From Pontibacillus sp. HMF3514 (GTDB lineage Bacteria > Bacillota > Bacilli > Bacillales > BH030062), in the NCBI RefSeq assembly GCF_009858175.1, contig NZ_CP047393.1:2294001-2358000 (forward strand): a DNA stretch of 64,000 nt. Reading direction: 5' to 3'. The position numbers and the translations under genes are program-made. This document shows, in pieces, positions 1 to 64,000 of this stretch (positions are counted from its first letter, which is position 1; every line of letters starts with the position of its first letter). The notes under the pieces are model-generated. The model had not been told where the DNA came from. It saw only the letters and a list, made by a program, of their open reading frames with translations, and did no database searches.

Positions 1-25
1 AATGGCATATGTATTCATGCCATTT
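1..25. other. short inverted repeat at window edge
   Basis: AATGGCAT pairs with ATGCCATT across an 8-base loop. It could be the terminator stem of a gene lying outside the window, but no U-tract is visible, so the role is open. No gene is seen in bases 1-116. Confidence 0.3.
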
Positions 26-116
26 ATTGCGACATTAGGCTCACCTATTAAACACCAATGAGAATATGTACAAAATATTTATTGAATTCCTTCCTGGCTA
101 TCTGTAGAAGTTATAA

Positions 117-154
117 AACAAGGCTTAGAGATTAAAATTCTCTAAGCCTAAAAA
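117..154 (-). terminator. intrinsic terminator downstream of the pseudouridine synthase gene
   Basis: AGGCTTAGAG pairs with CTCTAAGCCT around a short A/T loop. An A-rich stretch on the left gives a U-tract for minus-strand transcripts. It lies about 70 bases after the stop codon of the minus-strand gene. Confidence 0.7.
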
Positions 155-225
155 TTCGATTATATGTGAATACTATTGTGAAGCACTAGTATTTTTCTGG
201 CTTCTCTTTTTACTCAATTTTATAT

Positions 226-1128
226 TTAAAATTTCTCCAGAAACACATCAGGCACTTGTGATTCAAAGTGTAACATTTCATTTCGGGAAGGATGTTTAAA
301 CGTAATTTCTTTTGCATGGAGTCCTAAGCGACCTATCGAATTCCTTGTTGCTCCATACTTTTTATCTCCAACAATCGAATGGCCTATATCTTTCATATGC
401 ACGCGGATTTGATTCTTCCTTCCAGTTTCAAGGTTAAGCTTAACTAAGGAAAAGTTTTGGTTCGACTGCAACACTTTATAATGGGTGACAGCTTTTTTCC
501 CATCGTTTGGCTTCTTACTTGAATACATTACATGTGTTTTAGTCTCTTTTAACCAAGAGGTTATCACACCTTCAGATTTTTGTATGTTCCCTTCTACAAT
601 AGCTATATAAGTCCGTTCCTTTACCATGTCTTTCCATGAATTCTGTAGCTTGTTTTTCACCTGTTCTGATTTTGCAAAGATCATGACTCCCGATGTATCT
701 CGATCTAAACGATGAACAATAAATATGCGATTTTTAGGATGACTTGTTTTGACATATTCAGAAAGCTGGCGGTGAGCTGTTAAAGTTTTCTCTTTACCTG
801 AGGAAATAGATAAAAGACCTGAAACCTTTTCAACCACAATGATATCCATATCTTCATAAAGAATCATAAGTCCTCTCAATGAATGTTCAGAACGCACGTT
901 ATCTTTATATATTTCCACCACTTGCTCCTGTTGAAGTGGATAATTATGCTTCGTAACTACATTTCCTTCTATAACAACATTCCCACTAGTGAGAACAGAT
1001 TTAACAGCATTACGACTTAGGTGGGATAGAACCTTTTGTAAAAAAGGAAGCAAAGTCGTTGATTCTTTTACGATATATCGCTTAGCTCTTTGATTTTGAC
1101 ATCTTGTTACATTTCCCTTCTTTTTCAC
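226..1128 (-). CDS. RluA-family pseudouridine synthase
   Basis: Predicted to isomerise uridine to pseudouridine in structured RNA, probably rRNA, in the cytoplasm. An S4-like RNA-binding stretch lies at about residues 28-75. The catalytic motif HRLDRDTSG is near residue 140, with Asp142 the expected nucleophile. Downstream, ETGRKNQIRVHM and a GDKKYG motif complete the RluA fold. I chose the GTG at 1126-1128 (300 residues) because GGAGGT sits six bases before it. The ATG 19 codons upstream has no well-spaced ribosome binding site. Monocistronic. Substrate position cannot be read from sequence; a second, longer RluA-type enzyme lies at 11.8 kb. Confidence 0.88.
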   Translation of the reverse strand: MKKKGNVTRCQNQRAKRYIVKESTTLLPFLQKVLSHLSRNAVKSVLTSGNVVIEGNVVTKHNYPLQQEQVVEIYKDNVRSEHSLRGLMILYEDMDIIVVEKVSGLLSISSGKEKTLTAHRQLSEYVKTSHPKNRIFIVHRLDRDTSGVMIFAKSEQVKNKLQNSWKDMVKERTYIAIVEGNIQKSEGVITSWLKETKTHVMYSSKKPNDGKKAVTHYKVLQSNQNFSLVKLNLETGRKNQIRVHMKDIGHSIVGDKKYGATRNSIGRLGLHAKEITFKHPSRNEMLHFESQVPDVFLEKF

Positions 1129-1287
1129 ACCGTGACCTCCATTTATGACACTGTCACAAAAGTATTTTGATATTCTAATAGACATTTTCTCTCTTAAGAT
1201 TATACACTCCTTATTTTATTTATCTAGAAAAACCTAACCCTTTGATTACGGATGTAAAAATCTTAACATTCAACCCTCCATACAAAT

Positions 1288-1313
1288 GAATGAATATAAA
1301 TGTATATTAATTC
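1288..1313. promoter_or_regulatory. dyad resembling an ArgR/AhrC box upstream of the amino-acid transporter
   Basis: A 26-base near-palindrome (about 22 of 26 bases symmetric) begins GAATGAATATA and ends TATATTAATTC. Its two halves look like ARG boxes (TGAATAWWWATTCA type), and B. subtilis artPQR is arginine-related. This is only a candidate operator; the assignment to ArgR is inferred. Confidence 0.35.
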
Positions 1314-1408
1314 TTAATTAACCCCTTTAAATGAATAATTATGTGTGATAGCATTCTAGATACTAATAAAAATACATCAACACTTATAGTTATCAAGGAG
1401 GAAAAGTC

Positions 1409-2170
1409 ATGAACAACAAATTTGTAGTAAGCGTACTAATGATGATCTTATCGATTGGATTAATTGGGTGTAGTAATTCTTCAGCAACAGAGAATTCTGA
1501 GAAAACATTGGTTATGGGAACATCAGCAGATTTTGCTCCATTTGAATCTAGAAATGAATCTGGTGAAATCGTTGGATTCGATATTGATTTAGCTAATCAT
1601 ATTGCTGATGAGTTAGGTTATAACCTAGAAATTAAGGATATGAAATTTGACGGCTTAGTTGGAGCGCTTCAAACAGAGAAAGTAGATATGGTTCTAGCTG
1701 GAATGTCTGCTACAGAAAAACGTAGTCAAAACGTAGATTTTTCCACGCAATACAATCACTCAGGCGAAATGTTTATAACGAATAAAGATGCAAACATTGA
1801 ATCACTAGAACAACTAAAAGGAAAAACGGTGGGCGTACAGCTTGGAACTATTCAAGAAGAAGGTGCTAAGAAAATCCAGGAGAAAGTAGACTTTAAGATT
1901 AAGCGTGTAGATACCAGTTCAACACTAATTCAGGAATTAAAAACAAATCGCATTGATGTTGCTTACATGGACAAAGCGGCCGCTAAAGGATATATCAAGG
2001 AACAAAATCTTGGTGGTTTTGAAGATCCTACCTCTAGTTCACCAGGAATGGCTGTAGCATTTCCAAAAGGAAGTGACCTTAAAGAAGATGTAAATAAAGT
2101 TTTAAAAGAGATGAAAGAAAGCGGAAAGCTTGAAGAACTAAAAAAGAAATGGTTAGAAGAATCAAAGTAA
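1409..2170 (+). CDS. artP: amino-acid ABC transporter substrate-binding lipoprotein
   Basis: Extracytoplasmic receptor that captures a polar amino acid and hands it to the membrane permease. It has an N-terminal signal with lipobox LIGC (Cys at about residue 21), so it should be lipid-anchored outside the membrane. The mature part is a family 3 solute-binding protein, seen in GFDIDLANHIADELGY and KGKTVGVQLGTIQEE. The length of 253 residues is usual. AAGGAGG precedes the ATG. It is first of three genes in the order receptor-permease-ATPase, as in B. subtilis artPQR. Arginine is the most likely ligand by similarity, but other polar amino acids are possible. Confidence 0.85.
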   Translation: MNNKFVVSVLMMILSIGLIGCSNSSATENSEKTLVMGTSADFAPFESRNESGEIVGFDIDLANHIADELGYNLEIKDMKFDGLVGALQTEKVDMVLAGMSATEKRSQNVDFSTQYNHSGEMFITNKDANIESLEQLKGKTVGVQLGTIQEEGAKKIQEKVDFKIKRVDTSSTLIQELKTNRIDVAYMDKAAAKGYIKEQNLGGFEDPTSSSPGMAVAFPKGSDLKEDVNKVLKEMKESGKLEELKKKWLEESK

Positions 2171-2205
2171 ACCATAACATCAAGATTTAGAAATGAGGTG
2201 AAGGC

Positions 2206-2865
2206 ATGAATTTGGATTTTACCCAAATCGTGCCTTATATCCCTTTTATGCTAAAAGGGATATGGGTAACGTTAAAATTTGTAAGTGTGTCAATAGTGTT
2301 TGGATTTTTCTTAGGAACATTGTTAGCTTTATTAAAAATTAGTCGAGTAAAACTATTTAATTGGTTTGCTGATGCATATACATCAGTATTTCGCGGAACA
2401 CCGTTAATTTTGCAACTTATGATTATTTATTTTGCTATCCCGCAATTAACAGGGTATAATATTCCACCATTTTTAGCTGCTGTATTAGCATTTGGTTTAA
2501 ATTCATCCGCCTATATCTCTGAGATCATTCGAGCTGGAATTCAAGCTGTTGAGAAAGGCCAAACTGAAGCCGCTCAAGCCCTTGGAGTTCCCTATCGTCC
2601 GATGATGAAAGACTTGATTTTACCGCAAGCATTAAAAAACATATTACCAGCATTAATGAATGAATTTATCACACTAACAAAAGAATCTGCCATTGTTTCA
2701 ACGATCAGCTACTTAGACCTCATGCGTCGTGCACAAGTTGTAGGATCTGATATTTATCGAAACTTTGAACCGCTTTTATTTGTTGGACTCATTTATTATC
2801 TACTCGTAATGGGATTAACGATGCTTGGTAAGCTAGTAGAAAGGAGGTTGCGCTACAGTGATTAA
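2206..2865 (+). CDS. artQ: amino-acid ABC transporter permease
   Basis: Membrane permease of the HisM/ArtQ type, forming the channel for the amino acid delivered by the upstream receptor. There are about five hydrophobic segments over 219 residues. The EAA loop that contacts the ATPase is seen around residues 120-140 ([25 protein letters not shown]). GAGGTG precedes the ATG at 2206. The 3' end overlaps the ATPase gene by eight bases, consistent with translational coupling. Confidence 0.88.
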
Positions 2866-3580
2866 AGTTGAAGAGCTTTCAAAAACATTTGGGAAATCTG
2901 AAGTACTGAGTGATATTACTACGCAGGTGAATCAAGGTGAAGTGGTTTCCATTGTAGGCCCTTCAGGTTCAGGGAAGTCTACGTTTCTTCGTTGCTTAAA
3001 TCTTTTAGAAACACCATCTAAAGGAAGTGTTTGGGTACATGATTACGAGATTACAAACCCGAAAACCAATATTCTTAAGGTAAGAGAACATATTGGAATG
3101 GTGTTTCAACATTTTCATTTGTTTCCGCATTTAACTGTTTTAGATAATATCACATATGCTCCTAAACAAGTAAAAAGCATATCAGCTAATGAAGCTGAGA
3201 CAAAAGCAAAGTCACTCCTTGAAAAAGTTGGATTAACTGACAAAGCAAATGCCTATCCGAATAGCTTATCAGGAGGACAAAAACAACGTGTTGCCATTGC
3301 ACGTGCACTAGCGATGGAACCTGAAATCATGTTATTTGATGAACCAACATCCGCTCTGGATCCAGAAATGGTTAATGAGGTACTCGATGTTATGAAAGAC
3401 TTGGCTAAGTCTGGAATGACAATGGCTGTTGTAACCCACGAAATGGGGTTTGCAAAAGAAGTGGCTGACCGTGTTCTCTTCTTAGACCATGGTAAATTGG
3501 TTGAGGACTCCCCACCATCCACATTTTTCAGTAAACCAGAGACCCAAAGAGCACAGGAATTCTTGGAAAAGATTTTGTAA
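2858..3580 (+). CDS. artR: amino-acid ABC transporter ATP-binding protein
   Basis: ATPase that powers the preceding permease. Walker A is GPSGSGKST (residues 34-42), the signature motif is LSGGQKQR, and Walker B is IMLFDEP followed by TSALDPE. A switch histidine lies in VVTHEMGFA. The length of 240 residues is typical of polar amino-acid transporter ATPases. The start is GTG at 2858, with AAGGAGG ten bases upstream inside the permease gene. It is the last gene of the operon and is followed by a strong hairpin. Confidence 0.9.
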
Positions 3581-3648
3581 AATAGCTTTAACGACATCAA
3601 ATCTGTTACAGGCAAAAGGATTTGATGTTCGTAAAAGCTATTTTTTTA
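3581..3648 (+). terminator. intrinsic terminator of the artPQR-type operon
   Basis: AATAGCTTT and ACATCAAATC pair with GATTTGATGT and AAAGCTATT, followed by seven T. It begins right after the ATPase stop codon. Confidence 0.85.
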
Positions 3649-3822
3649 CTTCAATCAATTTTCCTTCCACACTCCACATTGTAACCCTATAACTTTCCTC
3701 AACCTGCATATGAAAGCTCTTAAGGTAAAACCTATATACAACGTTCTCCAAATAAAGGATGTTACACCATATGGTTTGCGTGGTATTAAATAGTAAGTTA
3801 AGACGATGTAGGAGGAAAGCTT

Positions 3823-4893
3823 ATGTGGATCAAACATCCTTATTTTAAATACGTTACAGGAACTATTCTGTTTTTAATCCTTATTTACTTCTTGAATTTA
3901 TTAGATATCTTAGCACCATTTAAGATAGCCATTAGCACGTTATTCTTTCCTGTCTTAATTGCTGGATTTTTGTATTACATACTTAAACCGATTGTTCGTC
4001 TTATTCGAAAAATAAAATTCATCCCTGAAGAGGTTGCTATTTTATCCGTGTTCGCAGCTATTGCAGGTCTTCTATTTATATCCGGAAAATTATTTGCACA
4101 AAAAATCAGTACCCAATTCTCTGATATTACACAAAAGCTTCCTAAACAATTAAAAGAAACAGCAAATAAGGCCCAGGAAACGATTGAGAAGCATGATATG
4201 GGAATGTTGTCTGTCAATCAGCTCCGCCAAGAAGCTAGCTCTTACTTAAGTGGAATTACTCAAAACCTAGGAGAAAATATTAGCCAAATTGCTTCTGCTT
4301 TGACTGGAGCTACTACAGTTCTAGTAGTTGTGCCATTTGTTTTATTTTATTTTCTTAAAGATGATAACCGCTTCATTCCTTTTATTCTAAATTTCGTCCC
4401 CAAAAAGTACCAAGATGAAGGGGCTAAAGTATTTCATGATATAAGTGTGAAACTATCAGGATACATCATTGGACAAATTACAGTGGCTGTAGTTGATGGT
4501 GTTCTGATGTATATTGGTTATGCGATTATAGGACTACCTTATGCTTTATTACTAGCCATATTTGTAATGGTCACAGCAGTCGTCCCGTTTTTTGGTCCAA
4601 TCCTTGGAGTGCTCCCAGCACTAGTTGTTGCTTTAACACAACAACCAGCTATGCTCCTTTTTGTTCTGATTACATTGGTTATCGTTCAGCAAATAGAAGG
4701 TAATTTAGTCGCACCTCTGGTATTAGGAAACAAGCTAAATATCCATCCACTAACGATTATTCTCCTTCTATTAGTAGCTGCAGCCCTTTATAAATTTATC
4801 GGAATGCTCATTGCAATACCGCTATATGCAGTTGTTAAAGTTACAGTGTTGGATTTATATCAATTCTATAAAAGGCATAAAAAAACAGCTTAA
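3823..4893 (+). CDS. AI-2E family (DUF20) membrane transporter
   Basis: A 356-residue polytopic membrane protein of the AI-2E exporter family. It has two hydrophobic segments near the N terminus and a soluble amphipathic region at about residues 90-150 (QKISTQFSDITQKLPKQLKE). At least four further membrane helices follow, with the family-typical stretch VVPFFGPILGVLPALVVAL. Members have been linked to AI-2 export or Na+/H+ exchange, and this sequence does not tell which. AGGAGG precedes the ATG. It stands alone. Confidence 0.85.
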   Translation: MWIKHPYFKYVTGTILFLILIYFLNLLDILAPFKIAISTLFFPVLIAGFLYYILKPIVRLIRKIKFIPEEVAILSVFAAIAGLLFISGKLFAQKISTQFSDITQKLPKQLKETANKAQETIEKHDMGMLSVNQLRQEASSYLSGITQNLGENISQIASALTGATTVLVVVPFVLFYFLKDDNRFIPFILNFVPKKYQDEGAKVFHDISVKLSGYIIGQITVAVVDGVLMYIGYAIIGLPYALLLAIFVMVTAVVPFFGPILGVLPALVVALTQQPAMLLFVLITLVIVQQIEGNLVAPLVLGNKLNIHPLTIILLLLVAAALYKFIGMLIAIPLYAVVKVTVLDLYQFYKRHKKTA

Positions 4894-4924
4894 CCTTAGG
4901 CTCTCATTCTGGAGGTGGTTCAGG

Positions 4925-5005
4925 ATGGGAGTTTCTTTATACGTTTATCTCATTTTAAAAAAACTATTGTTGTTTTACAGATCATGCATTAGCTTCTCTA
5001 AATAA
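4925..5005 (+). CDS. possible 26-residue membrane peptide
   Basis: A short ORF (MGVSLYVYLILKKLLLFYR and a few more residues) starts nine bases after GGAGG. It is hydrophobic with lysines. No family is recognised and there is no comparative evidence, so it may be a chance ORF in the gap before the TerC gene. No Mn riboswitch of the yybP-ykoY type is recognisable in that gap. Confidence 0.2.
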   Translation: MGVSLYVYLILKKLLLFYRSCISFSK

Positions 5006-5176
5006 AGAAACAATAAGTTATAACTTGGAAAAATACATTGCGGATTGATTTAATGAGTTTGTTGTAAATTATAGAAAGGTATAAATGATCGTAGTAACTT
5101 TACTAAAAGATGACCCATCATTTAAAAAATCTCAAGACACTAGTTACTGTTTGTTGTATAGAAAGGAGAATCATGG

Positions 5177-5947
5177 TTGGAGTCAATCTGGTTAGAATAC
5201 GGGTGGACTTTATTAATTCTAATAGGACTAGAAGGTTTATTATCAGCAGATAATGCGCTAGTTCTAGCGGTGATTGCCAAGCACTTACCCGACGAAGAAA
5301 AAGAAAAAGCAATTAAATATGGAATCTTTATGGCATTTGGTTTTCGGTTTGTTGCTCTTTTTGCGATTTCGTTTATCGCAAATATATGGCAAATACAAGC
5401 TATTGGAGCCGCTTACCTTCTTTACTTAGGTTTAAAGCATGTCATAAAGGCGAAGTTTGGTAAAGAAAATGAAAACATTGAAAACGAAGTGGAAGAAGAA
5501 GCTGCTGGAAAAGGCTTTTGGCCAACAGTAGGTAAAATCGGACTAGCTGATCTTGCTTTTGCAATTGACTCCATTCTCGCTGCTGTCGCCCTTGCACTCG
5601 GTCTTCCAGATTCCCCAATCGGAGATTTCGGTGGCATGGATGGCGGTAAATTTATTGTCGTTGTCCTCGGTGGAATCGCAGGCCTTATTTTAATCAAATA
5701 TGCTGCAACTTGGTTTGTGAAGTTACTTGAAAAGCGCCCAGCGTTAGAAACAACAGCTTATGCGATTGTCGCCTGGGTCGGAGTTAAGTTAGCTGTCATT
5801 ACGCTTGCCCATGACGATATCGGAGTCTTAGATCACGACTTCCCTCACAGTACATTTTGGACTCTGACTTTCTACGGGGTACTAGTGGCTATCGCATTAA
5901 TTGGATGGTTTTCACCTGGCAAGAAATCATCTGAAGAAAAATTATAG
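5177..5947 (+). CDS. TerC family membrane protein, likely Mn2+ exporter
   Basis: A 256-residue integral membrane protein of the TerC/YkoY family, which exports Mn2+ and in B. subtilis supplies metal to secreted enzymes. It has about seven hydrophobic segments with the family acidic motifs EGLLSADNALV (near residue 20) and LADLAFAIDSILAA (near residue 120). The start is TTG at 5177 with AAAGGAG eight bases upstream. An ATG at 5173 is in another frame. It is followed by its own terminator. Metal specificity is inferred from family knowledge. Confidence 0.85.
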   Translation: MESIWLEYGWTLLILIGLEGLLSADNALVLAVIAKHLPDEEKEKAIKYGIFMAFGFRFVALFAISFIANIWQIQAIGAAYLLYLGLKHVIKAKFGKENENIENEVEEEAAGKGFWPTVGKIGLADLAFAIDSILAAVALALGLPDSPIGDFGGMDGGKFIVVVLGGIAGLILIKYAATWFVKLLEKRPALETTAYAIVAWVGVKLAVITLAHDDIGVLDHDFPHSTFWTLTFYGVLVAIALIGWFSPGKKSSEEKL

Positions 5948-5967
5948 CTGAGATAAAAGAACGTAAG

Positions 5968-6002
5968 AAAAGATCTCTGCAAACAATGTAGAGATCTTTT
6001 TA
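5968..6002 (+). terminator. intrinsic terminator after the TerC gene
   Basis: AAAAGATCTCT pairs with AGAGATCTTTT over an 11-base loop, and T follows. It starts about 20 bases after the stop codon. Confidence 0.85.
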
Positions 6003-6013
6003 TAGTTGATAAC

Positions 6014-6238
6014 CTATGTATGAACAATACTTCCTTGAAACATATAAGGAACAGATTCACGCTTGAATAACAAACCTTCCATATCACTAGGAATGCGCAT
6101 ATGCTGTTCCGCTTCTTTAGCATCCATCCATAACACTTCCTGTATTTCTTCAGGATATGTAATCGTAATATCCCCACAAATAATTTTTCCTAGAAATGTG
6201 AAAAAGACAGCATGATCCCCTTTCCTTAAGAAGATACA
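6014..6238 (-). pseudogene. 3' remnant of a NUDIX hydrolase gene
   Basis: The minus strand reads about 74 residues. They begin CIFLRKGDHAVFFTF, contain PEEIQEVLWMD (typical of the C-terminal half of NUDIX proteins) and end in GSIVHT and TAG. The Nudix box and N-terminal half are missing. A TAG lies immediately upstream of the first residue, and no start codon with a ribosome binding site is present. It is squeezed between two terminators. I read it as a deletion remnant, not an expressed small protein. Confidence 0.65.
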
Positions 6239-6241
6239 CTA

Positions 6242-6284
6242 AAAAAAAAAGCACAACAGCGGATAGGATCTACTCATTGTGCCA
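6242..6284 (-). terminator. intrinsic terminator of the ACT/UPF0210 operon
   Basis: On the minus strand GCACAA pairs with TTGTGC over a 20-base loop and is followed by ten T. The stem is short but the U-tract is strong, and it lies 40 bases after the UPF0210 stop codon. Confidence 0.65.
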
Positions 6285-6323
6285 TTAGCTTATTTGTTTT
6301 AAGCAAAAGAACCGCTCCGTACT

Positions 6324-7697
6324 CTAGTTGATGAGAGCTTGGAGAGGAGCTGGTATGCGTCCGCCACGGTTGATGAACTGGCCGGAGCCATATGGATTCA
6401 CACCCATAACAGGTGCGCGACCTAGAAGTCCACCAAATTCAACAATTTCCCCTTCTTCTTTATCTGGAACAGGAATGACGCGAACTGCGGTTGTTTTTTT
6501 GTTAATCATACCGATGGCTGCCTCATCAGCAATCATACCTGCAATAGTAGTAGCAGGTGCATCGCCTGAGATTGCAATCATATCTAAGCCGACAGAGCAT
6601 ACACATGTCATCGCTTCTAGTTTTGATAACGATAATGCACCATCAGAAACCCCTTTTATCATCCCGTTATCTTCACTAACAGGTATGAAAGCTCCACTTA
6701 AACCACCGACATATTCACTTGCCATCGCTCCGCCTTTTTTCACAGCATCATTCATCAGTGCTAGGGCTGCGATCGTTCCATGTGTACCGACCCGTTCAAG
6801 TCCTATTTCTTCTAAAATTTCAGCAACGCTATCGTTTAATGCATTTGTCGGCGCTAAGGATAAGTCCATTATGCCAAAAGGAACACCGATACGTTCTGCG
6901 ACAACACGTCCCAGAAACTCTCCCGCACGAGTAATTTTAAAGACTGTGTTCTTAATGACGCTAGATACAGAACCAAGGTCTGCGCCCTGATCTGGATGAC
7001 GTTTTAATGCGTTTAACACAACGCCCGGCCCACTTACACCGACATTAAGTACAGCTTCACCTTCACCAGTACCATGGAAAGCTCCTGCCATAAATGGGTT
7101 GTCTTCTACGGGGTTAGCGAAAACGACTAGCTTCGCACACGCAAGACCGTTTTGATCACGAGTCTTTTCAGAGGCCTCTTTAATCACTTCCCCCATTTGT
7201 TTTACTGCATCCATATTAATACCTGTTTTTGTTGTTGCAACGGAAACAGAAGCACATACCCGTTCAGTTACACTTAAGGCTTCAGGTAAAGCATTTATTA
7301 GAGTTTGTTCTCCCTTGGTAACCCCTTTATGTACTAAAGCTGAATATCCACCAATAAAATCAACACCCAGATCTTTTGCAGCTTGATCTAATGTTTTTGC
7401 TAGTGCTATAGCTTGTTCCACAGTGGCTTGGCCAAGAAGCTCAGCAATAGGGGTTACAGAAATTCGCTTATTAATAATAGGAATGCCATATTCTTTTTCA
7501 ACGGATTCCGCCACTCCTGTTAAATTCTTAGCATATTGAATAATTTTTTCATAGACTCGTTCTTGCATTTGCTCAAAGTTCGGATCCGTGCAATCGCGTA
7601 GGTTAATACCAATCGTGACCGTACGGATATCAAGGTTTTCCATTTGAACCATTCGGATTGTTTCTGTCATTTCATGTAAACCAATATTTCTACTCAT
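6324..7697 (-). CDS. UPF0210 (PFL-like, DUF711) family protein
   Basis: A 457-residue cytoplasmic protein of the UPF0210 family, whose structure resembles pyruvate formate-lyase but whose reaction is unknown. Family-typical stretches are [25 protein letters not shown] near the N terminus (quoted only in part), [21 protein letters not shown] in the middle and [13 protein letters not shown] near the C terminus. AAGGAGG precedes the ATG. It lies 12 bases downstream of an ACT-domain gene, an arrangement conserved in many Firmicutes, and shares its glycine riboswitch. That suggests a role in glycine or one-carbon balance, which is inference. Confidence 0.88.
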
Positions 7698-7709
7698 AAT
7701 GGTACCTCC

Positions 7710-7985
7710 TTAAATACGATGCATTGCTTGGAAAACATCTTCAAGTTGTAGGTTAATTTTTAGTCCCATTTCGTCACCAACAGTCTGAAGCTTATGTCGA
7801 ATGTCATCCAACTGTTCGTTGTCGGAAACATCTATAATCATCATCATCGTAAAAAACTCTTCTAAAATGGTTTGACTAATATCAAGTACGTTAATTTCTT
7901 CACTTGCTAACACGTTGGTCACCTTAGCAATGATCCCAACCTGGTCTTGACCAATAACACTAACGATTGCGCGTCTATTTTGCAT
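7710..7985 (-). CDS. UPF0237 ACT-domain protein
   Basis: A 91-residue single ACT domain related to GcvR-type sensors of amino acids. The glycine-binding type turn is seen in SVIGQDQVGIIAKVTNVL, followed by the ACT second half FFTMMMIIDVSD. I chose the ATG at 7985, three codons inside a GTG alternative, because AGAGGTGG is well spaced before it and the length matches the family's 90 residues. It is the first gene of a two-gene operon with UPF0210, and the leader carries a glycine riboswitch. It may sense glycine directly; this is not shown. Confidence 0.85.
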   Translation of the reverse strand: MQNRRAIVSVIGQDQVGIIAKVTNVLASEEINVLDISQTILEEFFTMMMIIDVSDNEQLDDIRHKLQTVGDEMGLKINLQLEDVFQAMHRI

Positions 7986-8061
7986 GTTGTCCACCTCTTC
8001 TGTTCGTTAAAGTATGTTGGGTTTATAAGCCAATCATTATTGTTATTAGCAAAAAAAGCCA

Positions 8062-8093
8062 ATAAAAAAAGATTGGACCGTATCCAATCTCAG
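8062..8093 (-). terminator. regulatory terminator of the glycine riboswitch
   Basis: On the minus strand AGATTGGA pairs with TCCAATCT over TACGG, followed by seven T. It lies between the glycine aptamer and the ACT gene and is therefore the likely expression platform. A second small hairpin (AACACA with TGTGTT, 8105-8126) lies between aptamer and terminator and may take part in the switch. Confidence 0.75.
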
Positions 8094-8129
8094 CAAAAAC
8101 GTTTAACACAAGTGAATAAATGTGTTAGA

Positions 8130-8200
8130 ACGATTCTGTCCATTTGCCTGAGATTGTGAACCCTTCGGCGCTACATAATGTAGTCTCTCCAGAATGTGCT
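8130..8200 (-). promoter_or_regulatory. glycine riboswitch aptamer (single)
   Basis: Read on the minus strand, the segment contains GGAGAGAC, a hairpin arm, GCGCCGAAGGG, and then CTCAGGCAAATGGACAGAA. These are the conserved blocks of the gcvT-type glycine aptamer. TTCTG and CAGAA at its edges pair as P1. Only one aptamer is visible; the usual tandem partner is not seen on either side. It sits about 145 bases upstream of the ACT-domain start and before an intrinsic terminator, so glycine should control read-through into the ACT/UPF0210 operon. Confidence 0.85.
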
Positions 8201-8395
8201 CCAGTTATAGTGTTACCCATAACCTTCATCGCATTTATATTTTTGTTTTAAGTAGCTGTTCAATAAGTCCGATAAAATATTTGTCGTACTTTCTTTATCT
8301 ACTAATAGAAAATAGCATAACAGTGAGGCGGGAATTTGGTCAACTATTTTTTCGTGTAAGCTCTATCTATTTCTTCTTCCCATAGTATGAAAATA

Positions 8396-9199
8396 TCACG
8401 ATTCAATCTCTTGTTTGGCTAACTCAACATTTGAATCATGAATACTTTTCATGCCTTCAAAAAATGTGTACTTTTGAGATAGCTCATCCACTAACTCTTG
8501 TTTCTTTGATAAAAGGTTTTGCAGATAATACTGTGAAAAAACCAGCCTATCCCTCATCTCTTGTTGATCATCTGTTGTGTACCCATGACCTGGAATCTGT
8601 ACAGTAATATCGTAATTTTGATATACATACGCTGCTTTCTTAATTGTATCTACATAGTCCTTATAGCTGCTAAAAATGAATGGAAACTCCACATCTGATA
8701 AGTAATCTCCAGATAGGAAAATTCCATAAGGTTCAACAACGGTAAATAGACTATCATTAGTATGGCCTGGGGCTTTGTAAAAGTTTAATGTAACGTCTTC
8801 TAATTCAAGCTTTTGTCCATCTTCTGATATGACAAAATCCACTGATGGATAGGTATGTAGATAAGATCGTTGTAGATAGTATTTTTGATCAAAATCATGG
8901 TTTTGTTTTATGATCTCTTGTTTATGAGGGTTTGCATCAAATTCTTCAGAAGCAATCACTTTGGCTTCAGGGAACGCTCCTGCACCAATGATGTGATCAA
9001 AATCACTATGGGTATAAATAATATAAAGATCTCTGCTTCCTTTATTCTGTGTAACATATTGTTGTATGGTTTCCACCTCTTCAGGTAGCCAGTTCGGATC
9101 TGTCACAATCATGGTCTTTTTGGTTTCAATAATCGCTGAAGTTGTTTTGTATAATGCACTTTGAAATACGGTTATGTTGTTTGTTTTGTATTGTAGCAC
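8396..9199 (-). CDS. MBL-fold metallo-hydrolase
   Basis: A 267-residue metallo-beta-lactamase-fold hydrolase. The metal-binding HxHxDH-type motif appears as THSDFDH near residue 64. Further ligands are the histidine in APGHTNDS and the aspartate in LSGDYL, with IPGHGYTT near the end. The substrate is unknown. The start is GTG with AGAGG eight bases upstream. It is monocistronic, and the roughly 200 bases between it and the riboswitch hold no gene. Confidence 0.8.
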   Translation of the reverse strand: MLQYKTNNITVFQSALYKTTSAIIETKKTMIVTDPNWLPEEVETIQQYVTQNKGSRDLYIIYTHSDFDHIIGAGAFPEAKVIASEEFDANPHKQEIIKQNHDFDQKYYLQRSYLHTYPSVDFVISEDGQKLELEDVTLNFYKAPGHTNDSLFTVVEPYGIFLSGDYLSDVEFPFIFSSYKDYVDTIKKAAYVYQNYDITVQIPGHGYTTDDQQEMRDRLVFSQYYLQNLLSKKQELVDELSQKYTFFEGMKSIHDSNVELAKQEIES

Positions 9200-9261
9200 G
9201 GTTATAACCTCTACTTTCTACTTTAATCACTTACTACTCCTAGTAGTTTAGAGCTCTCCTT

Positions 9262-9609
9262 TTAATCCATCTTTTGTAGATGCGTATCTTTAAATTGAGT
9301 TGGATATTTCAATCCATATCCTACTGTACGGTCCATTCCGATATGAGCAATCCAAATGATACTAAGACCAAGGAAAAGTGTATTTTCTAGCATGACACTT
9401 ACTAGCAAACAAAGCAATGGAACACAGTAGGAATGAAACACATTGTATGTAACTGAGCCTACTTTGTTATTAATTAAGTATCCTAACATCGATACATCAG
9501 GTGCCAATAATAGAAGAAAGAACATCCACCAGCTTCCCTCTATCTATGAATAGAAGTAAATAGAAAGAATGAACACAACCAACCCTTCACTATGTAATAA
9601 TCGCTTCAC
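9262..9609 (-). pseudogene. DUF4260 membrane protein gene broken by an in-frame amber codon
   Basis: The minus strand encodes a DUF4260-type small membrane protein. From the GTG at 9607-9609 (GGAGGTGGAG six bases upstream) it reads VKRLLHSEGLVVFILSIYFYS, and then TAG at 9544-9546. It continues in the same frame as IEGSWWMFFLLLLAPDVSM through to a normal C terminus. The full length of about 115 residues fits the family, so the TAG looks like a point mutation of a glutamine or similar codon. The downstream part alone (87 residues from 9525) has no ribosome binding site. Amber read-through is conceivable but unlikely. Confidence 0.75.
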
Positions 9610-9678
9610 CAATTACTCCACCTCCCAATCAAACCGTCTTCTATGAATAAATGTAAACACTCAAATATATATTTTAAG

Positions 9679-10182
9679 TTAGTCTATGTTATGAAGAAAT
9701 GTTCGAGCCTCTCGGGGAGACCTTAGAATGATAATGTTCTTTCCATCAGATAATTCCTCGAGTCTTGCTAAGATCTGAGGTTTCTTCTTTTTAGGATAGT
9801 TCCAAACCCACTTCAGAAATTCTAGCCTAACTTTTTCAGTTCCAGCTCTCATATCAGGTCGCGTTTGATTTCGATATTGGAACCGTCTTTTAAATACTCG
9901 GTAAACACACAATAACCTTGGCATATCTAAGAATATGATCGTATCCGCTGCACGTAATCGGATATCTATCGTTCCACCATAGTTTCCATCTATGATCCAT
10001 TGTTCTTGCTTCACTAAATCCGTTTGAATTCTTCTTTGTTCATCCTTTGGGACGCCTACCCATCCAGACTTCCAAAAAAGTAAGTCCAAGTGATGCACTT
10101 CAGTGTTAAGCTTTTTCCCCATTTTTCTAGCCAACGTGGACTTCCCAGAACCACCTGAACCGATAAGTATAATTTTATTCAT
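9679..10182 (-). CDS. P-loop AAA/adenylate-kinase-like ATPase (FlaR-type)
   Basis: A 167-residue nucleotide-binding protein of the DNA topology modulation (FlaR-like) or adenylate-kinase-like group. Walker A is IGSGGSGKST at residues 7-16. VHHLDLLFWKSGW and WIIDGNYGGTI are typical of this family. I use the ATG at 10182; the ORF is open upstream, but that part overlaps the methyltransferase gene and has no better start. Function in vivo is unknown. It is 22 bases after the methyltransferase gene and probably co-transcribed. Confidence 0.75.
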   Translation of the reverse strand: MNKIILIGSGGSGKSTLARKMGKKLNTEVHHLDLLFWKSGWVGVPKDEQRRIQTDLVKQEQWIIDGNYGGTIDIRLRAADTIIFLDMPRLLCVYRVFKRRFQYRNQTRPDMRAGTEKVRLEFLKWVWNYPKKKKPQILARLEELSDGKNIIILRSPREARTFLHNID

Positions 10183-10204
10183 TGAGATCACGACCTTACA
10201 TTCA

Positions 10205-10927
10205 TTACTTTTTACATAAGTAAAACATTCTACCTTTTTGCATTTGAAAATCCTCTGAAGGATAGGTTTTGATCCCACTAAACCCTTCTTCTCTTAACGC
10301 ATGAATTAGCTCTTCTTCTCGATACCAGGTTTGTTCCAGAGTTAGATCAGACCGCTTCCATTGACCATCCTTGAACATAAACATCGTGATATCCATTTGA
10401 GCTAATCTATTTTCAGGCTGTGATGTTGCACGGACTGCACATACGTGGTCATCCTCTACAATATTGAAGGAACCATTCCAGTGACCTGTATAAGTTGACT
10501 TCATATTCATATCAAATAAGAATAAACCACCATTTACAAGAGACTTATATACATTCCGAAAAACAACCTTTAGCTCGTTGAGAGTCATGATATGATTTAA
10601 ACTATCATAAGTAGATATGATTCCATCAAACTGTTTATTTACGGCAAAAGACCTTGCATCATCCTCCAAAAACGTACTGGATGGAGAATTTTCTTGGGCT
10701 ATTTTAAGCATTTCTCCTGATCCATCAATTCCTGTGACTTCATAGCCTCTTTCGTTTAGGATTTGAGCTAATTGGCCTGTCCCACAGCATAGGTCTAGTA
10801 CTGAAGCATTCTCAGGCAAACTTGTGAAGAATAGTTTATCAATAATAGGCTCTATCCCTTTAGGCATGCGCCCCCAATATTCATTGTAGATCCAAGCAAA
10901 CGCATCGTATTCTGCATATTTCTCCAT
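10205..10927 (-). CDS. class I SAM-dependent methyltransferase
   Basis: A 240-residue methyltransferase. SAM-binding motif I is VLDLCCGTGQLA near residue 42, followed by the acidic GIDGSGEML and the motif LFLFDMNMKS. The substrate cannot be told; the C-terminal half resembles small-molecule methyltransferases with a beta-rich cap. AGAGGAG precedes the ATG. It follows an alpha/beta-hydrolase gene by only four bases and precedes the FlaR-like ATPase, so the three form an operon. Confidence 0.8.
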   Translation of the reverse strand: MEKYAEYDAFAWIYNEYWGRMPKGIEPIIDKLFFTSLPENASVLDLCCGTGQLAQILNERGYEVTGIDGSGEMLKIAQENSPSSTFLEDDARSFAVNKQFDGIISTYDSLNHIMTLNELKVVFRNVYKSLVNGGLFLFDMNMKSTYTGHWNGSFNIVEDDHVCAVRATSQPENRLAQMDITMFMFKDGQWKRSDLTLEQTWYREEELIHALREEGFSGIKTYPSEDFQMQKGRMFYLCKK

Positions 10928-10931
10928 AAAA

Positions 10932-11579
10932 TTACTCCTCTCTAAGAAAATGATTTAAACTATCCATGGTTAAGGATAAACAAGAAAGAGATTCACTTGT
11001 ATGGAAACCCTCTATATCTAAAGAATGATTTGCACCTTCTAACTCTTGTAGGTGGATAGAAGGGATGCTTCTTAATTTATTTATTTTTTCTGGTATGTAG
11101 TGAGGATCTTGCTTTCCAATTGCAATGAAAATGTCACCCTTCGATTTAGATAATGATTCGAAAAGTTGTTGTCTTTTTAGTAAAGGAGTAAGTAGAACCA
11201 TCTTAGAGGTTGTAAAACTATTATCCTTTAAAAACTCTTGAATAATCGGTATTGTGCCCAATGACTTTCCTATGAAGATCGTTTCTTCATACTTATATTT
11301 AGATAACACTTTAGATACTACTGGTTTCACATCACCTACTATAAGTTCAGCAAATTGCTCAAAGGTTTGACGTAACTCTTTCTCGGTATAAGAATAATGA
11401 ATATGAACAACATCAAAGTGATTTTCTAACGCTACCATTGTGGAGTAATAGAGCAAAGGTTTATCATAGGTGTATCCTGCGCCTGAAAACATAAAGCAAA
11501 CCTTTCTGGAATCGTTTTGAATATGTGTATAAGGAATATTTCTTTCATTAACAGTAATTATTTTTTCTTCCACTTTCAT
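10932..11579 (-). CDS. alpha/beta-fold hydrolase
   Basis: A 215-residue alpha/beta-hydrolase-like protein. The nucleophile elbow is IGKSLGT at about residue 116, an aspartate follows in IGKQDPHY, and a histidine lies in LEGANHSLDI. Together these give a Ser-Asp-His triad. The substrate is unknown. GGAGAGG precedes the ATG. It is first of three closely packed genes. Confidence 0.75.
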   Translation of the reverse strand: MKVEEKIITVNERNIPYTHIQNDSRKVCFMFSGAGYTYDKPLLYYSTMVALENHFDVVHIHYSYTEKELRQTFEQFAELIVGDVKPVVSKVLSKYKYEETIFIGKSLGTIPIIQEFLKDNSFTTSKMVLLTPLLKRQQLFESLSKSKGDIFIAIGKQDPHYIPEKINKLRSIPSIHLQELEGANHSLDIEGFHTSESLSCLSLTMDSLNHFLREE

Positions 11580-11710
11580 GAATGGACACCTCTCCTATAG
11601 GTCCGGATTGTAATATATTTCTATACCAACTCTGTTTCCTCCTTCTCTAATAGAAAAGCTGTCGAAATTCCCATCCAAAGGACTGTTAAGAATTCTTATA
11701 TATACAAACA

Positions 11711-11742
11711 AAAAAGCTTGGATGCAGCTCCAAGCTTTTTTC
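11711..11742 (-). terminator. intrinsic terminator, possibly bidirectional
   Basis: AAAAGCTTGG pairs with CCAAGCTTTT over ATGCAGCT, with A and T runs on both sides. It lies downstream of the RluA-type gene on the minus strand. Confidence 0.8.
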
Positions 11743-11782
11743 ATATTTGATAAGTTATTTAAGAGATATGTTTCATTAGATT

Positions 11783-12700
11783 CTATAAATAATCCTGTAC
11801 TGAACCTGGGAATAAATCCTGTTCATCTATAAAAGGAGCTACACATTCAATAACCTCTTCAGAAATAGGATGCGGAAAAGTAACTTTCGCTGCATGTAAC
11901 GCCTGATGGGAACCCTTAACTTTACTACCGTACATGCTATCCCCATACAAAGGATGGCCAAGATGACTTAAGTGCACTCGAATTTGGTGTGTGCGCCCTG
12001 TATCTAATTGAACTTTTACCAAGGAGAGATCATTTTTACTCATATAATTAAGGACTTCATAGTTGGTTACAGCCTCTTGACCAGTCGGAGAAACTCTTCT
12101 TCTAGAAGGGTGATGACGATCCTTGCCAATACGTTCATTAATCACACCTTTTTTCTGTTTCAGTTTCCCATGTACTAAAGCCAAATAGGTTCGTTTAATG
12201 GATCTTTGTTCGAGCAATCGATCCATTATAGCCACTGCTAATGGATGCTTTGCAAACACGACAGCTCCCGTTGTATCTTGGTCCAACCGATGAATGTGAC
12301 GGACTTTCACCTCTTGCCCCTGACTTTGGTAGTGATAAGCTACTCCATTAGCTAACGTATTTGTCTGTCCCTCTTCATTGGGGTGTACGTTCATTCCAGC
12401 GGGCTTATTCACGACCAGTACATGGTCATCTTCGTATAATACTTCAATATCCATATATGTAGTAATTACACCTAACTCTTCAAGTTGAAACAAAAGGACT
12501 TGGAGCTTATCCCCCTGTTGTAGAGCTGTTGACCAAGGAACTTCTTTTCCGTTTTGCTTGGCCCCTTTACTCATTCGAATTTGGTGCAATAACTTCTTAG
12601 GAACATGCAATTCATTCTTTAATACCGACTCAATAGAATACCCCACCCAATTATGTGGAATTGTGATCTCTAGCCATTCTCCCTTTTTTCTCATTTGCAT
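11783..12700 (-). CDS. RluA-family pseudouridine synthase
   Basis: Second RluA-type pseudouridine synthase in the window. The catalytic motif HRLDQDTTG lies near residue 130, with VVNKPAGMNVHPN upstream and TGRTHQIRVHLSHLGHPLYGD downstream. I chose the ATG at 12700 (305 residues) because AGGTGGGG lies just before it; an ATG 12 codons upstream has weaker spacing. It differs from the first paralogue in its N-terminal domain. Target uridine unknown. Monocistronic. Confidence 0.85.
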   Translation of the reverse strand: MQMRKKGEWLEITIPHNWVGYSIESVLKNELHVPKKLLHQIRMSKGAKQNGKEVPWSTALQQGDKLQVLLFQLEELGVITTYMDIEVLYEDDHVLVVNKPAGMNVHPNEEGQTNTLANGVAYHYQSQGQEVKVRHIHRLDQDTTGAVVFAKHPLAVAIMDRLLEQRSIKRTYLALVHGKLKQKKGVINERIGKDRHHPSRRRVSPTGQEAVTNYEVLNYMSKNDLSLVKVQLDTGRTHQIRVHLSHLGHPLYGDSMYGSKVKGSHQALHAAKVTFPHPISEEVIECVAPFIDEQDLFPGSVQDYL

Positions 12701-12783
12701 GGACCCCACCTGCTTTCTATCTTTAATCTCGCCCATTCACTATACTAGTACCTCTAGCTTATGACAAACCTCCTTAAATAAAC

Positions 12784-12812
12784 AGACGCTCTTACACTGT
12801 AAGAACGTCTTC
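12784..12812 (-). terminator. intrinsic terminator of the DUF899-VOC gene
   Basis: GACG.TCTTAC pairs with GTAAGA.CGTC with a tiny loop. The T-tract on the minus strand is interrupted (TGTTTATTT), so termination may be partial. Confidence 0.55.
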
Positions 12813-12818
12813 TTTAAG

Positions 12819-13721
12819 TTAGGATTCGATTTCAAAAAGGTGGAACCTCAATCCATAAGGATCTTTTATCATGACACTTTTTTCAGTAATTTCTTCAGTA
12901 ACAACACAATCGTTTTCCCTTAAAAGTGTTATGGTTTCTTCAAACGATTTTACACCAAACTCAAAGAATACATTCGTTTCGTCATTTTCCTCTATATAAA
13001 AGTTTGTACCACTCATCGATAATTTGGCTTCATCCTCATAAGAGTCTTCAAGCTTCATACCGATAACATCTCGGTAGAAAGACACAGCGCGTTCATATTG
13101 ATTCACTCCTACGGCTATGTTGTTGGTAAGCTGGAATTGTGACTCGCTATTTAATGGGTTATCGACTTTTACATTATCCGTTCCAGACGGTAGTAAATCA
13201 AACAAATGCCACGTCACGCAGTAGTCATCTCCAGGGCCTAGTGGTGCCTGAGCATGAAGATAGATTTGACCTTTTTCATCCTTACGAAATGTTGAAACGC
13301 CAGGGTGATAATGGCCATCCTTCTTAAAACCCATATCTTCGGCAAACGTACTCTCGCTAACCGAAACCATAGGGAACTGCCATTTGCGACTTGCTGCAAA
13401 ATCTTCTTGTACAACTGGAGAGTCAGGAGATGATACCACAAATTCTGCTTTCTGTTTCAGGTGATGGTCTACTCCATTAAACCCATCAGCCCACAAGGTA
13501 CAGTAAGAGCAGCCTTTCCCCATATTATGAATGACGATTAGTTCATCCTTGTTTCCAAAAAGCTCAAGTAGTGTAACTTCTTCACCTGTTGTTCGAACAA
13601 ATTCATAATTCTCCACACTTCTTTCTGGTAGAGATTTACGTAAAGCAGCTAATTCCTTTTTCTTCTCCAATAACTCTAACTCCAAAGCATGAATTTGTTC
13701 TTGAACTTCCGTAGTCGTCAT
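12819..13721 (-). CDS. DUF899 thioredoxin-like / VOC (glyoxalase) fusion protein
   Basis: A 300-residue two-domain protein. Residues 1-190 match the DUF899 thioredoxin-like family, with a coiled coil at 1-30, the CxxC-like GCSYCTLWADGFNG near residue 92, and the family C-terminal DDYCVTWHLFDLLP. Residues 195-300 are a VOC/glyoxalase-like domain (ERAVSFYRDVIGMKLE ... IKDPYGLRFHLFE). A linker near residue 185 joins them. Function unknown; thiol chemistry or resistance are possible. GAGGAGGAG precedes the ATG. Confidence 0.8.
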   Translation of the reverse strand: MTTTEVQEQIHALELELLEKKKELAALRKSLPERSVENYEFVRTTGEEVTLLELFGNKDELIVIHNMGKGCSYCTLWADGFNGVDHHLKQKAEFVVSSPDSPVVQEDFAASRKWQFPMVSVSESTFAEDMGFKKDGHYHPGVSTFRKDEKGQIYLHAQAPLGPGDDYCVTWHLFDLLPSGTDNVKVDNPLNSESQFQLTNNIAVGVNQYERAVSFYRDVIGMKLEDSYEDEAKLSMSGTNFYIEENDETNVFFEFGVKSFEETITLLRENDCVVTEEITEKSVMIKDPYGLRFHLFEIES

Positions 13722-13773
13722 TACCGACTCCTCCTCTGAAAGAAATTGTATATAGTGATATTCTGTTAATCCT

Positions 13774-14718
13774 TTATAACTCCTCCTTGCTTACCCCGGA
13801 TAATATGCTCTTTCCAAAAGTGGATTCATACAATTTTTCAAAGATGGCTTCAACTTGATGAAAATTCCCTTCATATGTACCATCATCATCAACCATCCAT
13901 GTGGTGGATAAAACCGTATGACAATAGCCATATAAGATTAAGCGTTCTTTATTTAGATTCAATTCTTCAGTAAACACATCTACACGAGTTTTCGTAACAT
14001 CGTATGCGCCTTCATCTGGCAACCGATTTAACATGTACTGAATAAGGTCATACTCGATTTCACCCACTAACCCTTTTGGATCTATAGCTAACCATTTTTC
14101 TTCCCCTGATGCTAAGATATTGTAATGATGAAAATCACCATGAAGTAGCCAATATTTTTCGATCGTTTGGTTCAGATATGTAAAAACATTCAATGCTTTC
14201 TCTAGTGTTTCTTTTGAAAACGGTCCATAACCGTTTGGATTCTGATTATACGTTCTTCTTAAATTCTCTTCTCTACCTTTTGTAGTAGGAAGCCTTGTTT
14301 CTTGAGGTGCCGGGACTATTAAGTTACTCATCACACGAGCTGCATACCGACATGCTTCGGCTTGATCAGAGAGTTCTGCTAACGTATGTCCTGGTGAGAG
14401 CTTTTCTAAAATGAATATCCCATTCTTTTTATCATAATCCAATAAAGAAACTATACCCTGATCCTTAAATAAACGTAACGCCTCAAGTTCGTCTAAGAAC
14501 CCTTCCCCAGGAATACAGATTTTCACGACAACTTCTGTGCCATCATCCTTCAACGCTGGTGCCACATAATTAATAGATAAGGAATAGGGATCTTTCACAG
14601 TAAGTGACCACTTTTCTTCACAATACTTAATCAACTCCGGCAAGGAGTCTAACCATTCTTTCCCCTTCTCTTTAAAAAACAAGTGCACCGAGTCTACGAA
14701 GTTTTTTTGTAAATCCAT
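13774..14718 (-). CDS. aminoglycoside/hydroxyurea phosphotransferase-like kinase (APH(6) type)
   Basis: A 314-residue kinase of the APH(6)/hydroxyurea resistance family, which phosphorylates small molecules with ATP. The catalytic HGDFHHYNIL is near residue 195, and the metal-binding IDPKGLVGEIEYD follows. The N-lobe lysine is in VVVKICIPG. Many chromosomal members are not resistance enzymes, so the substrate is open. AAAAGGAG precedes the ATG. It stands alone. Confidence 0.8.
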   Translation of the reverse strand: MDLQKNFVDSVHLFFKEKGKEWLDSLPELIKYCEEKWSLTVKDPYSLSINYVAPALKDDGTEVVVKICIPGEGFLDELEALRLFKDQGIVSLLDYDKKNGIFILEKLSPGHTLAELSDQAEACRYAARVMSNLIVPAPQETRLPTTKGREENLRRTYNQNPNGYGPFSKETLEKALNVFTYLNQTIEKYWLLHGDFHHYNILASGEEKWLAIDPKGLVGEIEYDLIQYMLNRLPDEGAYDVTKTRVDVFTEELNLNKERLILYGYCHTVLSTTWMVDDDGTYEGNFHQVEAIFEKLYESTFGKSILSGVSKEEL

Positions 14719-14753
14719 CTCTCATTCTCCTTTTACACGAACGAATCAACATC

Positions 14754-14824
14754 TAATTTCAGTTTGTCATGTTTTGGTTTATATTTCCACAATAGTAACT
14801 TAATTGTGAAATCACCTGAAATTA
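14754..14824. repeat. nested inverted repeat in the rlmN upstream region
   Basis: TAATTTCAG pairs with CTGAAATTA at the outside. Inside, CACAAT pairs with ATTGTG. It lies between divergent genes and upstream of the rlmN promoter. It could be an operator or a cruciform; no known factor is recognised. Confidence 0.4.
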
Positions 14825-14899
14825 AAGCATTCTTCACCACTGTCCAAGCGAAAAAAGAATGAATAAAATTGCAAGAAAATTACAATAATGCTCATACTG

Positions 14900-14928
14900 T
14901 TGTTTACGAAGCGCAAATCCCTTAATAT
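14900..14928 (+). promoter_or_regulatory. sigma-A type promoter of rlmN
   Basis: TTGTTT and TAATAT are separated by 17 bases. The TAATAT element lies about 37 bases upstream of the rlmN start codon. Confidence 0.6.
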
Positions 14929-14965
14929 AGGAATAGCGAATTTTTTAAAGAGGAGTCTATAATAT

Positions 14966-16051
14966 ATGAAACAATCCATTTACGGGTTAACGTTCGAACA
15001 ACTGACGAACTGGATTATAGAGCACGGTGAGAAGAAGTTCCGCGCAAAGCAAGTCTGGGATTGGCTTTATCAAAAGCGTGTAACAGCATTCTCTCAAATG
15101 AAAAACTTAAACCAATCTTGTATCGATCTTTTAGATGAACATTTTACCATTGAGACCTTAGCAGAAGAATTAAAACAAGAATCCGAAGACGGAACGATCA
15201 AATTCCTATTTAAACTTGCAGACGGTAACGTTATTGAAACAGTACTCATGCGTTTTAACTATGGACTGTCGGTATGTGTAACAACGCAGGTAGGCTGTAA
15301 TATCGGTTGCTCTTTCTGTGCAAGTGGGATCTTGAGTAAAAACCGCGACTTATCAGGCGGTGAAATCGTTGAACAAATTATGCAAGTACAACAACATTTG
15401 GATAAGCAAGGTAAAGATGAGCGTGTAAGTCACATCGTTGTTATGGGTATCGGTGAACCATTTGATAACTACGACAACTTAATGGATTTCCTTCATGTTG
15501 TAAACGATCAAAAAGGTTTATCAATCGGAGCTCGTCACATTACGGTATCTACAAGCGGAATCGCACCGAAAATGTACGACTTTGCGGATGAAGGAATTCA
15601 GGTTAACTTAGCCCTATCCATTCACGCACCAAACAACGAATTACGTTCTCAAATTATGAAGATCAACAAGGCTTACCCATTAGAAGATCTAATGCCAGCC
15701 ATTGATTATTATTTAGAGAAGACAAACAGACGTATTACGTTTGAGTATATCTTATTGAAAGATGTCAACGACCATAAAGAGGAAGCTGAACAACTTGCAA
15801 GATTACTCAAGAACAAACGTCACTTGTCTTACGTTAACTTAATCCCTTACAACCCAGTGGCAGACCACCCATACGAACGTAGTGAAAAAGAATCCATCTT
15901 AACGTTCTATGAAACCCTAATGGACCGTGGCATTAAGTGCGGAGTTCGTACAGAGCACGGAACAGATATCGACGCAGCATGCGGTCAGCTACGCAGTAAG
16001 CAGATTGAAAAAGAAAAAGCACGTAAGAAGAAAAAATTGCAAAATAGTTAA
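14966..16051 (+). CDS. rlmN: 23S rRNA (adenine2503-C2)/tRNA A37 methyltransferase RlmN
   Basis: Radical-SAM enzyme that methylates C2 of A2503 in 23S rRNA and A37 in some tRNAs. The 361 residues include the [4Fe-4S] motif CNIGCSFC near residue 115, SAM-binding [12 protein letters not shown], and the conserved second cysteine in [11 protein letters not shown] near residue 340. The N-terminal HhH-like domain ([20 protein letters not shown] in part) favours RlmN over Cfr. GAGGAG precedes the ATG. It is alone here and not in the usual yloN-prpC-prkC neighbourhood, so it could be a second copy; the rest of the genome would tell. Confidence 0.88.
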
Positions 16052-16055
16052 AACC

Positions 16056-16097
16056 ATAACACATGTGATTTCTTAATTAGAGATCACATGTGTTTTT
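16056..16097 (+). terminator. intrinsic terminator of rlmN
   Basis: AACACATGTGAT pairs with ATCACATGTGTT, followed by T. It starts seven bases after the stop codon. Confidence 0.85.
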
Positions 16098-16196
16098 TAG
16101 TAAACCGCAATTATAAAAGATATTGCTCTCTTTCAAATTTAAATAAATGAATGTACAAGCATTTGGGTATTTTATTGAATGAAGGAGGGTTTCATC

Positions 16197-16352
16197 ATGA
16201 TTAACGAAGACTTTGATCAGTTTGTTAAGCATCAAGAAAAAGAAAAAACAACCTATCTTGGCAATGGAAAACGTGGCAAAGATACAGATAAGAAAACAAA
16301 TAATCCTAATAAATCAACAGAACACCCAGGCGCAACTGGACGAGATATTTAA
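16197..16352 (+). CDS. hydrophilic 51-residue protein
   Basis: Starts ATG with AAGGAGGG eight bases upstream and ends TAA. It reads MINEDFDQFVKHQEKEKTTY, then a Gly/Lys/Asn-rich stretch, and ends HPGATGRDI. It is strongly charged, with no membrane segment. The ideal ribosome binding site and a downstream stem-loop favour a real gene. I do not recognise the family; small hydrophilic proteins of this kind are common in spore-formers. Confidence 0.6.
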   Translation: MINEDFDQFVKHQEKEKTTYLGNGKRGKDTDKKTNNPNKSTEHPGATGRDI

Positions 16353-16356
16353 TATG

Positions 16357-16396
16357 AAAAGTCGAGTTTGTCTTTTAGTAGGCTACTCGACTTAAT
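16357..16396 (+). terminator. stem-loop after the 51-residue protein gene
   Basis: AAGTCGAGT pairs with ACTCGACTT over about 19 bases. A clear T-run is missing, so termination may be weak. Confidence 0.5.
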
Positions 16397-16467
16397 GATT
16401 TCTAAAATCATACTTATCATTTGTTACAACTAAATTTTTTAAATCTAATCAATCGATAGTAAAATGA

Positions 16468-17310
16468 TCACACTAATTTTATATAATCATTGATCAATTC
16501 AGTAAAATTTTCCTTTTCTTCTAAGAAAGGATTGTGATTACTTTTCTCAAAAACATAAAGCCTTGATTTCGGAACAAGTTGATGAATTTCCTGCGAAAAA
16601 ACCAGTGGGCATTGTGAATCGTGCTTGCCGCAATAAATAATTGTCGGAGTAATTATATTAGGAATATCATCTCTAATATCATAATCAGGTAGTTCTTCAT
16701 ATGAGTAGAAATCTAGGCGTTTATGGACTACTTTACCACTACTCGGTTTTGAAAAATATTCATCAAATCTACTTGGATTATAGAGTGACATTTCAGTCCA
16801 TTCTCTTCCTGCTTGTATTCTTTCTTCTCGTGTATAATCATTGGATTTTAGAATTGAAAATATCTCTTTAAGCCTCTTATTATTTGGATTTTTTTCACTA
16901 TAAATGCTGTCTACATGCTCCATATAAACGTTTGTAGCAGTAGCCCCTCCCACTAACAGCCTTTTCAAAGAATGGGGATGAGTAAAACCATAAACCAACC
17001 CCAACATTCCACCTGTTGAATGACCTGCAAAGCTCCACTTATCTATGTCTAGAGCTTTACGTATGGCTTCTAAATCATTTACTGTTTCATTCATACTTAA
17101 CTCATCCTCGTATTTGACCCTACTCGAATTACCAGCTTCTTTTAAATTTATAAGGTAAACACGAAATGAATCTAAAAACATATCTGCAAAATAATTCCCA
17201 CGCTCATTAAACTCACTATACAAATGAGTTACACATAAAGGTTCCCCACTACCTGAAACAAATACTTCAAATTGTCCTCTATCTGTATTAACAAACCTTT
17301 GCTCCCACAT
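16468..17310 (-). CDS. alpha/beta hydrolase
   Basis: A 280-residue alpha/beta-hydrolase. The nucleophile elbow is GHSTGGMLG near residue 100, the acid is in YCGKHDSQCP, and the histidine is in FEKSNHNPFLE. The oxyanion region differs from lipases; proline-iminopeptidase-like or epoxide-hydrolase-like activities are possible. The ATG at 17310 is preceded by GGGAGGGG; the ORF extends 17 codons further without a good start. It is 53 bases downstream of the DUF4256 gene and probably in its operon. Confidence 0.8.
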   Translation of the reverse strand: MWEQRFVNTDRGQFEVFVSGSGEPLCVTHLYSEFNERGNYFADMFLDSFRVYLINLKEAGNSSRVKYEDELSMNETVNDLEAIRKALDIDKWSFAGHSTGGMLGLVYGFTHPHSLKRLLVGGATATNVYMEHVDSIYSEKNPNNKRLKEIFSILKSNDYTREERIQAGREWTEMSLYNPSRFDEYFSKPSSGKVVHKRLDFYSYEELPDYDIRDDIPNIITPTIIYCGKHDSQCPLVFSQEIHQLVPKSRLYVFEKSNHNPFLEEKENFTELINDYIKLV

Positions 17311-17363
17311 ATTTTCCCCTCCCTTTTCTGATTGTGGAATCATAATAATGCCTTCTATCAAAC

Positions 17364-17930
17364 TTAGACCCTTAGCGATCCACGGAACCCTCTGGCAGCA
17401 TAGTAGGATTCTGCTCCATTGTGGTACACAAAGACAGTGTTATATCGACGATCACAAAATATGGCCCCTCCAAGCTTTCTAATATTATCAGGTGTTTGTA
17501 CCCAACTTGACGTCTTCATATCGACATTTTCAAGCTTCTGCAGTTCCCGGTATTGTTCTTCAGTTAAAAGTTCAATACCCATGGCAGTTGCCATATCAAT
17601 AGCGTTATTTTCAGGTTTGTGTTTTTTCCTTGACTCAAGCGCTTCATGGTCGTAACAAACACTTCTACGACCTTTAGGACTTTCCGCTGAACAATCATAA
17701 AAAATGTATTCGTCCGTCTTTTTATCATGGCCAACAACATCCGGCTCACCGCCAGTTACTCCCATTTCATTAAGGGACCACAGCTTTTCAGTATTAGCTT
17801 CGAGCTCAGCTTGTACATTAGCCCAATCAAGACCTTTATGTCGGTTCATGTTTTTCTCAAAACGAGCTTTCAAAATTTCGAGTAGTTCTTCTCGTTGTTC
17901 TAGTGATAACTCCTTATTTCTCTTTGTCAT
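17364..17930 (-). CDS. DUF4256 family protein
   Basis: A 188-residue soluble protein matching the DUF4256 family of unknown function. Conserved blocks include MGVTGGEPDVVG, DCSAESPKGRRSVCYD and a C-terminal VFVYHNGAESYYAARGFRG. Conserved Cys and His residues could bind metal, but this is a guess. GGGAGAAA precedes the ATG. It is followed by an alpha/beta-hydrolase gene on the same strand. Confidence 0.8.
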   Translation of the reverse strand: MTKRNKELSLEQREELLEILKARFEKNMNRHKGLDWANVQAELEANTEKLWSLNEMGVTGGEPDVVGHDKKTDEYIFYDCSAESPKGRRSVCYDHEALESRKKHKPENNAIDMATAMGIELLTEEQYRELQKLENVDMKTSSWVQTPDNIRKLGGAIFCDRRYNTVFVYHNGAESYYAARGFRGSLRV

Positions 17931-18001
17931 ATTCGTTTCTCCCTTTTTTCACTAATAATTGTAAAATGACTAAACCGCTCCGTTAGTACAATAACTTCAA
18001 C

Positions 18002-18056
18002 AAAAAGATGCGTTATCCTTCATGGATAAACGCACCCCTTCAGTTTAAGTATATTT
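18002..18056 (-). repeat. dispersed terminator-linked repeat, copy A
   Basis: On the minus strand ACTTAAACTGAAGGGG is followed by a hairpin (TGCGTTTATCC with GGATAACGCA) and TTTTT. It begins right after the stop codon of the 87-residue membrane protein gene, so it acts as that gene's terminator. The sequence before the hairpin is shared with copies at 54-63 kb. Confidence 0.65.
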
Positions 18057-18057
18057 A

Positions 18058-18321
18058 TTATTGATTATCTATAAAATTTTTATATCTCTTTTCCATGACA
18101 TGCCAACCAACAAATCCATAAGTAAATCCGAACGGAATTGCTTGTGTGATATAATCAGAAACTTCCTTTACTTCATCACCAAACATCCATTCTAATAAAA
18201 GTGTTCCTAACAAAAACACTAAACCACTCATGAATATCCCGTAAAAAATTACAAATTTCCATTTCCCAATCTTTCTGGTCTTCCCCCATTTTTTAAGTTG
18301 TTTCTCTCGATTAAAGATCAT
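18058..18321 (-). CDS. small two-helix membrane protein
   Basis: An 87-residue protein with a basic N terminus (MIFNREKQLKKWGKTRK). Two predicted membrane helices lie at about residues 24-44 and 62-78, with an acidic loop (MFGDEVKEVSDY) between them. GGGGGAGG precedes the ATG. No family is recognised. Confidence 0.65.
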   Translation of the reverse strand: MIFNREKQLKKWGKTRKIGKWKFVIFYGIFMSGLVFLLGTLLLEWMFGDEVKEVSDYITQAIPFGFTYGFVGWHVMEKRYKNFIDNQ

Positions 18322-18408
18322 AACCTCCCCCTCTTCAAAACATACCGCCTATTTCACCATAAAACCATTTAAATAAGAGATGAGTAATTCTGCTGGTTGT
18401 CGTTAATA

Positions 18409-18446
18409 TAAAAAGCACAAACACTTTTTACTTTAGGTTTGCGCTC
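18409..18446 (-). terminator. intrinsic terminator of the 18.4-kb gene
   Basis: On the minus strand AGCGCAAAC pairs with GTTTGTGCT, followed by five T. It overlaps the stop codon region of the gene at 18446. Confidence 0.7.
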
Positions 18447-18964
18447 TAATCTGAAAGACTTGAATATATTTGTTCACCAGATTTAGAATACCCATTTATG
18501 TTTACAGGGGTTATTATAGCTCCCTTTAGCTTTTTGAAGAAGAATCGTTTTCCCTCTGCCTTTATAATTGGAACACTTTGATTAAATTTTTCCTCAGTTT
18601 CTACAGTTACTTTATGTATCTCGGGGTTAATGATCTGACCAAAATAGTAAACAATTTCTTTTTGCCCCACTCCACCTGCACTCCATGTTATTTCCTGTTC
18701 TTTATTGGGTGGATAATAAGTAGAACTTATTGAACTTTCATTCCCCATCTCATCTCTAATTTCCCAATTTCCAGTCCACTTTCGTTTTAGTTCCGCAAGC
18801 ATTACGGTATGTTGGTTTCTAAAAATGGTTAACCATTCCCCGTTTACCTTTCTCACTAAATAAACATCTTCTGTTGCTGGATCCCAATTTTCAGTAATGT
18901 TAAAAACATCATCTTCTGTTGGGGACTGTTTGTGATTGTATATGAGCATTACAGAACCAAACAT
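18446..18964 (-). CDS. membrane-anchored protein of unknown function, start uncertain
   Basis: An extracytoplasmic-type protein of 172 residues counted from the first in-frame ATG. The frame stays open upstream as IKKITISILIFI, which completes a typical N-terminal membrane anchor. A good GGAG motif lies nine bases before an ATC codon at 18998-19000. The true start may therefore be that ATC, or the original ATG was lost by mutation. The rest is rich in beta-type sequence (WDPATEDVYLVRKVNGEW) with no known domain. Confidence 0.6.
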   Translation of the reverse strand: MFGSVMLIYNHKQSPTEDDVFNITENWDPATEDVYLVRKVNGEWLTIFRNQHTVMLAELKRKWTGNWEIRDEMGNESSISSTYYPPNKEQEITWSAGGVGQKEIVYYFGQIINPEIHKVTVETEEKFNQSVPIIKAEGKRFFFKKLKGAIITPVNINGYSKSGEQIYSSLSD

Positions 18965-19149
18965 TATAAATATTAAAATACTAATAGTGATTTTTTTGAT
19001 AGCGAATGACTCCTTTTATAATTATCCACCTTGTCTTCTCTCCACAATCGATCATTTATTGATAATCTTCCAAATTTCTAACTTTAACCTTTTCGCTACC
19101 AGACGTTTTAATGTACATAATATAACGTTCACGGTCGAAAATGGATTTT

Positions 19150-19512
19150 CTAACTTTTTTTATTGTGACTAATATATAAAACGGAATATTCTAATTGATT
19201 ATATGTATATTCAATAACAACATTCTCTTTTAATCTGGCAAAAGACATCACTTCTGCATTCTTTGGGACAAATTGGTCTGCGTAGCTTTTCTTCAATTCA
19301 TATATGTCTTCCGTTAGCATTTTATTCATTGTTGCTTCTTTCGATGCTTTAAAAACTTCTTCAAAATGATTTACTTCTGTAATTTGATCTAACTCTTTCT
19401 CGATAACTTCAGGGATAGTTTTATCTTTTCCTAGATCTTCAGAAACCTCTGATGCACAAGCAACTAGTGTTAAAGTAATACAAACTAAGAGAATAGAATA
19501 TTTGTATTTCAA
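19150..19512 (-). CDS. small lipoprotein of unknown function
   Basis: A 120-residue putative lipoprotein. The signal peptide MKYKYSILLVCITLTLVACA ends in a lipobox with Cys at about residue 19. The mature part is charged and helical (KELDQITEVNHFEEVFKASK). GGGAG precedes the ATG. It lies 26 bases after another lipoprotein gene and is probably co-transcribed. Not assigned to a family. Confidence 0.65.
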   Translation of the reverse strand: MKYKYSILLVCITLTLVACASEVSEDLGKDKTIPEVIEKELDQITEVNHFEEVFKASKEATMNKMLTEDIYELKKSYADQFVPKNAEVMSFARLKENVVIEYTYNQLEYSVLYISHNKKS

Positions 19513-19538
19513 AAAGCTCCCTCTATAAACATATTTAT

Positions 19539-20045
19539 TTAATGATTACTTTCTATTTCAGATATATTAACGACTTCTTTGGTAATAGCATCGATGTAAT
19601 ATATAGTTTTATTACCAAGCGAATGAAAGGCTTTAACAACCCAAACATCTCGAACCAAGTTATGTTCATTACTTTCATCATAGTCGTAATTTTCGTTAAA
19701 GGTCACTGCCCACTTTTCAACTTCATTACTTGTTAGTGATTCTGCTATTTGACGGGCTTCTTCTTCAGGTATATAAATACCCTCTAAATTTTCAACCATG
19801 CTTTTTATATATGTAGTGTCGTCCTTGATCCCTGCAATGTCGGTTTGTTTTACCATTTTAGACTGTAGTACGTTTAGGCGTTTTTCACTCTTTTCCAACT
19901 TAGATTGTAGTTCTTCCTGTTGTTTGTTCAGTTCTGTTATCTTTTCATTTAGCTTTTGAAAGTCTTTTGTGTTGTGAGTGTTTGTGGAGCAAGATGTCAC
20001 GATCATTGTAGCTATTAATGCTATAGAAATTGAAACTACTCGCAT
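19539..20045 (-). CDS. lipoprotein with coiled coil
   Basis: A 168-residue putative lipoprotein with lipobox VTSC (Cys near residue 19). A coiled coil of roughly 45 residues follows (FQKLNEKITELNKQQEELQS and on). The C-terminal domain is small and mixed, with the repeating pattern EKWAVTFNENYDYDE and IYYIDAITKEVV, reminiscent of PepSY-like folds but too weak to assign. A GGGGGAGG motif lies upstream of the ATG. First gene of a two-lipoprotein pair. Confidence 0.65.
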   Translation of the reverse strand: MRVVSISIALIATMIVTSCSTNTHNTKDFQKLNEKITELNKQQEELQSKLEKSEKRLNVLQSKMVKQTDIAGIKDDTTYIKSMVENLEGIYIPEEEARQIAESLTSNEVEKWAVTFNENYDYDESNEHNLVRDVWVVKAFHSLGNKTIYYIDAITKEVVNISEIESNH

Positions 20046-20159
20046 GTACGCTTACCTCCCCCTAAATTACCTTTTTGTAATTACTTAAATATCAGTATCG
20101 TTCACTACACCTATCCCCCATGCATATGTTAAAAGCATACTAATAGCGGGGGAATATTA

Positions 20160-20405
20160 ATGTATTATCGTCAGCAACCTCAAAATGATAACCAATGGAT
20201 GAATCCTCAATACACGACGGTCATCGATCCTTTTGTAGTCGTTCGATTGCAATTACTTCGAGGAAAGAATTTAATTGTTGAAACAACGAAAGATACCATT
20301 AGAGGGGAATTAGTCGAAATACAGCCTGATCATGCTGTGCTACAAATTGGAGACTCTCTTTTCTTTGTTCGTATTCAACAAATTGTGTCATTTATGCCAA
20401 TTTAA
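20160..20405 (+). CDS. DUF2642 (YuzF-like) protein
   Basis: An 81-residue protein with a Gln/Asn/Pro-rich N terminus (MYYRQQPQNDNQWMNP). It is followed by a small beta-barrel-like domain (LLRGKNLIVETTKDTIRGEL, then VEIQPDHAVLQIGDSLFFVRIQQIV) typical of DUF2642. Members are found in spore-formers and often linked to spores. A GGGGGAATATTA leader precedes the ATG. It is the only plus-strand gene between 16.4 and 25 kb. Confidence 0.75.
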   Translation: MYYRQQPQNDNQWMNPQYTTVIDPFVVVRLQLLRGKNLIVETTKDTIRGELVEIQPDHAVLQIGDSLFFVRIQQIVSFMPI

Positions 20406-20466
20406 ATATTTGACCTTCAATAGCCTATTGAAAGATTTATCACATCCAGAATTTTCAAAGAATACT

Positions 20467-20922
20467 TTATGTTTCATTTTTAAAAGATCTAACTAACATA
20501 ACCCCTGTAAGAATTCCGATCATAATTAATATATGAGTATATTGCATCGGAGCGAAAAACACCCCCAACGGAGTGTGGCGGTATGAAGCAATACCAACAA
20601 GTCGAAATGTGTATGTATGTGGAGTTAGGCTAATTATTAGGAAAATAACTGTGGGGATTATGAGCCAATTAAAGTTAATGTCCCCTTTTAAAATCTTCAA
20701 GACTCGCTTCCACTCAATCAGAATCCCGAATAATATGCTTAGGAGTGAGATATAAAAGTAGTTCCATAACCTCTCCTCATCTATTCTCACAATTCCTTCT
20801 ACACCCATCGCCATGCTTCTAAAAATCTCTGCGATAACATTTAGGATCATTAAACCAATTATAAACACAACAGCATATTGAATAATTTTTTTAATCACTT
20901 TCACTCTCCCTTCCTCATTCAC
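20467..20922 (-). CDS. small membrane protein, paralogue 1 of a local family
   Basis: A 151-residue protein with four predicted membrane helices. It shares the pattern LKGDINFNWLIIPTVIFLI and a conserved C-terminal helix ending VMLVRSF with the genes at 20915 and 29641. A GTG at 20922 overlaps the stop codon of the preceding gene, suggesting coupled translation; an inner GTG (seventh codon) with GGAAGGGAG before it is also possible. Function unknown. Confidence 0.65.
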   Translation of the reverse strand: MNEEGRVKVIKKIIQYAVVFIIGLMILNVIAEIFRSMAMGVEGIVRIDEERLWNYFYISLLSILFGILIEWKRVLKILKGDINFNWLIIPTVIFLIISLTPHTYTFRLVGIASYRHTPLGVFFAPMQYTHILIMIGILTGVMLVRSFKNET

Positions 20923-21334
20923 TAGGACTCAATGACCTCACAAGTAGTACCCCAGCTAAAATACTGAGTACCATATGCGTATCTGGAACTAGGAACATCC
21001 AAATATAAAACGGATCCTCTACTCCAAACCAATGCAATACGTAAGTTCGAGGTATAAATATGAATACGAGTAGAATCATAGCCGGTGCTAGTAACCAATT
21101 TAGATTGAAGTTTCCTAGAGTTAATGCAATCACTTTTTCTGATTCCAGAAGAAGTCCGAATAAAAAACCCCAAAGTGTCATTTTCGTAAGTAAAAACCTG
21201 ATGTTATCTTTTCGTGAATTTGCCTCCCTCAATTCCTCATAGGTTTCCACCATTAGATACAGAAGAATCAAAGCTACAATTATAAATGATGCACGTAAAG
21301 CATTTTTTTTATAAATACAATCACACTCCAGCAC
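20915..21334 (-). CDS. small membrane protein, paralogue 2 of a local family
   Basis: A 139-residue protein with four predicted membrane helices. The motif LGNFNLNWLLAPAMILLVF, the HWFGVEDPFYIWMF loop and the final GVLLVRSL are shared with the products of the genes at 20467 and 29641. The listed start is a GTG with a poor ribosome binding site. TGGAG lies nine bases before an in-frame ATT seven codons inside, which may be the true or a decayed start. Function unknown. Confidence 0.62.
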   Translation of the reverse strand: MLECDCIYKKNALRASFIIVALILLYLMVETYEELREANSRKDNIRFLLTKMTLWGFLFGLLLESEKVIALTLGNFNLNWLLAPAMILLVFIFIPRTYVLHWFGVEDPFYIWMFLVPDTHMVLSILAGVLLVRSLSPSE

Positions 21335-21387
21335 CTCATTTTAATACCAATTATTTCAAAAGGAACCATTTAACTCAATCCTTTTCC

Positions 21388-21428
21388 ACAAAAAAGACGC
21401 TTTCCTTAAAAACAAGGAAAACGTCTTA
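21388..21428 (-). terminator. intrinsic terminator of the YczE-like gene
   Basis: On the minus strand AAGACGTTTTCCTT pairs with AAGGAAAGCGTCTT (one mismatch), followed by T. It overlaps the gene's stop codon region. Confidence 0.8.
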
Positions 21429-22061
21429 TGATTTACTTACACTTGGTTTATAACTTAAAAGTCTTTGGTCGATATAATGCATGCCCTTCATAAACAAGTG
21501 AATAACCATTCCACTTGTAAAAGCGATGATCAACGTTCCTATACCAATTGCTCCACCAAAGAATGCAGCAATAATAACTAAAACAATGCTAATTAAAGCT
21601 CGAGCAAATGATACTGACTTACCCGTTAAGTTCTTTACAACAATCATCATGCGATCAAAAGGATTAGGGGCAAAATCTGCTTGAAGATTAATAGCAATAC
21701 CTAAAGCAGAAATGACTAACCCAAGTGAAAAGCATACGACTTGTGGAACAATCGATTGTGGTTCAATCCACCCACTAAATAAATGGACCCAAAAATCAAT
21801 CCCTACTCCAGTAAGCAAAGATGTGAATATAGCAATGATTTCAGGTTTCCGTTTTTCTGCAATTGAATTAAAAAGAATCATACTTAAACCAACAACAATT
21901 TCCCAGCTTCCTATGGTTAAGCCGAATGTACGATAAAGACCGACAAGCAGGGCATCAAAAGGAGATGTACCTAATTTGGCAAGGATGGTTAAAGAGATTC
22001 CTGAAGTTAAAACCACAATGCCAATTGTGTAATACAAAATTCTTAGATAGATCCGATTCAT
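21426..22061 (-). CDS. YczE/YyaS/YitT-family membrane protein
   Basis: A 211-residue integral membrane protein with five to six helices. The family hallmark near the N terminus is GISLTILAKLGTSPFDALLV, repeated in weaker form as GIAINLQADFAPNPFDRMMI. Members are of unknown biochemical function; some are linked to secondary metabolism or transport. AAGGAGGGGA precedes the ATG. Monocistronic. Confidence 0.82.
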   Translation of the reverse strand: MNRIYLRILYYTIGIVVLTSGISLTILAKLGTSPFDALLVGLYRTFGLTIGSWEIVVGLSMILFNSIAEKRKPEIIAIFTSLLTGVGIDFWVHLFSGWIEPQSIVPQVVCFSLGLVISALGIAINLQADFAPNPFDRMMIVVKNLTGKSVSFARALISIVLVIIAAFFGGAIGIGTLIIAFTSGMVIHLFMKGMHYIDQRLLSYKPSVSKS

Positions 22062-22148
22062 ATTCTCCCCTCCTTGTAAGGTAAACGTCAGTATATCCTA
22101 TCATGGAGGGCATGATAGTTCAATAGGTGTTTGATTTATTTTCTTACC

Positions 22149-23408
22149 TTAGCTCGTAAACGCATTTGACTTCTCTTCACCATATTTTGCTTTTGCTGAA
22201 AATAAAAAGATTGAAAATAGGGTTGCTGCAATTAATGTACCTACACTAGCAAATATCAAACATACGATTTGAAGAGAAAACCACTCAGAAGTTAGACCTA
22301 ATAATAATGTAAATCCTATTTGAATCAATCCTTGGACCATATTAGCAATACTACCGAACCTCCCCATAAGATCGACTGGGATACTGTTTTGAAAAAAGGT
22401 AGCATAGCCAGCATTCGCAAATGCCATGAAGAATCCTAAGAACACAAATGCAAAAGTAGCTGATATAAAGTTAAAGGAGGAATAAAACATTACATAACCC
22501 ACTGACGAGAGTAGGATCCCTCCTCCAATATAAAAGCGAAGCTGTATCTTTTTTGACAAAACAGCAGCTACACTCCCTCCAAGAAGAGCGCCGATTCCAG
22601 TTATACTTACAATAAGGCCATAATCACGTTCTGAAAGCTCTAAGTTCTGTTTAATAAACGTGACCTCTTGTGAATCTAATGCAAATCCAATCAGCATGGC
22701 GATTTGAAATAGTAAATAGACTGTTATAAAAAAAGTAGCTTTCTTTGAAAAGTCGACTACAGCTTTAAGATCATATAAAAGTGTTTTCCATTTTATAGGT
22801 TCACGAACTTCTCCAGTCTCTTCATCCACATTTGGAAGAAGAAAAATGAAAAAGGCACAAACAATAAATGAAAGAGCATTGATGATAATACATAATTCAG
22901 TACCGACATACATGATAAGAACACCAGAAATGGCAGGTCCTAATAAAAATGCCCCTGAATTAGTCATGCTCATCATTGAATTAAATCGCTGTCTACGTTC
23001 TGATGGAATAAGCTTAGTTATATAGACTGCAGAGCTAGGACCAAAAAATGCTCCCACAATATTGATAAGAAAGACTAATCCATAGATTCCCCATAAGAAA
23101 CCTACAAAAGGAATACAGAAAACCAAAATCCCCCTAATAATATCTACTATAATCATCAATCTTCTTTTATTCACTCGATCAATGACACTTCCAGACCAAA
23201 AATTCGTTATTAAGAGTGCAATAGGTTTGATAATATATAGGCCTGCTACAGCTGCAGCAGATCCAGTTAAATTTAAAATTGTAATATTAATGGCAATCAG
23301 GTAAATCCAGTTTCCTAGATAAGACACCCCTATCCCAGAGAGAAGGAGCATATATTTGCTTATCAATCCATTCAAATCATCACCCACTAAAGAAAGATAA
23401 AAATTCAT
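22149..23408 (-). CDS. MFS transporter
   Basis: A 419-residue major facilitator superfamily protein with about 12 helices. It is similar in layout to macrolide/enterobactin-type exporters (MFS_3). Between helices 2 and 3 lies SGSVIDRVNKRRLMIIVD, a variant of the MFS loop motif. A central charged loop (PNVDEETGEVREPIKWKTLL) splits the halves. Substrate unknown; export is more likely than uptake. The first ATG has a weak ribosome binding site, so the start may be a few codons further in. Confidence 0.8.
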   Translation of the reverse strand: MNFYLSLVGDDLNGLISKYMLLLSGIGVSYLGNWIYLIAINITILNLTGSAAAVAGLYIIKPIALLITNFWSGSVIDRVNKRRLMIIVDIIRGILVFCIPFVGFLWGIYGLVFLINIVGAFFGPSSAVYITKLIPSERRQRFNSMMSMTNSGAFLLGPAISGVLIMYVGTELCIIINALSFIVCAFFIFLLPNVDEETGEVREPIKWKTLLYDLKAVVDFSKKATFFITVYLLFQIAMLIGFALDSQEVTFIKQNLELSERDYGLIVSITGIGALLGGSVAAVLSKKIQLRFYIGGGILLSSVGYVMFYSSFNFISATFAFVFLGFFMAFANAGYATFFQNSIPVDLMGRFGSIANMVQGLIQIGFTLLLGLTSEWFSLQIVCLIFASVGTLIAATLFSIFLFSAKAKYGEEKSNAFTS

Positions 23409-23469
23409 TATGTAAGAAATTTACCATTTAACACCTATTCTATATGCATTAAATTAATCCTCCTTAACA

Positions 23470-23508
23470 GAAAAAAGACACAAACCTGTCACATAGGTTT
23501 GTGTCTTA
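23470..23508 (-). terminator. intrinsic terminator of the glycolipid-binding family gene
   Basis: AAGACACAAACC pairs with GGTTTGTGTCTT, with six A on the left giving the U-tract on the minus strand. Confidence 0.85.
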
Positions 23509-23521
23509 GTTTTATTTAACC

Positions 23522-24070
23522 TTAAAATTCTCGAGTAAATAACCCAGGATAATCTTCAACTAAGCCGTCTTGGTCCACACGAATGGTAGTTTTATAGTTT
23601 CGACATTCGTATTGGAAAAATCTCTTTCCCCCGTCTTCATCAACCAACGTATAATGTTGCTTTAACTGTAATAACTCTAGTGAAGGCACGTCTATATACA
23701 ACATTTGAAAGGACTTCCTCTCTCCAACTGCCCATTCAAACCGATTAATGGGAAGCGAATTAGAAAAAGGGGTTACAGATATATCTATATCGATAGCTCC
23801 CTGCATGCTCTCTAAATATGTATCATTTGACCACCAATCGCCCATTCCGTTTGATCGCAAATGTAACGTGTGGTCTTTACCTTCCACAGCTACATCAACA
23901 CTTTTCGTCACCCAATTTTTATCTAGATCTATTTGATACATCACCTTGTAAGCATCCTTTTCATCAGTGTATATCACTGTTCCTTTGGCGTTTATTTCTT
24001 GAGGAGATTGAATCAATTTAAGATATTCACAACCAATAGGGCCTTTACTTTGCCACATAACCTTTTTCAT
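23522..24070 (-). CDS. putative glycolipid-binding family protein (COG3554 type)
   Basis: A 182-residue cytoplasmic protein of the putative glycolipid-binding family. Recognised parts are WQSKGPIGCEYLKL at the start, LRSNGMGDWWSND in the middle and EYPGLF-like VEDYPGLFTREF at the end. The biochemical role is not established. The ATG at 24070 has GGAGG just before it; the open frame extends further upstream without a start signal. It lies 25 bases downstream of citR on the same strand. Confidence 0.75.
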   Translation of the reverse strand: MKKVMWQSKGPIGCEYLKLIQSPQEINAKGTVIYTDEKDAYKVMYQIDLDKNWVTKSVDVAVEGKDHTLHLRSNGMGDWWSNDTYLESMQGAIDIDISVTPFSNSLPINRFEWAVGERKSFQMLYIDVPSLELLQLKQHYTLVDEDGGKRFFQYECRNYKTTIRVDQDGLVEDYPGLFTREF

Positions 24071-24095
24071 ATTACCTCCTCCGACTTTTCCCTTG

Positions 24096-24977
24096 TTATT
24101 TAAACTGATGGTTGGAAACGTATGAGATAAAATCGTTTTCCAAAGAATGATTGTATTTTGTAAGAGCAAAAGTATGTGCTTGAGGAAGATCAATTTGCGG
24201 GATAGGCACTTCTAATATTCTACCTTCCAGCAACTCTTTCCTCACTGTAGATTTGGGAAGGAAAGAAACACCTAGTCCACTTTCAATAAACCGCTTCGTA
24301 ATATGAACTTGAGATACTTTCATCGTCTTTGTTCTCGGAAATCTTGACTTGATTTTTTGATGCAATGTATCCCAAACACCTGGATAATTGTGTGTGAGTA
24401 AATAGTTATGTTTTAAAAATTCCTCTGGATAGCTTAGTGGTGCTGATTCAGAATCATATCCATCATGGGGGACACAAAAGACGATTTGGTCTTCATATAG
24501 TTCAACACAGTTCAGTTGATCATCTTGGCTTTTTAGTAGTGAAAAACCTATATCCACTTCCTCTTGGATAACCGCTTCTTCAATATTCTTTGATTCCATA
24601 ATTTCTACGTCAATCTCTAATTCTGGATTGCTCTTCAAAAACCCTTTTAAAACAGTCGGCATAATCGTATCCGCGATGGAAGGGGATATAGCTAACCGCA
24701 ACTTCTTTCTATACCCTTGCCCAAACGAATTCATATCCTCAATACCTTCTCGATGGGCATCAATCATCTTCCGAGCATGTTTGATGAATCTTCTGCCTTC
24801 CTCAGTTAGCTTGACAAACCGATTATTCCTTTCAAAAAGACTGACCCCTAATTCTTTTTCCAATGACTTAATGTGTACCGTGACAGTTGGCTGGGAGACG
24901 TATAAAACATCGGCCGCTTTACGAAAACTTCCTTCCTCTGCAACCGTTATAAAGGTATTCATCCATGATAATTCCAT
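24096..24977 (-). CDS. citR: LysR-family regulator, CitR-like
   Basis: A 293-residue LysR-type regulator. The winged-helix DNA-binding domain spans residues 1-60 (SFRKAADVLYVSQPTVTVHI) and the LysR substrate-binding domain about 90-290. It is divergent from a citrate synthase gene, as is citR from citA in B. subtilis, where CitR represses citA. I start at the ATG at 24977 (MELSWMNTF), which aligns with LysR N termini; GGGGTG lies five bases before it. A 13-codon upstream extension is unlikely. Confidence 0.82.
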   Translation of the reverse strand: MELSWMNTFITVAEEGSFRKAADVLYVSQPTVTVHIKSLEKELGVSLFERNNRFVKLTEEGRRFIKHARKMIDAHREGIEDMNSFGQGYRKKLRLAISPSIADTIMPTVLKGFLKSNPELEIDVEIMESKNIEEAVIQEEVDIGFSLLKSQDDQLNCVELYEDQIVFCVPHDGYDSESAPLSYPEEFLKHNYLLTHNYPGVWDTLHQKIKSRFPRTKTMKVSQVHITKRFIESGLGVSFLPKSTVRKELLEGRILEVPIPQIDLPQAHTFALTKYNHSLENDFISYVSNHQFK

Positions 24978-25088
24978 TGGCACACCCCGTGCATTAATAT
25001 TTTTAATCACTTCCATTAATTTTATTTAATTTTCTAAATTCACAATACATTTTATACTGAAAATAAGCAAATATTTAGGAGGTTAACG

Positions 25089-26180
25089 ATGATACAAAAA
25101 GGATTGAAAGGTGTAGTCTGTACAGAAACAAACATTAGCCATATTGATGGAGAAAAAGGAAGATTAATTTACCGTGGGTACTCTGCACAAGATCTAGCAA
25201 AAGAACATTCATTTGAAGAAGTAGCTTATCTGCTTTGGAATGGTACGCTTCCTAAAACTGAAGAACTGAATAAAACAAAACAACAGTTTAAACAATCACG
25301 TAAGCTTCCAAATTACGTAAAGAATATCATAGAAAATATTCCAGCCAGCCATGACATGTTAAGTGTGTTAAGAACGGCTATCTCATCTATAGAACTATTC
25401 GATACAAAACAAATTACAATCCAAGATGCCATTACCCTAACTTCACTTATACCTGCCATTATTTCTTACCGAGAATCCGTTCAAAAAAACACTACCTATC
25501 CAGAGGAACGAACTGATTTAGACCACGTTGCTTATTATCTTTATATGTTAACAGGAGAAGAGCCATCTTCCTCTTATGTAAAGGCATTAGAGACCTACAT
25601 GATTTTAACCATGGAGCATGGGTTAAATGCTTCTACCTTTTCAGCTAGAGTAACAGCTTCAACGGAATCCGATTTGGGTTCAGCTGCAACATCTGCTATT
25701 GGAACAATGAAGGGACCATTACATGGAGGGGCACCATCTGGTGTTATAGATCTATTAAATGACATTGCAAAAAGTAGAGATATTCGAGGATGCATTCAGC
25801 AAAAAGTAGAAAATGGAGAGAAGCTAATGGGTTTCGGACATCGCGTATACAAAACCATGGATCCAAGGGCTCAAGCGATCAAAGAAACACTTCAAGATAA
25901 CAAAAAGGAAGATGATTGGTTTGACCTTGCACTAAAAGTTGAAAAGACAGCTATTGAAGTATTAGAAGAACTTAAACCAGGGAGAAAACTTTACACGAAT
26001 GTAGAGTTCTATGCAGCAGCTGTTCTAAGAGAATTGAATATTCCTAGTCACCTTTTCACAGCTACATTTACTGCAAGTCGAATGGTTGGTTGGACGACAC
26101 ATGTTATGGAGCAATTAGAGGATAATACAATTTTCAGGCCATCAGCACAATATGTAGGACCCATTTACGAGAGAGTTTAG
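25089..26180 (+). CDS. citA: citrate synthase, CitA-like
   Basis: Condenses acetyl-CoA and oxaloacetate to citrate. The 363 residues begin KGLKGVVCTETNISHIDGEK. Active-site histidines are in LTMEHGLNAST and MGFGHRVYK, and the aspartate is in NVEFYAAAVL (with Glu before it) as in short Gram-positive synthases. AGGAGG precedes the ATG. The divergent citR-like gene points to a CitA-type accessory synthase, not the main CitZ. A methylcitrate synthase activity cannot be excluded. Confidence 0.85.
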   Translation: MIQKGLKGVVCTETNISHIDGEKGRLIYRGYSAQDLAKEHSFEEVAYLLWNGTLPKTEELNKTKQQFKQSRKLPNYVKNIIENIPASHDMLSVLRTAISSIELFDTKQITIQDAITLTSLIPAIISYRESVQKNTTYPEERTDLDHVAYYLYMLTGEEPSSSYVKALETYMILTMEHGLNASTFSARVTASTESDLGSAATSAIGTMKGPLHGGAPSGVIDLLNDIAKSRDIRGCIQQKVENGEKLMGFGHRVYKTMDPRAQAIKETLQDNKKEDDWFDLALKVEKTAIEVLEELKPGRKLYTNVEFYAAAVLRELNIPSHLFTATFTASRMVGWTTHVMEQLEDNTIFRPSAQYVGPIYERV

Positions 26181-26195
26181 ATAAGTAATGAATTT

Positions 26196-26237
26196 TAAAA
26201 AGGACTCATGAAGGTATAACTTCACGAGTCCTTTTTA
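26196..26237 (+). terminator. intrinsic terminator of citA
   Basis: AAAAAGGACTC plus TGAAG pairs with CTTCA plus GAGTCCTTTTT with one bulge on each side. Confidence 0.88.
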
Positions 26238-26246
26238 TGGAAAAAC

Positions 26247-26441
26247 CTAGTTGGTATGTCCGCCCATCATTTTCTCTCTTCTTCTCTTTGCCATATAAGC
26301 AGCAAAAAAGGCCACAACAGCAAAGGCTCCATCAATTAGAATGAGTTCTCCTGCGGTAAATAGGGTGTACAAGAATGATATTCCGAAAATAGCACCTAAA
26401 ATAATGTAGAAGTAAGTTAAAAACTTGTCTAATTTTTGCAT
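26247..26441 (-). CDS. small two-helix membrane protein
   Basis: A 64-residue protein with two predicted membrane helices (residues 9-28 and 32-50) and a basic tail (AKRRREKMMGGHTN). No strong ribosome binding site is seen close to the ATG, so the exact start is open. No family recognised. Confidence 0.55.
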   Translation of the reverse strand: MQKLDKFLTYFYIILGAIFGISFLYTLFTAGELILIDGAFAVVAFFAAYMAKRRREKMMGGHTN

Positions 26442-26565
26442 TTAAACACTCCATTTGTATAATGCTTTTCACATTTTACTATTATATATTATTCTTACTA
26501 ATACTATAACAAATGATTGTATCTTGAAGGAGCTAAATTTTTAAAAACATTATATAATCTAAAAA

Positions 26566-26916
26566 TTACTGAGCCTTTGAAAGATCAACCCAAATTACTG
26601 CCCCCATTGGATGTTGATATGGAATGGGGGTGTCGTAAATAATCGGATTATCTAAAACCCAAGCATAAGTTTTTTTGTAAGGGAGTTGACTAGTGTCTTC
26701 ACTGCTCACGCAATGAAGGTTTGAATGATTTTTATAGTCTCCTAAAGTAAGTTCTTTACTTTCCACAATATTGACTGTTCCGTAAACCATGCCTGAACCA
26801 CTTTTGATTAACCCGATTTTCCCCCTCTTTTTAGTATTGGATCCTCGTATCTCCCAAGTCTTTTTACCTTTTAGGATTAGATCAATCCAAGGTGATTTAA
26901 CTAGCAGACCTTTCAT
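26566..26916 (-). CDS. ASCH-domain protein
   Basis: A 116-residue single ASCH domain, a PUA-like fold associated with RNA binding or nucleoside chemistry. The family pattern is KSPWIDLILKGKKTWEIRGS near the N terminus and GMVYGTVNIVES in the middle. The ATG at 26916 has GGAGGAG upstream; the ORF runs 14 codons further without a start signal. It lies 38 bases after a gene of unknown function on the same strand. Confidence 0.75.
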   Translation of the reverse strand: MKGLLVKSPWIDLILKGKKTWEIRGSNTKKRGKIGLIKSGSGMVYGTVNIVESKELTLGDYKNHSNLHCVSSEDTSQLPYKKTYAWVLDNPIIYDTPIPYQHPMGAVIWVDLSKAQ

Positions 26917-26954
26917 GAAAACTCCTCCATTTATTGTTGAAGCAACCGAGAAAA

Positions 26955-27506
26955 TCATATCTCGTCTATTTTCTTACTCCAATTAATCACTTTTGCGTTC
27001 GAAATATCTACTTCTCCATCACTAAAGAGATGTGGTATGAATTGAAACATACCAAACTTGTTCCCTTTTCTAATTTCTTCTTTATAATAATCCATTGTGT
27101 CTTGAGGGATTGAGGTAAGTCCTTCATATTGCTGGGTATCTATGATATGTATATGTTTATTGGGAATGTCTTTATCAGGACCTTGATAACTTGCTTTATC
27201 GGTTTGGTATATTACATTTTGGTTGTTAGATAGGTTTTCAATAGGTACCTTATAAAATAGTAAATCCGTTCTTGTATTCACTTCAAATGTCTTGAGAGCT
27301 TCATACACATGGTTCGGGTGTAGAGGAAGAAAATGAATGACATCATTCCATAAACAATCAAGCTTAGGAATTTTCCTTTGATGTAATTTCGTACGTTTTG
27401 GATGATCTTCGTACTTTTTAATATATTTCTTATAAAGCTCTTCATCTTTCACCTTTAATCTGTTCAATGGCATCAGGTAATCACCAAACATATTCTTAGG
27501 AACCAT
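26955..27506 (-). CDS. conserved protein of unknown function, start uncertain
   Basis: A 183-residue soluble protein counted from the first ATG (MVPKNMFGDYLMPLNRLKVK). It is rich in charged residues, with a YEDHPKRTKLHQRKIP stretch and an aromatic C-terminal half. The ATG has no ribosome binding site. AAGGAGAG lies eight bases before an in-frame ATC at 27525-27527, seven codons upstream, and the extension would read IEKCVYH. The start may be that ATC or may be decayed. It follows the GNAT gene by 35 bases. Confidence 0.58.
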   Translation of the reverse strand: MVPKNMFGDYLMPLNRLKVKDEELYKKYIKKYEDHPKRTKLHQRKIPKLDCLWNDVIHFLPLHPNHVYEALKTFEVNTRTDLLFYKVPIENLSNNQNVIYQTDKASYQGPDKDIPNKHIHIIDTQQYEGLTSIPQDTMDYYKEEIRKGNKFGMFQFIPHLFSDGEVDISNAKVINWSKKIDEI

Positions 27507-27541
27507 ATGATAGACGCATTTTTCGATAAAGATCTCTCCTT

Positions 27542-28312
27542 TTATTCAAAATACTTATAGTACGATTCCGTTCTTGCCCTTATCTTACAACCATTTCTCT
27601 CAAATACCCGTTGCATCTTTTCGTTACCTTCATGCGTATTACCGATATAATAGGTAGCGCCCATTTCTTTTAAATGAATGAGAGATTGATAGTGGATGGG
27701 GATGCTATGACCCTTTCCTCTCTCATCAGGTAATATGCCAAAATAAAATAATCTCCCTTCATCACTTGTACCAGGTTCAATATGGGGCATTGAAACGCCT
27801 ATTGGTTTATCTTCTAAAAAAGCAACCTTACATGTTTCTTTCCAAGAGTCCCCTAGTTCACTTTTAACTGAATCCATGTGTTGCTCCATTGTTAAAGTAG
27901 ATGCTTCATTTTCAGAACCGCTCATACTATGAGCCCAATAGTTTTTAAATTCATTTTCTGAAATGGAGCAATCACTTATAGAATGCCATTTATAATCATG
28001 AATGGCTTTGGGGAGTTCGTTAAGCTCTCTAAATACTTCAACTTTATTAGCATACGGTTCAAAGCTATGGGAGATCATCAGGTTAGAGAGCTCTTGATAA
28101 TGTTGGGTATTTCTATGTATTACAGCACTTATCCTCTTAATACCAAGAGATTCACCTCCGTGGGTTAAATCTTGAAGGTGTTTCTCAATTGTTGATTGAT
28201 CATATTCCACATCATCTTTTTCTTCAATTAAAATATAATCTGGAAGTCCATTTAAAACTTTAAAGGTAGCTTTAAGTTGTGCCTGTAATGATTGTAAATC
28301 TCTCAATTTCAA
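27542..28312 (-). CDS. GNAT-family N-acetyltransferase
   Basis: A 256-residue protein with a C-terminal GNAT domain. Acetyl-CoA-binding loop residues are in GILPDERGKGHSIPIHYQSL, and NTHEGNEKMQRVFERNGCK is the typical end of the fold. The N-terminal 100 residues are helical and not recognised. The start is TTG, overlapping the stop of the upstream (frameshifted) kinase gene by four bases, which indicates an operon. Substrate unknown. Confidence 0.72.
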   Translation of the reverse strand: MKLRDLQSLQAQLKATFKVLNGLPDYILIEEKDDVEYDQSTIEKHLQDLTHGGESLGIKRISAVIHRNTQHYQELSNLMISHSFEPYANKVEVFRELNELPKAIHDYKWHSISDCSISENEFKNYWAHSMSGSENEASTLTMEQHMDSVKSELGDSWKETCKVAFLEDKPIGVSMPHIEPGTSDEGRLFYFGILPDERGKGHSIPIHYQSLIHLKEMGATYYIGNTHEGNEKMQRVFERNGCKIRARTESYYKYFE

Positions 28313-29470
28313 AAACCCTCCTTTTTGAGAGTAAATATAGGCTTTCTAAGGTTATGATTTAACGTTACCTTTATCACTAAAACGTGGGTACCCCTCAAGT
28401 TCCCTAAGGTATATTTGCAGACATTTTCAATTTGTTCTTTGGTACCAAATCGTATAATTTGTTCACGGTTTAAAGAATCTTGATTTAATAAGTCATGATG
28501 TGTGTAAGCCATAGTTAGCAGCTTCAAGAACACTTCAACATGTAAGTCTTTTCCTTTTTGCTTAGAGCCATATGTATATCCTTCAACAAACCCATCAGCA
28601 TTGGCTCTTAATTGAGGCATATATAGATGATAGTTACATTTTCCATACCTCTCAGTGTCATGTATAGTTGGAAAAAAGGTCTGATAATTAAATACATAGT
28701 TGGCAGCTAGTGAAGTTCCTGTATAGAGAAGAGGATAAGGATCTATAATCCTAGCACCGTGCTTAGTAAAAATAATGTTATCTGGTGATGTGTCTTGATT
28801 AGTAAGGATCTTTTTCTCTCGCTCAATTGAACGATTTGCAATCAATTCCTCCCCAACCTCTAAAACTTTTTCCTTATTAAATTCGTGCTGACTTGCAAGC
28901 AATTCATCTAGTTCACTTTGATACTCTTTCGTTTCTTCTTGGATAAGTTCTTTTAAGTCCATATCAAATTGGCCTTTCACTTCCCCACTTTCTCCAACAT
29001 TCAAATACCCCAATCCTTTATAAGGAGGATCTATGTTTTCAAGTGAAAGAAAAAAACTCTCCTAATTGCCTACCATATCGTTTGGACTGTTCTTTTGATT
29101 GTTCTCCCAGCCCAATTGTGCTTCCTACATAAGATTCGATCGTATAGGTCAGCTCTTCATCTATAAAGTACTCAAAATGTTCAGGGCAAATCCCCTTTTT
29201 AGCTTTATTGGCATTCTTGTAAAACGATTTTGTCCCATCATACTCAACCATCAATTCTTCTCGATTAAATACAACCTCTTTATCATAAGCTACCTTTTTG
29301 GGAATACGAAGAACAAGCTGCTCACGATCTATCAAATAAGCAAAATGCCAAGCACCTTCCCCTAGCCTATTAATTTCTTTTTCGGAATAAAACTCATTTA
29401 ACCCTTCATTTCTCAAAGCAGTATTTATGAGTTCTAGCTCTGTAAAGTTTTCTGTTGTCTGGAATTTCAT
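28309..29470 (-). pseudogene. APH-like kinase gene split by a frameshift
   Basis: Two overlapping-style reading frames encode one kinase. The first (29470 to 29039, 143 residues) holds the N-lobe (EINRLGEGAWHFAYLI and the lysine in LRIPK). The second (to 28309) holds the C-lobe with TNQDTSPDNIIF and the metal aspartate in IDPYPLL. The frames meet at a run of seven T (minus strand; A at 29050-29056). With six T the reading continues GEFFLSLENIDPPYKGLG into the second frame without a stop, giving about 386 residues. It could be a true mutation, phase variation or a sequencing error. Confidence 0.75.
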
Positions 29471-29542
29471 ATCTTTTAATCTCCTTTTACCTCTATAAAT
29501 ATAAATAATTCCATTTCATATCTGCTAATTCCTGCCGAAAAT

Positions 29543-29618
29543 AAAAGGCTCTGTTAAATATCAACAAAGATCTTTAACAGAGCCAAATAAAAAGACGCGT
29601 TAAGTAAACGCGTGCTTT
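29543..29618 (-). terminator. two consecutive terminators
   Basis: GGCTCTGTTAAA pairs with TTTAACAGAGCC (29543-29585). ACGCGTT pairs with AACGCGT (29594-29616). Both are followed by T-rich sequence on the minus strand, and both lie downstream of the gene at 29641. Confidence 0.7.
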
Positions 29619-29640
29619 GACAAAGATTATTTTCTTTACC

Positions 29641-29937
29641 TTAATCCCCACTTATTGAACGAATAGCCAGAATGCCTGAAGTTGCATCTAGTAATGGTTG
29701 TGTTTTTGGAATATAAAACATTTCTATATAAAATGGATGTCCCACTCCAAACCAAGGTACCCAGTAATAGCTTGGAATAAAGCTTAAAACTGTTAAGATT
29801 ATCGCAGGAATGAACAACCAGTTAATTTTAAAATGTCCCTTAATTAAACGCTTTAAGCTTTTCCACTCTAATAAAACGCCAAACAAAAACACCCATAAGC
29901 TTAGTTTTATACTTAAAGTTAATAATTTCTGATTCAA
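29641..29937 (-). CDS. small membrane protein, paralogue 3 (N-terminally shortened)
   Basis: A 98-residue membrane protein beginning at a TTG. It aligns with the C-terminal two thirds of the genes at 20467 and 20915: LSLWVFLFGVLLEWKSL, HFKINWLFIPAIIL, PWFGVGHPFYIEMF and a final RSI. The first helix and loop of the longer paralogues are missing. Upstream the frame stays open for about 15 hydrophobic codons until a TAA, without a clear start. It may be a decaying copy. Confidence 0.5.
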   Translation of the reverse strand: MNQKLLTLSIKLSLWVFLFGVLLEWKSLKRLIKGHFKINWLFIPAIILTVLSFIPSYYWVPWFGVGHPFYIEMFYIPKTQPLLDATSGILAIRSISGD

Positions 29938-29968
29938 ATTAAGGCAAGTTTTATATAAAATAAATAAT

Positions 29969-30004
29969 AAAAACCCTTACCCCCAACAGGTAAATAAGAG
30001 TTTC
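29969..30004 (-). terminator. probable cadA terminator
   Basis: An imperfect stem (TTTACC with GGGTAA plus outer pairs) is followed by five T on the minus strand, about 40 bases after the cadA stop. Confidence 0.45.
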
Positions 30005-30037
30005 TATTATTAAACACTATGCACCTTTATCATACCT

Positions 30038-32731
30038 CTATTTATTCATCAATAATCTCATACTATTTAGTATCACGAGTAATGCTGCTCCTGTATCAGC
30101 TAAAACAGCCATCCATAAGGTTAAGAGACCTGGAAATATCAGTACAAGCGCTGCTAATTTAGTAATTAAGGAAAACCAAACATTCTGTTTGATGATATTC
30201 AAGGCTTTCCGACTCAGACTAATCGTATGAGGTAATTTCTCTAAATTATCTGCCATGAGTACAATGTCGGCAGTTTCCATGGCTGTATCCGTTCCGGCAC
30301 CGCCCATGGCAATTCCAAGATCAGCGGTCGCAAGGGCTGGAGCATCATTTATTCCATCTCCAACCATAGCTACACGTTTACCTTCATCTTGCAATTTCTT
30401 TATCGCAGTAACTTTATCTTCAGGTAATAAGTCGGCAAAGTAGCGATCTACACCTGTCTCATCAGCAATTTTACTCGCTGTTCCTTCATTATCCCCCGTT
30501 AACATCACCATCTCTTTTACTCCTACTCCTTTGAGGGTCTGGATGGATTGTAACGTAATGTCTCGGATTGTATCTGCTACAGCGATGATTCCTAAAACGT
30601 TTGTGCGGGTACCGACTATCACAAGAGTATTTCCGTTTCCTTGTAAAGAATTCATTCGTTCTTCTATTTCATCTAGAGAAACGTTCATCTCTTTAAACAG
30701 CTTAGGATTACCTGCAAAATATTCAACCCCATCAATCGTTGCTTGAGCCCCTTTACCTGCAATGGCTTTAAATGATTCTCCATCCTTAGCCGAAATATCA
30801 CGTTCAGCAGCGTAAGTTGTAATAGCTTGAGCAATTGGGTGAGTGGAATATTCTTCAATCGTTCGGGTGATTCCAAGCAGTTCTTCTCTTTCACCTTGAA
30901 GAGTAATCACTTCAGCTACTTTCGGCTTGCCTTCTGTTAAGGTACCTGTTTTATCAAAAGCAATAGCTTGAATGACTCCAGCCTTTTCTAAGAATGTTCC
31001 ACCTTTAATGAGCACACCATTCTTAGCTGCATTTCCAATTGCTGATACAATGGCAACAGGTGTAGAAATGACAAGTGCACAAGGGCAAGCCACTACCAAT
31101 AACGCAAGGCCTTTGTAGAGCCATTCTCCCCAAGCACCAAAACCGAATAATGGAGGTAGAACCATAACTGTAAGAGCTAATCCAAAAACGATCGGAGTAT
31201 AGACTTTAGCAAAACGATCGACAAACGCTTGGGTTGGGGCTCTTTTCTCTTGAGCCTCTTCCACAAGATGAATAATTTTAGCTATTGTTGTATCCTCGAC
31301 TAGCTTTGTTACCGATATTTCTAAGGATCCACTTTCGTTAACAGTACCTGCATAAACGGTATCCCCCTGTTGTTTGTCTACAGGTAAAGATTCTCCTGTG
31401 ATAGGAGCCTGATTAATACTGGACTCACCACTTAGGATTTCACCATCGAGAGGTATTTTTTCTCCTGGTTTAACTACGATAACATCGTTAACCTCAACTT
31501 CTTCTACAGCTTTACGAACAAGTTGATCACCTGATTTAACGTTAGCTTCAGAAGGTGTGAGATTCATCAGGCTTCTAATCGATTCTCTTGTACGTTCAAT
31601 GGATCTATTTTGTAATGTATTCCCTAATGCGAAAAGCCAAACAACCATTGCACCTTCAAACCATTCTCCAATAAAAGCTGCCCCAATCGCTGCCGAAGCC
31701 ATAAGGACGTTCATATCGAGAGAACCACTCTTAATCGCATAAAAGGCACTTTTAGCTGGCTTAAACCCACCTACTACAATAGCGATAGCATATAAGGCTG
31801 TAATCAATTCAGCATTCACATTTGCAAAAGATCCTATAAAACCAAATGCCAAAAAGAATCCAGATAAAGTGGTTGTTGAAGTGACACTTTTTTTCTTATT
31901 ATTAACTTGACCACCTTCGTGTCCAGGATAATCTAGTGAAGCGTCAAATCCAGCTCTTTGAACTTCTTTTATAATTTCCTTTTGATTCGTTGAGTGATTA
32001 ACTTGCATTTTCCCTGTTGAGAAATTCACACTGACCTTTTCCACATTCGGGTTTTTGCTCAGGTGCTTTTCAATGGTCATTGCGCAAGAGCCACAATCCA
32101 TACCTTCAATTTTGTAGGCTTCCATGTCTTTATTTGAATGGATCGGGTCAGCATCAAAGCCTAATTTTTTCACCTGTTTTGGTATCTGACTGTGAACAGA
32201 ATGATCCTCTGCACCAACCACCATTTTAGCTGTTCCATAATTGACTTTTACTGAATCAATACCTTGCTCCTTACTTAAACTTTTCTCGATTGTAGCTGCG
32301 CAGGAAGGACAGTCCATCCCATTGATTTTGTACTCCACAGTATTCTGTGATTCCGTTTCCCCGTCATTATTATCCTGCATTTCCTTATCAGTCTTACCGG
32401 TACTACAGCATCTTGAAGTTTCTGCTAAGGCTTCAATATTAGTTTGTGTTTCATTACTACAACAGGCAGACGTTTCAGAAGTCTTTTCTTTCTTACCCCC
32501 AGAACAACAGCTTGATTGTGCTTCTTTTACTGTTGATACTTCACTTTGTGCTGGAGTCTCATTTCCACAACAAGCAGAGGATGCAGAAGTCTCTTCTTTC
32601 TCATTTTCGTTAAGTTCTTGTTTAGTTTCTTCCCCAGAGCAACAAGAATCGGTTGTTTTTGTTTCAGGGGTTTCAAAGTCTTTTTGACTAGAACAACAAC
32701 TTGATTGTGATTCTTTATTAATTTGACCCAC
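30038..32731 (-). CDS. cadA: Cd/Zn/Pb-translocating P1B-type ATPase with Cys-rich N-terminal tail
   Basis: Exports divalent soft metals from the cytoplasm at the cost of ATP. It has 897 residues. Residues 1-125 are a hydrophilic tail with six CC pairs (SSCCSS, DSCCSG, SACCGN, SSCCSG, SACCSN, SRCCST). Two HMA metal-binding domains follow (GMDCPSCA, GMDCGSCA). Then come the membrane domain with CPCALVIS, the phosphorylated DKTGTLTEG, and the hinge GDGINDAPAL. It lies 33 bases after cadC. The tail is longer than in staphylococcal CadA. The start is GTG or ATG at 32731; AGGAGG is upstream. Confidence 0.92.
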   Translation of the reverse strand: MGQINKESQSSCCSSQKDFETPETKTTDSCCSGEETKQELNENEKEETSASSACCGNETPAQSEVSTVKEAQSSCCSGGKKEKTSETSACCSNETQTNIEALAETSRCCSTGKTDKEMQDNNDGETESQNTVEYKINGMDCPSCAATIEKSLSKEQGIDSVKVNYGTAKMVVGAEDHSVHSQIPKQVKKLGFDADPIHSNKDMEAYKIEGMDCGSCAMTIEKHLSKNPNVEKVSVNFSTGKMQVNHSTNQKEIIKEVQRAGFDASLDYPGHEGGQVNNKKKSVTSTTTLSGFFLAFGFIGSFANVNAELITALYAIAIVVGGFKPAKSAFYAIKSGSLDMNVLMASAAIGAAFIGEWFEGAMVVWLFALGNTLQNRSIERTRESIRSLMNLTPSEANVKSGDQLVRKAVEEVEVNDVIVVKPGEKIPLDGEILSGESSINQAPITGESLPVDKQQGDTVYAGTVNESGSLEISVTKLVEDTTIAKIIHLVEEAQEKRAPTQAFVDRFAKVYTPIVFGLALTVMVLPPLFGFGAWGEWLYKGLALLVVACPCALVISTPVAIVSAIGNAAKNGVLIKGGTFLEKAGVIQAIAFDKTGTLTEGKPKVAEVITLQGEREELLGITRTIEEYSTHPIAQAITTYAAERDISAKDGESFKAIAGKGAQATIDGVEYFAGNPKLFKEMNVSLDEIEERMNSLQGNGNTLVIVGTRTNVLGIIAVADTIRDITLQSIQTLKGVGVKEMVMLTGDNEGTASKIADETGVDRYFADLLPEDKVTAIKKLQDEGKRVAMVGDGINDAPALATADLGIAMGGAGTDTAMETADIVLMADNLEKLPHTISLSRKALNIIKQNVWFSLITKLAALVLIFPGLLTLWMAVLADTGAALLVILNSMRLLMNK

Positions 32732-32764
32732 TTACTTACCTCCTATCTATTCGCTCGACAAACG

Positions 32765-33133
32765 TTAAGATTCCTTCGAATGTAGTAATGCAATTGAAAC
32801 CAATTGATGGACATGATCGTCAGCCAAAGAGTAAAAAACAAGCTTTCCTTCTTTACGATATTTGGCTAATTTCATGTTGCGCAATAACCTTAAGTGATGC
32901 GAAGCTGTAGCAGTGGTTGAACCGATAATATTCGCCACATCACAGACACAAAGTTCCTTTTCTAGAGTTAAAGCATAGGCAATTTTCATCCGTGTAGCAT
33001 CTGATAATGCTTTAAAAATCAACTCTACACCTTCCGCTTTCTCGATTTCTGGTTTCACTCTCTGAACAAGTTCCTCATCGTAACAAAACGTGTCACATGT
33101 ATCTTTATTGGTCTTTTTTAATGTTTCTGCCAA
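32765..33133 (-). CDS. cadC: ArsR/SmtB-family metal-responsive repressor CadC
   Basis: A 122-residue winged-helix repressor that leaves the DNA on binding Cd, Pb or Zn. The N-terminal cysteines in DTCDTFCYDEELVQ and the helix motif ELCVCDVANIIG form the CadC thiolate site. The recognition helix is TTATASHHLRLLR. C-terminal DDHVHQLVSIALLH supplies the second zinc-type site. It is first gene of the cadC-cadA operon, and two operator-like repeats lie upstream. Confidence 0.9.
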   Translation of the reverse strand: MAETLKKTNKDTCDTFCYDEELVQRVKPEIEKAEGVELIFKALSDATRMKIAYALTLEKELCVCDVANIIGSTTATASHHLRLLRNMKLAKYRKEGKLVFYSLADDHVHQLVSIALLHSKES

Positions 33134-33159
33134 TTTGCATCACCTTCATTCTAATGATT

Positions 33160-33179
33160 GTTTGAATATTTGTTTAAAG
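33160..33179 (-). promoter_or_regulatory. CadC/CzrA-type operator
   Basis: On the minus strand TTTAAACAAATATTCAAAC matches the SmtB-family consensus core AACAAATATTCA. It lies about 28 bases before the cadC start codon, suggesting autoregulation. Confidence 0.65.
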
Positions 33180-33215
33180 TGTATGTTATTACTCCCTTAA
33201 TAGTCAATAAAAAAT

Positions 33216-33236
33216 AATCAAATAGGCGTTTGAATA
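33216..33236 (-). promoter_or_regulatory. second CadC-like inverted repeat
   Basis: TCAAATA and TTTGAATA flank GGCG, an imperfect dyad of the CadC type. It lies about 85 bases before cadC. It could be a second operator site. Confidence 0.45.
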
Positions 33237-33272
33237 TAAAAACACACATCAATTTTTATGATGTGTGTTTTC
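33237..33272 (-). terminator. intrinsic terminator of the 33.5-kb lipoprotein gene
   Basis: AAACACACATCA pairs with TGATGTGTGTTT, followed on the minus strand by T-rich sequence. Bases 33273-33498 hold no recognisable gene. Confidence 0.75.
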
Positions 33273-33498
33273 TAACTACGTAAATCTACAAAGCTAGCAT
33301 AAGTACATTTATCCAAGTATCATCTTAAATAACACTAATATCAGTAAATAATCTTCTCTAGATAGCTTCTACATTAGGAATAGCATATAATTCATAAGCT
33401 TTTAAAATTATCTCGAATCCAAGTCTTCAACATAATGGCCCTTTAAAGGAAGACTCAGCTTCAAGAGATTAACTTATATAATTCATATATCAGTTAGT

Positions 33499-33960
33499 CT
33501 ATTTCTCAACCTCTACAAAGCTTTCTGCAACATCAACCAGTACTTCCTTTGAGAAATTTTGAGATGAAGATAATTGGTAGAATAGATCTTCCTTTTCCCA
33601 TTTCAAAACCTTCCCACCATTGGGACCAACTCCATACTTTCCTGTGAGTGAATTTTTTATTACAACTTTATCTTGAGTGAAGTCGATAACATTTCGTTGC
33701 CCCTTCATAATATGAAGTAATAAATAATCATTATCTTGATTATAAAATTTAACTGAAAGCATTTCCCCTACACCCATTTTCGGAGTTTTGATTTCAATAT
33801 TTTCTGCTTTGAAGGGCAAAGCTTTAGGGATTTTGGGATTAAATCGCAGTTTAGTTATTTCCTCCTTCAACTTTGAAGTATTATACGTGTGCATCTGATC
33901 TCCACTGCAACCAATCATGATGAATAAGACAAAGAAGACTAAAATATGTATTTGTTTCAC
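33499..33960 (-). CDS. lipoprotein of unknown function
   Basis: A 153-residue putative lipoprotein with signal peptide and lipobox IGCS (Cys near residue 18). The mature domain is beta-rich (PFKAENIEIKTPKMGVGEML ... LLLHIMKGQRN) and ends VDVAESFVEVEK. It resembles DUF4367-like extracytoplasmic domains but cannot be assigned. It follows another membrane-anchored gene by 26 bases and is probably in its operon. Confidence 0.65.
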   Translation of the reverse strand: MKQIHILVFFVLFIMIGCSGDQMHTYNTSKLKEEITKLRFNPKIPKALPFKAENIEIKTPKMGVGEMLSVKFYNQDNDYLLLHIMKGQRNVIDFTQDKVVIKNSLTGKYGVGPNGGKVLKWEKEDLFYQLSSSQNFSKEVLVDVAESFVEVEK

Positions 33961-33986
33961 TATAATTCTCCTAACTGCATATATAT

Positions 33987-34562
33987 CTACTTATTGATAG
34001 CATCAAAATAAGTTTCTGGAAAGTGATGAGAAATATGCTTCTGAATAAGCTGCTCAAATTCATCTTCTGGTAGGTCTGTATTAACCTTATTACTTGAGTT
34101 TTTTATTCCTTTTTTAATTTTTTTCATGTAATCCGTCATCGTTTCAAGTATTAGAAGTTCTTCCCTATTTAACTTCCCATCTTGATCAAATGGAGGGAAC
34201 TTCACGTCATATCCCTCCTCGCTTATATGAAACCCTTCTATAATCATGTTAGGAGATTGATAGAAAAAGTGCTCGGGAATATTTAAATTTAAGTAACTTC
34301 CACCAAATTCAAATAAATAGTAAAGTCTCATCATTTTATCTTCTAACTCACGCAAATAATCGTCCAAGGATTCTCCCCTTGGTTGCTTCTCCTGTATTTT
34401 TTCAGAATAATCAATAGCATGATATAAATTTAGATTTAACTCTGTTAAAAAGCTTTCATAATTCTCTTGATGGTTAACCCTCTCTTTTCGATAAAGGTTC
34501 CCAACAATTATTAGTGTAACTACTAAAATAAAAACGGTGATTTGATAAAATTTTTTAGACAT
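33987..34562 (-). CDS. membrane-anchored protein of unknown function
   Basis: A 191-residue protein with one N-terminal membrane anchor (MSKKFYQITVFILVVTLIIV). A mostly helical extracytoplasmic domain rich in charged residues follows. I take the second ATG (34562), because GGAGG touches the first ATG directly. No family recognised. Followed by the lipoprotein gene at 33960. Confidence 0.62.
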   Translation of the reverse strand: MSKKFYQITVFILVVTLIIVGNLYRKERVNHQENYESFLTELNLNLYHAIDYSEKIQEKQPRGESLDDYLRELEDKMMRLYYLFEFGGSYLNLNIPEHFFYQSPNMIIEGFHISEEGYDVKFPPFDQDGKLNREELLILETMTDYMKKIKKGIKNSSNKVNTDLPEDEFEQLIQKHISHHFPETYFDAINK

Positions 34563-34675
34563 GAAAACGCACATCCTCCAACCTTATTTTTCCATACAAC
34601 TACTATATCAGAGGACATCTTTTTCTAACACCTGTGTATGTAATTTATATACTTTTAACGGATTTCTAGTTAATA

Positions 34676-34714
34676 AAAAACACTTACAGAGTCATGCTCT
34701 ATAAGTGTTTCTTC
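34676..34714 (-). terminator. intrinsic terminator of the ATL gene
   Basis: AAACACTTATAGAG pairs with CTCTGTAAGTGTTT (one mismatch), followed by T on the minus strand. Confidence 0.8.
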
Positions 34715-35021
34715 ATTCAGGTTCATACCGACTCTCTCTCATATCCACTTTATACTCACTAACAAAAACAACTTCTTCATCTTCCAATCGCTGCTTTTGT
34801 TCAAAGCTCCCCTCTTCATCCTTGATAGCTATTTCTCCTTTGGCATTTACCACTCGATGCCATGGCAATCTGTATTTCGAACTCATTGTATGTAAGATAC
34901 GAACCACTTGGCGAGCACCTCTTGGGCTTCCTGCATGCTTAGCTATTTGTCCATAACTCATAACTTTTCCCTCAGGAATGTCTCTAATAATGTTGATTAC
35001 GCTTTCTGTGAATGGTTTCAT
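34713..35021 (-). CDS. alkyltransferase-like (ATL/MGMT-family) protein
   Basis: A 102-residue protein with the DNA-binding domain of O6-alkylguanine-DNA alkyltransferases (VMSYGQIAKHAGSPRGARQV). The active-site PCHR of true transferases is PWHR here. It should bind alkylated bases without removing the alkyl group and flag them for nucleotide excision repair, as known for ATL proteins. The start at 35021 is an ATG; an in-frame TTG two codons upstream has the better spacing to AAAGGA. It lies between the paaX terminator and its own. Confidence 0.85.
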   Translation of the reverse strand: MKPFTESVINIIRDIPEGKVMSYGQIAKHAGSPRGARQVVRILHTMSSKYRLPWHRVVNAKGEIAIKDEEGSFEQKQRLEDEEVVFVSEYKVDMRESRYEPE

Positions 35022-35046
35022 ATTCAACGATTTCTTCCTTTCATAA

Positions 35047-35076
35047 GAAAAAAAGCAGACCACGTGAGCCTGCTTA
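35047..35076 (-). terminator. intrinsic terminator overlapping the paaX stop
   Basis: AAGCAGGC pairs with GTCTGCTT (imperfect centre), followed by seven T on the minus strand. The stem starts inside the stop codon of paaX. Confidence 0.75.
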
Positions 35077-35949
35077 ATCTGTCATTAATGGGTGATTGAG
35101 TACATTATAGGACTCATCTTTTTTATGGATTTCATTACCGTCCTGGAATACACTCTCGAAGAATCGATTGGCTGGTTCAGCGAGTTCTTTATAGTAGTCA
35201 CTGAAGAGCATAGCTGCATGGTTGCCATACCATTTTTCAGGCAACAATTCTTCTGGTAAACCTGGATCAACGAATAAGAATTTTCGATATTCGTGAACGA
35301 GCTTTGTACGTTCGACAAAGCATTCGGCGTCTGTCATTTCGCCTTTTTTAATTTTGTTTCGATCAATGATGAATTTTTGACTATAATGCGCGATAAAGTC
35401 ATTGTATTTTTCATTGATGTCTTCTAAGTCCCAGCTCTTCTCAACTAAACGTTGATTTTCTCCCGGACCATCGTAAGAGGCAACGAAAAAGTCGATATAA
35501 TCGGAGATCTCATATTTTTGAATGAGCGAGTGAACTTTATCATCCAGATTATTCGGTGAGATCCAACAACTCGGTGAAAGAGTTCCAAAGCCGCTCCACA
35601 CAAGTTCTTTCCTTAATTCATCACGAATGCTTCGTTTTTCTTCAGGGATTGTGTAAAGGAGCATACGCCACTTTCCATCCCACTCATCCGGTTTGAATTT
35701 AAAAATACGTTTGGCTGCTTCGTCCATACGTTTTACACCATGTTCAGTCAGAGAATAATAGCTTTTGTTTCCTTTTTTGTCAGCTTTTAGCCACCCCTGC
35801 TTACTCATGCGTGATACAGCTGCACGAACTGCTTGCTCGTTATGTCCAAATTCTTTTAAAAACCGAATTAAGCTTCCAATCCATATGTGATTGCCATAGT
35901 GGCGAATGTAGTCTCCATATAAGGTGAAAATCATTGATCGTGTATTCAT
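35074..35949 (-). CDS. paaX: PaaX-family repressor of phenylacetate catabolism
   Basis: A 291-residue transcriptional repressor. The GntR-like N-terminal winged helix (GHNEQAVRAAVSRMSKQGWL) is followed by the PaaX central domain (WDGKWRMLLYTIPEEKRSIRDEL) and the C-terminal PaaX_C domain. It is known to respond to phenylacetyl-CoA. The gene is last in the minus-strand paa cluster, 79 bases after an enoyl-CoA hydratase gene. An operator could not be identified. Confidence 0.9.
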   Translation of the reverse strand: MNTRSMIFTLYGDYIRHYGNHIWIGSLIRFLKEFGHNEQAVRAAVSRMSKQGWLKADKKGNKSYYSLTEHGVKRMDEAAKRIFKFKPDEWDGKWRMLLYTIPEEKRSIRDELRKELVWSGFGTLSPSCWISPNNLDDKVHSLIQKYEISDYIDFFVASYDGPGENQRLVEKSWDLEDINEKYNDFIAHYSQKFIIDRNKIKKGEMTDAECFVERTKLVHEYRKFLFVDPGLPEELLPEKWYGNHAAMLFSDYYKELAEPANRFFESVFQDGNEIHKKDESYNVLNHPLMTD

Positions 35950-36028
35950 GCCAACATCCCTTTACCGTTTTACAGTTAGAAACTATTTTATCAAATCTAT
36001 ATCCTTCAAACAATGAAAGTCTGAAGTC

Positions 36029-36805
36029 TTACTTCCCTTCGAAGACTGGATTTCGTTTTTCTTTAAATGCATCAAGAGCCTCAATACGATCTGTTGTAGG
36101 AATCGTAACTTCATAGGCTTTAGATTCAATGGCCATACCTGTTTGCAGGTCCACTTCGACACCCTTACTGATTGCATATTTAGCTTGTTGAACCGCCACA
36201 GGCCCGTTTGCCATGATTTGTTCAGCCAATGTCTCACAGGAATGCATCAGATTATCTCTTCCTACGACTTTAAGAAGAATGCCGTACTCATAAGCTTCTT
36301 CAGAAGTTAATTTTTTGGCAGTCAAAATTAACTCTTTCGCTCGCATTTCACCGATTAAGCGAGGTAAACGCTGTGTCCCGCCTGCTCCAGGTATGATCGC
36401 CCAGCTTAGCTCAGTGAGACCCATTTTTGTATCATTTACTGCAATACGGAAGTCACAAGCAAGCATCAGCTCAAAACCTCCACCAAATGCGTAGCCATTA
36501 ACAGCCGCAATTGTTGGTTGAGGTAATTCAGCTACAGCGTTAAAAACGTCACGAATTTTTTTGACGTTTCGACGAACTTGCGCTTCGGTTAGAGTACGTC
36601 TCTCCTTTAAATCGGCACCAGCACTAAATGCTTTTTCTCCTGCTCCCGTAAAAATCACGACACGGACTTCAGGGTTTACATGAATATCAGAAACGATCTC
36701 CCCTAATTGATGTAAGGTATCGTAATTAAAGCAGTTTAAAGCATCAGGTCGATTCAGTGTTACGTATGCAATGTGTTCTTTAATTTCATATTGGATTGAA
36801 CTCAA
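36029..36805 (-). CDS. enoyl-CoA hydratase/isomerase (crotonase family)
   Basis: A 258-residue crotonase. The oxyanion-hole stretch AFSAGADLKE and the catalytic ELSWAIIPGAGGTQRLPR region (both glutamates present as in hydratases) are visible. It should hydrate 2,3-dehydroadipyl-CoA or a related enoyl-CoA in the phenylacetate pathway. The start is TTG at 36805 with GGAGGGGG six bases upstream; an ATG ten codons earlier lacks a site. It follows the thiolase gene by 16 bases. Confidence 0.85.
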   Translation of the reverse strand: MSSIQYEIKEHIAYVTLNRPDALNCFNYDTLHQLGEIVSDIHVNPEVRVVIFTGAGEKAFSAGADLKERRTLTEAQVRRNVKKIRDVFNAVAELPQPTIAAVNGYAFGGGFELMLACDFRIAVNDTKMGLTELSWAIIPGAGGTQRLPRLIGEMRAKELILTAKKLTSEEAYEYGILLKVVGRDNLMHSCETLAEQIMANGPVAVQQAKYAISKGVEVDLQTGMAIESKAYEVTIPTTDRIEALDAFKEKRNPVFEGK

Positions 36806-36821
36806 AGCTTCCCCCTCCTCC

Positions 36822-38021
36822 TTATACGTTTTCAACGATCGTCGCGATTCCTTGACCTACCCCGACACACATTGTAGCGAGTCCGTACTCGACATCTCTC
36901 TTTTTCATTTCGTGAACAAGCGTTGTCAAAATACGAGCTCCACTTGCGCCTAATGGGTGACCAAACGCAATAGCTCCTCCATTAACGTTTACACGAGAAG
37001 GATCTAATTCTAGTTGATTCATACATTCAAGTGATTGAGAGGCAAATGCTTCATTTAATTCTACTAATCCTAGTTGATCAACAGAAACGCTGGAACGTTG
37101 AATCGCTTTTCTCGTCGCATAGATAGGACCTAAACCCATCACAGCAGGCTCTAGTCCAGCAGTAGCTGAAACCTTATATTTTACAAGTGGTTTTAAACCA
37201 AGTTCTTTCGCTTTATCTGCTGTCATAATGAGTAAGGCAGATGCACCATCATTGATACCGGACGCATTTCCAGCTGTAATCGTTCCACCTGGGAAAAGAG
37301 GATTCAATTTTGCTAATTTTTCAGGTGTAGTGGTTGGTCTTGGGTGTTCATCTTCTGATACCACAATTTCATTTCCTTTTCGGTCCTGATAGACAACAGG
37401 AACAATTTCCTCAGCAAAACGTCCAGTTTCCATCGCTTTTTTGGCTCTTTGTTGGCTCTCATATGCGAATGCATCTTGATCTTCACGGGATACGTGATGC
37501 AGTTTCGCTACATTTTCAGCCGTTTCTGGCATGGAGTCTGTCCCGTACATTTCTGCTAGCTTATCATTCACAAAACGCCAGCCAATTGTCGTATCGAACA
37601 TTTCCATATTGCCACGCGGGAATTCTTTTTCAGGCTTTCCCATCACATAAGGTGCGCGCGTCATGCTTTCTGTACCACCAGCAATGAAGATATCTCCTTC
37701 TCCTACCATAGCTGCACGCGCAGCATAGTTTACGGCGTCTAAACCAGAGCCGCACAAGCGATTAATCGTTGTTCCAGCTACACCAACTGGAAGTCCTGCA
37801 AGTAAAGCAGACATACGAGCTACGTTTCGGTTGTCTTCACCTGCTTGGTTAGCGTTTCCTAAAATAACTTCTTCAATTTCTTCAGCAGGTACATCCGGAT
37901 TTCGTTCTAAAAGTGCTTTAATAACAATCGCCCCTAAGTCATCAGGACGAATGGATTTTAGTGCTCCTTTGTAACGACCGATTGGCGTTCTCAAAGCATC
38001 GACAATCACTACTTCTCTCAT
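36822..38021 (-). CDS. paaJ: acetyl-CoA C-acyltransferase (thiolase) of the paa pathway
   Basis: Thiolase that cleaves 3-oxoadipyl-CoA to acetyl-CoA and succinyl-CoA. The 399 residues carry the nucleophile Cys in NRLCGSGLDAVN (near residue 90), the NEAFASQ motif, HPLGASG near residue 350, and the second Cys in MCVGVGQG. The ATG at 38021 is the second of two close starts. It is 14 bases downstream of paaH. Confidence 0.88.
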   Translation of the reverse strand: MREVVIVDALRTPIGRYKGALKSIRPDDLGAIVIKALLERNPDVPAEEIEEVILGNANQAGEDNRNVARMSALLAGLPVGVAGTTINRLCGSGLDAVNYAARAAMVGEGDIFIAGGTESMTRAPYVMGKPEKEFPRGNMEMFDTTIGWRFVNDKLAEMYGTDSMPETAENVAKLHHVSREDQDAFAYESQQRAKKAMETGRFAEEIVPVVYQDRKGNEIVVSEDEHPRPTTTPEKLAKLNPLFPGGTITAGNASGINDGASALLIMTADKAKELGLKPLVKYKVSATAGLEPAVMGLGPIYATRKAIQRSSVSVDQLGLVELNEAFASQSLECMNQLELDPSRVNVNGGAIAFGHPLGASGARILTTLVHEMKKRDVEYGLATMCVGVGQGIATIVENV

Positions 38022-38035
38022 GATTCTCATCCCTT

Positions 38036-38887
38036 CTATTCTGTGTAGTCGTACACGCCTTTTCCTGTTTTACGACCGTGGCGGCCAGCTTTCACGTATT
38101 GTTCAAGCAATGGTGCTGGACGATATTTTTCCCCAAGTTTTTCGTGTAGGTATTTTAAGTTATTCAGACGAGCGTCTAATCCAACAAGATCACCGAGTTC
38201 AAAAGGCCCCATTGGATAGTTCAATCCCATTTTGATCGCTTTATCAATTTCTTCTGGAGAACCTACACCTTCCTGCAGCATATAGAATGCTTCATTACCG
38301 ACAAGTGCACTAATTCGACTCGTCACAAAGCCAGGAAATTCGTTCACTACAACGGTTTCTTTGCCCATTTTTTCAGCGGTTTCTTTAATCACTTGTGCTG
38401 TTTCGTCTGATGTTTCTAAGCCACGGACAATTTCAACGAGTGGCATTTTATGTACAGGGTTGAAAAAGTGCATGGCTATAACCATTTCAGGTCGCTTCGT
38501 ATAAGAACCGATTTCCGTTGGGCTCATTGTGGATGTGTTTGTTGCAAAATAACAAGATGCTGGTGCGTGCTCATCAATCGCATTAAATACGCTTTGCTTG
38601 ATTTCAGCTTTTTCAGGTACCGCTTCAATGATCAGATTTGCTTGACCCGCAGCTTCTGCTAGATTGGTAGAGTACGAGAGATTACTCTTTGATTTTTGCA
38701 TATTTTCTTCTGATAATTTTCCACGATCAACGCCTTTTTGGAAGATCGAGGAGAGTTCTTGTTCTGCGTTTTGTAGTTGTTCATCTTTTATATCTACAAG
38801 TGTAGTATTAAATCCGCCACAGGCACTGACATAAGCAATCCCTCGTCCCATTACACCTGAACCGATTACGACAACGTTTTGGATCAT
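38036..38887 (-). CDS. paaH: 3-hydroxyacyl-CoA dehydrogenase
   Basis: NAD-dependent oxidation of 3-hydroxyadipyl-CoA or 3-hydroxyacyl-CoA. The 283 residues have a Rossmann GSGVMGRGIA at the N terminus. The catalytic HFFNPVHKMPLVEIV (His near residue 140) is followed by the C-terminal dimer domain (GVGSPEEIDKAIKMGLNYPM). The gene follows a strong hairpin, so it may be read from its own promoter or by read-through. First of the paaH-paaJ-hydratase-paaX set. Confidence 0.88.
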   Translation of the reverse strand: MIQNVVVIGSGVMGRGIAYVSACGGFNTTLVDIKDEQLQNAEQELSSIFQKGVDRGKLSEENMQKSKSNLSYSTNLAEAAGQANLIIEAVPEKAEIKQSVFNAIDEHAPASCYFATNTSTMSPTEIGSYTKRPEMVIAMHFFNPVHKMPLVEIVRGLETSDETAQVIKETAEKMGKETVVVNEFPGFVTSRISALVGNEAFYMLQEGVGSPEEIDKAIKMGLNYPMGPFELGDLVGLDARLNNLKYLHEKLGEKYRPAPLLEQYVKAGRHGRKTGKGVYDYTE

Positions 38888-38955
38888 GATTTGTTCCTCC
38901 TTTATGTAATTAGAAGATCGTTATGGACGTATATTCCGTTAGCTATCAATTAAAA

Positions 38956-39000
38956 GAAAAAGAATGCAAACACAGCCATCTGGTGTGCTCGCATTCTTTA
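38956..39000 (-). terminator. intrinsic terminator between paaG and paaH
   Basis: AAAGAATGC pairs with GCATTCTTT with an inner CACA/TGTG stem, followed by a T-rich stretch on the minus strand. It divides the paa cluster into two transcription blocks. Confidence 0.75.
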
Positions 39001-39101
39001 CACTTCGAAATCAAACGTCTACTAGATTCATTGGACGATTTTCTTACGATGAAAGAATGCTGATCATTTCTTATATAATCTAGTTCACGTCCAAATCCAG
39101 A

Positions 39102-39875
39102 TTATTTTCCTTGGAAAGCCGGCTTACGCTTATCGATAAAGGCTTGAACGCCTTCCTCAAAATCATCAGTAAGTCCTGCGATGCGCTGACCATATGCTTC
39201 TTTTTCTAGGTACTCATCAAATGTTGTGTTCCAGCTTGCTTTGATTGAGCGTTTAATGAGGCCAATCGCTTTTGTCGGCATAGCGGCTAGTCGACCAGCG
39301 AATCCATTCACTTCGTCTTCCCAATTATCGGAGGATACAAGCTTGGTTAGGAGACCGTATTCTTGAGCCGTTTCAGCAGAGATCTTATCTCCCAATACAG
39401 CCAATTCCATCGCTTTAGCCTCTCCGATCAATTTTGGTAAGTAATAAAGGTTTGCTGCATCTGGAACTAAACCAATGTGAATGAACGCTTGGATGAAGCT
39501 CGATTTTTCCGATGCAATTCGGAAGTCACATGCAAGAGCTAAACTAAATCCAGCTCCAGCTGCAACACCGTTTACTGCAGCAATAACAGGCTTTTCACAA
39601 CGTTCGATTTCTCGCACCATTGGATGGTAGTTATTGCGCAACACTTCACCAAAGTCAGCTGATTCTCCCACATCCTTTAAATCTTGACCGGAGCAAAACG
39701 CTCGGCCTGCTCCTGTAATGACAATGCAGCGAACGTCCGAGTCACCCGATGCTTGTTTAACAGCTTTACGTACGTCATCATTCAGTTGTTTTGTAAAAGC
39801 ATTTAGACTATCAGGACGGTTCAAGGTAATCGTCGCGACACCTTGGTCCACGTTATACAAAATGGTTTCGTACAT
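39102..39875 (-). CDS. paaG: 1,2-epoxyphenylacetyl-CoA isomerase
   Basis: A 257-residue crotonase that converts ring-1,2-epoxyphenylacetyl-CoA to oxepin-CoA. The oxyanion stretch AFCSGQDLKDVGE and AGAGFSLALACDFRIAS are typical of PaaG. The later region reads FIHIGLVPDAANLYYLPKL, with an aspartate in the active site as in PaaG and not the hydratase glutamate pair. It lies 10 bases downstream of a second crotonase gene. Confidence 0.85.
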   Translation of the reverse strand: MYETILYNVDQGVATITLNRPDSLNAFTKQLNDDVRKAVKQASGDSDVRCIVITGAGRAFCSGQDLKDVGESADFGEVLRNNYHPMVREIERCEKPVIAAVNGVAAGAGFSLALACDFRIASEKSSFIQAFIHIGLVPDAANLYYLPKLIGEAKAMELAVLGDKISAETAQEYGLLTKLVSSDNWEDEVNGFAGRLAAMPTKAIGLIKRSIKASWNTTFDEYLEKEAYGQRIAGLTDDFEEGVQAFIDKRKPAFQGK

Positions 39876-39885
39876 GCGATCACCT

Positions 39886-40662
39886 CTACTTTCCTTTGAA
39901 TTGCGGTTTGCGTTTTTCGATAAATGCGTTCATTCCTTCTGTTTGATCCTCGGATGAGAAGAGCAGGTAGAAGTTTTTACGTTCAAACTTCATCCCTTCA
40001 TCAAGTGGATAATCGACCGCTTTATCAACAGATTCTTTGATTAAGCGAACAGCTAATGGAGGCTGCTTTGCTACTTTTTTGGCGAACTTCATGGTTTCTT
40101 CTATGAGTAATTCAGGAGCAATTAATCGATTGACGATGCCATAATGTAGCGCTTCATCTGCTGACATCTTTTCTCCTGTCCATAACCATTCTAGTGCTTT
40201 TTTCTTGCCCATAATTTTCGTTAGGTGTTGGGTTCCACCAGCCCCTGGCATAACGCCAAGATTCACTTCAGGAAATCCAAACTGACTTGTTTCCGTAGCA
40301 AAAAGCATGTCACAGGATAAAGCCAATTCAAATCCTCCACCTAAGGCAAATCCATTCACGGCACCAATGACAGGCTTTTTCACCTGTAGCATTTGATCCC
40401 ATTCAGCAAATTGATCCAAGAGTTCAAGATCAATCGGAGAATCCTGGGCCATTTCATCGATATCTGCCCCAGCTGCAAAAGCACGTCCTTTTCCAGTTAG
40501 AACGATTACTTTCACATGGTCGTCACGATCGAACTCTTTCATAGTAGATACGAGCTCTGACACCATGCCTCGGTTAATCGCATTGAGTACCTCAGGACGA
40601 TTTAACTCAATGAAACCAACGCCATCAATGATCGTCGTTTCAATGAATTCAAACTTACTCAT
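39886..40662 (-). CDS. paaF: enoyl-CoA hydratase, PaaF-like
   Basis: A 258-residue crotonase likely to hydrate 2,3-dehydroadipyl-CoA. AFAAGADIDEMAQD and EVNLGVMPGAGGTQHL carry the hydratase-type glutamates. I use the ATG at 40662, inside the last codons of the EthD-type gene, because GGTGAAGAG lies in front of it; an upstream ATG five codons earlier is possible. Two hydratase candidates exist in the cluster and I cannot say which is the main PaaF. Confidence 0.8.
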   Translation of the reverse strand: MSKFEFIETTIIDGVGFIELNRPEVLNAINRGMVSELVSTMKEFDRDDHVKVIVLTGKGRAFAAGADIDEMAQDSPIDLELLDQFAEWDQMLQVKKPVIGAVNGFALGGGFELALSCDMLFATETSQFGFPEVNLGVMPGAGGTQHLTKIMGKKKALEWLWTGEKMSADEALHYGIVNRLIAPELLIEETMKFAKKVAKQPPLAVRLIKESVDKAVDYPLDEGMKFERKNFYLLFSSEDQTEGMNAFIEKRKPQFKGK

Positions 40663-40963
40663 CGATCTCTTCACCAATCATCATCGTTACAAGATCGCCA
40701 GCAAAACTCATCACATCTTTACCAGATGCTTTTGCTTCGTCGGTTTTCATCGCTTCTTGGAAAGCTTCCATAGAATCATAGTACATCTCCGCCATTAAAT
40801 AGTACTTCGCTTCTCCACCCATTGGAGAACCATGCATCTTTGTAACTTTCATGTCACGAAGTCCAGGAATCTTCGCAGTTAATGGACCGTGTGTGTTAAA
40901 GTAGTGCTCATCAAATGCTTCTTTATCTTCTGGGTGTTTGTACAATGCGATCATTTTAATCAT
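40655..40963 (-). CDS. EthD-family small protein
   Basis: A 102-residue dimeric ferredoxin-like alpha/beta-barrel protein of the EthD family (MIKMIALYKHPEDKEAFDEH, then HGPLTAKIPGLRDMKVTK and AEMYYDSMEAFQEAM). EthD proteins accompany oxygenases, with unclear function. It sits between paaD and the paaF-like gene, and its 3' end overlaps the latter by eight bases. A role in handling a reactive intermediate is inferred from location. Confidence 0.82.
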   Translation of the reverse strand: MIKMIALYKHPEDKEAFDEHYFNTHGPLTAKIPGLRDMKVTKMHGSPMGGEAKYYLMAEMYYDSMEAFQEAMKTDEAKASGKDVMSFAGDLVTMMIGEEIDE

Positions 40964-40996
40964 TAGGATTCATCCCCTTTAAATATTATGTAAAGC

Positions 40997-41015
40997 GAGG
41001 CCTTGGAAAAGCCTC
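40997..41015 (-). other. small hairpin between paaD and the EthD gene
   Basis: GAGGC pairs with GCCTC over nine bases. No U-tract follows, so it is more likely an RNA processing or stability element than a terminator. Confidence 0.35.
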
Positions 41016-41022
41016 ACTCATA

Positions 41023-41508
41023 CTACATGATTGTAGATACTGGCTTCATGGCTTCAAATGGATTTTTACAGCCTTTACAATACAAAATGCTTCGGCAGGC
41101 AGTTGGTCCAAAAATGTTTTCCATTGTGGTGTAAGTGGATCCACAATACGGGCAATCCACATGCCATTCTCCATTTTCTAAGTGCGTTGGTGGCGGTGCG
41201 ATTCCGAATTCACGTAAACGCACATGTCCTTGCTCCGTAATCCGATCCGACGTCCAAGGCGGATTGTTGATGAACTTCACCTCAACCGATTCAACACCAT
41301 CAACTTTATAGAGTGCTTCTTCCACATTCTTTTGAATGATTTCGAGTGCCGGGCACCCCATAAAAGTAGGCAGCATTTTGACGGATACGTGACCCTCTTC
41401 AAAAGATACATCTTCCACCATCCCTAAATCGATCACGCTCACTGTATCGATCTCAGGGTCTTTCACAGATTCTAGACTCGTCATCAAACTGTCTTTCACT
41501 AGAGTCAT
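41023..41508 (-). CDS. paaD: PaaD, phenylacetyl-CoA epoxidase assembly/metal-cluster protein
   Basis: A 161-residue protein with an N-terminal MIP18/DUF59 domain (VKDPEIDTVSVIDLGMVEDV, PTFMGCPALE). A C-terminal zinc-ribbon-like part has four cysteines (CPYCGSTYT ... CRSILYCKGCKNPF). PaaD is needed to mature the diiron epoxygenase PaaABC. AGGAGG precedes the ATG. It is 46 bases after paaC. Confidence 0.88.
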   Translation of the reverse strand: MTLVKDSLMTSLESVKDPEIDTVSVIDLGMVEDVSFEEGHVSVKMLPTFMGCPALEIIQKNVEEALYKVDGVESVEVKFINNPPWTSDRITEQGHVRLREFGIAPPPTHLENGEWHVDCPYCGSTYTTMENIFGPTACRSILYCKGCKNPFEAMKPVSTIM

Positions 41509-41554
41509 AGATTCATCGCCTCCTTTTTATGATATTTCTCCGTTGCGAGGCGTA

Positions 41555-42370
41555 TTACCATGTAGCGGCAGGATCTTGTCGGTACACTTCTGTTAACGTG
41601 TCAATTGCGGAATCTAAATCCTCCGTGTGCTCACCTGCTCGCCCATCTCCACGCTTCATGCCCAGTGCTTTAGGCATCTCTATATTTAATGATTCGAAAA
41701 TAGGTTTTATTTCTTGTAACCATCTTTTTCGTTGAAATTCTTCTCCCTCAATCAATCCGTGCTTGGTGATTTCATCTTCTTTGGGCCCAAGTGTGAGAAC
41801 GCCTCCGAAATCTTCAAGTACTGTTTCGACCGCTGTTAACATGCGTTCGCGTGCTTCTCCCTGTGTGCCGGTAAGCTGCATGAACCATGTTTTCCAGTGC
41901 ATGTGGTGGTAGTACAGCTCCATGTTCACTTTCACAGCTACATGCTGCAGAGGCTCATAGGATGATTGTTTAACAGATTCCATTTTGATTTTCTTCGCTA
42001 GCGTATAGAAGTAGTGACGTACGACTGCAAAAGCCCAGTCATAGCGCGGCTCTTTTAAATAATGACCTGGTCCATTCACTTCTTCTAAGATGATGGCGTT
42101 TTTGCGTTCAGCTGGTGTACGACCATGCGCTAGGTGATCAGCATCGCCTTCACCTAACTCCTCTAACAGTTGATAAAACATCGTAGCGTGCCCCATTGTA
42201 TCCTGACTGATGGATGAAAAAGCTACGTCTTCTTCAATGTGGGGAGCTAATCCAAGCCATTCTGAGCCACGGTAAGCGACGATAAAATCATCATCTGCTA
42301 ATTGGTACAATAGCTCAGTTAACGCACTTTTATAGGATGCATCTTGTTTTGCTTCTTCTACGGTTTTCAT
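41555..42370 (-). CDS. paaC: PaaC, structural subunit of phenylacetyl-CoA epoxidase
   Basis: A 271-residue four-helix protein that forms the core dimer with PaaA. Family stretches are LYQLADDDFIVAYRGSEWLG and DTMGHATMFYQLLEELGEGD near the N terminus, followed by MELYYHHMHWKTWF. It lacks a complete diiron ligand set, as expected. Its ATG overlaps the paaB stop codon by one base. Confidence 0.9.
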   Translation of the reverse strand: MKTVEEAKQDASYKSALTELLYQLADDDFIVAYRGSEWLGLAPHIEEDVAFSSISQDTMGHATMFYQLLEELGEGDADHLAHGRTPAERKNAIILEEVNGPGHYLKEPRYDWAFAVVRHYFYTLAKKIKMESVKQSSYEPLQHVAVKVNMELYYHHMHWKTWFMQLTGTQGEARERMLTAVETVLEDFGGVLTLGPKEDEITKHGLIEGEEFQRKRWLQEIKPIFESLNIEMPKALGMKRGDGRAGEHTEDLDSAIDTLTEVYRQDPAATW

Positions 42371-42717
42371 TAGTCATCCCCTCCCCATGAAAGGATCTCT
42401 TTTTCATCAAGCATGTTTTGCTCGTAGTCACGCCATTTCTTTTTCAAATAGCCGTACCCTTTCGTATTTCGGTAGTCCTTGTTATCCAAGCGCTGAAGTC
42501 CTTCACGTTCCTCCTGATCTAGCATACGAATATCTGAACGTTTCACAACCCAGATATCAGCTACTGGCTCACGTCTCATGAAGTTCTCCTGAGCCATTAC
42601 GATTGCTAATTCTTCATTCGGTGCCAGTAAGCTGAACTGGTGCTGAAAAGGAGATTTAAATGTACGCTTACTAAACACTTCATATTCTTGGTAAAACCCT
42701 TTACCTGATTCGTCCAT
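42370..42717 (-). CDS. paaB: PaaB, small subunit of phenylacetyl-CoA epoxidase
   Basis: A 115-residue subunit that bridges PaaAC units. The family pattern is YEVFSKRTFKSPFQHQFSLLA followed by APNEELAIVMAQENFMRREP (partial) and an acidic tail. AGGAGG lies upstream of the ATG and the 3' end overlaps paaC. It sits 34 bases after paaA. Confidence 0.88.
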   Translation of the reverse strand: MDESGKGFYQEYEVFSKRTFKSPFQHQFSLLAPNEELAIVMAQENFMRREPVADIWVVKRSDIRMLDQEEREGLQRLDNKDYRNTKGYGYLKKKWRDYEQNMLDEKEILSWGGDD

Positions 42718-42751
42718 AAAAAGACCTCCTCACATTTATGTCTAGTTCAAA

Positions 42752-43720
42752 TTAGATTGCTTGATTATCTGGACTAAGTGCTTTACGAACCCATGCGTTT
42801 TGTTCGTAAGAGTTTTTGCGCAGATCAAGACGATCCTTCGACTTTGGTCCATTGTTTTTCACGATATTTTTAAATTCATTCCAGTCTGGCTGCTGGTACA
42901 CCCAAGTTTCATTTTCTTTGTCATAGTGCATCGTCTGATCTGGAAGCTCTAAGCCAAGAGAAAGGATTCTCGGAACATATTTTGAAAAGAAATCCTGACG
43001 AAGCTGTTCGTTGGTTTTCGTACGGATTTTGTATTTAACTGTGATATCTTGCTTGGATGAACCTGTTGTATCTGCTGATGCAGGTCCGAAGAACATAAGT
43101 AAGGATTCCCACCAGCGATTTAGAGAATCTTGGATAAGCGCTTTTTGTTCCTCTGTCCCTTCAGCAAGAGCCATGATGATTGCCTCACCGTGCTGTGCGT
43201 GGAAAACTTCCTCTGCACAAATACGTTGAAGTGCACGTGCGTATGGTCCATAAGACGCTTTTAACATGTTCGTTTGCGTCATAATAGCCGCTCCATCAAC
43301 AAGCCAGCCGATTAAACCTGCGTCTCCCCAAGTTGGTGCAGGCATATGGAAAACGTTGTGGAACTTCAGACGACCTGTAAATAGATCCTGCATAATATCT
43401 TCTCGGTTTCTTCCGTAAGGCTTCATTAGGTCTTCAGCTACACGTAGTAACAGCTGACCATGCCCCATCTCATCTTGAACCTTGGCCATAATACCTAACT
43501 TACGGCGAAGAGTTGGAGCTTTCGGAACCCACTCTTTTTCAGGAAGTGCGCCCATGATCTCACTTATTCCGTGCATGGAAATGAGTTTGATTAACGTTTG
43601 GCGGTACTCCTCTGGCATCCAATCATCTGCTTCAATTTTTTCTCCTGCTTCAATACGCTTCATAAAATGCTCATACTTCTCTTCATCTGACAAACGCTCA
43701 AATGATGTTAAGACATCCAT
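42752..43720 (-). CDS. paaA: PaaA, catalytic subunit of phenylacetyl-CoA 1,2-epoxidase
   Basis: A 322-residue diiron oxygenase subunit that epoxidises the ring of phenylacetyl-CoA. Iron ligands are expected in the helical motifs VQDEMGHGQLLLRV and CAEEVFHAQHGEAII (Glu-x-x-His type). The start at 43720 has AGAGGAGGT seven bases upstream. It is first of the paaA-B-C-D-EthD-F-G block. No paaE reductase, paaK ligase or paaZ is found in the window. Confidence 0.92.
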   Translation of the reverse strand: MDVLTSFERLSDEEKYEHFMKRIEAGEKIEADDWMPEEYRQTLIKLISMHGISEIMGALPEKEWVPKAPTLRRKLGIMAKVQDEMGHGQLLLRVAEDLMKPYGRNREDIMQDLFTGRLKFHNVFHMPAPTWGDAGLIGWLVDGAAIMTQTNMLKASYGPYARALQRICAEEVFHAQHGEAIIMALAEGTEEQKALIQDSLNRWWESLLMFFGPASADTTGSSKQDITVKYKIRTKTNEQLRQDFFSKYVPRILSLGLELPDQTMHYDKENETWVYQQPDWNEFKNIVKNNGPKSKDRLDLRKNSYEQNAWVRKALSPDNQAI

Positions 43721-43741
43721 TTTATGACCTCCTCTTTTCAT

Positions 43742-44149
43742 TACATCAAAATTACGATGTTGAATCTTTATGTTACATAACTGAGAACAACTTGAGAGAT
43801 TGATTAGTCTGTATAGGATCGGGCTATTTTCTTTATGTAGGTTGGTGACAATGAATTTTATGAGTTATGTTGAATGACTAGAGCTTGTTTTAAAGCGCTT
43901 TCATTTTTGTTTTGAAAATAAGCCACACCTAAGCGCCCTTTCGTATGACAAAAATAAATCGTTCTATTATATTTGTGTAATATCTTTATCATAACCTTAC
44001 CGTTTAAAGGGATTTCTGTCAATCTATTTATCTGAAAATTTTGATGAATGGATGATACGTTGTGGGGATAGTCTTGTGATTTTCTAGTAGTGTGGTTGAG
44101 GTGCCGTTTTTTATAGTGGAAAGGTGTTGGGGGTAGCTCTTTTCTTGGG
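43742..44149. other. gene-free region upstream of paaA
   Basis: About 400 bases with no supported gene. It should hold the paaA promoter and the PaaX operator on its left side. Only small palindromes such as ATGTTACAT (near 43773) are visible, and I cannot assign the operator. Confidence 0.4.
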
Positions 44150-44608
44150 TTCAGGCGCTCTTCCCTCTGATTCTGGCGCTCTTTTCCCGGATTCAGGCGC
44201 TCTCTCCTGGTTTCAGGCGCTCTCCCCTGGTTTCAGGCGCTCTTTTCCCGGATTCTGGCTCTCTCTCCTCTGATTCTGGCGCTCTACCCTCTGATTCAGG
44301 CGCTCTTCCCCAGATTCAGGCGCTCTTTCACCAGATTCAGGCGCTCTTCCCTCTGATTCAGGCGCTCTTCCCTCTGATTCAGGCGCTCTATCCTCAGATC
44401 CAGGCGCTCTTTCACCAGATTCAGGCGCTCTCCCCTCTGATTCAGGCGCTCTCCCCTCTGATTCAGGCGCTCTCCCCTCTGATTCAGGCGCTCTCCCCTC
44501 TGATTCAGGCGCTCTTTCACCAGATTCAGGCGCTCTTCCCTCTGATTCAGGCGCTCTTCCCTCTGATTCAGGCGCTCTTTTCCCGGATTCTGGCGCTTCT
44601 CCCTCCAA
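44150..44608. repeat. tandem array of about 22 units of 20-21 bp
   Basis: Units begin with the almost invariant core TTCAGGCGCTC, followed by a 9-10 base variable part (TTCCCTCTGA, TCCCCTCTGA, TTTCACCAGA, TTTTCCCGGA and others). Most units are 21 bp; three are 20 bp. The unit size, mostly a multiple of three, keeps several frames open and would encode RAPESEG- or ERLNQRG-like repeats on the minus strand. I see no promoter or ribosome binding site and do not regard these as proteins. The array lies between the gltD terminator and the paaA upstream region. Confidence 0.9.
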
Positions 44609-44632
44609 TTCAGGCTTTAAACCTCATTCCAA

Positions 44633-44671
44633 AAAAATAAGGCCTCCCCTCCTAAAGGAGAGAAGACCTCA
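44633..44671 (-). terminator. intrinsic terminator of the gltBD operon
   Basis: On the minus strand AGGTCTTCTCTCC pairs with GGAGGGGAGGCCT (with mismatches), followed by ATTTTTTT. It starts three bases after the gltD stop. Confidence 0.8.
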
Positions 44672-44673
44672 TC

Positions 44674-46158
44674 TTATGATGGCAAATAAGAAACACCCAT
44701 TAAATATTCATCTACCTCACGAGCGACTTCACGTCCTTCATTAATCGCCCAAACAATCAAGCTTTGACCTCTTCTGGCATCACCAGCTGAGAAGACACCT
44801 TCTACATTCGTTGTGTACTCTCCATATTTCGCATCCACGCAGCTTCTCTCAGTAGTATTGACACCAAAATGTTTCAATACCGGTTGTTCTGGTCCTTCGA
44901 AGCCAATGGCGATGAATACGTGCTGGGCAGGCCATACTTGTTCTGTTCCCGGAATTTCCCGATGAACGAACCCTCTGTTTTCATCTTTAACCTTTTCCAA
45001 TTGGATCGTGTGAAGCTCTTTCAAATCCCCGTTTTCGTCCTTTATAAATTCTTTCGTTTGAATGGAATAACGGCGTGGATCTTTTCCGAACTCCCCTTCT
45101 GCCTCTTTATAGGCGTAATCCAATGTGTACACATCAGGTGGCTCAGGCCATAAGTTATCCTCTGTCCTTTTGAGTGGCTTTTGTGGGTGCTTACCAAATT
45201 GCACAACACTCTTACATTTTTGTCGAAGGGCTGTGGCAACACAGTCAGCTCCTGTGTCTCCACCTCCGATTACAATAACGTCTTTTCCTTCTACATTAAT
45301 GTATTGATCTTGAGTATCTTCATTGAATAACTTTTGCGTTGAGGCTGTTAGATAGTCCATCGCATAATGGATGCCTTTAGAGTCACGCCCAGGTATGTTC
45401 ATATCACGTTGTTTTTGAGCTCCTGTACATAAAATGACTGCATCGTGCTGATTTTGTAATTCTTCAGCCGTAATGTCTTTCCCAACCTCTGTATTCGTTA
45501 CAAAATGAATCTCTTCTTGCTCTAACAAATCAATCCGGCGTTGAACAATTTCCTTCTCAAGCTTCATATTTGGAATACCGTATGTTAACAATCCACCAGC
45601 ACGGTTTGATCGTTCATAAACAGTTACGGAATGCCCCGCTTGATTCAGTTGGTCTGCTGCAGCTAAACCAGCTGGTCCAGAGCCAATCACCGCAATACTT
45701 TTCCCTGTTCTATCCTCTGGAATACGGGGCGTAATCCACCCATTTTCAAAGCCTTTATCAATAATCGTACGTTCAATATCTTTGATAGCTACAGCTGGGT
45801 CAGAAATAGCTAGTGTACATCCCCCTTCACAAGGAGCGGGGCAAACCCGCCCTGTGAATTCAGGAAAGTTGTTTGTTTTTTGCAGCTTTTCTAAAGCTTC
45901 CTTCCACCTTCCACGATAGACAAGGTCGTTCCATTCAGGGATCAGGTTGTTGATAGGACACCCTGTTGCCACACCTTTAATCTCCATCCCCGTGTGACAA
46001 AAAGGAGTGCCGCAGTCCATACAGCGAGCTCCTTGCCTTTTCAGTTCCTCATCCGAGAAAGGGGCAACGTATTCATTCCAGTCCTTTATACGTTCACCAG
46101 GGTTTCTTTTCGTTGCTTCTTCACGAGCTATCTCCATAAATCCAGTTGCTTTCCCCAT
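44674..46158 (-). CDS. gltD: glutamate synthase small subunit
   Basis: NADPH-oxidising subunit of glutamate synthase, which passes electrons to the large subunit. The 494 residues have an N-terminal Fe-S domain (CMDCGTPFCHTG, CPINNLIP, CPAPCEGGC). A first FAD-binding GSGPAGLAAADQL, the NADPH site GGGDTGADCVATAL, and the final SAGDARRGQSLIVWAI follow. GGAGAGG precedes the ATG. It lies 16 bases after gltB. Confidence 0.93.
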   Translation of the reverse strand: MGKATGFMEIAREEATKRNPGERIKDWNEYVAPFSDEELKRQGARCMDCGTPFCHTGMEIKGVATGCPINNLIPEWNDLVYRGRWKEALEKLQKTNNFPEFTGRVCPAPCEGGCTLAISDPAVAIKDIERTIIDKGFENGWITPRIPEDRTGKSIAVIGSGPAGLAAADQLNQAGHSVTVYERSNRAGGLLTYGIPNMKLEKEIVQRRIDLLEQEEIHFVTNTEVGKDITAEELQNQHDAVILCTGAQKQRDMNIPGRDSKGIHYAMDYLTASTQKLFNEDTQDQYINVEGKDVIVIGGGDTGADCVATALRQKCKSVVQFGKHPQKPLKRTEDNLWPEPPDVYTLDYAYKEAEGEFGKDPRRYSIQTKEFIKDENGDLKELHTIQLEKVKDENRGFVHREIPGTEQVWPAQHVFIAIGFEGPEQPVLKHFGVNTTERSCVDAKYGEYTTNVEGVFSAGDARRGQSLIVWAINEGREVAREVDEYLMGVSYLPS

Positions 46159-46174
46159 TTTCCTCTCTCCTTTC

Positions 46175-49100
46175 CTACTTCCCTACTACTAAAGGGGGAG
46201 TGTTTGGTGTCTTTTTCTTCTCTGAAAATTTCTCTTCAAAAGCGCTTAGACTAGCTTCTTTTTCAGATAATCCGCTCGCTCTTTTCTCTTCAATTTGTTG
46301 TAGCATGAGCTTGTAGTCATGTGGGATAACCTTCACAAATTTTCTCACGGATTCGTTCCAATGATTTAGTAAGTGAGCTGCTTTTAAACTACCTGTATGC
46401 GTGTAGTGAGCGTGAATCATTTGTTGAAGTTCTGTGATTTCTTCTAGATCTGACATATCTTCAAAATCGATCATCTCTTGGTTGCACAGATGCTTAAATG
46501 TTTCTCGATCTTCTGATAGAACGTAAGCTATACCACCTGACATACCAGCTGCGAAATTTTTACCGACATCACCTAAGACAGCGACTCGACCTCCTGTCAT
46601 GTATTCACAACCGTGGTCACCGATACCTTCTACAACCACATTAGCTCCACTATTTCGCACAGCAAAACGTTCTCCTGCCTGACCATTAATATAGGCTTCA
46701 CCTGATGTAGCTCCATAAAAAGCAACATTTCCGATGATGACGTCGCTGTTTGATTTCGGTACATCCTGATGCTTGGCGATCGAGATTTTTCCGCCAGATA
46801 AACCTTTTCCTACGTAGTCGTTCGCATCACCCGTTAGGGAAAGCGATAGACCTCTCGGAATGAATGCACCAAAACTTTGACCTGCTGATCCAGTAAAACG
46901 AAGTGAAATCGTATCAGTTGGTAAGCCTTCTTCACCGTATCGTTTAGAAATTTCACTACCTACAATGGTTCCTACAGTACGGTAAATATTTCGGATCGAG
47001 AACTCAGCAGTCATTGGTTTCCCTGTTGCAATGGATGTGGAGACCGCTGGAAGTAGCTCCTTGATATCTAATGATTCCTCAATACGATGATTCTGCTCTT
47101 TAATGCAAGTACGCTCTCCTTCTGGTTGATAAATGAGTTTCGAAAGATCTAAAGTACGAGCTTTCGGATGGTTTTTCGCTCGTTCACTTACAGATAATAC
47201 ATCCGTACGCCCTACCATTTCTTTAACGGTGCGGAAACCGAGTTCAGCCATGATCTCTCTCATCTCTTCTGCAACGAAATACATGTAATTTACAATGTGT
47301 TCCGCTTGACCGGAGAATTTTTTACGTAGTTCAGGGCTTTGTGTAGCAACACCAACTGGACATGTATCCTTGTGACAAACACGCATCATTACACAACCGA
47401 GAACGACAAGTGGCGCAGTTGCAAATCCATACTCTTCAGCACCTAGTAAGGATGCCATAACGACATCTTTACCGGTCATCAACTTTCCATCCGTCTCTAA
47501 TGTCACACGATCACGAAGACCATTTAACATAAGGGTTTGATGGGTTTCAGATAGTCCAAGCTCCCAAGGCAGACCAGCGTGCTTGATACTTGTTTTCGGT
47601 GATGCACCTGTACCGCCATCATATCCACTCACTGCAATAACATCTGCTGCACCTTTAGCAACACCAGCTGCAATGGTTCCAATGCCCGACTTCGCTACAA
47701 GCTTCACACTAATGCGAGCGTCACGATTGGAGTTTTTCAAATCATAAATGAGCTGCGCTAAGTCTTCAATTGAGTAGATGTCATGGTGTGGTGGTGGGGA
47801 GATAAGCCCAACACCTGTCGTAGAACCTCGTACTTTACCAATCCAAGGATATACTTTTTTACCTGGCAACTGTCCACCTTCACCTGGTTTAGCACCTTGA
47901 GCAACCTTGATCTGAAGTTCATCCGAATTCACAAGGTAGTGACTATTAACACCGAAACGTCCAGATGCAATTTGTTTAATGGCACTTCTACGTAAGTCTC
48001 CGTTTTCGTCTAATTCGAAGCGACTTGGATCTTCGCCTCCTTCACCACTGTTACTTTTACCACCAATTCGGTTCATAGCAATGGCTAGGGCTTCGTGCGC
48101 CTCTTGACTCAAGGAACCGTAAGACATTGCACCTGTTTTAAACCGTTTCACAATTGAATCCGCCGACTCCACCTCTTCTAACGGGATGGATGGTGAGTCT
48201 TTTTTAAAGGAAAATAAATTTCTCAGAAAACTCATGCGTTCCTCGTTCGCTGCTTCGGAGTACTCTTTAAATAATTCATAGTCATTTCTGCGACAAGCCC
48301 ACTGAAGCTTATGAATGGTCGTCGGGTTGAAAGCATGGAACTCGCCATTCTTTCTCCATTGAAAATCACTGCCTGATTCTAATGTTTGGTTAATCGTGTC
48401 CTGGTGAGCCTGATCATGACGGTCTTTCGCTTCCTTCGCAATTGCATTGAGACCGATTCCATCAAGCTGCGATACAGTTCCTGTGAAATAACGATCAATG
48501 ACGCTTTGACCAATTCCAACAGCCTCAAAAATTTGAGCACCTCTATAACTTTGAACTGTTGAAATCCCCATTTTGGACATGACTTTAACAATTCCTGTAG
48601 TTACATTTTTGCGATATTTTTGAACAGCTTCTTCTGCTGATAATTCTAATGATCCTTCCTCTGCTACCTGATCAAAGGTTTCATAGGCCAAATAAGGATA
48701 AATGGCATCTGCTCCATATCCAATTAACGAAGCATAATGGTGGACTTCTCTTGTCTCACCTGACTCAACTACGATACTCACTTCTGTACGTTTCCGCTCT
48801 CGAACAAGGTGTTGATGTAATGCACTTGTAGCTAAAAGAGTCGGAACCGCTACCTTTTCTGCTGTCATATGTCGATCAGACAAAATCAGTATGTTCACTC
48901 CATCATCAATTGCCTCCTCTGCTTCACGGCAAATCTCATCTAATTCCGCTTCTAAGTCGTTTGTAAATAGCGCATCGATGATTCGGCTTTTGAACTCTGG
49001 ATATTGATCTGATTCAATCTGTAGAAATTGACCTTCAGATAGAACCGGTGTATCAATTCGGAGACGGTGGCAATTGTCTTCACCTGGATGTAAAATATCC

Positions 49101-50725
49101 CCTTCTGCACCGAGATAAGTAACCGTGGATGTCACGAGTTTTTCACGAATAGAGTCAATTGGAGGATTTGTGACCTGCGCAAATAGCTGCTTAAAGTAGT
49201 TGAACAGCGATTGAGGACGGTCAGACAGAACAGCAAGAGGAGAGTCATTCCCCATGGCACCAACAGGATCTTTCCCTTCTGTGATCATCGGCACCAAATA
49301 CTTATGAATATCTTCATCGGTATAACCAAAAGCTCGCTGACGCGTAAATACATCTGAAACGGAGTGGCTTTCTAACGCTGACTCTTCTTCCAATCGGATC
49401 AGATTGTCATCTAACCACTCTCGGTATGGATGTGCTTGCGAAACCTCTGACTTAACCTCGTCGTCTGAAATAATACGTCCTTGTTCTAAATCAATCAGCA
49501 ACATTTTCCCTGGGCTTAGTCTATTTTTATAAGCCACATTTTCTTCCTCTACATCAATAACCCCAGCCTCAGATGAATAGATAATTTTATCGTCGTGGGT
49601 TACGTAATAACGGGCTGGTCTTAGGCCGTTTCGATCTAAAATGGCCCCAATTTGCTTTCCATCGGTAAACGTGATCGATGTTGGTCCATCCCACGGTTCC
49701 ATTAGTGTACTGTGATACTCATAAAAAGCTCTCTTTTCCGGACACATGTTTTCATTCTGGGACCATGGCTCAGGAATTAACATCATCGCTGCATGAGCCG
49801 GTGAACGGCCTGCCAGTACAAAAAATTCAAATGCATTATCAAGCACGGATGAGTCGCTTCCGCTCTGATCTAAGATGGGTAAAAGCTTTTTAAAGTCATC
49901 ACCAAAAGCGTCTGACACCATCTCTCGTTCACGAGCTCTCATCCAATTAATATTTCCTCTTAATGTATTGATTTCTCCGTTATGAATTAGATAACGGTTT
50001 GGGTGCGCACGTTCCCAACTTGGGAATGTGTTTGTGCTAAAGCGTGAGTGTACTAAAGAAAATGCAGATACGAAGTCCTCATCTCTTAGGTCTTCATAAA
50101 AGCCATCTACCTGCTCCGGTAGAAGCAAGCCTTTATATACAATGGTCTTGCTTGAAAAACTGGCAAAATAAAATTGACGGTCTTCTTGTTCTCCCCAGTA
50201 TTCCACCTGTTTTCGAATCACATATAATTTCCTTTCAAATGAAAGTTCTTCTTCAAGACCTCCACTTGCCCCAACAAAAACTTGGCGAATAATCGGACAG
50301 CTTTTTTGTGCTGCAATTCCGATTTTTCCGACATTTACAGGTACACTTCTCCAACCAAGAACCTTTTGTCCTTCTTGTTCGATCACTTCATTTATGCGTT
50401 GTTCTTCTCTTTTTCGTTCCTCGTCGTCTGAAAAGAAGATCATGCCAACACCATATTGGCCATTGGAAGGTAAATTTATATCCGTGCACACTTTTTGAAA
50501 AAAGTCATCTGGAATTTGAACCAATAATCCTGCTCCATCTCCTGTAAATGGATCACTTCCTTGACCGCCGCGGTGATCCAATTGGCAAAGCATCTGCAAA
50601 CCTTGCTGAACAATTTCATGGCTTGCATCACCTTTAATAGAAGCGTACAGACCAATTCCACATGCATCATGTTCCAATTCCGGGTGATAAAGTCCCTGGG
50701 AATTCGGTATCTGGTTGTATCTCAT
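46175..50725 (-). CDS. gltB: glutamate synthase large subunit
   Basis: Makes two glutamate from glutamine and 2-oxoglutarate. The 1516 residues begin with a short propeptide ending before Cys22 (EHDACGIGL), the N-terminal glutaminase nucleophile. A central domain follows, then the FMN-binding synthase barrel (GGQLPGKKVYPWIGKVRG, SGYDGGTGASPKTS). The 3Fe-4S cysteines are in CVMMRVCHKDTCPVGVATQ, and the last part is the GXGXG beta-helix. Called gltA in B. subtilis. It is divergent from gltC. Confidence 0.95.
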   Translation of the reverse strand: MRYNQIPNSQGLYHPELEHDACGIGLYASIKGDASHEIVQQGLQMLCQLDHRGGQGSDPFTGDGAGLLVQIPDDFFQKVCTDINLPSNGQYGVGMIFFSDDEERKREEQRINEVIEQEGQKVLGWRSVPVNVGKIGIAAQKSCPIIRQVFVGASGGLEEELSFERKLYVIRKQVEYWGEQEDRQFYFASFSSKTIVYKGLLLPEQVDGFYEDLRDEDFVSAFSLVHSRFSTNTFPSWERAHPNRYLIHNGEINTLRGNINWMRAREREMVSDAFGDDFKKLLPILDQSGSDSSVLDNAFEFFVLAGRSPAHAAMMLIPEPWSQNENMCPEKRAFYEYHSTLMEPWDGPTSITFTDGKQIGAILDRNGLRPARYYVTHDDKIIYSSEAGVIDVEEENVAYKNRLSPGKMLLIDLEQGRIISDDEVKSEVSQAHPYREWLDDNLIRLEEESALESHSVSDVFTRQRAFGYTDEDIHKYLVPMITEGKDPVGAMGNDSPLAVLSDRPQSLFNYFKQLFAQVTNPPIDSIREKLVTSTVTYLGAEGDILHPGEDNCHRLRIDTPVLSEGQFLQIESDQYPEFKSRIIDALFTNDLEAELDEICREAEEAIDDGVNILILSDRHMTAEKVAVPTLLATSALHQHLVRERKRTEVSIVVESGETREVHHYASLIGYGADAIYPYLAYETFDQVAEEGSLELSAEEAVQKYRKNVTTGIVKVMSKMGISTVQSYRGAQIFEAVGIGQSVIDRYFTGTVSQLDGIGLNAIAKEAKDRHDQAHQDTINQTLESGSDFQWRKNGEFHAFNPTTIHKLQWACRRNDYELFKEYSEAANEERMSFLRNLFSFKKDSPSIPLEEVESADSIVKRFKTGAMSYGSLSQEAHEALAIAMNRIGGKSNSGEGGEDPSRFELDENGDLRRSAIKQIASGRFGVNSHYLVNSDELQIKVAQGAKPGEGGQLPGKKVYPWIGKVRGSTTGVGLISPPPHHDIYSIEDLAQLIYDLKNSNRDARISVKLVAKSGIGTIAAGVAKGAADVIAVSGYDGGTGASPKTSIKHAGLPWELGLSETHQTLMLNGLRDRVTLETDGKLMTGKDVVMASLLGAEEYGFATAPLVVLGCVMMRVCHKDTCPVGVATQSPELRKKFSGQAEHIVNYMYFVAEEMREIMAELGFRTVKEMVGRTDVLSVSERAKNHPKARTLDLSKLIYQPEGERTCIKEQNHRIEESLDIKELLPAVSTSIATGKPMTAEFSIRNIYRTVGTIVGSEISKRYGEEGLPTDTISLRFTGSAGQSFGAFIPRGLSLSLTGDANDYVGKGLSGGKISIAKHQDVPKSNSDVIIGNVAFYGATSGEAYINGQAGERFAVRNSGANVVVEGIGDHGCEYMTGGRVAVLGDVGKNFAAGMSGGIAYVLSEDRETFKHLCNQEMIDFEDMSDLEEITELQQMIHAHYTHTGSLKAAHLLNHWNESVRKFVKVIPHDYKLMLQQIEEKRASGLSEKEASLSAFEEKFSEKKKTPNTPPLVVGK

Positions 50726-50824
50726 GATATACCTCCCATTTCTGAAATATATAATTTCTTTTTTATCCGTTAATCGGTTTAAATTTAATTGTAAGTTTTC
50801 AAACTATTTCAAACAATATATAAT

Positions 50825-50843
50825 TTAGATTAGAATGATCTAA
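50825..50843. promoter_or_regulatory. dyad in the gltB-gltC intergenic region, candidate GltC box
   Basis: TTAGAT and ATCTAA form a 19-base inverted repeat with a TAGAATG centre. It contains a T-N11-A arrangement as expected for LysR-type operators and lies about 33 bases before the gltC start. Binding by GltC is inferred from location. Confidence 0.55.
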
Positions 50844-50875
50844 TTTTTAGATGAATTGAATTGGAGGCCGTCACG

Positions 50876-51778
50876 GTGGAGTTAAAACAACTACATTATT
50901 TTATGGAAGTAGCCAAAAGAGAGCACATTTCAGAAGCAGCAGCTGATCTTCACGTCGCCCAATCTGCCATCAGTCGGCAAATCGCTAACCTTGAGTCAGA
51001 GCTTGGAGTCGACCTTTTTGTAAGAGAAGGAAGAAATATTAAGTTAACGCCAATCGGAAGAATCTTCTTTGACCATACCAAGACAGCAATGAAAGCAATA
51101 GAGCATGCCACAAAACAAGTGGAAGAATATTTGGATCCAGATCGTGGACAAATCCGTATTGGGTTCCCTACAAGTCTAGCCAATCATTCACTTCCAACGG
51201 TTATTTCATCCTTTAAAACACAACACCCAAATGTGGATTTCCATCTACGTCAAGGTTCTTATCAATATTTAATCGATTCTGTAAAAAAACGCGATATTGA
51301 TTTAGCCTTCCTAGGACCGGTACCAAGAGAAGATCCTGAAATTGATAGTCATATTTTATTTACCGAAAACATTTCGGTACTCATTCCGGATGACCACCCA
51401 TTAGCTGAGAGGGATCGATTGCTTTTAAGTGATTTAAAGAATGATTCGTTTGTTCTTTTTCCGGAAGGATACATTTTACGTGATATTGCTATGGATGCTT
51501 GTAAGCAAGCCGGGTTTACTCCAAACGTTTCATCTGAGGGCGTTGATTTAGATGCCATTAAGGGGCTGGTTTCTGCAGGGATGGGAGTAACGTTATTACC
51601 CGATAGTACATTTTACAGTTCTACACCTCGTTTCACGGTCAAGCTCCCTATTCAAGTTCCGGAAGTAAAGCGAACAGTCGGGATTATATCGCCAAAGAAC
51701 AGGGAATTGGCTCCTTCTGAAAAAGTGTTCTATGAGTTTGTTAAAGACTTTTTCGCTAGGTTACAGAGTTATCAGTAG
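50876..51778 (+). CDS. gltC: LysR-family activator of glutamate synthase genes, GltC
   Basis: A 300-residue LysR-type regulator, the same length as B. subtilis GltC. The N-terminal helix-turn-helix is SEAAADLHVAQSAISRQIAN, and the effector domain has FPEGYILRDIAMDACKQAGF and the GLVSAGMGVTLLP loop. In B. subtilis it activates gltAB in response to 2-oxoglutarate and glutamate. I use the GTG at 50876, with GGAGG eight bases upstream; a TTG five codons earlier lies inside that site. Divergent from gltB. Confidence 0.92.
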   Translation: MELKQLHYFMEVAKREHISEAAADLHVAQSAISRQIANLESELGVDLFVREGRNIKLTPIGRIFFDHTKTAMKAIEHATKQVEEYLDPDRGQIRIGFPTSLANHSLPTVISSFKTQHPNVDFHLRQGSYQYLIDSVKKRDIDLAFLGPVPREDPEIDSHILFTENISVLIPDDHPLAERDRLLLSDLKNDSFVLFPEGYILRDIAMDACKQAGFTPNVSSEGVDLDAIKGLVSAGMGVTLLPDSTFYSSTPRFTVKLPIQVPEVKRTVGIISPKNRELAPSEKVFYEFVKDFFARLQSYQ

Positions 51779-51871
51779 GACGGAGGTAATTTATATTATG
51801 GAAGGAAGCTTTCTTTAAAATCATAACTCTTTACTATTAAGTAACTAAGTAACGAAAAACCTATATCAATC

Positions 51872-51907
51872 AAAAAGCCGTATCACACCATATGGATACG
51901 GCTTTAA
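51872..51907 (+). terminator. intrinsic terminator of gltC
   Basis: AAAGCCGTAT pairs with ATACGGCTTT over CACACCATATGG. Confidence 0.8.
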
Positions 51908-51955
51908 ACTTGATTTTTTGCTACAAACATCCCTCACTCACCTCTAATCCAACCA

Positions 51956-51998
51956 GAACACGAACATTTAAACAAATTCAATGATAATCGTTCATAAA
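51956..51998 (+). promoter_or_regulatory. paired PurR-box-like sites upstream of guaC
   Basis: Two inverted sites, CACGAACATT and ATCGTTCATAA, lie about 17 bases apart. This is the geometry of the PurR operator (CCGAACWWT facing AWWGTTCGG), though both depart from consensus at the CC/GG positions. In B. subtilis guaC belongs to the PurR regulon. They lie just upstream of the -35 box. Confidence 0.55.
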
Positions 51999-52002
51999 AC
52001 CT

Positions 52003-52031
52003 TTGACATGCACTCCGTTTTCATGTAAATT
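52003..52031 (+). promoter_or_regulatory. sigma-A promoter of guaC
   Basis: TTGACA and TAAATT are separated by 17 bases. The TAAATT lies about 65 bases before the first guaC start. An additional PurR-like half (ATGTACGAACAAT) follows at 52037-52049. Confidence 0.65.
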
Positions 52032-52095
52032 ACACAATGTACGAACAATTATTTTTTATAACAATAAATCATTCGTCTTTTAGGGGGTGTTTTCC

Positions 52096-52671
52096 GTGGA
52101 AAATGTATTTGATTATGAAGATGTTCAATTAATTCCTGCAAAATGCGTGGTTAATAGCCGTTCTGAATGTGATACTTCCATTAAACTAGGTGATCATTCT
52201 TTCAAACTACCAGTAGTCCCTGCTAATATGCAGACCATTATAGATGAAGAAGTCGCTACGTCTCTAGCTGAAAATGGATACTTTTATGTGATGCATCGTT
52301 TTGAACCCGAAACGAGAAAAGCATTTATTCAAGATATGCACTCTCGAGAGTTAATCGCATCAATTTCTGTTGGGGTGAAACAAGAAGAGTACGAATTCAT
52401 TGAAGAATTAGCAAACGAAGGACTAATTCCAGAATTCATTACCATTGATATTGCTCATGGTCACTCCAATTCTGTAATGGAGATGATTCAACACATTAAA
52501 AAGCACTTACCACAAACGTTTGTAATCGCTGGTAATGTGGGAACTCCAGAAGCTGTTAGAGAATTAGAGAACGCAGGTGCTGATGCAACAAAAGTAGGGA
52601 TCGGCCCAGGGAAGGTTTGTATCACAAAACTTCTGTTAACAAAAAGTATCTACTATAACTTTCTACTATAA
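52096..52671 (+). pseudogene. guaC: 3'-truncated guaC (GMP reductase) copy
   Basis: Begins [17 protein letters not shown] like Bacillus GuaC and keeps the family sequence to [11 protein letters not shown] near residue 178, which includes the catalytic Cys. It then breaks into the unrelated [13 protein letters not shown] and a stop. Missing are the flap and C-terminal half that complete the barrel and bind NADPH, so activity is not expected. The GTG at 52096 is favoured over a GTG three codons earlier. It owns the promoter and PurR-like boxes; the intact copy follows 132 bases later. Confidence 0.82.
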
Positions 52672-52803
52672 AAAATCATCTCTTTCTTTATGTTGCTTTA
52701 TTTTTTGTAAACGCAAAGTAGTTAATAAAAAGTAAATCAATTTAAGGAAAGAAAACCATTTCTTACACTTTAAATTTAAGTAACTAATATTGGAGGATTA
52801 AAA

Positions 52804-53781
52804 ATGGATACTGTTTTTGATTATGAAGATATTCAATTAATACCAGCTAAGTCAACTGTTAATAGCCGTTCTGAATGTGAAACTTCCATAAACTTTGGTG
52901 GATATAATTTTAAATTGCCGATAGTCCCTGCAAATATGCAAACAGTCATAGATGAAAAATTAGCTGTTTATTTGGCTGTGAATGGTTATTTTTACATAAT
53001 GCATCGTTTTCAACCTGAAGGTAGATTAAATTTCGTTAAATATATGAAATTGAAAGGGTTAATAGCTTCTGTAAGTGTTGGAGTCAAAAAAGAAGAATAT
53101 TCTTTCATAAAAGAATTAGCTAAAGAGAATCTCACACCTGAATTTATTACAATAGATATTGCACATGGACATTCCGACACGGTAATTCAAATGATTAAAT
53201 ATATCAAAGAATACTTACCCAGAACCTTTGTTATTGCGGGAAATGTCGGTAGCCCTGAAGCAGTTCGTGAGTTAGAAAATGCAGGCGCTGATGCTACGAA
53301 ACTTGGAGTTGGGCCTGGCCGAGCCTGTATTACGAAAGTGAAGACAGGATTTGGTACAGGGGGTTGGCAATTAGCAGCATTACGTTGGTGTTCCAAGGTA
53401 GCTACCAAACCAATCATTGCAGACGGCGGTATTCGGACTCATGGCGATATTGCAAAGTCAATTCGTTTCGGGGCTTCTATGGTAATGATCGGTTCATTAT
53501 TTGCAGGTCACGAAGAATCACCAGGAACTTCTGTTGAGAATGAGGGAGTGCTTTACAAAGAATATTTCGGTTCTGCTTCTGAGTTTCAAAAGGGCGAACG
53601 AAAAAATGTAGAAGGTAAAAAACTTTTAATCGAACACAAAGGTCCCATTATTAATACTCTTAATGAAATGGAGCAAGACTTACAATCATCAATATCATAC
53701 GCTGGTGGCAATAAATTAGACGCCATACGTCATGTAGATTATGTTATTGTGAGAAACTCTATTTTTAATGGGGACAGATAA
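52804..53781 (+). CDS. guaC: GMP reductase
   Basis: Converts GMP to IMP with NADPH. The 325 residues are complete: [17 protein letters not shown] at the start, the catalytic Cys in [43 protein letters not shown] and [18 protein letters not shown] precedes the ATG. It lies directly downstream of a truncated copy about 70 percent similar over the shared part (estimated by eye). Its first half looks more AT-rich than its second half. Probably transcribed from the promoter of the broken copy. Confidence 0.9.
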
Positions 53782-53908
53782 TATTATTTAAATAGCGGAC
53801 ATTATATGTATTTGGTATTAAGAAATGACCGTACACTTTTTATATTTAAAACAGACAGTAAAATATTAAGTACTTTAGTTTGGAGCACAAAAAATAAAAA
53901 TGCAGTAT

Positions 53909-53952
53909 AAAATGAGCGTTGAATTGCACGGCAATTTGATGCTCATTTTTTG
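53909..53952 (+). terminator. intrinsic terminator of guaC
   Basis: AATGAGC and ATTGC pair with GCAAT and GCTCATT, followed by six T. Between it and 54241 no gene is seen apart from the repeat copy at 54084. Confidence 0.8.
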
Positions 53953-54083
53953 TTGTTATAGCAATGTTTATGAGTGTTTTGAGTCGCTATTTGCACAATA
54001 AAATGCAAACCAAATTGCGTGCATACAATAATTATTGAAGACCTTTAATTCCATGTGCAAAAGCGAATGTAATTTCGACTACA

Positions 54084-54155
54084 AAAAAGGAGCAAATTCC
54101 TTATCGGAAAATGCTCCTTCTTCTTCAACGCACCCTATAGTTTAAGTATATTGTT
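54084..54155 (-). repeat. dispersed terminator-linked repeat, copy B
   Basis: On the minus strand ACTTAAACTATAGGGTGCG is followed by a spacer, a hairpin (GGAGCA with TGCTCC, with inner pairing) and six T. It shares the AACTATAGGG-GCG part with copies A, D and E, and may terminate the minus-strand gene at 54242. Confidence 0.6.
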
Positions 54156-54241
54156 TCACAAAATCGTTTTTGAAGTTTAATGAGATACTATATCATTATA
54201 TAAAAAAACTACGAATTGACTAACTATAAATTAGAATTTGC

Positions 54242-54499
54242 CTACTTGATTCCTTCAGTCTTTAGCACATCAATGGCTTTTCTCAAAAAGTTTCTAGTTT
54301 GTTCTAAATTCGCAACCTTGGTATTATCAAAGTTGCTATCAGACCAGGATGTCTTGCCTTTAGAGCGTACAAGTAACTTTCCACCCTTTATTAAATAATG
54401 ATACGTTGCCTTGAAATTTCTATCTCGCGAGTAGGTCGTTTTCTCAAATCCTTCATTCATATCTAAGAGTTTTTGTACGACATCTTTCGTTAATCTCAT
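54242..54499 (-). CDS. 85-residue protein of unknown function
   Basis: Starts at the ATG at 54499 with AAGGAGG ten bases upstream. It reads MRLTKDVVQKLLDMNEGFEK and continues with a basic, aromatic stretch (ATYHYLIKGGKLLVRSKGKT) and a helical end. No membrane segment. I do not recognise the family; the small size and charge are compatible with a nucleic-acid or regulatory role, which is a guess. Confidence 0.6.
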   Translation of the reverse strand: MRLTKDVVQKLLDMNEGFEKTTYSRDRNFKATYHYLIKGGKLLVRSKGKTSWSDSNFDNTKVANLEQTRNFLRKAIDVLKTEGIK

Positions 54500-54670
54500 T
54501 GTTATTATCCTCCTTAAATTCCGATTTATCTGTTGGTTAAACAAGTATTGATACTTTACAGTGAAAATATATGGTATAAAAAGGTAATTCGATAATAACT
54601 CTAAAACTCCTGCTTTGTTTGTATTCGGCATTTAATTTATGTAAGAAATGGCAGTATGTTTTTTGCATAT

Positions 54671-54731
54671 TAAAACAGACCGCAAAATAAGAGTTTTGTA
54701 TAAAACTATGCATATTTTGCGGTCTGTATAT
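54671..54731. repeat. 15-bp perfect inverted repeat left of the IS110 element
   Basis: ACAGACCGCAAAATA pairs exactly with TATTTTGCGGTCTGT. An inner AGTTTT/AAAACT stem extends the hairpin. On the minus strand it is followed by TTTTAAT, so it probably was a terminator for the kinase-like gene at 56449 before the IS separated them. Confidence 0.7.
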
Positions 54732-54790
54732 TTACTGTTACTCCAGTTTAGCGCCCTCGTATATTATTATTAGTCAGATTTGTTCTGGCT

Positions 54791-54973
54791 TTTAATCCTC
54801 ATTACCTTTTTAGGAAGGTATAATGAGGTTAAATCAGATAGAGGTTGTCGCTCTGCGCCCTTGAAGCATTGTCTTCGTGCTTAAGACTGACACCTCTTTC
54901 TTTATAGAACTATTCGTATGAGCTGGATGGTACCTAGTTGCCGTATATCGAACGAGGTTGAGTATCTATAAAG
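54791..54973 (+). ncRNA. putative IS110 bridge RNA
   Basis: Three hairpins fill the left non-coding end of the element. The 5' hairpin is 54791-54833 (TTTAA.CCTCATTA.CCTT pairs with its complement). The second is 54840-54897 (AGAGGT/ACCTCT base, inner CTTGAAGCA/TGCTTAAG). The third is 54900-54973 (CTTTATAGA/TCTATAAAG base). This order matches the IS621-type bridge RNA with target- and donor-binding loops. GCGCCCT (54855-54861) equals the left flank, and TAAG (54882-54885) complements the right flank CTTA. AGCTGG (54921-54926) equals the right end, and ACGAGG (54952-54957) complements the left end CCTCGT. Transcription is not shown. Confidence 0.65.
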
Positions 54974-55021
54974 TTAAGAGGATTCCTTACATTTGATTAA
55001 TCTTATATGGGTGGTATATCT

Positions 55022-56224
55022 ATGATTTATCTTGGTATTGATATTGGAAAGCGTCATCATGAGGCCGGACTGATCAATGATAAAGGAGATTCAATCGGCA
55101 AAACAATACGCTTTGCCAACTCGAAAAAAGGCAGCGAGAAGCTTCTTAATTTCTTGAATCAACACCAGGTGACACCCGAAGATTGTGCTTGCGGTATGGA
55201 AGCTACAGGTCATTATTGGTTATCTATCTTTTCTTTCCTTCATCAGCTAGGATTCAAAGTGACAGCTTTTAATCCTATGCAATCAGATGCCTTACGTAAT
55301 TTTTATATTCGCAAGACCAAAACAGATATAAAAGATGCCTACTTAATTGCACAAATTATTCGAATCGACTCTCCAGAAGCGACTCCTTTTATTGAAGAAG
55401 ACCTACTTCAACTCAGACACCTAGAGAGGCTACGTTATGCTTTGGTAGATCAAAGTTCAGATGTTAAGCGTAAAATCATCGCATTACTAGATCAGGTATT
55501 TCCTGAATATGAACAAGTATTTTCTGATGTTTTCGGGCTATCCTCCAAAGAAATTCTCTTAAACTACACCTTACCTGAAGATCTTTTAGAGATTGAAACA
55601 GACAAACTAGCAGATGTGCTTTACCGGTTCAGTAAAGGACGTTACGGGATTACAAGAGCTCGATGGAAAGCTGAACACTTAAAAGAAAGTGCCCAAAATT
55701 CCTTTGGAATTTCAATAGGTACAGATGCATTTAAAATGCAAATCCATCTTCTACTTGAACAGATATCTCTATTTGAAAAGCAGTTAAATCAAATCGAAAA
55801 AGAGTTGATTGAGCTCTCGAAACGTCAACATCATTATTTGACCACCATAACAGGTGTAAGTGATGTCACAGCGGCAGTCATTTTAGGTGAAATTGGTTCT
55901 GTTGAGCGCTTTGAACATCCAAAACAATTAGTTGCTTTCGCCGGCCTGGATGCTTCTGTACATCAATCTGGTGACTTTAATAGCTCGAATACGAAACTTT
56001 CCAAAAGAGGCTCTCCTTATCTAAGACGAGCCATTTGGCAAGCTGCATTTGTAGCTAGCTTTCATGATCATGCATTATCTCTTTATTATCAAAAGTTACG
56101 TGATCGTGGAAAAGCTCACGGCACTGCGGTTGGCGCTGTTGCTCGTAAACTAACACACATCATCTTTGCGATTCTAAGAGATCAAAAGCCTTATGAACCA
56201 CGCCCTCAAGTAAACGATGAGTGA
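55022..56224 (+). CDS. IS110-family transposase (bridge-RNA-guided DEDD recombinase type)
   Basis: A 400-residue recombinase. The N-terminal RuvC-like DEDD domain has the acidic residues in GIDIGKRHHEAG, GMEATGHYW and TKTDIKDAYLIAQ. A coiled-coil region lies at about residues 240-275. The C-terminal Tnp20 domain carries the serine in KRGSPYLRRAIWQAAF, with ITGVSDVTAAVILGEIGS before it. The ATG at 55022 has GGTGG eight bases upstream; another ATG five codons earlier has none. Apparently intact. Confidence 0.92.
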   Translation: MIYLGIDIGKRHHEAGLINDKGDSIGKTIRFANSKKGSEKLLNFLNQHQVTPEDCACGMEATGHYWLSIFSFLHQLGFKVTAFNPMQSDALRNFYIRKTKTDIKDAYLIAQIIRIDSPEATPFIEEDLLQLRHLERLRYALVDQSSDVKRKIIALLDQVFPEYEQVFSDVFGLSSKEILLNYTLPEDLLEIETDKLADVLYRFSKGRYGITRARWKAEHLKESAQNSFGISIGTDAFKMQIHLLLEQISLFEKQLNQIEKELIELSKRQHHYLTTITGVSDVTAAVILGEIGSVERFEHPKQLVAFAGLDASVHQSGDFNSSNTKLSKRGSPYLRRAIWQAAFVASFHDHALSLYYQKLRDRGKAHGTAVGAVARKLTHIIFAILRDQKPYEPRPQVNDE

Positions 56225-56448
56225 CAACAGCTCATGGGATTTTTAATAATAACAAGCGTGAGGTTTATTTGGCATGCCAAATTTTATTCCTTTAAACCTA
56301 AAGAAACATTGATTTAGATACTTGACTTTTTATAGCTGGTCTTATGTGGAACACTTGAATTCGAGATATCTCTATTTAGTTACTTGGCTTTATTTCATTG
56401 ATTATTACAATTTTCCAGCACTATTAACACTTCTGATTCCATATCTAA

Positions 56449-57105
56449 TTAAAACCGGTTAATTAGATAATCACCTTTTTCCATAAGAAAATTTACGTTG
56501 GAATTTTTTAAAACAACATCAAAATTTTGATGGTAAGGGTGCATAAATAACTCATATTGAATTCTACGCTCTTCATGAGATTGCCTTAAATAATTGATGT
56601 TTGTCCCTCTTTCCGAAACATCTCTAACACCTCTTCTATTTAACTCGGTATCTCCACCAGTATATAAGAAAATTTTTAAATCTAATAAATTAGGATTAAT
56701 AAATGCAACGCTCATCCCTTCTACAATATTTATTTTGTTTTGTGAAGAAATTAAAGTGCTCTCCATATAATCAGTTCCTATTGTGTAAAAATTTAAACCA
56801 TCTCTCATCATATTGATGTCTCTTTCTAATGCTTTTATATTATGAGCTGAGGGATGACAAGCCGTCATTTTATATTGATGATGCTCATTTTTATATTCAT
56901 AGTCAATAGTAGTGTACTTTCTAAGGTGAGAACCGATAATATACGGGTCGGTATTAATATAATTCACATCATTTCGCCCCAAAATCTTTTTAAGTTTATT
57001 TGAAAAAGTTGTCTTTCCTGAAGCACCATGACCCGAAATCCCAATGATTACTTTTTGTTCTTTATTGGTTAACAGATTGGCTATATCATGTATTACCTTG
57101 TCCAT
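56449..57105 (-). CDS. uridine-kinase-like P-loop protein
   Basis: A 218-residue protein of the uridine kinase/AAA group. Walker A is GISGHGASGKTT (residues 22-33), with an acidic INTDPYIIGSH stretch, VEGMSVAFINP as a Walker-B-like segment, and RRGVRDVSERG as a probable lid. It should transfer phosphate from ATP to a nucleoside or similar small molecule. GGGAGGGG precedes the ATG. It heads nothing downstream; an IS110 element now lies at its 3' side. Confidence 0.72.
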   Translation of the reverse strand: MDKVIHDIANLLTNKEQKVIIGISGHGASGKTTFSNKLKKILGRNDVNYINTDPYIIGSHLRKYTTIDYEYKNEHHQYKMTACHPSAHNIKALERDINMMRDGLNFYTIGTDYMESTLISSQNKINIVEGMSVAFINPNLLDLKIFLYTGGDTELNRRGVRDVSERGTNINYLRQSHEERRIQYELFMHPYHQNFDVVLKNSNVNFLMEKGDYLINRF

Positions 57106-57149
57106 AATTCCCCTCCCATTTTCGGCTAAAATTTACTTTCTTCATTAGA

Positions 57150-57752
57150 TTATCTTAGTTGCTTTAAGGGATCTAAGTGAGAAATATTGTTTATAAAATG
57201 AACAATTTTATTTCGCTCTACTAATTCTAAAAAACTAATACTAGTGTCCCCTAATTTAAAATAGTAATCTTTAGATATCCCCATTCCAAAAAATGAACGG
57301 AGTATGCAATTTATAACACCACCATGAGCAACTATTGCAATTCGGTTGTAATTATTAACAGAAATTATTTCTGAAAATATACTTTCTATCCTCATTCTAA
57401 ATTCAATATGTGATTCCCCCTCTCTATATCGTTCATGCAAATATTGGGGTTTGGGATATTTTTTTGCTTCTTCAAAGCTTAGTCCTGCTTGGACTCCATT
57501 ATTAAACTCCATTAATTGTTCTTCATACTCTACTGGGCAATTAACTGTTTCTGAAAGTAGTTCTCCTGTCTCACTAGCTCTTTGTAGCGTACTTGCCCAA
57601 ATAAAATCTGGTGGAAATTCTAATTTTACTTTCTTAGCCATTAAACTTACTTGTTGTCTACCTAAATCCGTTAAGGAAAAATCAGCTCTACCTTCATGAA
57701 CATTTAAAATATCAGCTTCAGATTCTCCATGTCTAATCAATAATATTTCCAT
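57150..57752 (-). CDS. histidine phosphatase family protein
   Basis: A 200-residue phosphoglycerate-mutase-like phosphatase. The catalytic LIRHGESEAD is at the N terminus and the second histidine in IVAHGGVINC near residue 145. FIWASTLQRASETGELL completes the phosphate pocket. Substrate unknown. I use the ATG at 57752 with GAGGGGG eight bases upstream. It lies in a minus-strand run with NUDIX and HIT genes. Confidence 0.82.
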   Translation of the reverse strand: MEILLIRHGESEADILNVHEGRADFSLTDLGRQQVSLMAKKVKLEFPPDFIWASTLQRASETGELLSETVNCPVEYEEQLMEFNNGVQAGLSFEEAKKYPKPQYLHERYREGESHIEFRMRIESIFSEIISVNNYNRIAIVAHGGVINCILRSFFGMGISKDYYFKLGDTSISFLELVERNKIVHFINNISHLDPLKQLR

Positions 57753-57798
57753 CTCAACAACCCCCTCATCTCTCACCATAGCCCCTTAGCTTATTAAG

Positions 57799-58260
57799 TT
57801 AATTAACATCTCCTAGATAAATGGGGGATTTTTCTTTATTAAAATGCTTAACGATATGTGTTCTTATCTCTTTAGGATATAGCCTATATTGCATCAATTC
57901 GGTGACATCCACCCATTCTATCCCTATTTGATGTTTATCAGGGTTGATAGGTTCTTTGTAATTTACATTATCCCTCAATTCACAAGTGAAATAGTATTCA
58001 ACTTGGTGAACATCATAATCAAATGTCGAGTATTCATGATTCTTTCCAATATACTCTCGTATGTGTAAGAGTTCTTCTACGTTTATATCGTATCCAACTT
58101 CTTCAATACATTCTCTTCTTAATGCATTATGTAGTGTTTCACCATGTTCTTGACCACCACCAGGACAAAGATAAAAAAACCCTTCTTTATCTTTGTTTTT
58201 TGTAAGTAACACCCTATTTCCTTTTATTATAATGCCTTTTGCAGAATTTCTAATGTTCAT
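57799..58260 (-). CDS. NUDIX hydrolase
   Basis: A 153-residue pyrophosphohydrolase. The Nudix box starts GGGQEHGETLHNALRREC and continues IEEVGYDI, with all key glutamates present. The C-terminal half reads IGIEWVDVTELMQYRLYPKE. It should cleave a nucleoside diphosphate linked to another group; the substrate is unknown. GGGGACG precedes the ATG weakly. It lies between the phosphatase and HIT genes. Confidence 0.85.
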   Translation of the reverse strand: MNIRNSAKGIIIKGNRVLLTKNKDKEGFFYLCPGGGQEHGETLHNALRRECIEEVGYDINVEELLHIREYIGKNHEYSTFDYDVHQVEYYFTCELRDNVNYKEPINPDKHQIGIEWVDVTELMQYRLYPKEIRTHIVKHFNKEKSPIYLGDVN

Positions 58261-58291
58261 TACGATCGTCCCCTTATAGTGAATTTTAAGA

Positions 58292-58777
58292 TCACTCCTG
58301 GTTAGCTAAAAGTTCTTCTATCCCCAAACGTAACTTTTCTGAATAGAAAGGACGTTCATCTGGTTCGGTATAAGATCCTTTTGTTAGATAGAGGTTGTCG
58401 TTTTCATATCTCGGGTAAACGTGAAGATGATAATGCCATACGTCTTGATTACCAGCAGGCTCATTATGTTGTCGAGTAGAAACTCCATCACACCCATATG
58501 TGTGTTTCATTGCAAACGCTGTCATTTGAGCAGCACGATGAATCTCAGCAGCCATTTCTGCTGTAAGTTCATATATATTCTCGAAATGTTCATTAGGAAC
58601 AACAAGGACATGCCCTTTGTTGTTTGGCCACCATTTGCTAGCAATAAATGCAGTTACATATTTATTCTGATAAATGATGTCTCTTTGCTTCGTTCCTTTA
58701 TTATCTTTTTCAATACCTGAAACAATACGACAAAATGGACACTCATACCCTTCAGGTTTATGAGAATATAGCTTCAT
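58292..58777 (-). CDS. HIT-family protein
   Basis: A 161-residue histidine triad protein acting on nucleotide conjugates. The triad is in WHYHLHVYPRY, with GHVLVVPNEHFENIYEL upstream. A Cys pair lies near the N terminus (YECPFC). I use the ATG at 58777 with GAGGAG eleven bases upstream; a GTG four codons earlier overlaps that site. First gene of the minus-strand run HIT, NUDIX, phosphatase, kinase. Confidence 0.82.
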   Translation of the reverse strand: MKLYSHKPEGYECPFCRIVSGIEKDNKGTKQRDIIYQNKYVTAFIASKWWPNNKGHVLVVPNEHFENIYELTAEMAAEIHRAAQMTAFAMKHTYGCDGVSTRQHNEPAGNQDVWHYHLHVYPRYENDNLYLTKGSYTEPDERPFYSEKLRLGIEELLANQE

Positions 58778-58995
58778 ATCGCAGATCACTCCTCTTTATT
58801 TTCTTCATGAAACTTACCTCCTTATTTCGATAATAAACTTACGTTCTCGTGCTACTAAAAAAACACAGTCAACAGGTGTCAGGTATTACATAAGTAACAG
58901 TTATAGTTAAAATTTTCAGAAAAAACACATTGTAATATTCTAACACAATAACAATATATTTCAATTTAATTTTATGTGATCCAAACATAATAATA

Positions 58996-59057
58996 GAGCG
59001 CACAACCTTTTCTTCCAGGTATGCGCCCTAAACATGAAGACTTGATTTCGAGATATC
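58996..59057 (-). repeat. dispersed terminator-linked repeat, copy D
   Basis: On the minus strand GATATCTCGAAATCAAGTC is followed by TTCATGTTTAGGGCGCA. A hairpin (GCGCATACCT with AGGTTGTGCGC) and T-rich sequence follow. It carries both the tail and the hairpin. It lies downstream of the gene at 59105 on the same strand and probably terminates it. Confidence 0.65.
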
Positions 59058-59104
59058 ACCATTAGGATCTTCCCTCAGCATCCGTCAGTTTACAAAAAGC
59101 CTTT

Positions 59105-59557
59105 TTATTGTTCTAAAGAGTCTTCAAAATAATGTTCTAATTTAGATGCTTCTTCAAGAAAAGAGTAAGTAATTTGCATACCGCCTTTAATATCGGTTCT
59201 TGTTACATAAATAGAATCCCCATTTACAAAAAATATCTTAATTTTATATCCCGATTTCAGTTCAATATTGATTCCCGCTTTCACCTTAGAATTTTGAGAA
59301 GTCCCATCAATCCTAGATTGATCAGCTATTTTGTTTGCGGGGTAATCATTAAACCAACTTATTATTTTGTTTAATTCTTCTTTTTGAATTATTTTCTCAT
59401 TATTATTCGCTTCCCACACCCTAGCAATATGGACTTGACTTCTTTCAATCGGTTGATGCAGTAATAAACTGTCCATAAATTCTTTGTTTTCTTTATATTG
59501 ATGCCACCATAAAAACCCTAATATGAGAGCAAAGACTACTAAAATTATTTTTTTCAC
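59105..59557 (-). CDS. membrane-anchored protein of unknown function
   Basis: A 150-residue protein with an N-terminal anchor (MKKIILVVFALILGFLWW). The extracytoplasmic part has a segment of YKIKIFFVNGDSIYVTRTD type, reminiscent of small beta-rich sensory domains, and an acidic helical end. GGAGG lies upstream of the ATG with a suitable gap. No family recognised. The region 59558-59927 holds no recognisable gene. Confidence 0.62.
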   Translation of the reverse strand: MKKIILVVFALILGFLWWHQYKENKEFMDSLLLHQPIERSQVHIARVWEANNNEKIIQKEELNKIISWFNDYPANKIADQSRIDGTSQNSKVKAGINIELKSGYKIKIFFVNGDSIYVTRTDIKGGMQITYSFLEEASKLEHYFEDSLEQ

Positions 59558-59927
59558 TTATTTCTCCCTCCTAAATTCTCCGACGGCTCCATCAAACGGT
59601 AAGATATCAACCCTTCAATTCTAGATATTACTTCCATTTTCCTTCCTTTTACATTGTAAGTATCATCACTATCCCCATTTTAAAAGGCGCTTTCACTCTG
59701 TTTATTTTGTACTTACATATTAATGAGGTACCTAATACCTGAAATTTTAAGAGGGATATTTACTTTTCTTCCACTGCCCCCCTTTTACTTCATACTCTAT
59801 AGAAGCATAACTTCACAAATCAAAATGCGCTAAACCAATGACATATATGATACAGTTACTCCATTATATTCAGAAATACTCATTTCATAAAACAGCATCC
59901 TTCTTTTAATTACTTTTTTAAATTTAA

Positions 59928-59954
59928 GGGAACGGAAATAACTTTGCTCTCGTC
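59928..59954 (+). promoter_or_regulatory. ECF-type promoter of the sigma factor gene
   Basis: GGGAAC and CGTC are separated by 17 bases, the pattern of Bacillus ECF promoters (GAAAC-type -35, CGTC -10). It lies about 30 bases before the sigma start, suggesting autoregulation. Confidence 0.6.
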
Positions 59955-59981
59955 TAACATGATGAAAGAGGAGGGAAGGAT

Positions 59982-60512
59982 ATGGAAGATGATCATACTT
60001 ATCAAGATATATTAAAAGACTTAATGGAAAAGTACGGCGATATGGTTCTCCGAGTTGCTTTTACTTACGTTAAAGAAGAGAAGCTAGCTGAGGATCTTTC
60101 ACAAGAAATTTTTATACGTTGCTATAAATCCCTTCATAACTTTGATAATCGTTCCTCTTATAAAACCTGGTTATATAGGATTACTGTGAATTATTGCAAG
60201 GATTATGTAAGAAGTTGGGCTTTTCGGAAATTAATTCCCAAGTCAATGACGAAAGTAGAGTATGAACATAACATGCGATCTGTTGCTACTGAAGTTTTAG
60301 AAAAAGAAGAAAGCGAGGAGTTATTTCATAAGGTGTTAAGGCTTTCTGTAAAGTTAAGAGAAGTTATAATCCTCTATTATTATGAGGAGTTAACGGTAGA
60401 TGAAATTTCTGATGTTCTAGATGTAAATTCTAATACTGTGAAAAGTAGACTTCATAGAGCAAGAAGAAACTTAAAGGAATACATGAAAGGAGGAATGGTC
60501 CTTGGAGAATAA
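59982..60512 (+). CDS. ECF-subfamily RNA polymerase sigma factor
   Basis: A 176-residue sigma factor with region 2 (YGDMVLRVAFTYVKEEKLAED then LSQEIFIRCYKSL) and region 4 (LRLSVKLREVIILYYYEELT then DEISDVLDVNSNTVKSRLHR). Regions 1.1 and 3 are absent, as in ECF factors. It directs RNA polymerase to a small stress regulon. GAGGGAAGG precedes the ATG. The downstream gene overlaps by 11 bases and is the likely anti-sigma factor. Confidence 0.9.
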   Translation: MEDDHTYQDILKDLMEKYGDMVLRVAFTYVKEEKLAEDLSQEIFIRCYKSLHNFDNRSSYKTWLYRITVNYCKDYVRSWAFRKLIPKSMTKVEYEHNMRSVATEVLEKEESEELFHKVLRLSVKLREVIILYYYEELTVDEISDVLDVNSNTVKSRLHRARRNLKEYMKGGMVLGE

Positions 60513-61551
60513 TTGGAAGTACCCTAAGCAAGTGAAAAAAATGAAGTTCACTGAAGAACATCAAGATAAGGTATTCTATGGCCTTAATAATCTTAATAAA
60601 AGAAAGAATAAATCTCGTAAATTACTGTATAGTTCAGTTGCTGCTATTTTCATCATACTATTTTCATTTGAGCTTTTTGTACCATACATGAGTAATGTCT
60701 TTGCCAATATTCCTCTCATTAGTCATTTTATTAAGGAAGAAGAGCAAAACAGAGAGGAAATGGAAAAAATCTTGGAGCTTGTGGTCCCTATCGTTGAAAG
60801 GAACGGCACAGACCTTAAGGATTTAAATATAATGACTGAAACAAAGGAAGTGAGTGTGAAACTAAAAGGATATTCTGGAGACTATGAAGATATAGCACAA
60901 AATATCGAGGAACATCTAGGAAATAATGGTTTTCAGGAGTACACTGTCAAAGCAATACGTTATGAAAAGGAAGAAAGTCAATCCAAGATAAGCCCCGAAG
61001 AATCAAAAGAATGGAAACAAAATATGGAGGATGCTAAAAAACTTAAAAACACTTTGAAGAAACGCTTGAAGGAAAAACGATATGAATTATTGTTCCCCGT
61101 ATCAGTTAGAATAAATGATACGGAAGGTGTGTTTGTAAACGTAACAGTGCCAGAATCAGAAACTAGAATCAAACAGTTAAAAGATATTCTTAAAAAAGAA
61201 GCAAAATCATATGAGGATAAAGTTAAGTTAGATGTTAGACAGGTACAAAAGATTGCTAGAGAACAGGAGAAACGATGGGAAAAAACAAATGCAATTAGCC
61301 ACATTGGGCGTGCTTTGATGGAAGCAGAACACTTACCTGTAATTGGTTTTGCTTATTCTTTCCATCCCTACCCACTACAAATCAAGATCAAAACATCATT
61401 GGATGCAAATGATTCTGATGCTTCAGAAATAGCTGATGAAATTCGCTCAGAAATCAATGTATTTATCCAAAGTAATGAAAAAAATAAATCTATACGTGAG
61501 GACAAATACAGGATTATTGTTTTAAGTAAGGATAAAAATGAAATAGATTAA
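60502..61551 (+). CDS. DUF4030-type membrane protein, putative anti-sigma factor
   Basis: A 349-residue protein. The cytoplasmic N terminus of about 40 residues (KYPKQVKKMKFTEEHQDKVF) is followed by one membrane helix near residues 43-62. An extracytoplasmic domain with coiled-coil charged stretches follows, with repeats resembling DUF4030 (VKLKGYSGDYEDIAQNIEEH, VFVNVTVPESETRI). It has the topology of an ECF anti-sigma factor. The start is TTG at 60502 with AAAGGAGG upstream inside the sigma gene. The anti-sigma role is inferred from linkage. Confidence 0.75.
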   Translation: MENNWKYPKQVKKMKFTEEHQDKVFYGLNNLNKRKNKSRKLLYSSVAAIFIILFSFELFVPYMSNVFANIPLISHFIKEEEQNREEMEKILELVVPIVERNGTDLKDLNIMTETKEVSVKLKGYSGDYEDIAQNIEEHLGNNGFQEYTVKAIRYEKEESQSKISPEESKEWKQNMEDAKKLKNTLKKRLKEKRYELLFPVSVRINDTEGVFVNVTVPESETRIKQLKDILKKEAKSYEDKVKLDVRQVQKIAREQEKRWEKTNAISHIGRALMEAEHLPVIGFAYSFHPYPLQIKIKTSLDANDSDASEIADEIRSEINVFIQSNEKNKSIREDKYRIIVLSKDKNEID

Positions 61552-61555
61552 AAAT

Positions 61556-61592
61556 GAAAAGTCGCATTCTTATGCGACTTTATTTTTTATAT
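61556..61592 (+). terminator. intrinsic terminator of the sigma/anti-sigma operon
   Basis: AAGTCGCAT pairs with ATGCGACTT over TCTT, followed by a T-rich stretch. Confidence 0.85.
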
Positions 61593-61723
61593 TCCAGTCG
61601 AATAGGTCTTGTATGAAATTATCTTATTAGAAGAAGACATTTTATCTTTAATAAGAGTCTTCAACAAACGCTCCCGATACTTTAAGTATTTCACAATCTT
61701 GGATACATGCAAGTTTCATCGGT

Positions 61724-61930
61724 TTATCCCTTTTCATCTTCCTCATATGCGTCATTTTGTTCTCGCCATTTAAATACTAAAATTGATAGTGGTAAGCTTG
61801 CTAGACCAGCTATCAAGGGTATCCAGCTCTCTATTATTTCTGGTCCGTGAGCAATCGCTAGCAATATGTAACTTAATACTATCCCGATTAAAAGGGAGAC
61901 GACATATTGCCCCAAAACTTTGAATTTCAT
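61724..61930 (-). CDS. small two-helix membrane protein
   Basis: A 68-residue protein with two predicted helices (VVSLLIGIVLSYILLAI and WIPLIAGLASLPLSILVF) and an acidic tail (NDAYEEDEKG). AGGAGG lies upstream of the ATG. No family recognised. Confidence 0.6.
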   Translation of the reverse strand: MKFKVLGQYVVSLLIGIVLSYILLAIAHGPEIIESWIPLIAGLASLPLSILVFKWREQNDAYEEDEKG

Positions 61931-62084
61931 TTCTGTATTCCTCCTATTTTTGTGAGTTTTGCAAATTTACTCCATAACTACTTCTTTAGTAAAGCAATCT
62001 ATTTACATTAGGGTACGGTCTTTCACAATCTCCACACATATTAGCATAAATATCAATTTATTTAGGGATGTTAACTAAAAATAT

Positions 62085-62146
62085 AGACGCTACCATTTAT
62101 TCAATGATCGCGCCCTATAGCTGAACACTCGAATTCGAGATATTCC
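62085..62146 (-). repeat. dispersed terminator-linked repeat, copy E
   Basis: On the minus strand AATATCTCGAATTCGAGTG is followed by TTCAGCTATAGGGCGCG and an imperfect hairpin ending in T-rich sequence. It is the best match for the uninterrupted IS110 target and lies downstream of the GNAT gene. Confidence 0.65.
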
Positions 62147-62192
62147 ATGTTTTGTTCTTGAACCGTAGCACCCTTTTCTTAAATAGATACCC

Positions 62193-62681
62193 TTATATTT
62201 TTAATGCCATTCTTAACATTTTAGTTATATGCCCTTCAAGATTATCATCAAATTCTGAAACCACTTGGAATCCTTTTGCACGGTAAAAATTTGTTCCTAT
62301 CTTATTCTCTTTCTCTACACTAATATAGACTGACTTTGCTCCATTTAATTTCTTTATACCTTCTTGAAGCAATGCAGTCCCAATTCCTTCACCTTGATAT
62401 TCAGGAAGCAAGTAAATAGCCCCTAATTCAACTATTCCTTCTTCTTTTACAGGAGAGAAATTAGCGAATCCAACAATCTTTCCATCTTTTTCAGCAATAT
62501 ACAACGAAGAAACATCTAAACGTTTTAACATCATTTCATCATTATAAGCGGAGTTTAAAAAACGTTCTTGGATATCAAGAGGAATTAAACCCTCATATGT
62601 GAAATTCCAACTTGTTTTAGCAACTTCCTGAACTTCATTTATATCTTTATTTTCCATTTCGCGTATAGTGTACTCCATCAT
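62193..62681 (-). CDS. GNAT-family N-acetyltransferase
   Basis: A 162-residue acetyltransferase. YIAEKDGKIVGFANFS and the acetyl-CoA loop LLPEYQGEGIGTALLQEG are typical, and NFYRAKGFQVVSEF closes the fold. The substrate is unknown. The start is one of two adjacent ATGs; AAGGGG lies five to eight bases upstream. Monocistronic. Confidence 0.85.
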   Translation of the reverse strand: MMEYTIREMENKDINEVQEVAKTSWNFTYEGLIPLDIQERFLNSAYNDEMMLKRLDVSSLYIAEKDGKIVGFANFSPVKEEGIVELGAIYLLPEYQGEGIGTALLQEGIKKLNGAKSVYISVEKENKIGTNFYRAKGFQVVSEFDDNLEGHITKMLRMALKI

Positions 62682-62819
62682 TAACACCCCTTAAGTTATA
62701 CAACCTTTTGTTCCATAATTCTGCTTCGTTATCTTAAGTACATTTATTCAAATCTAACTCAAATTTTAACACAAATATCCAAGTGATAATTCACTTTATT
62801 TTTTCGCTCAAGACAAACA

Positions 62820-62878
62820 AAAAGGACTCTCCTTATTCCAGGAAAGTGTTCTATAAATGAATACTTGAAATTGAGATA
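62820..62878 (-). repeat. dispersed terminator-linked repeat, copy F
   Basis: On the minus strand TATCTCAATTTCAAGTATTC is followed by ATTTATAGAACAC. A hairpin (ACTTTCCT with AGGAGAGT) and five T follow. This copy has a diverged left part (AGAACAC for AGGGCGC). Confidence 0.5.
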
Positions 62879-62960
62879 AAGAAATACTATTGATTTCATA
62901 TTTATTAACACATACCGATGTCAGATAGTGCAGATACTACGATGAGGGAGGTGAATAAAA

Positions 62961-63035
62961 TGATATTAAAATTATTCGTTGCTTTACACATTCTAACTTC
63001 ATATAATGGACCCATAAATCTAGACACGAAATAAG
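62961..63035 (+). pseudogene. short gene cut by the IS3-family element
   Basis: An ATG with GGGAGGTG upstream starts MILKLFVALHILTSY and then runs into the left end of the IS (TGGACCCATAAATC) for a few more codons to a TAA. The excellent ribosome binding site suggests a real small membrane protein or toxin-like peptide whose 3' part lies beyond the element, outside the window. Confidence 0.45.
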
Positions 63036-63054
63036 GAGATGTTAAGGTAGGTTT

Positions 63055-63351
63055 ATGGGTAGAAGAAAAAGATATACATCAGAATTTAAATCCAAAATCG
63101 TGCTAGAAATCTTAAAAGAAGAGAAATCCATTTCCGAGATCTCTTCTGAACATGGAATTCATGTGAATCAACTACGCCAATGGCGGAAAGCAGCACTGGA
63201 ACAAATGCCACAAATCTTTGAGACCAATAATAAGAAAGTGGATCAGATGAAAGAGGAGTATGAAAACCAAATTGAGAACCTATACGCCGAAGTAGGTCGT
63301 TTAACCACGCAGTTGTCGTGGCTTAAAAAAAAATCTGGCATTAAAGACTAG
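63055..63351 (+). CDS. IS3-family transposase OrfA
   Basis: A 98-residue DNA-binding protein with a helix-turn-helix (YTSEFKSKIVLEILKEEKS, then SISEISSEHGIHVNQLRQWR) and a C-terminal leucine-zipper-like helix (YENQIENLYAEVGRLTTQLS). Near its end a run of nine A (63328 region) can cause a -1 frameshift into orfB, giving the OrfAB transposase. Confidence 0.88.
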   Translation: MGRRKRYTSEFKSKIVLEILKEEKSISEISSEHGIHVNQLRQWRKAALEQMPQIFETNNKKVDQMKEEYENQIENLYAEVGRLTTQLSWLKKKSGIKD

Positions 63352-63367
63352 AGCTGAACGAGTCTCC

Positions 63368-64000
63368 ATGATCGATTGGGAAGGCTCTGACCTCTCCATT
63401 AAAGCGCAAGCAGAATTACTCAGCTTAAATCGAACCAGTCTTTATTATAAGCCTGTGGAGCCTTCACCTGAGGAGTTGATGATTAAGCATAAGATTGATG
63501 AAATCTACACTAAATATCCGTTTTTTGGATCCAGGCGAATCAAGGAGTTTCTTAAAAACGAAAAGATTTTCGTTAATCGAAAAACTGTGCAAGGTCATAT
63601 GCGAGAAATGGGTATCGCTGGTATTTCACCTGGTCCAAACCTCAGTAAAAGGAATCAGCAGCATCGCATTTATCCTTATTTACTCAGAGGTCTGGCCATC
63701 ACGCACCCCAATCACGTTTGGGGGATTGATATTACCTATATTCGATTAGAGAAAAACTGGATGTATTTAGTCGCAATCATAGACTGGTATTCTCGGTATG
63801 TAATCAGTTGGGAACTGGATCAAACACTTGAAATGGACTTTGTATTAGAAACTGTTAATAGGGCGCTATCTAATCATCAACCGATTATTTTAAACAGCGA
63901 TCAGGGAAGCCATTTTACGAGCCCGCAATATACAGATTTACTTAAGGAAAACGATATTAAAATCAGTATGGATGGGAAAGGGCGAGCCCTTGATAATATT
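63368..64000 (+). CDS. IS3-family transposase OrfB (partial, runs off the window)
   Basis: Open from the ATG at 63368 to the last base (211 codons) in the -1 frame relative to orfA, starting MIDWEGSDLSIKAQAELL. The HTH_21 region has YPFFGSRRIKEFLKNEKIFV. The rve integrase core shows the first two catalytic aspartates in HVWGIDITYIRL and LNSDQGSHFTS. The final glutamate motif begins after GRALDNI at the edge. The protein is probably made as an OrfAB fusion. Confidence 0.88.
   Translation, partial: MIDWEGSDLSIKAQAELLSLNRTSLYYKPVEPSPEELMIKHKIDEIYTKYPFFGSRRIKEFLKNEKIFVNRKTVQGHMREMGIAGISPGPNLSKRNQQHRIYPYLLRGLAITHPNHVWGIDITYIRLEKNWMYLVAIIDWYSRYVISWELDQTLEMDFVLETVNRALSNHQPIILNSDQGSHFTSPQYTDLLKENDIKISMDGKGRALDNI

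Follow-up and report, generated by a model that had tools for sequence, protein, structure and literature searches.

The window analysed here, a 64,000-nucleotide stretch of DNA from Pontibacillus sp. HMF3514 (C1:2294001-2358000 of the 3.98-Mb single-contig genome G000), contains an insertion sequence (IS) with a recombinase gene, a non-coding leader upstream of that gene, and flanks formed by the two parts of an interrupted repeat (Table 1). The recombinase reading frame is intact. The longest open reading frame opens at 55007 (55007-56224), and translation likely starts at the ATG at 55022, because GGGTGG lies upstream of it and many relatives match the protein from residue 6. In Pfam, the N-terminal domain matches DEDD_Tnp_IS110 (1e-41, above the cut-off) and the C-terminal domain matches PF02371, Transposase_20 (3.9e-26); the NCBIfam model NF033542, "IS110 family RNA-guided transposase", matches the frame at 2.7e-71. 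Within the 405-residue frame, D12, E65, D107 and D110, which we take to be the catalytic residues, lie in conserved motifs whose blocks align to ISCro4, and a conserved serine, S332, presumably the catalytic serine, lies within KLSKRG, aligned to RMSKAG of ISCro4. Two sequence matches to the recombinase were found in the PDB, IS621 (1.2e-29) and ISCro4 (PDB 9t56; E 5.7e-31), the latter being the best match among solved structures when the protein chain alone is compared. The non-coding ends are 249 nt on the left (up to the longest frame) and 116 nt on the right, the longer lying upstream of the gene. By sequence, the element belongs to the IS110 group and is homologous to IS621 and ISCro4, and its nearest named IS relatives come from Halobacillus, Thalassobacillus and Pontibacillus.

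Table 1. Features of the element and its flanks, in window coordinates
Feature	Position	Strand	Basis
IS110-group insertion sequence, both CT cores included	54756..56342	+	filled/empty comparison with G002
Left core dinucleotide CT	54756..54757	+	sequence and filled/empty comparison
Right core dinucleotide CT	56341..56342	+	sequence and filled/empty comparison
IS110 recombinase gene, stop included	55022..56224	+	Pfam, NCBIfam, motif positions, ISCro4 alignment
Left target TAGCGCC-CT, end of GCGCCC repeat	54749..54757	+	motif common to other left junctions (GCACC in L004)
Right target CT-TATGTGGAACACTTGAATTCGAGAT, remainder of interrupted repeat	56341..56371	+	sequence
Predicted bridge RNA	54773..55000	+	folds; start inferred from -10, 3' end approximate
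Target-binding-loop hairpin	54840..54897	+	consensus fold helices 2 and 3
Left target guide GCGCC-CT	54855..54861	+	covariation at -5..-1
Right target guide TAAG, complement of CT-TA	54882..54885	+	covariation at +1..+5
Donor-binding-loop hairpin	54900..54973	+	consensus fold helices 4-7
Left donor guide AGCTGG	54921..54926	+	38/39 elements agree, two variable positions
Right donor guide ACGAG, complement of CT-CGT	54952..54956	+	variable base agrees in 39/40 elements
-10-like TATATT, joined in circle to right-end -35	54760..54765	+	17-bp spacer, reconstructed junctions
-35-like TTGACT, right end	56322..56327	+	reconstructed junctions

Ends, copies and the empty site

The ends of the element are established by an IS-free place in G000 that is filled in the congener G002. 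The left flank plus CT of the G002 insertion equals C1:349645-349244 (402/402), the CT plus right flank equals C1:349245-348844 (402/402), and the longer stretches on either side, 15,757 bp and 9,247 bp, are 100% identical to the empty site; this filled site is assembled from two contigs, its halves lying on separate contigs as is expected where an assembly breaks at a repeat. Since CT occurs once in the empty site and twice in the filled site, the element spans 54756-56342 with a CT core, the boundaries and core that a first-pass annotation of the locus had proposed. The core of IS621 is likewise CT. A second copy in G000 (2433355-2434973) is 87% identical, the copies in G002 are every one cut at contig ends and none is seen whole, and genome G001 holds end fragments. 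Left junctions read GCGCC-CT-CGTATATT in the window and at L002, L003, L007 and L009, and GCACC-CT at L004, while right junctions read AGCTGGT-CT in the window and at L002, L005, L006 and L010; other copies therefore end at the same bases, as the left ends of L002, L003, L004, L007 and L009 and the right ends of L002, L005 and L010 attest.

The left flank of the window insertion is 94% identical over 137 bp to a repeat-bearing unit at 2438656-2438792, part of the gene arrays described below, and its right flank is an exact copy of the unit at 349 kb. A 5.8-kb inverted duplicate (99.7-100% identity) links window positions 56341-62142 and C1:343444-349245, with the IS core at one end and another repeat at the other. 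At L041 the right end is followed by CTCGTATAT, reading CT-CGTATAT where a plausible target is expected, as in a head-to-tail or circle junction.

Leader fold, putative junction promoter and four guides

The minimum-energy fold of 54773-55005 (-68.7 kcal/mol; z -3.8 relative to shuffles) consists, in order, of a 5' hairpin, another hairpin at about 54793-54831, and a helix pairing CAGAT (54835-54839) with ATTTG (54991-54995) that encloses two large looped hairpins. The 5' hairpin and the two looped hairpins had been recognized in the first-pass annotation, which missed the second hairpin and the enclosing helix. A consensus fold of 23 of the 25 left ends (alignment A1, with L070 and L072 left out) contains both looped hairpins and 38 pairs, 21 of them changed on both sides; 5' hairpins are absent from this consensus. 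In this structure 97.5% of cells are paired, a share that falls to 35-51% once it is displaced by 1-3 columns, and among 500 shuffles none equalled the observed structure on four of five measures and 68 did on the fifth (further pair types). Comparison of the left ends thus establishes a leader fold with strong covariation, and the loops fall where they had first been placed, the structure coming from our own alignment rather than from an independent published model. In an Rfam search of 54600-56450, no family reached its gathering score, and two sub-threshold matches (E 0.21 and 0.78) were taken as chance.

Joining the right end to the left end restores a putative circle-junction promoter. 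In 22 of the 22 joinable junctions (L037, L069 and L070 were impossible to join), TTGAC[AT] is followed after 17 bp by TATATT, TATGAT, TATAGT or TATAAT. The right ends of relatives read AGCTGG-T-CT or AGCTGG-CT (AGCTAG-CT in L036), and the 17-bp spacer is kept in both layouts, with or without the T that precedes the core.

In the available text on IS621, an IS110-group element of E. coli (PMC11208160, PMC11208158), the recombinase domains, the left-end bridge RNA, and the order of target loop then donor loop resemble those found here, as do the guide rule, the junction promoter and the choice of a repeat as target (PMC11208160). The RNA predicted here is longer, about 228 nt versus 177 nt, and differs from that of IS621, as judged from the paper's text rather than from an alignment, in an additional 5' hairpin and in a helix around the two loops; the target is a cassette-array repeat rather than a REP element. 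In IS621, left guides equal the top strand and right guides complement it, core included (PMC11208160).

The first-pass annotation had applied the same rule to four short matches, and all of its strings are present in the window: GCGCCCT at 54855-54861, TAAG at 54882-54885, AGCTGG at 54921-54926 and 56334-56339, ACGAGG at 54952-54957, and CCTCGT at 54755-54760. The donor-right pairing stands in shortened form: CCTCGT begins with a C that belongs to the target, which leaves 5 nt (CT-CGT with ACGAG). As had been remarked, the donor-left match ends short of the core, and the same is true of relatives with either right-end layout. Across relatives with different targets and different donor ends the rule itself holds, apart from the misses given below.

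A total of 70 relative loci were found, and 24 were used for the target-guide and promoter comparisons; L033, whose left end is missing, is out of the left-end counts, and L031, L037, L069 and L070 gave no right target. The search patterns for guides and donors were written after inspection of the sequences. GCGCCCT occurs once in the 233-nt leader, against 0.003 expected. For the five bases before the core in 25 left ends, the left target guide agrees with the target in 108/125 cells in register versus 20-49% when slid, and none of 20,000 permutations reaches this count, these and the following permutation counts not being probabilities, as related sequences are not independent. Reduced to 18 distinct target/guide pairs, agreement is 74/90 (permuted mean 40, maximum 62). 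At positions -5, -4, -2 and -1 agreement is higher than in any of 5,000 permutations and at -3 it is reached by 0.1% of them, while positions -6 to -8 are not above chance in the permutations; a signal limited to -5..-1 indicates a left target guide of about 5 nt plus the core. For the right target guide, positions +1 to +5 agree in 70/110 cells, against 15-31% when slid and with 0 of 20,000 permutations reaching that count. In 12 loci outside the first set the left target guide agrees in 47/60 cells (permuted mean 35, reached by 6 of 20,000 permutations), a Salimicrobium plasmid matching at 5/5 and an IMG/VR contig at 4/5 (L135 and L133, respectively); the ends of L134 are identical to those of L036.

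The agreement is incomplete at several loci. The window's own right target guide matches over 4 nt including the core, +3 being a mismatch; L034, L041 and L082 mismatch at +1; in L030, L040 and L042 the left target seems shifted by one base relative to the guide; and in L038 the left guide agrees at 3/5 positions. In favour of the guide model, the five right junctions of G000, G002 and G001 read CT-TATG in four cases and CT-TATA in one (L006), the window and L005 sharing one flank.

Relatives sit at targets of several kinds. Eight of the 25 (L030, L031, L036, L038, L039, L040, L042 and L072) are found at Shine-Dalgarno-like AGGAG/AGGGAG sequences, the insertion point being 12-16 nt upstream of a start codon whose open frame runs for 54-572 codons, and in four of these eight the left guide matches at 5/5. 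The left guide of L036, TCACCTC-CT, resembles what we take to be the anti-Shine-Dalgarno end of 16S rRNA. L133 also lies at a Shine-Dalgarno-like site, reading AGGAGTGATTGTAG-ATG. L032, L035 and L043 occupy a third kind of target that is neither the array repeat nor Shine-Dalgarno-like.

The ends of close relatives are almost invariant, and more distant relatives were therefore added for the donor guides (19 more loci plus L133, L135, L136 and L137), with only pattern-fitting elements counted (40 right, 39 left). The right donor occurs as CTCGT, CTGGT, CTTGT or CTAGT, the last type resting on the single locus L136, and the guide follows the variable base in 39/40 elements. The whole 5-mer agrees in 38/40, the misses being L048 and L030, where the pattern picked a hairpin instead of the true end, CTCGTAT, a pattern error kept in the count as a miss. 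The left donor occurs as AGCTGG, AGTTGG, AGTTAG or AGCTAG and its guide agrees in 38/39, L039 being the miss. No permutation of 20,000 reaches the right count, and likewise for the left. L137 appears by eye to have a left donor mismatch; its right end is off-pattern, so it stands outside the 38/39. Covariation is thus established for all four guides.

The target repeat and its arrays

The interrupted repeat recurs in the genome. The pattern GCGCCC-N(3-8)-GGAANACT has 14 matches in G000 and its reversed control none; in 269 kb (205 kb fetched plus the window) a repeat profile gives 83 matches at E 1e-3 and a looser pattern 48 places, one of which (L103) looks like chance. Among these 48, CT-TA occurs in 3 and CT-TATG in 2. 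The repeats stand on the 3' side of genes, nearly all in one array pointing the same way, and in the array stretches listed neighbouring repeats are usually separated by one gene and sometimes by more. Arrays lie at C1:331-350 kb, 1109-1127 kb, 2286-2294 kb, 2350-2376 kb and 2424-2450 kb (L095-L105), with repeats at 58989-59064, 62072-62157 and 62805-62881 in the window. The repeat, made up of a hairpin-like arm and GCGCCC-N6-GGAAGACTTGAATTCGAGAT, comes after many small genes, and units are common to several arrays and genomes. The window also contains a tandem repeat at 44136-44615 (C1:2338136-2338615) with a unit of about 21 bp, as judged from self-match offsets.

Near-identical segments occur in different arrays. 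For several pairs a boundary of the identical stretch falls where GCGCCC meets N6; for others, such as 1110913/2373618 and 338536/2371836, it falls elsewhere. Of the ends of G002 blocks matching G000 arrays, 8/17 lie within 40 bp of a repeat site; for random points the share is 2.2%. The eight include at least one (L140) that is the end of the IS itself. In L138, a contig of G002, units that come from three array regions of G000 are joined to one another. A cassette reading was rejected for several shared segments: 2288137-2289837 (= 2359351-2361050) and 2290508-2292148 (= 2378467-2380108) hold a second IS110 type, and the 1.33-kb shared copies contain two transposase-like frames. Motif ATCTTCAACTAACGCACCCGTTAG, which lies close to the repeat, was likewise rejected as the true recombination point, having only 9 matches in eight G000 stretches and none in 15 regions of other genomes.

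The second IS110 type has the core TT and inserts elsewhere in the repeat, at CTAACGCACCCG|TT|AGTG. It is found in L100, at about C1:2288.2-2289.8 and 2290.5-2292.1 kb, with more copies in L101, L102 and L105. By eye, the L105 copies are in the opposite orientation, and in their leader ACGGGTGC takes the place of GCACCCG, as though they had been redirected to the opposite strand.

No match to the integron integrase IntI (TIGR02249) exceeds the cut-off in G000. One array (L095) contains a 280-residue tyrosine recombinase (C1:337109-337951), which could itself be cargo. Of 299 genomes of the order, 16 contain full-length homologues with at least 72% identity, and 14 of these 16 carry the motif GAAGACTTGAATTCGAGAT, which is present with up to one mismatch in 38/299 (Fisher 2.6e-12, kinship ignored). 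No homologue at E 1e-60 was found in G007 (122 motif matches), G124 (31) or G267 (11), and homologues at 61-67% identity are common in motif-free genomes. In 15 regions around homologues, the repeat profile gives 15 matches in L123, 7 each in L122 and L125, 3 each in L119 and L124, 2 in L120, one weak match each in L118 and L121, and none in L126-L132. Whether the arrays are integron-like in nature is, in our judgement, evenly poised. The same even balance applies to the proposal that the repeat is the recombination site of an IntI-free, integron-like Bacillales system using a tyrosine recombinase of about 280 residues, exploited by at least two RNA-guided IS110 types, one per half-site (GCGCC|CT and CACCCG|TT).

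The probable RNA-guided insertion at what may be gene-cassette recombination sites has a counterpart in elements such as ISKpn4 and ISPst6, which are described in PMC11187229 as IS1111-family elements at attC. These have an RNA region downstream of the gene, sub-terminal inverted repeats and an integron attC target, whereas the present element is of the IS110 type, has its predicted RNA upstream of the gene and targets a different repeat.

Proposed mechanism, alternatives and meaning

We consider it very probable that this is an autonomous IS110-group element guided by an IS621-like bridge RNA to one arm of the array repeat. By analogy with IS621, the element would be excised as a circle, and the joined ends, AGCTGGT-CT-CGTATATT, would form a promoter (TTGACT, 17 bp, TATATT) from which the left end would be transcribed as the bridge RNA. 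Through GCGCC-CT and TAAG the target loop would pair with chromosomal GCGCC-CT-TA, through AGCTGG and ACGAG the donor loop would pair with the element's own joined ends, and the DEDD/serine recombinase would then exchange strands at CT. The target would be one arm of the repeat that separates genes in cassette-like arrays. The ends and core, the covarying fold, the covariation of the four guides and the promoter layout are established by the comparisons above; transcription, RNA binding, circle formation and catalysis are modelled on related systems.

Single guide matches are 4-7 nt long, a shortness that the first-pass annotation had itself pointed out and that could suggest that all four arose by chance and that the element ends elsewhere; this is contradicted by the filled/empty comparison, and with the covariation of all four guides, the constant 17-bp promoter spacer and the low expectation for GCGCCCT it is hardly credible. 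A more substantive proposal is that the recombinase reads the repeat as DNA, recognizing either the hairpin next to GCGCCC or else the palindrome-like GAATTC, with the leader RNA acting only in regulation. The target does adjoin a hairpin-like arm (by eye), and the available text of PMC11208160 reports that repetitive elements, REP among them, are frequent targets of the IS110 group and names ISPpu9 as a case in which small RNAs are presumed to modulate recombinase expression. However, eight of the 25 relatives are at Shine-Dalgarno-like sequences instead, four of them with a guide match of 5/5, and guides track targets position by position over the set as a whole; a purely DNA-read target is very unlikely because relatives whose guides differ are inserted at very dissimilar targets. 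The anatomy could also be right in an element that no longer moves, given that G000 has two copies while the stretches read contain about 48 repeats; we regard such a fossil as unlikely, since the frame is intact and the 9.2 and 15.8 kb on either side of the G002 insertion match the empty site at 100% identity, which points to recent movement.

As a probable RNA-guided IS, the element is of an already known type, and its location in the junction repeats of possibly integron-like cassette arrays is the less ordinary part. In the available text of the open-licence literature, we found no paper on the array repeat or on IS110 guides at Shine-Dalgarno sites. All four guides of the element are legible in its sequence alone, natural covariation supports each of them, and close relatives already carry several different target guides; the element may therefore serve as a test case for Gram-positive bridge recombinases. 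One close-knit IS family is found at different kinds of target, namely cassette-array repeats, Shine-Dalgarno-like sequences and a third kind. Integrons are extremely rare in Bacillota according to IntegronFinder 2.0 (PMC9024848, available text), and the target of this element leads to arrays in that phylum whose gene cassettes may be mobile.
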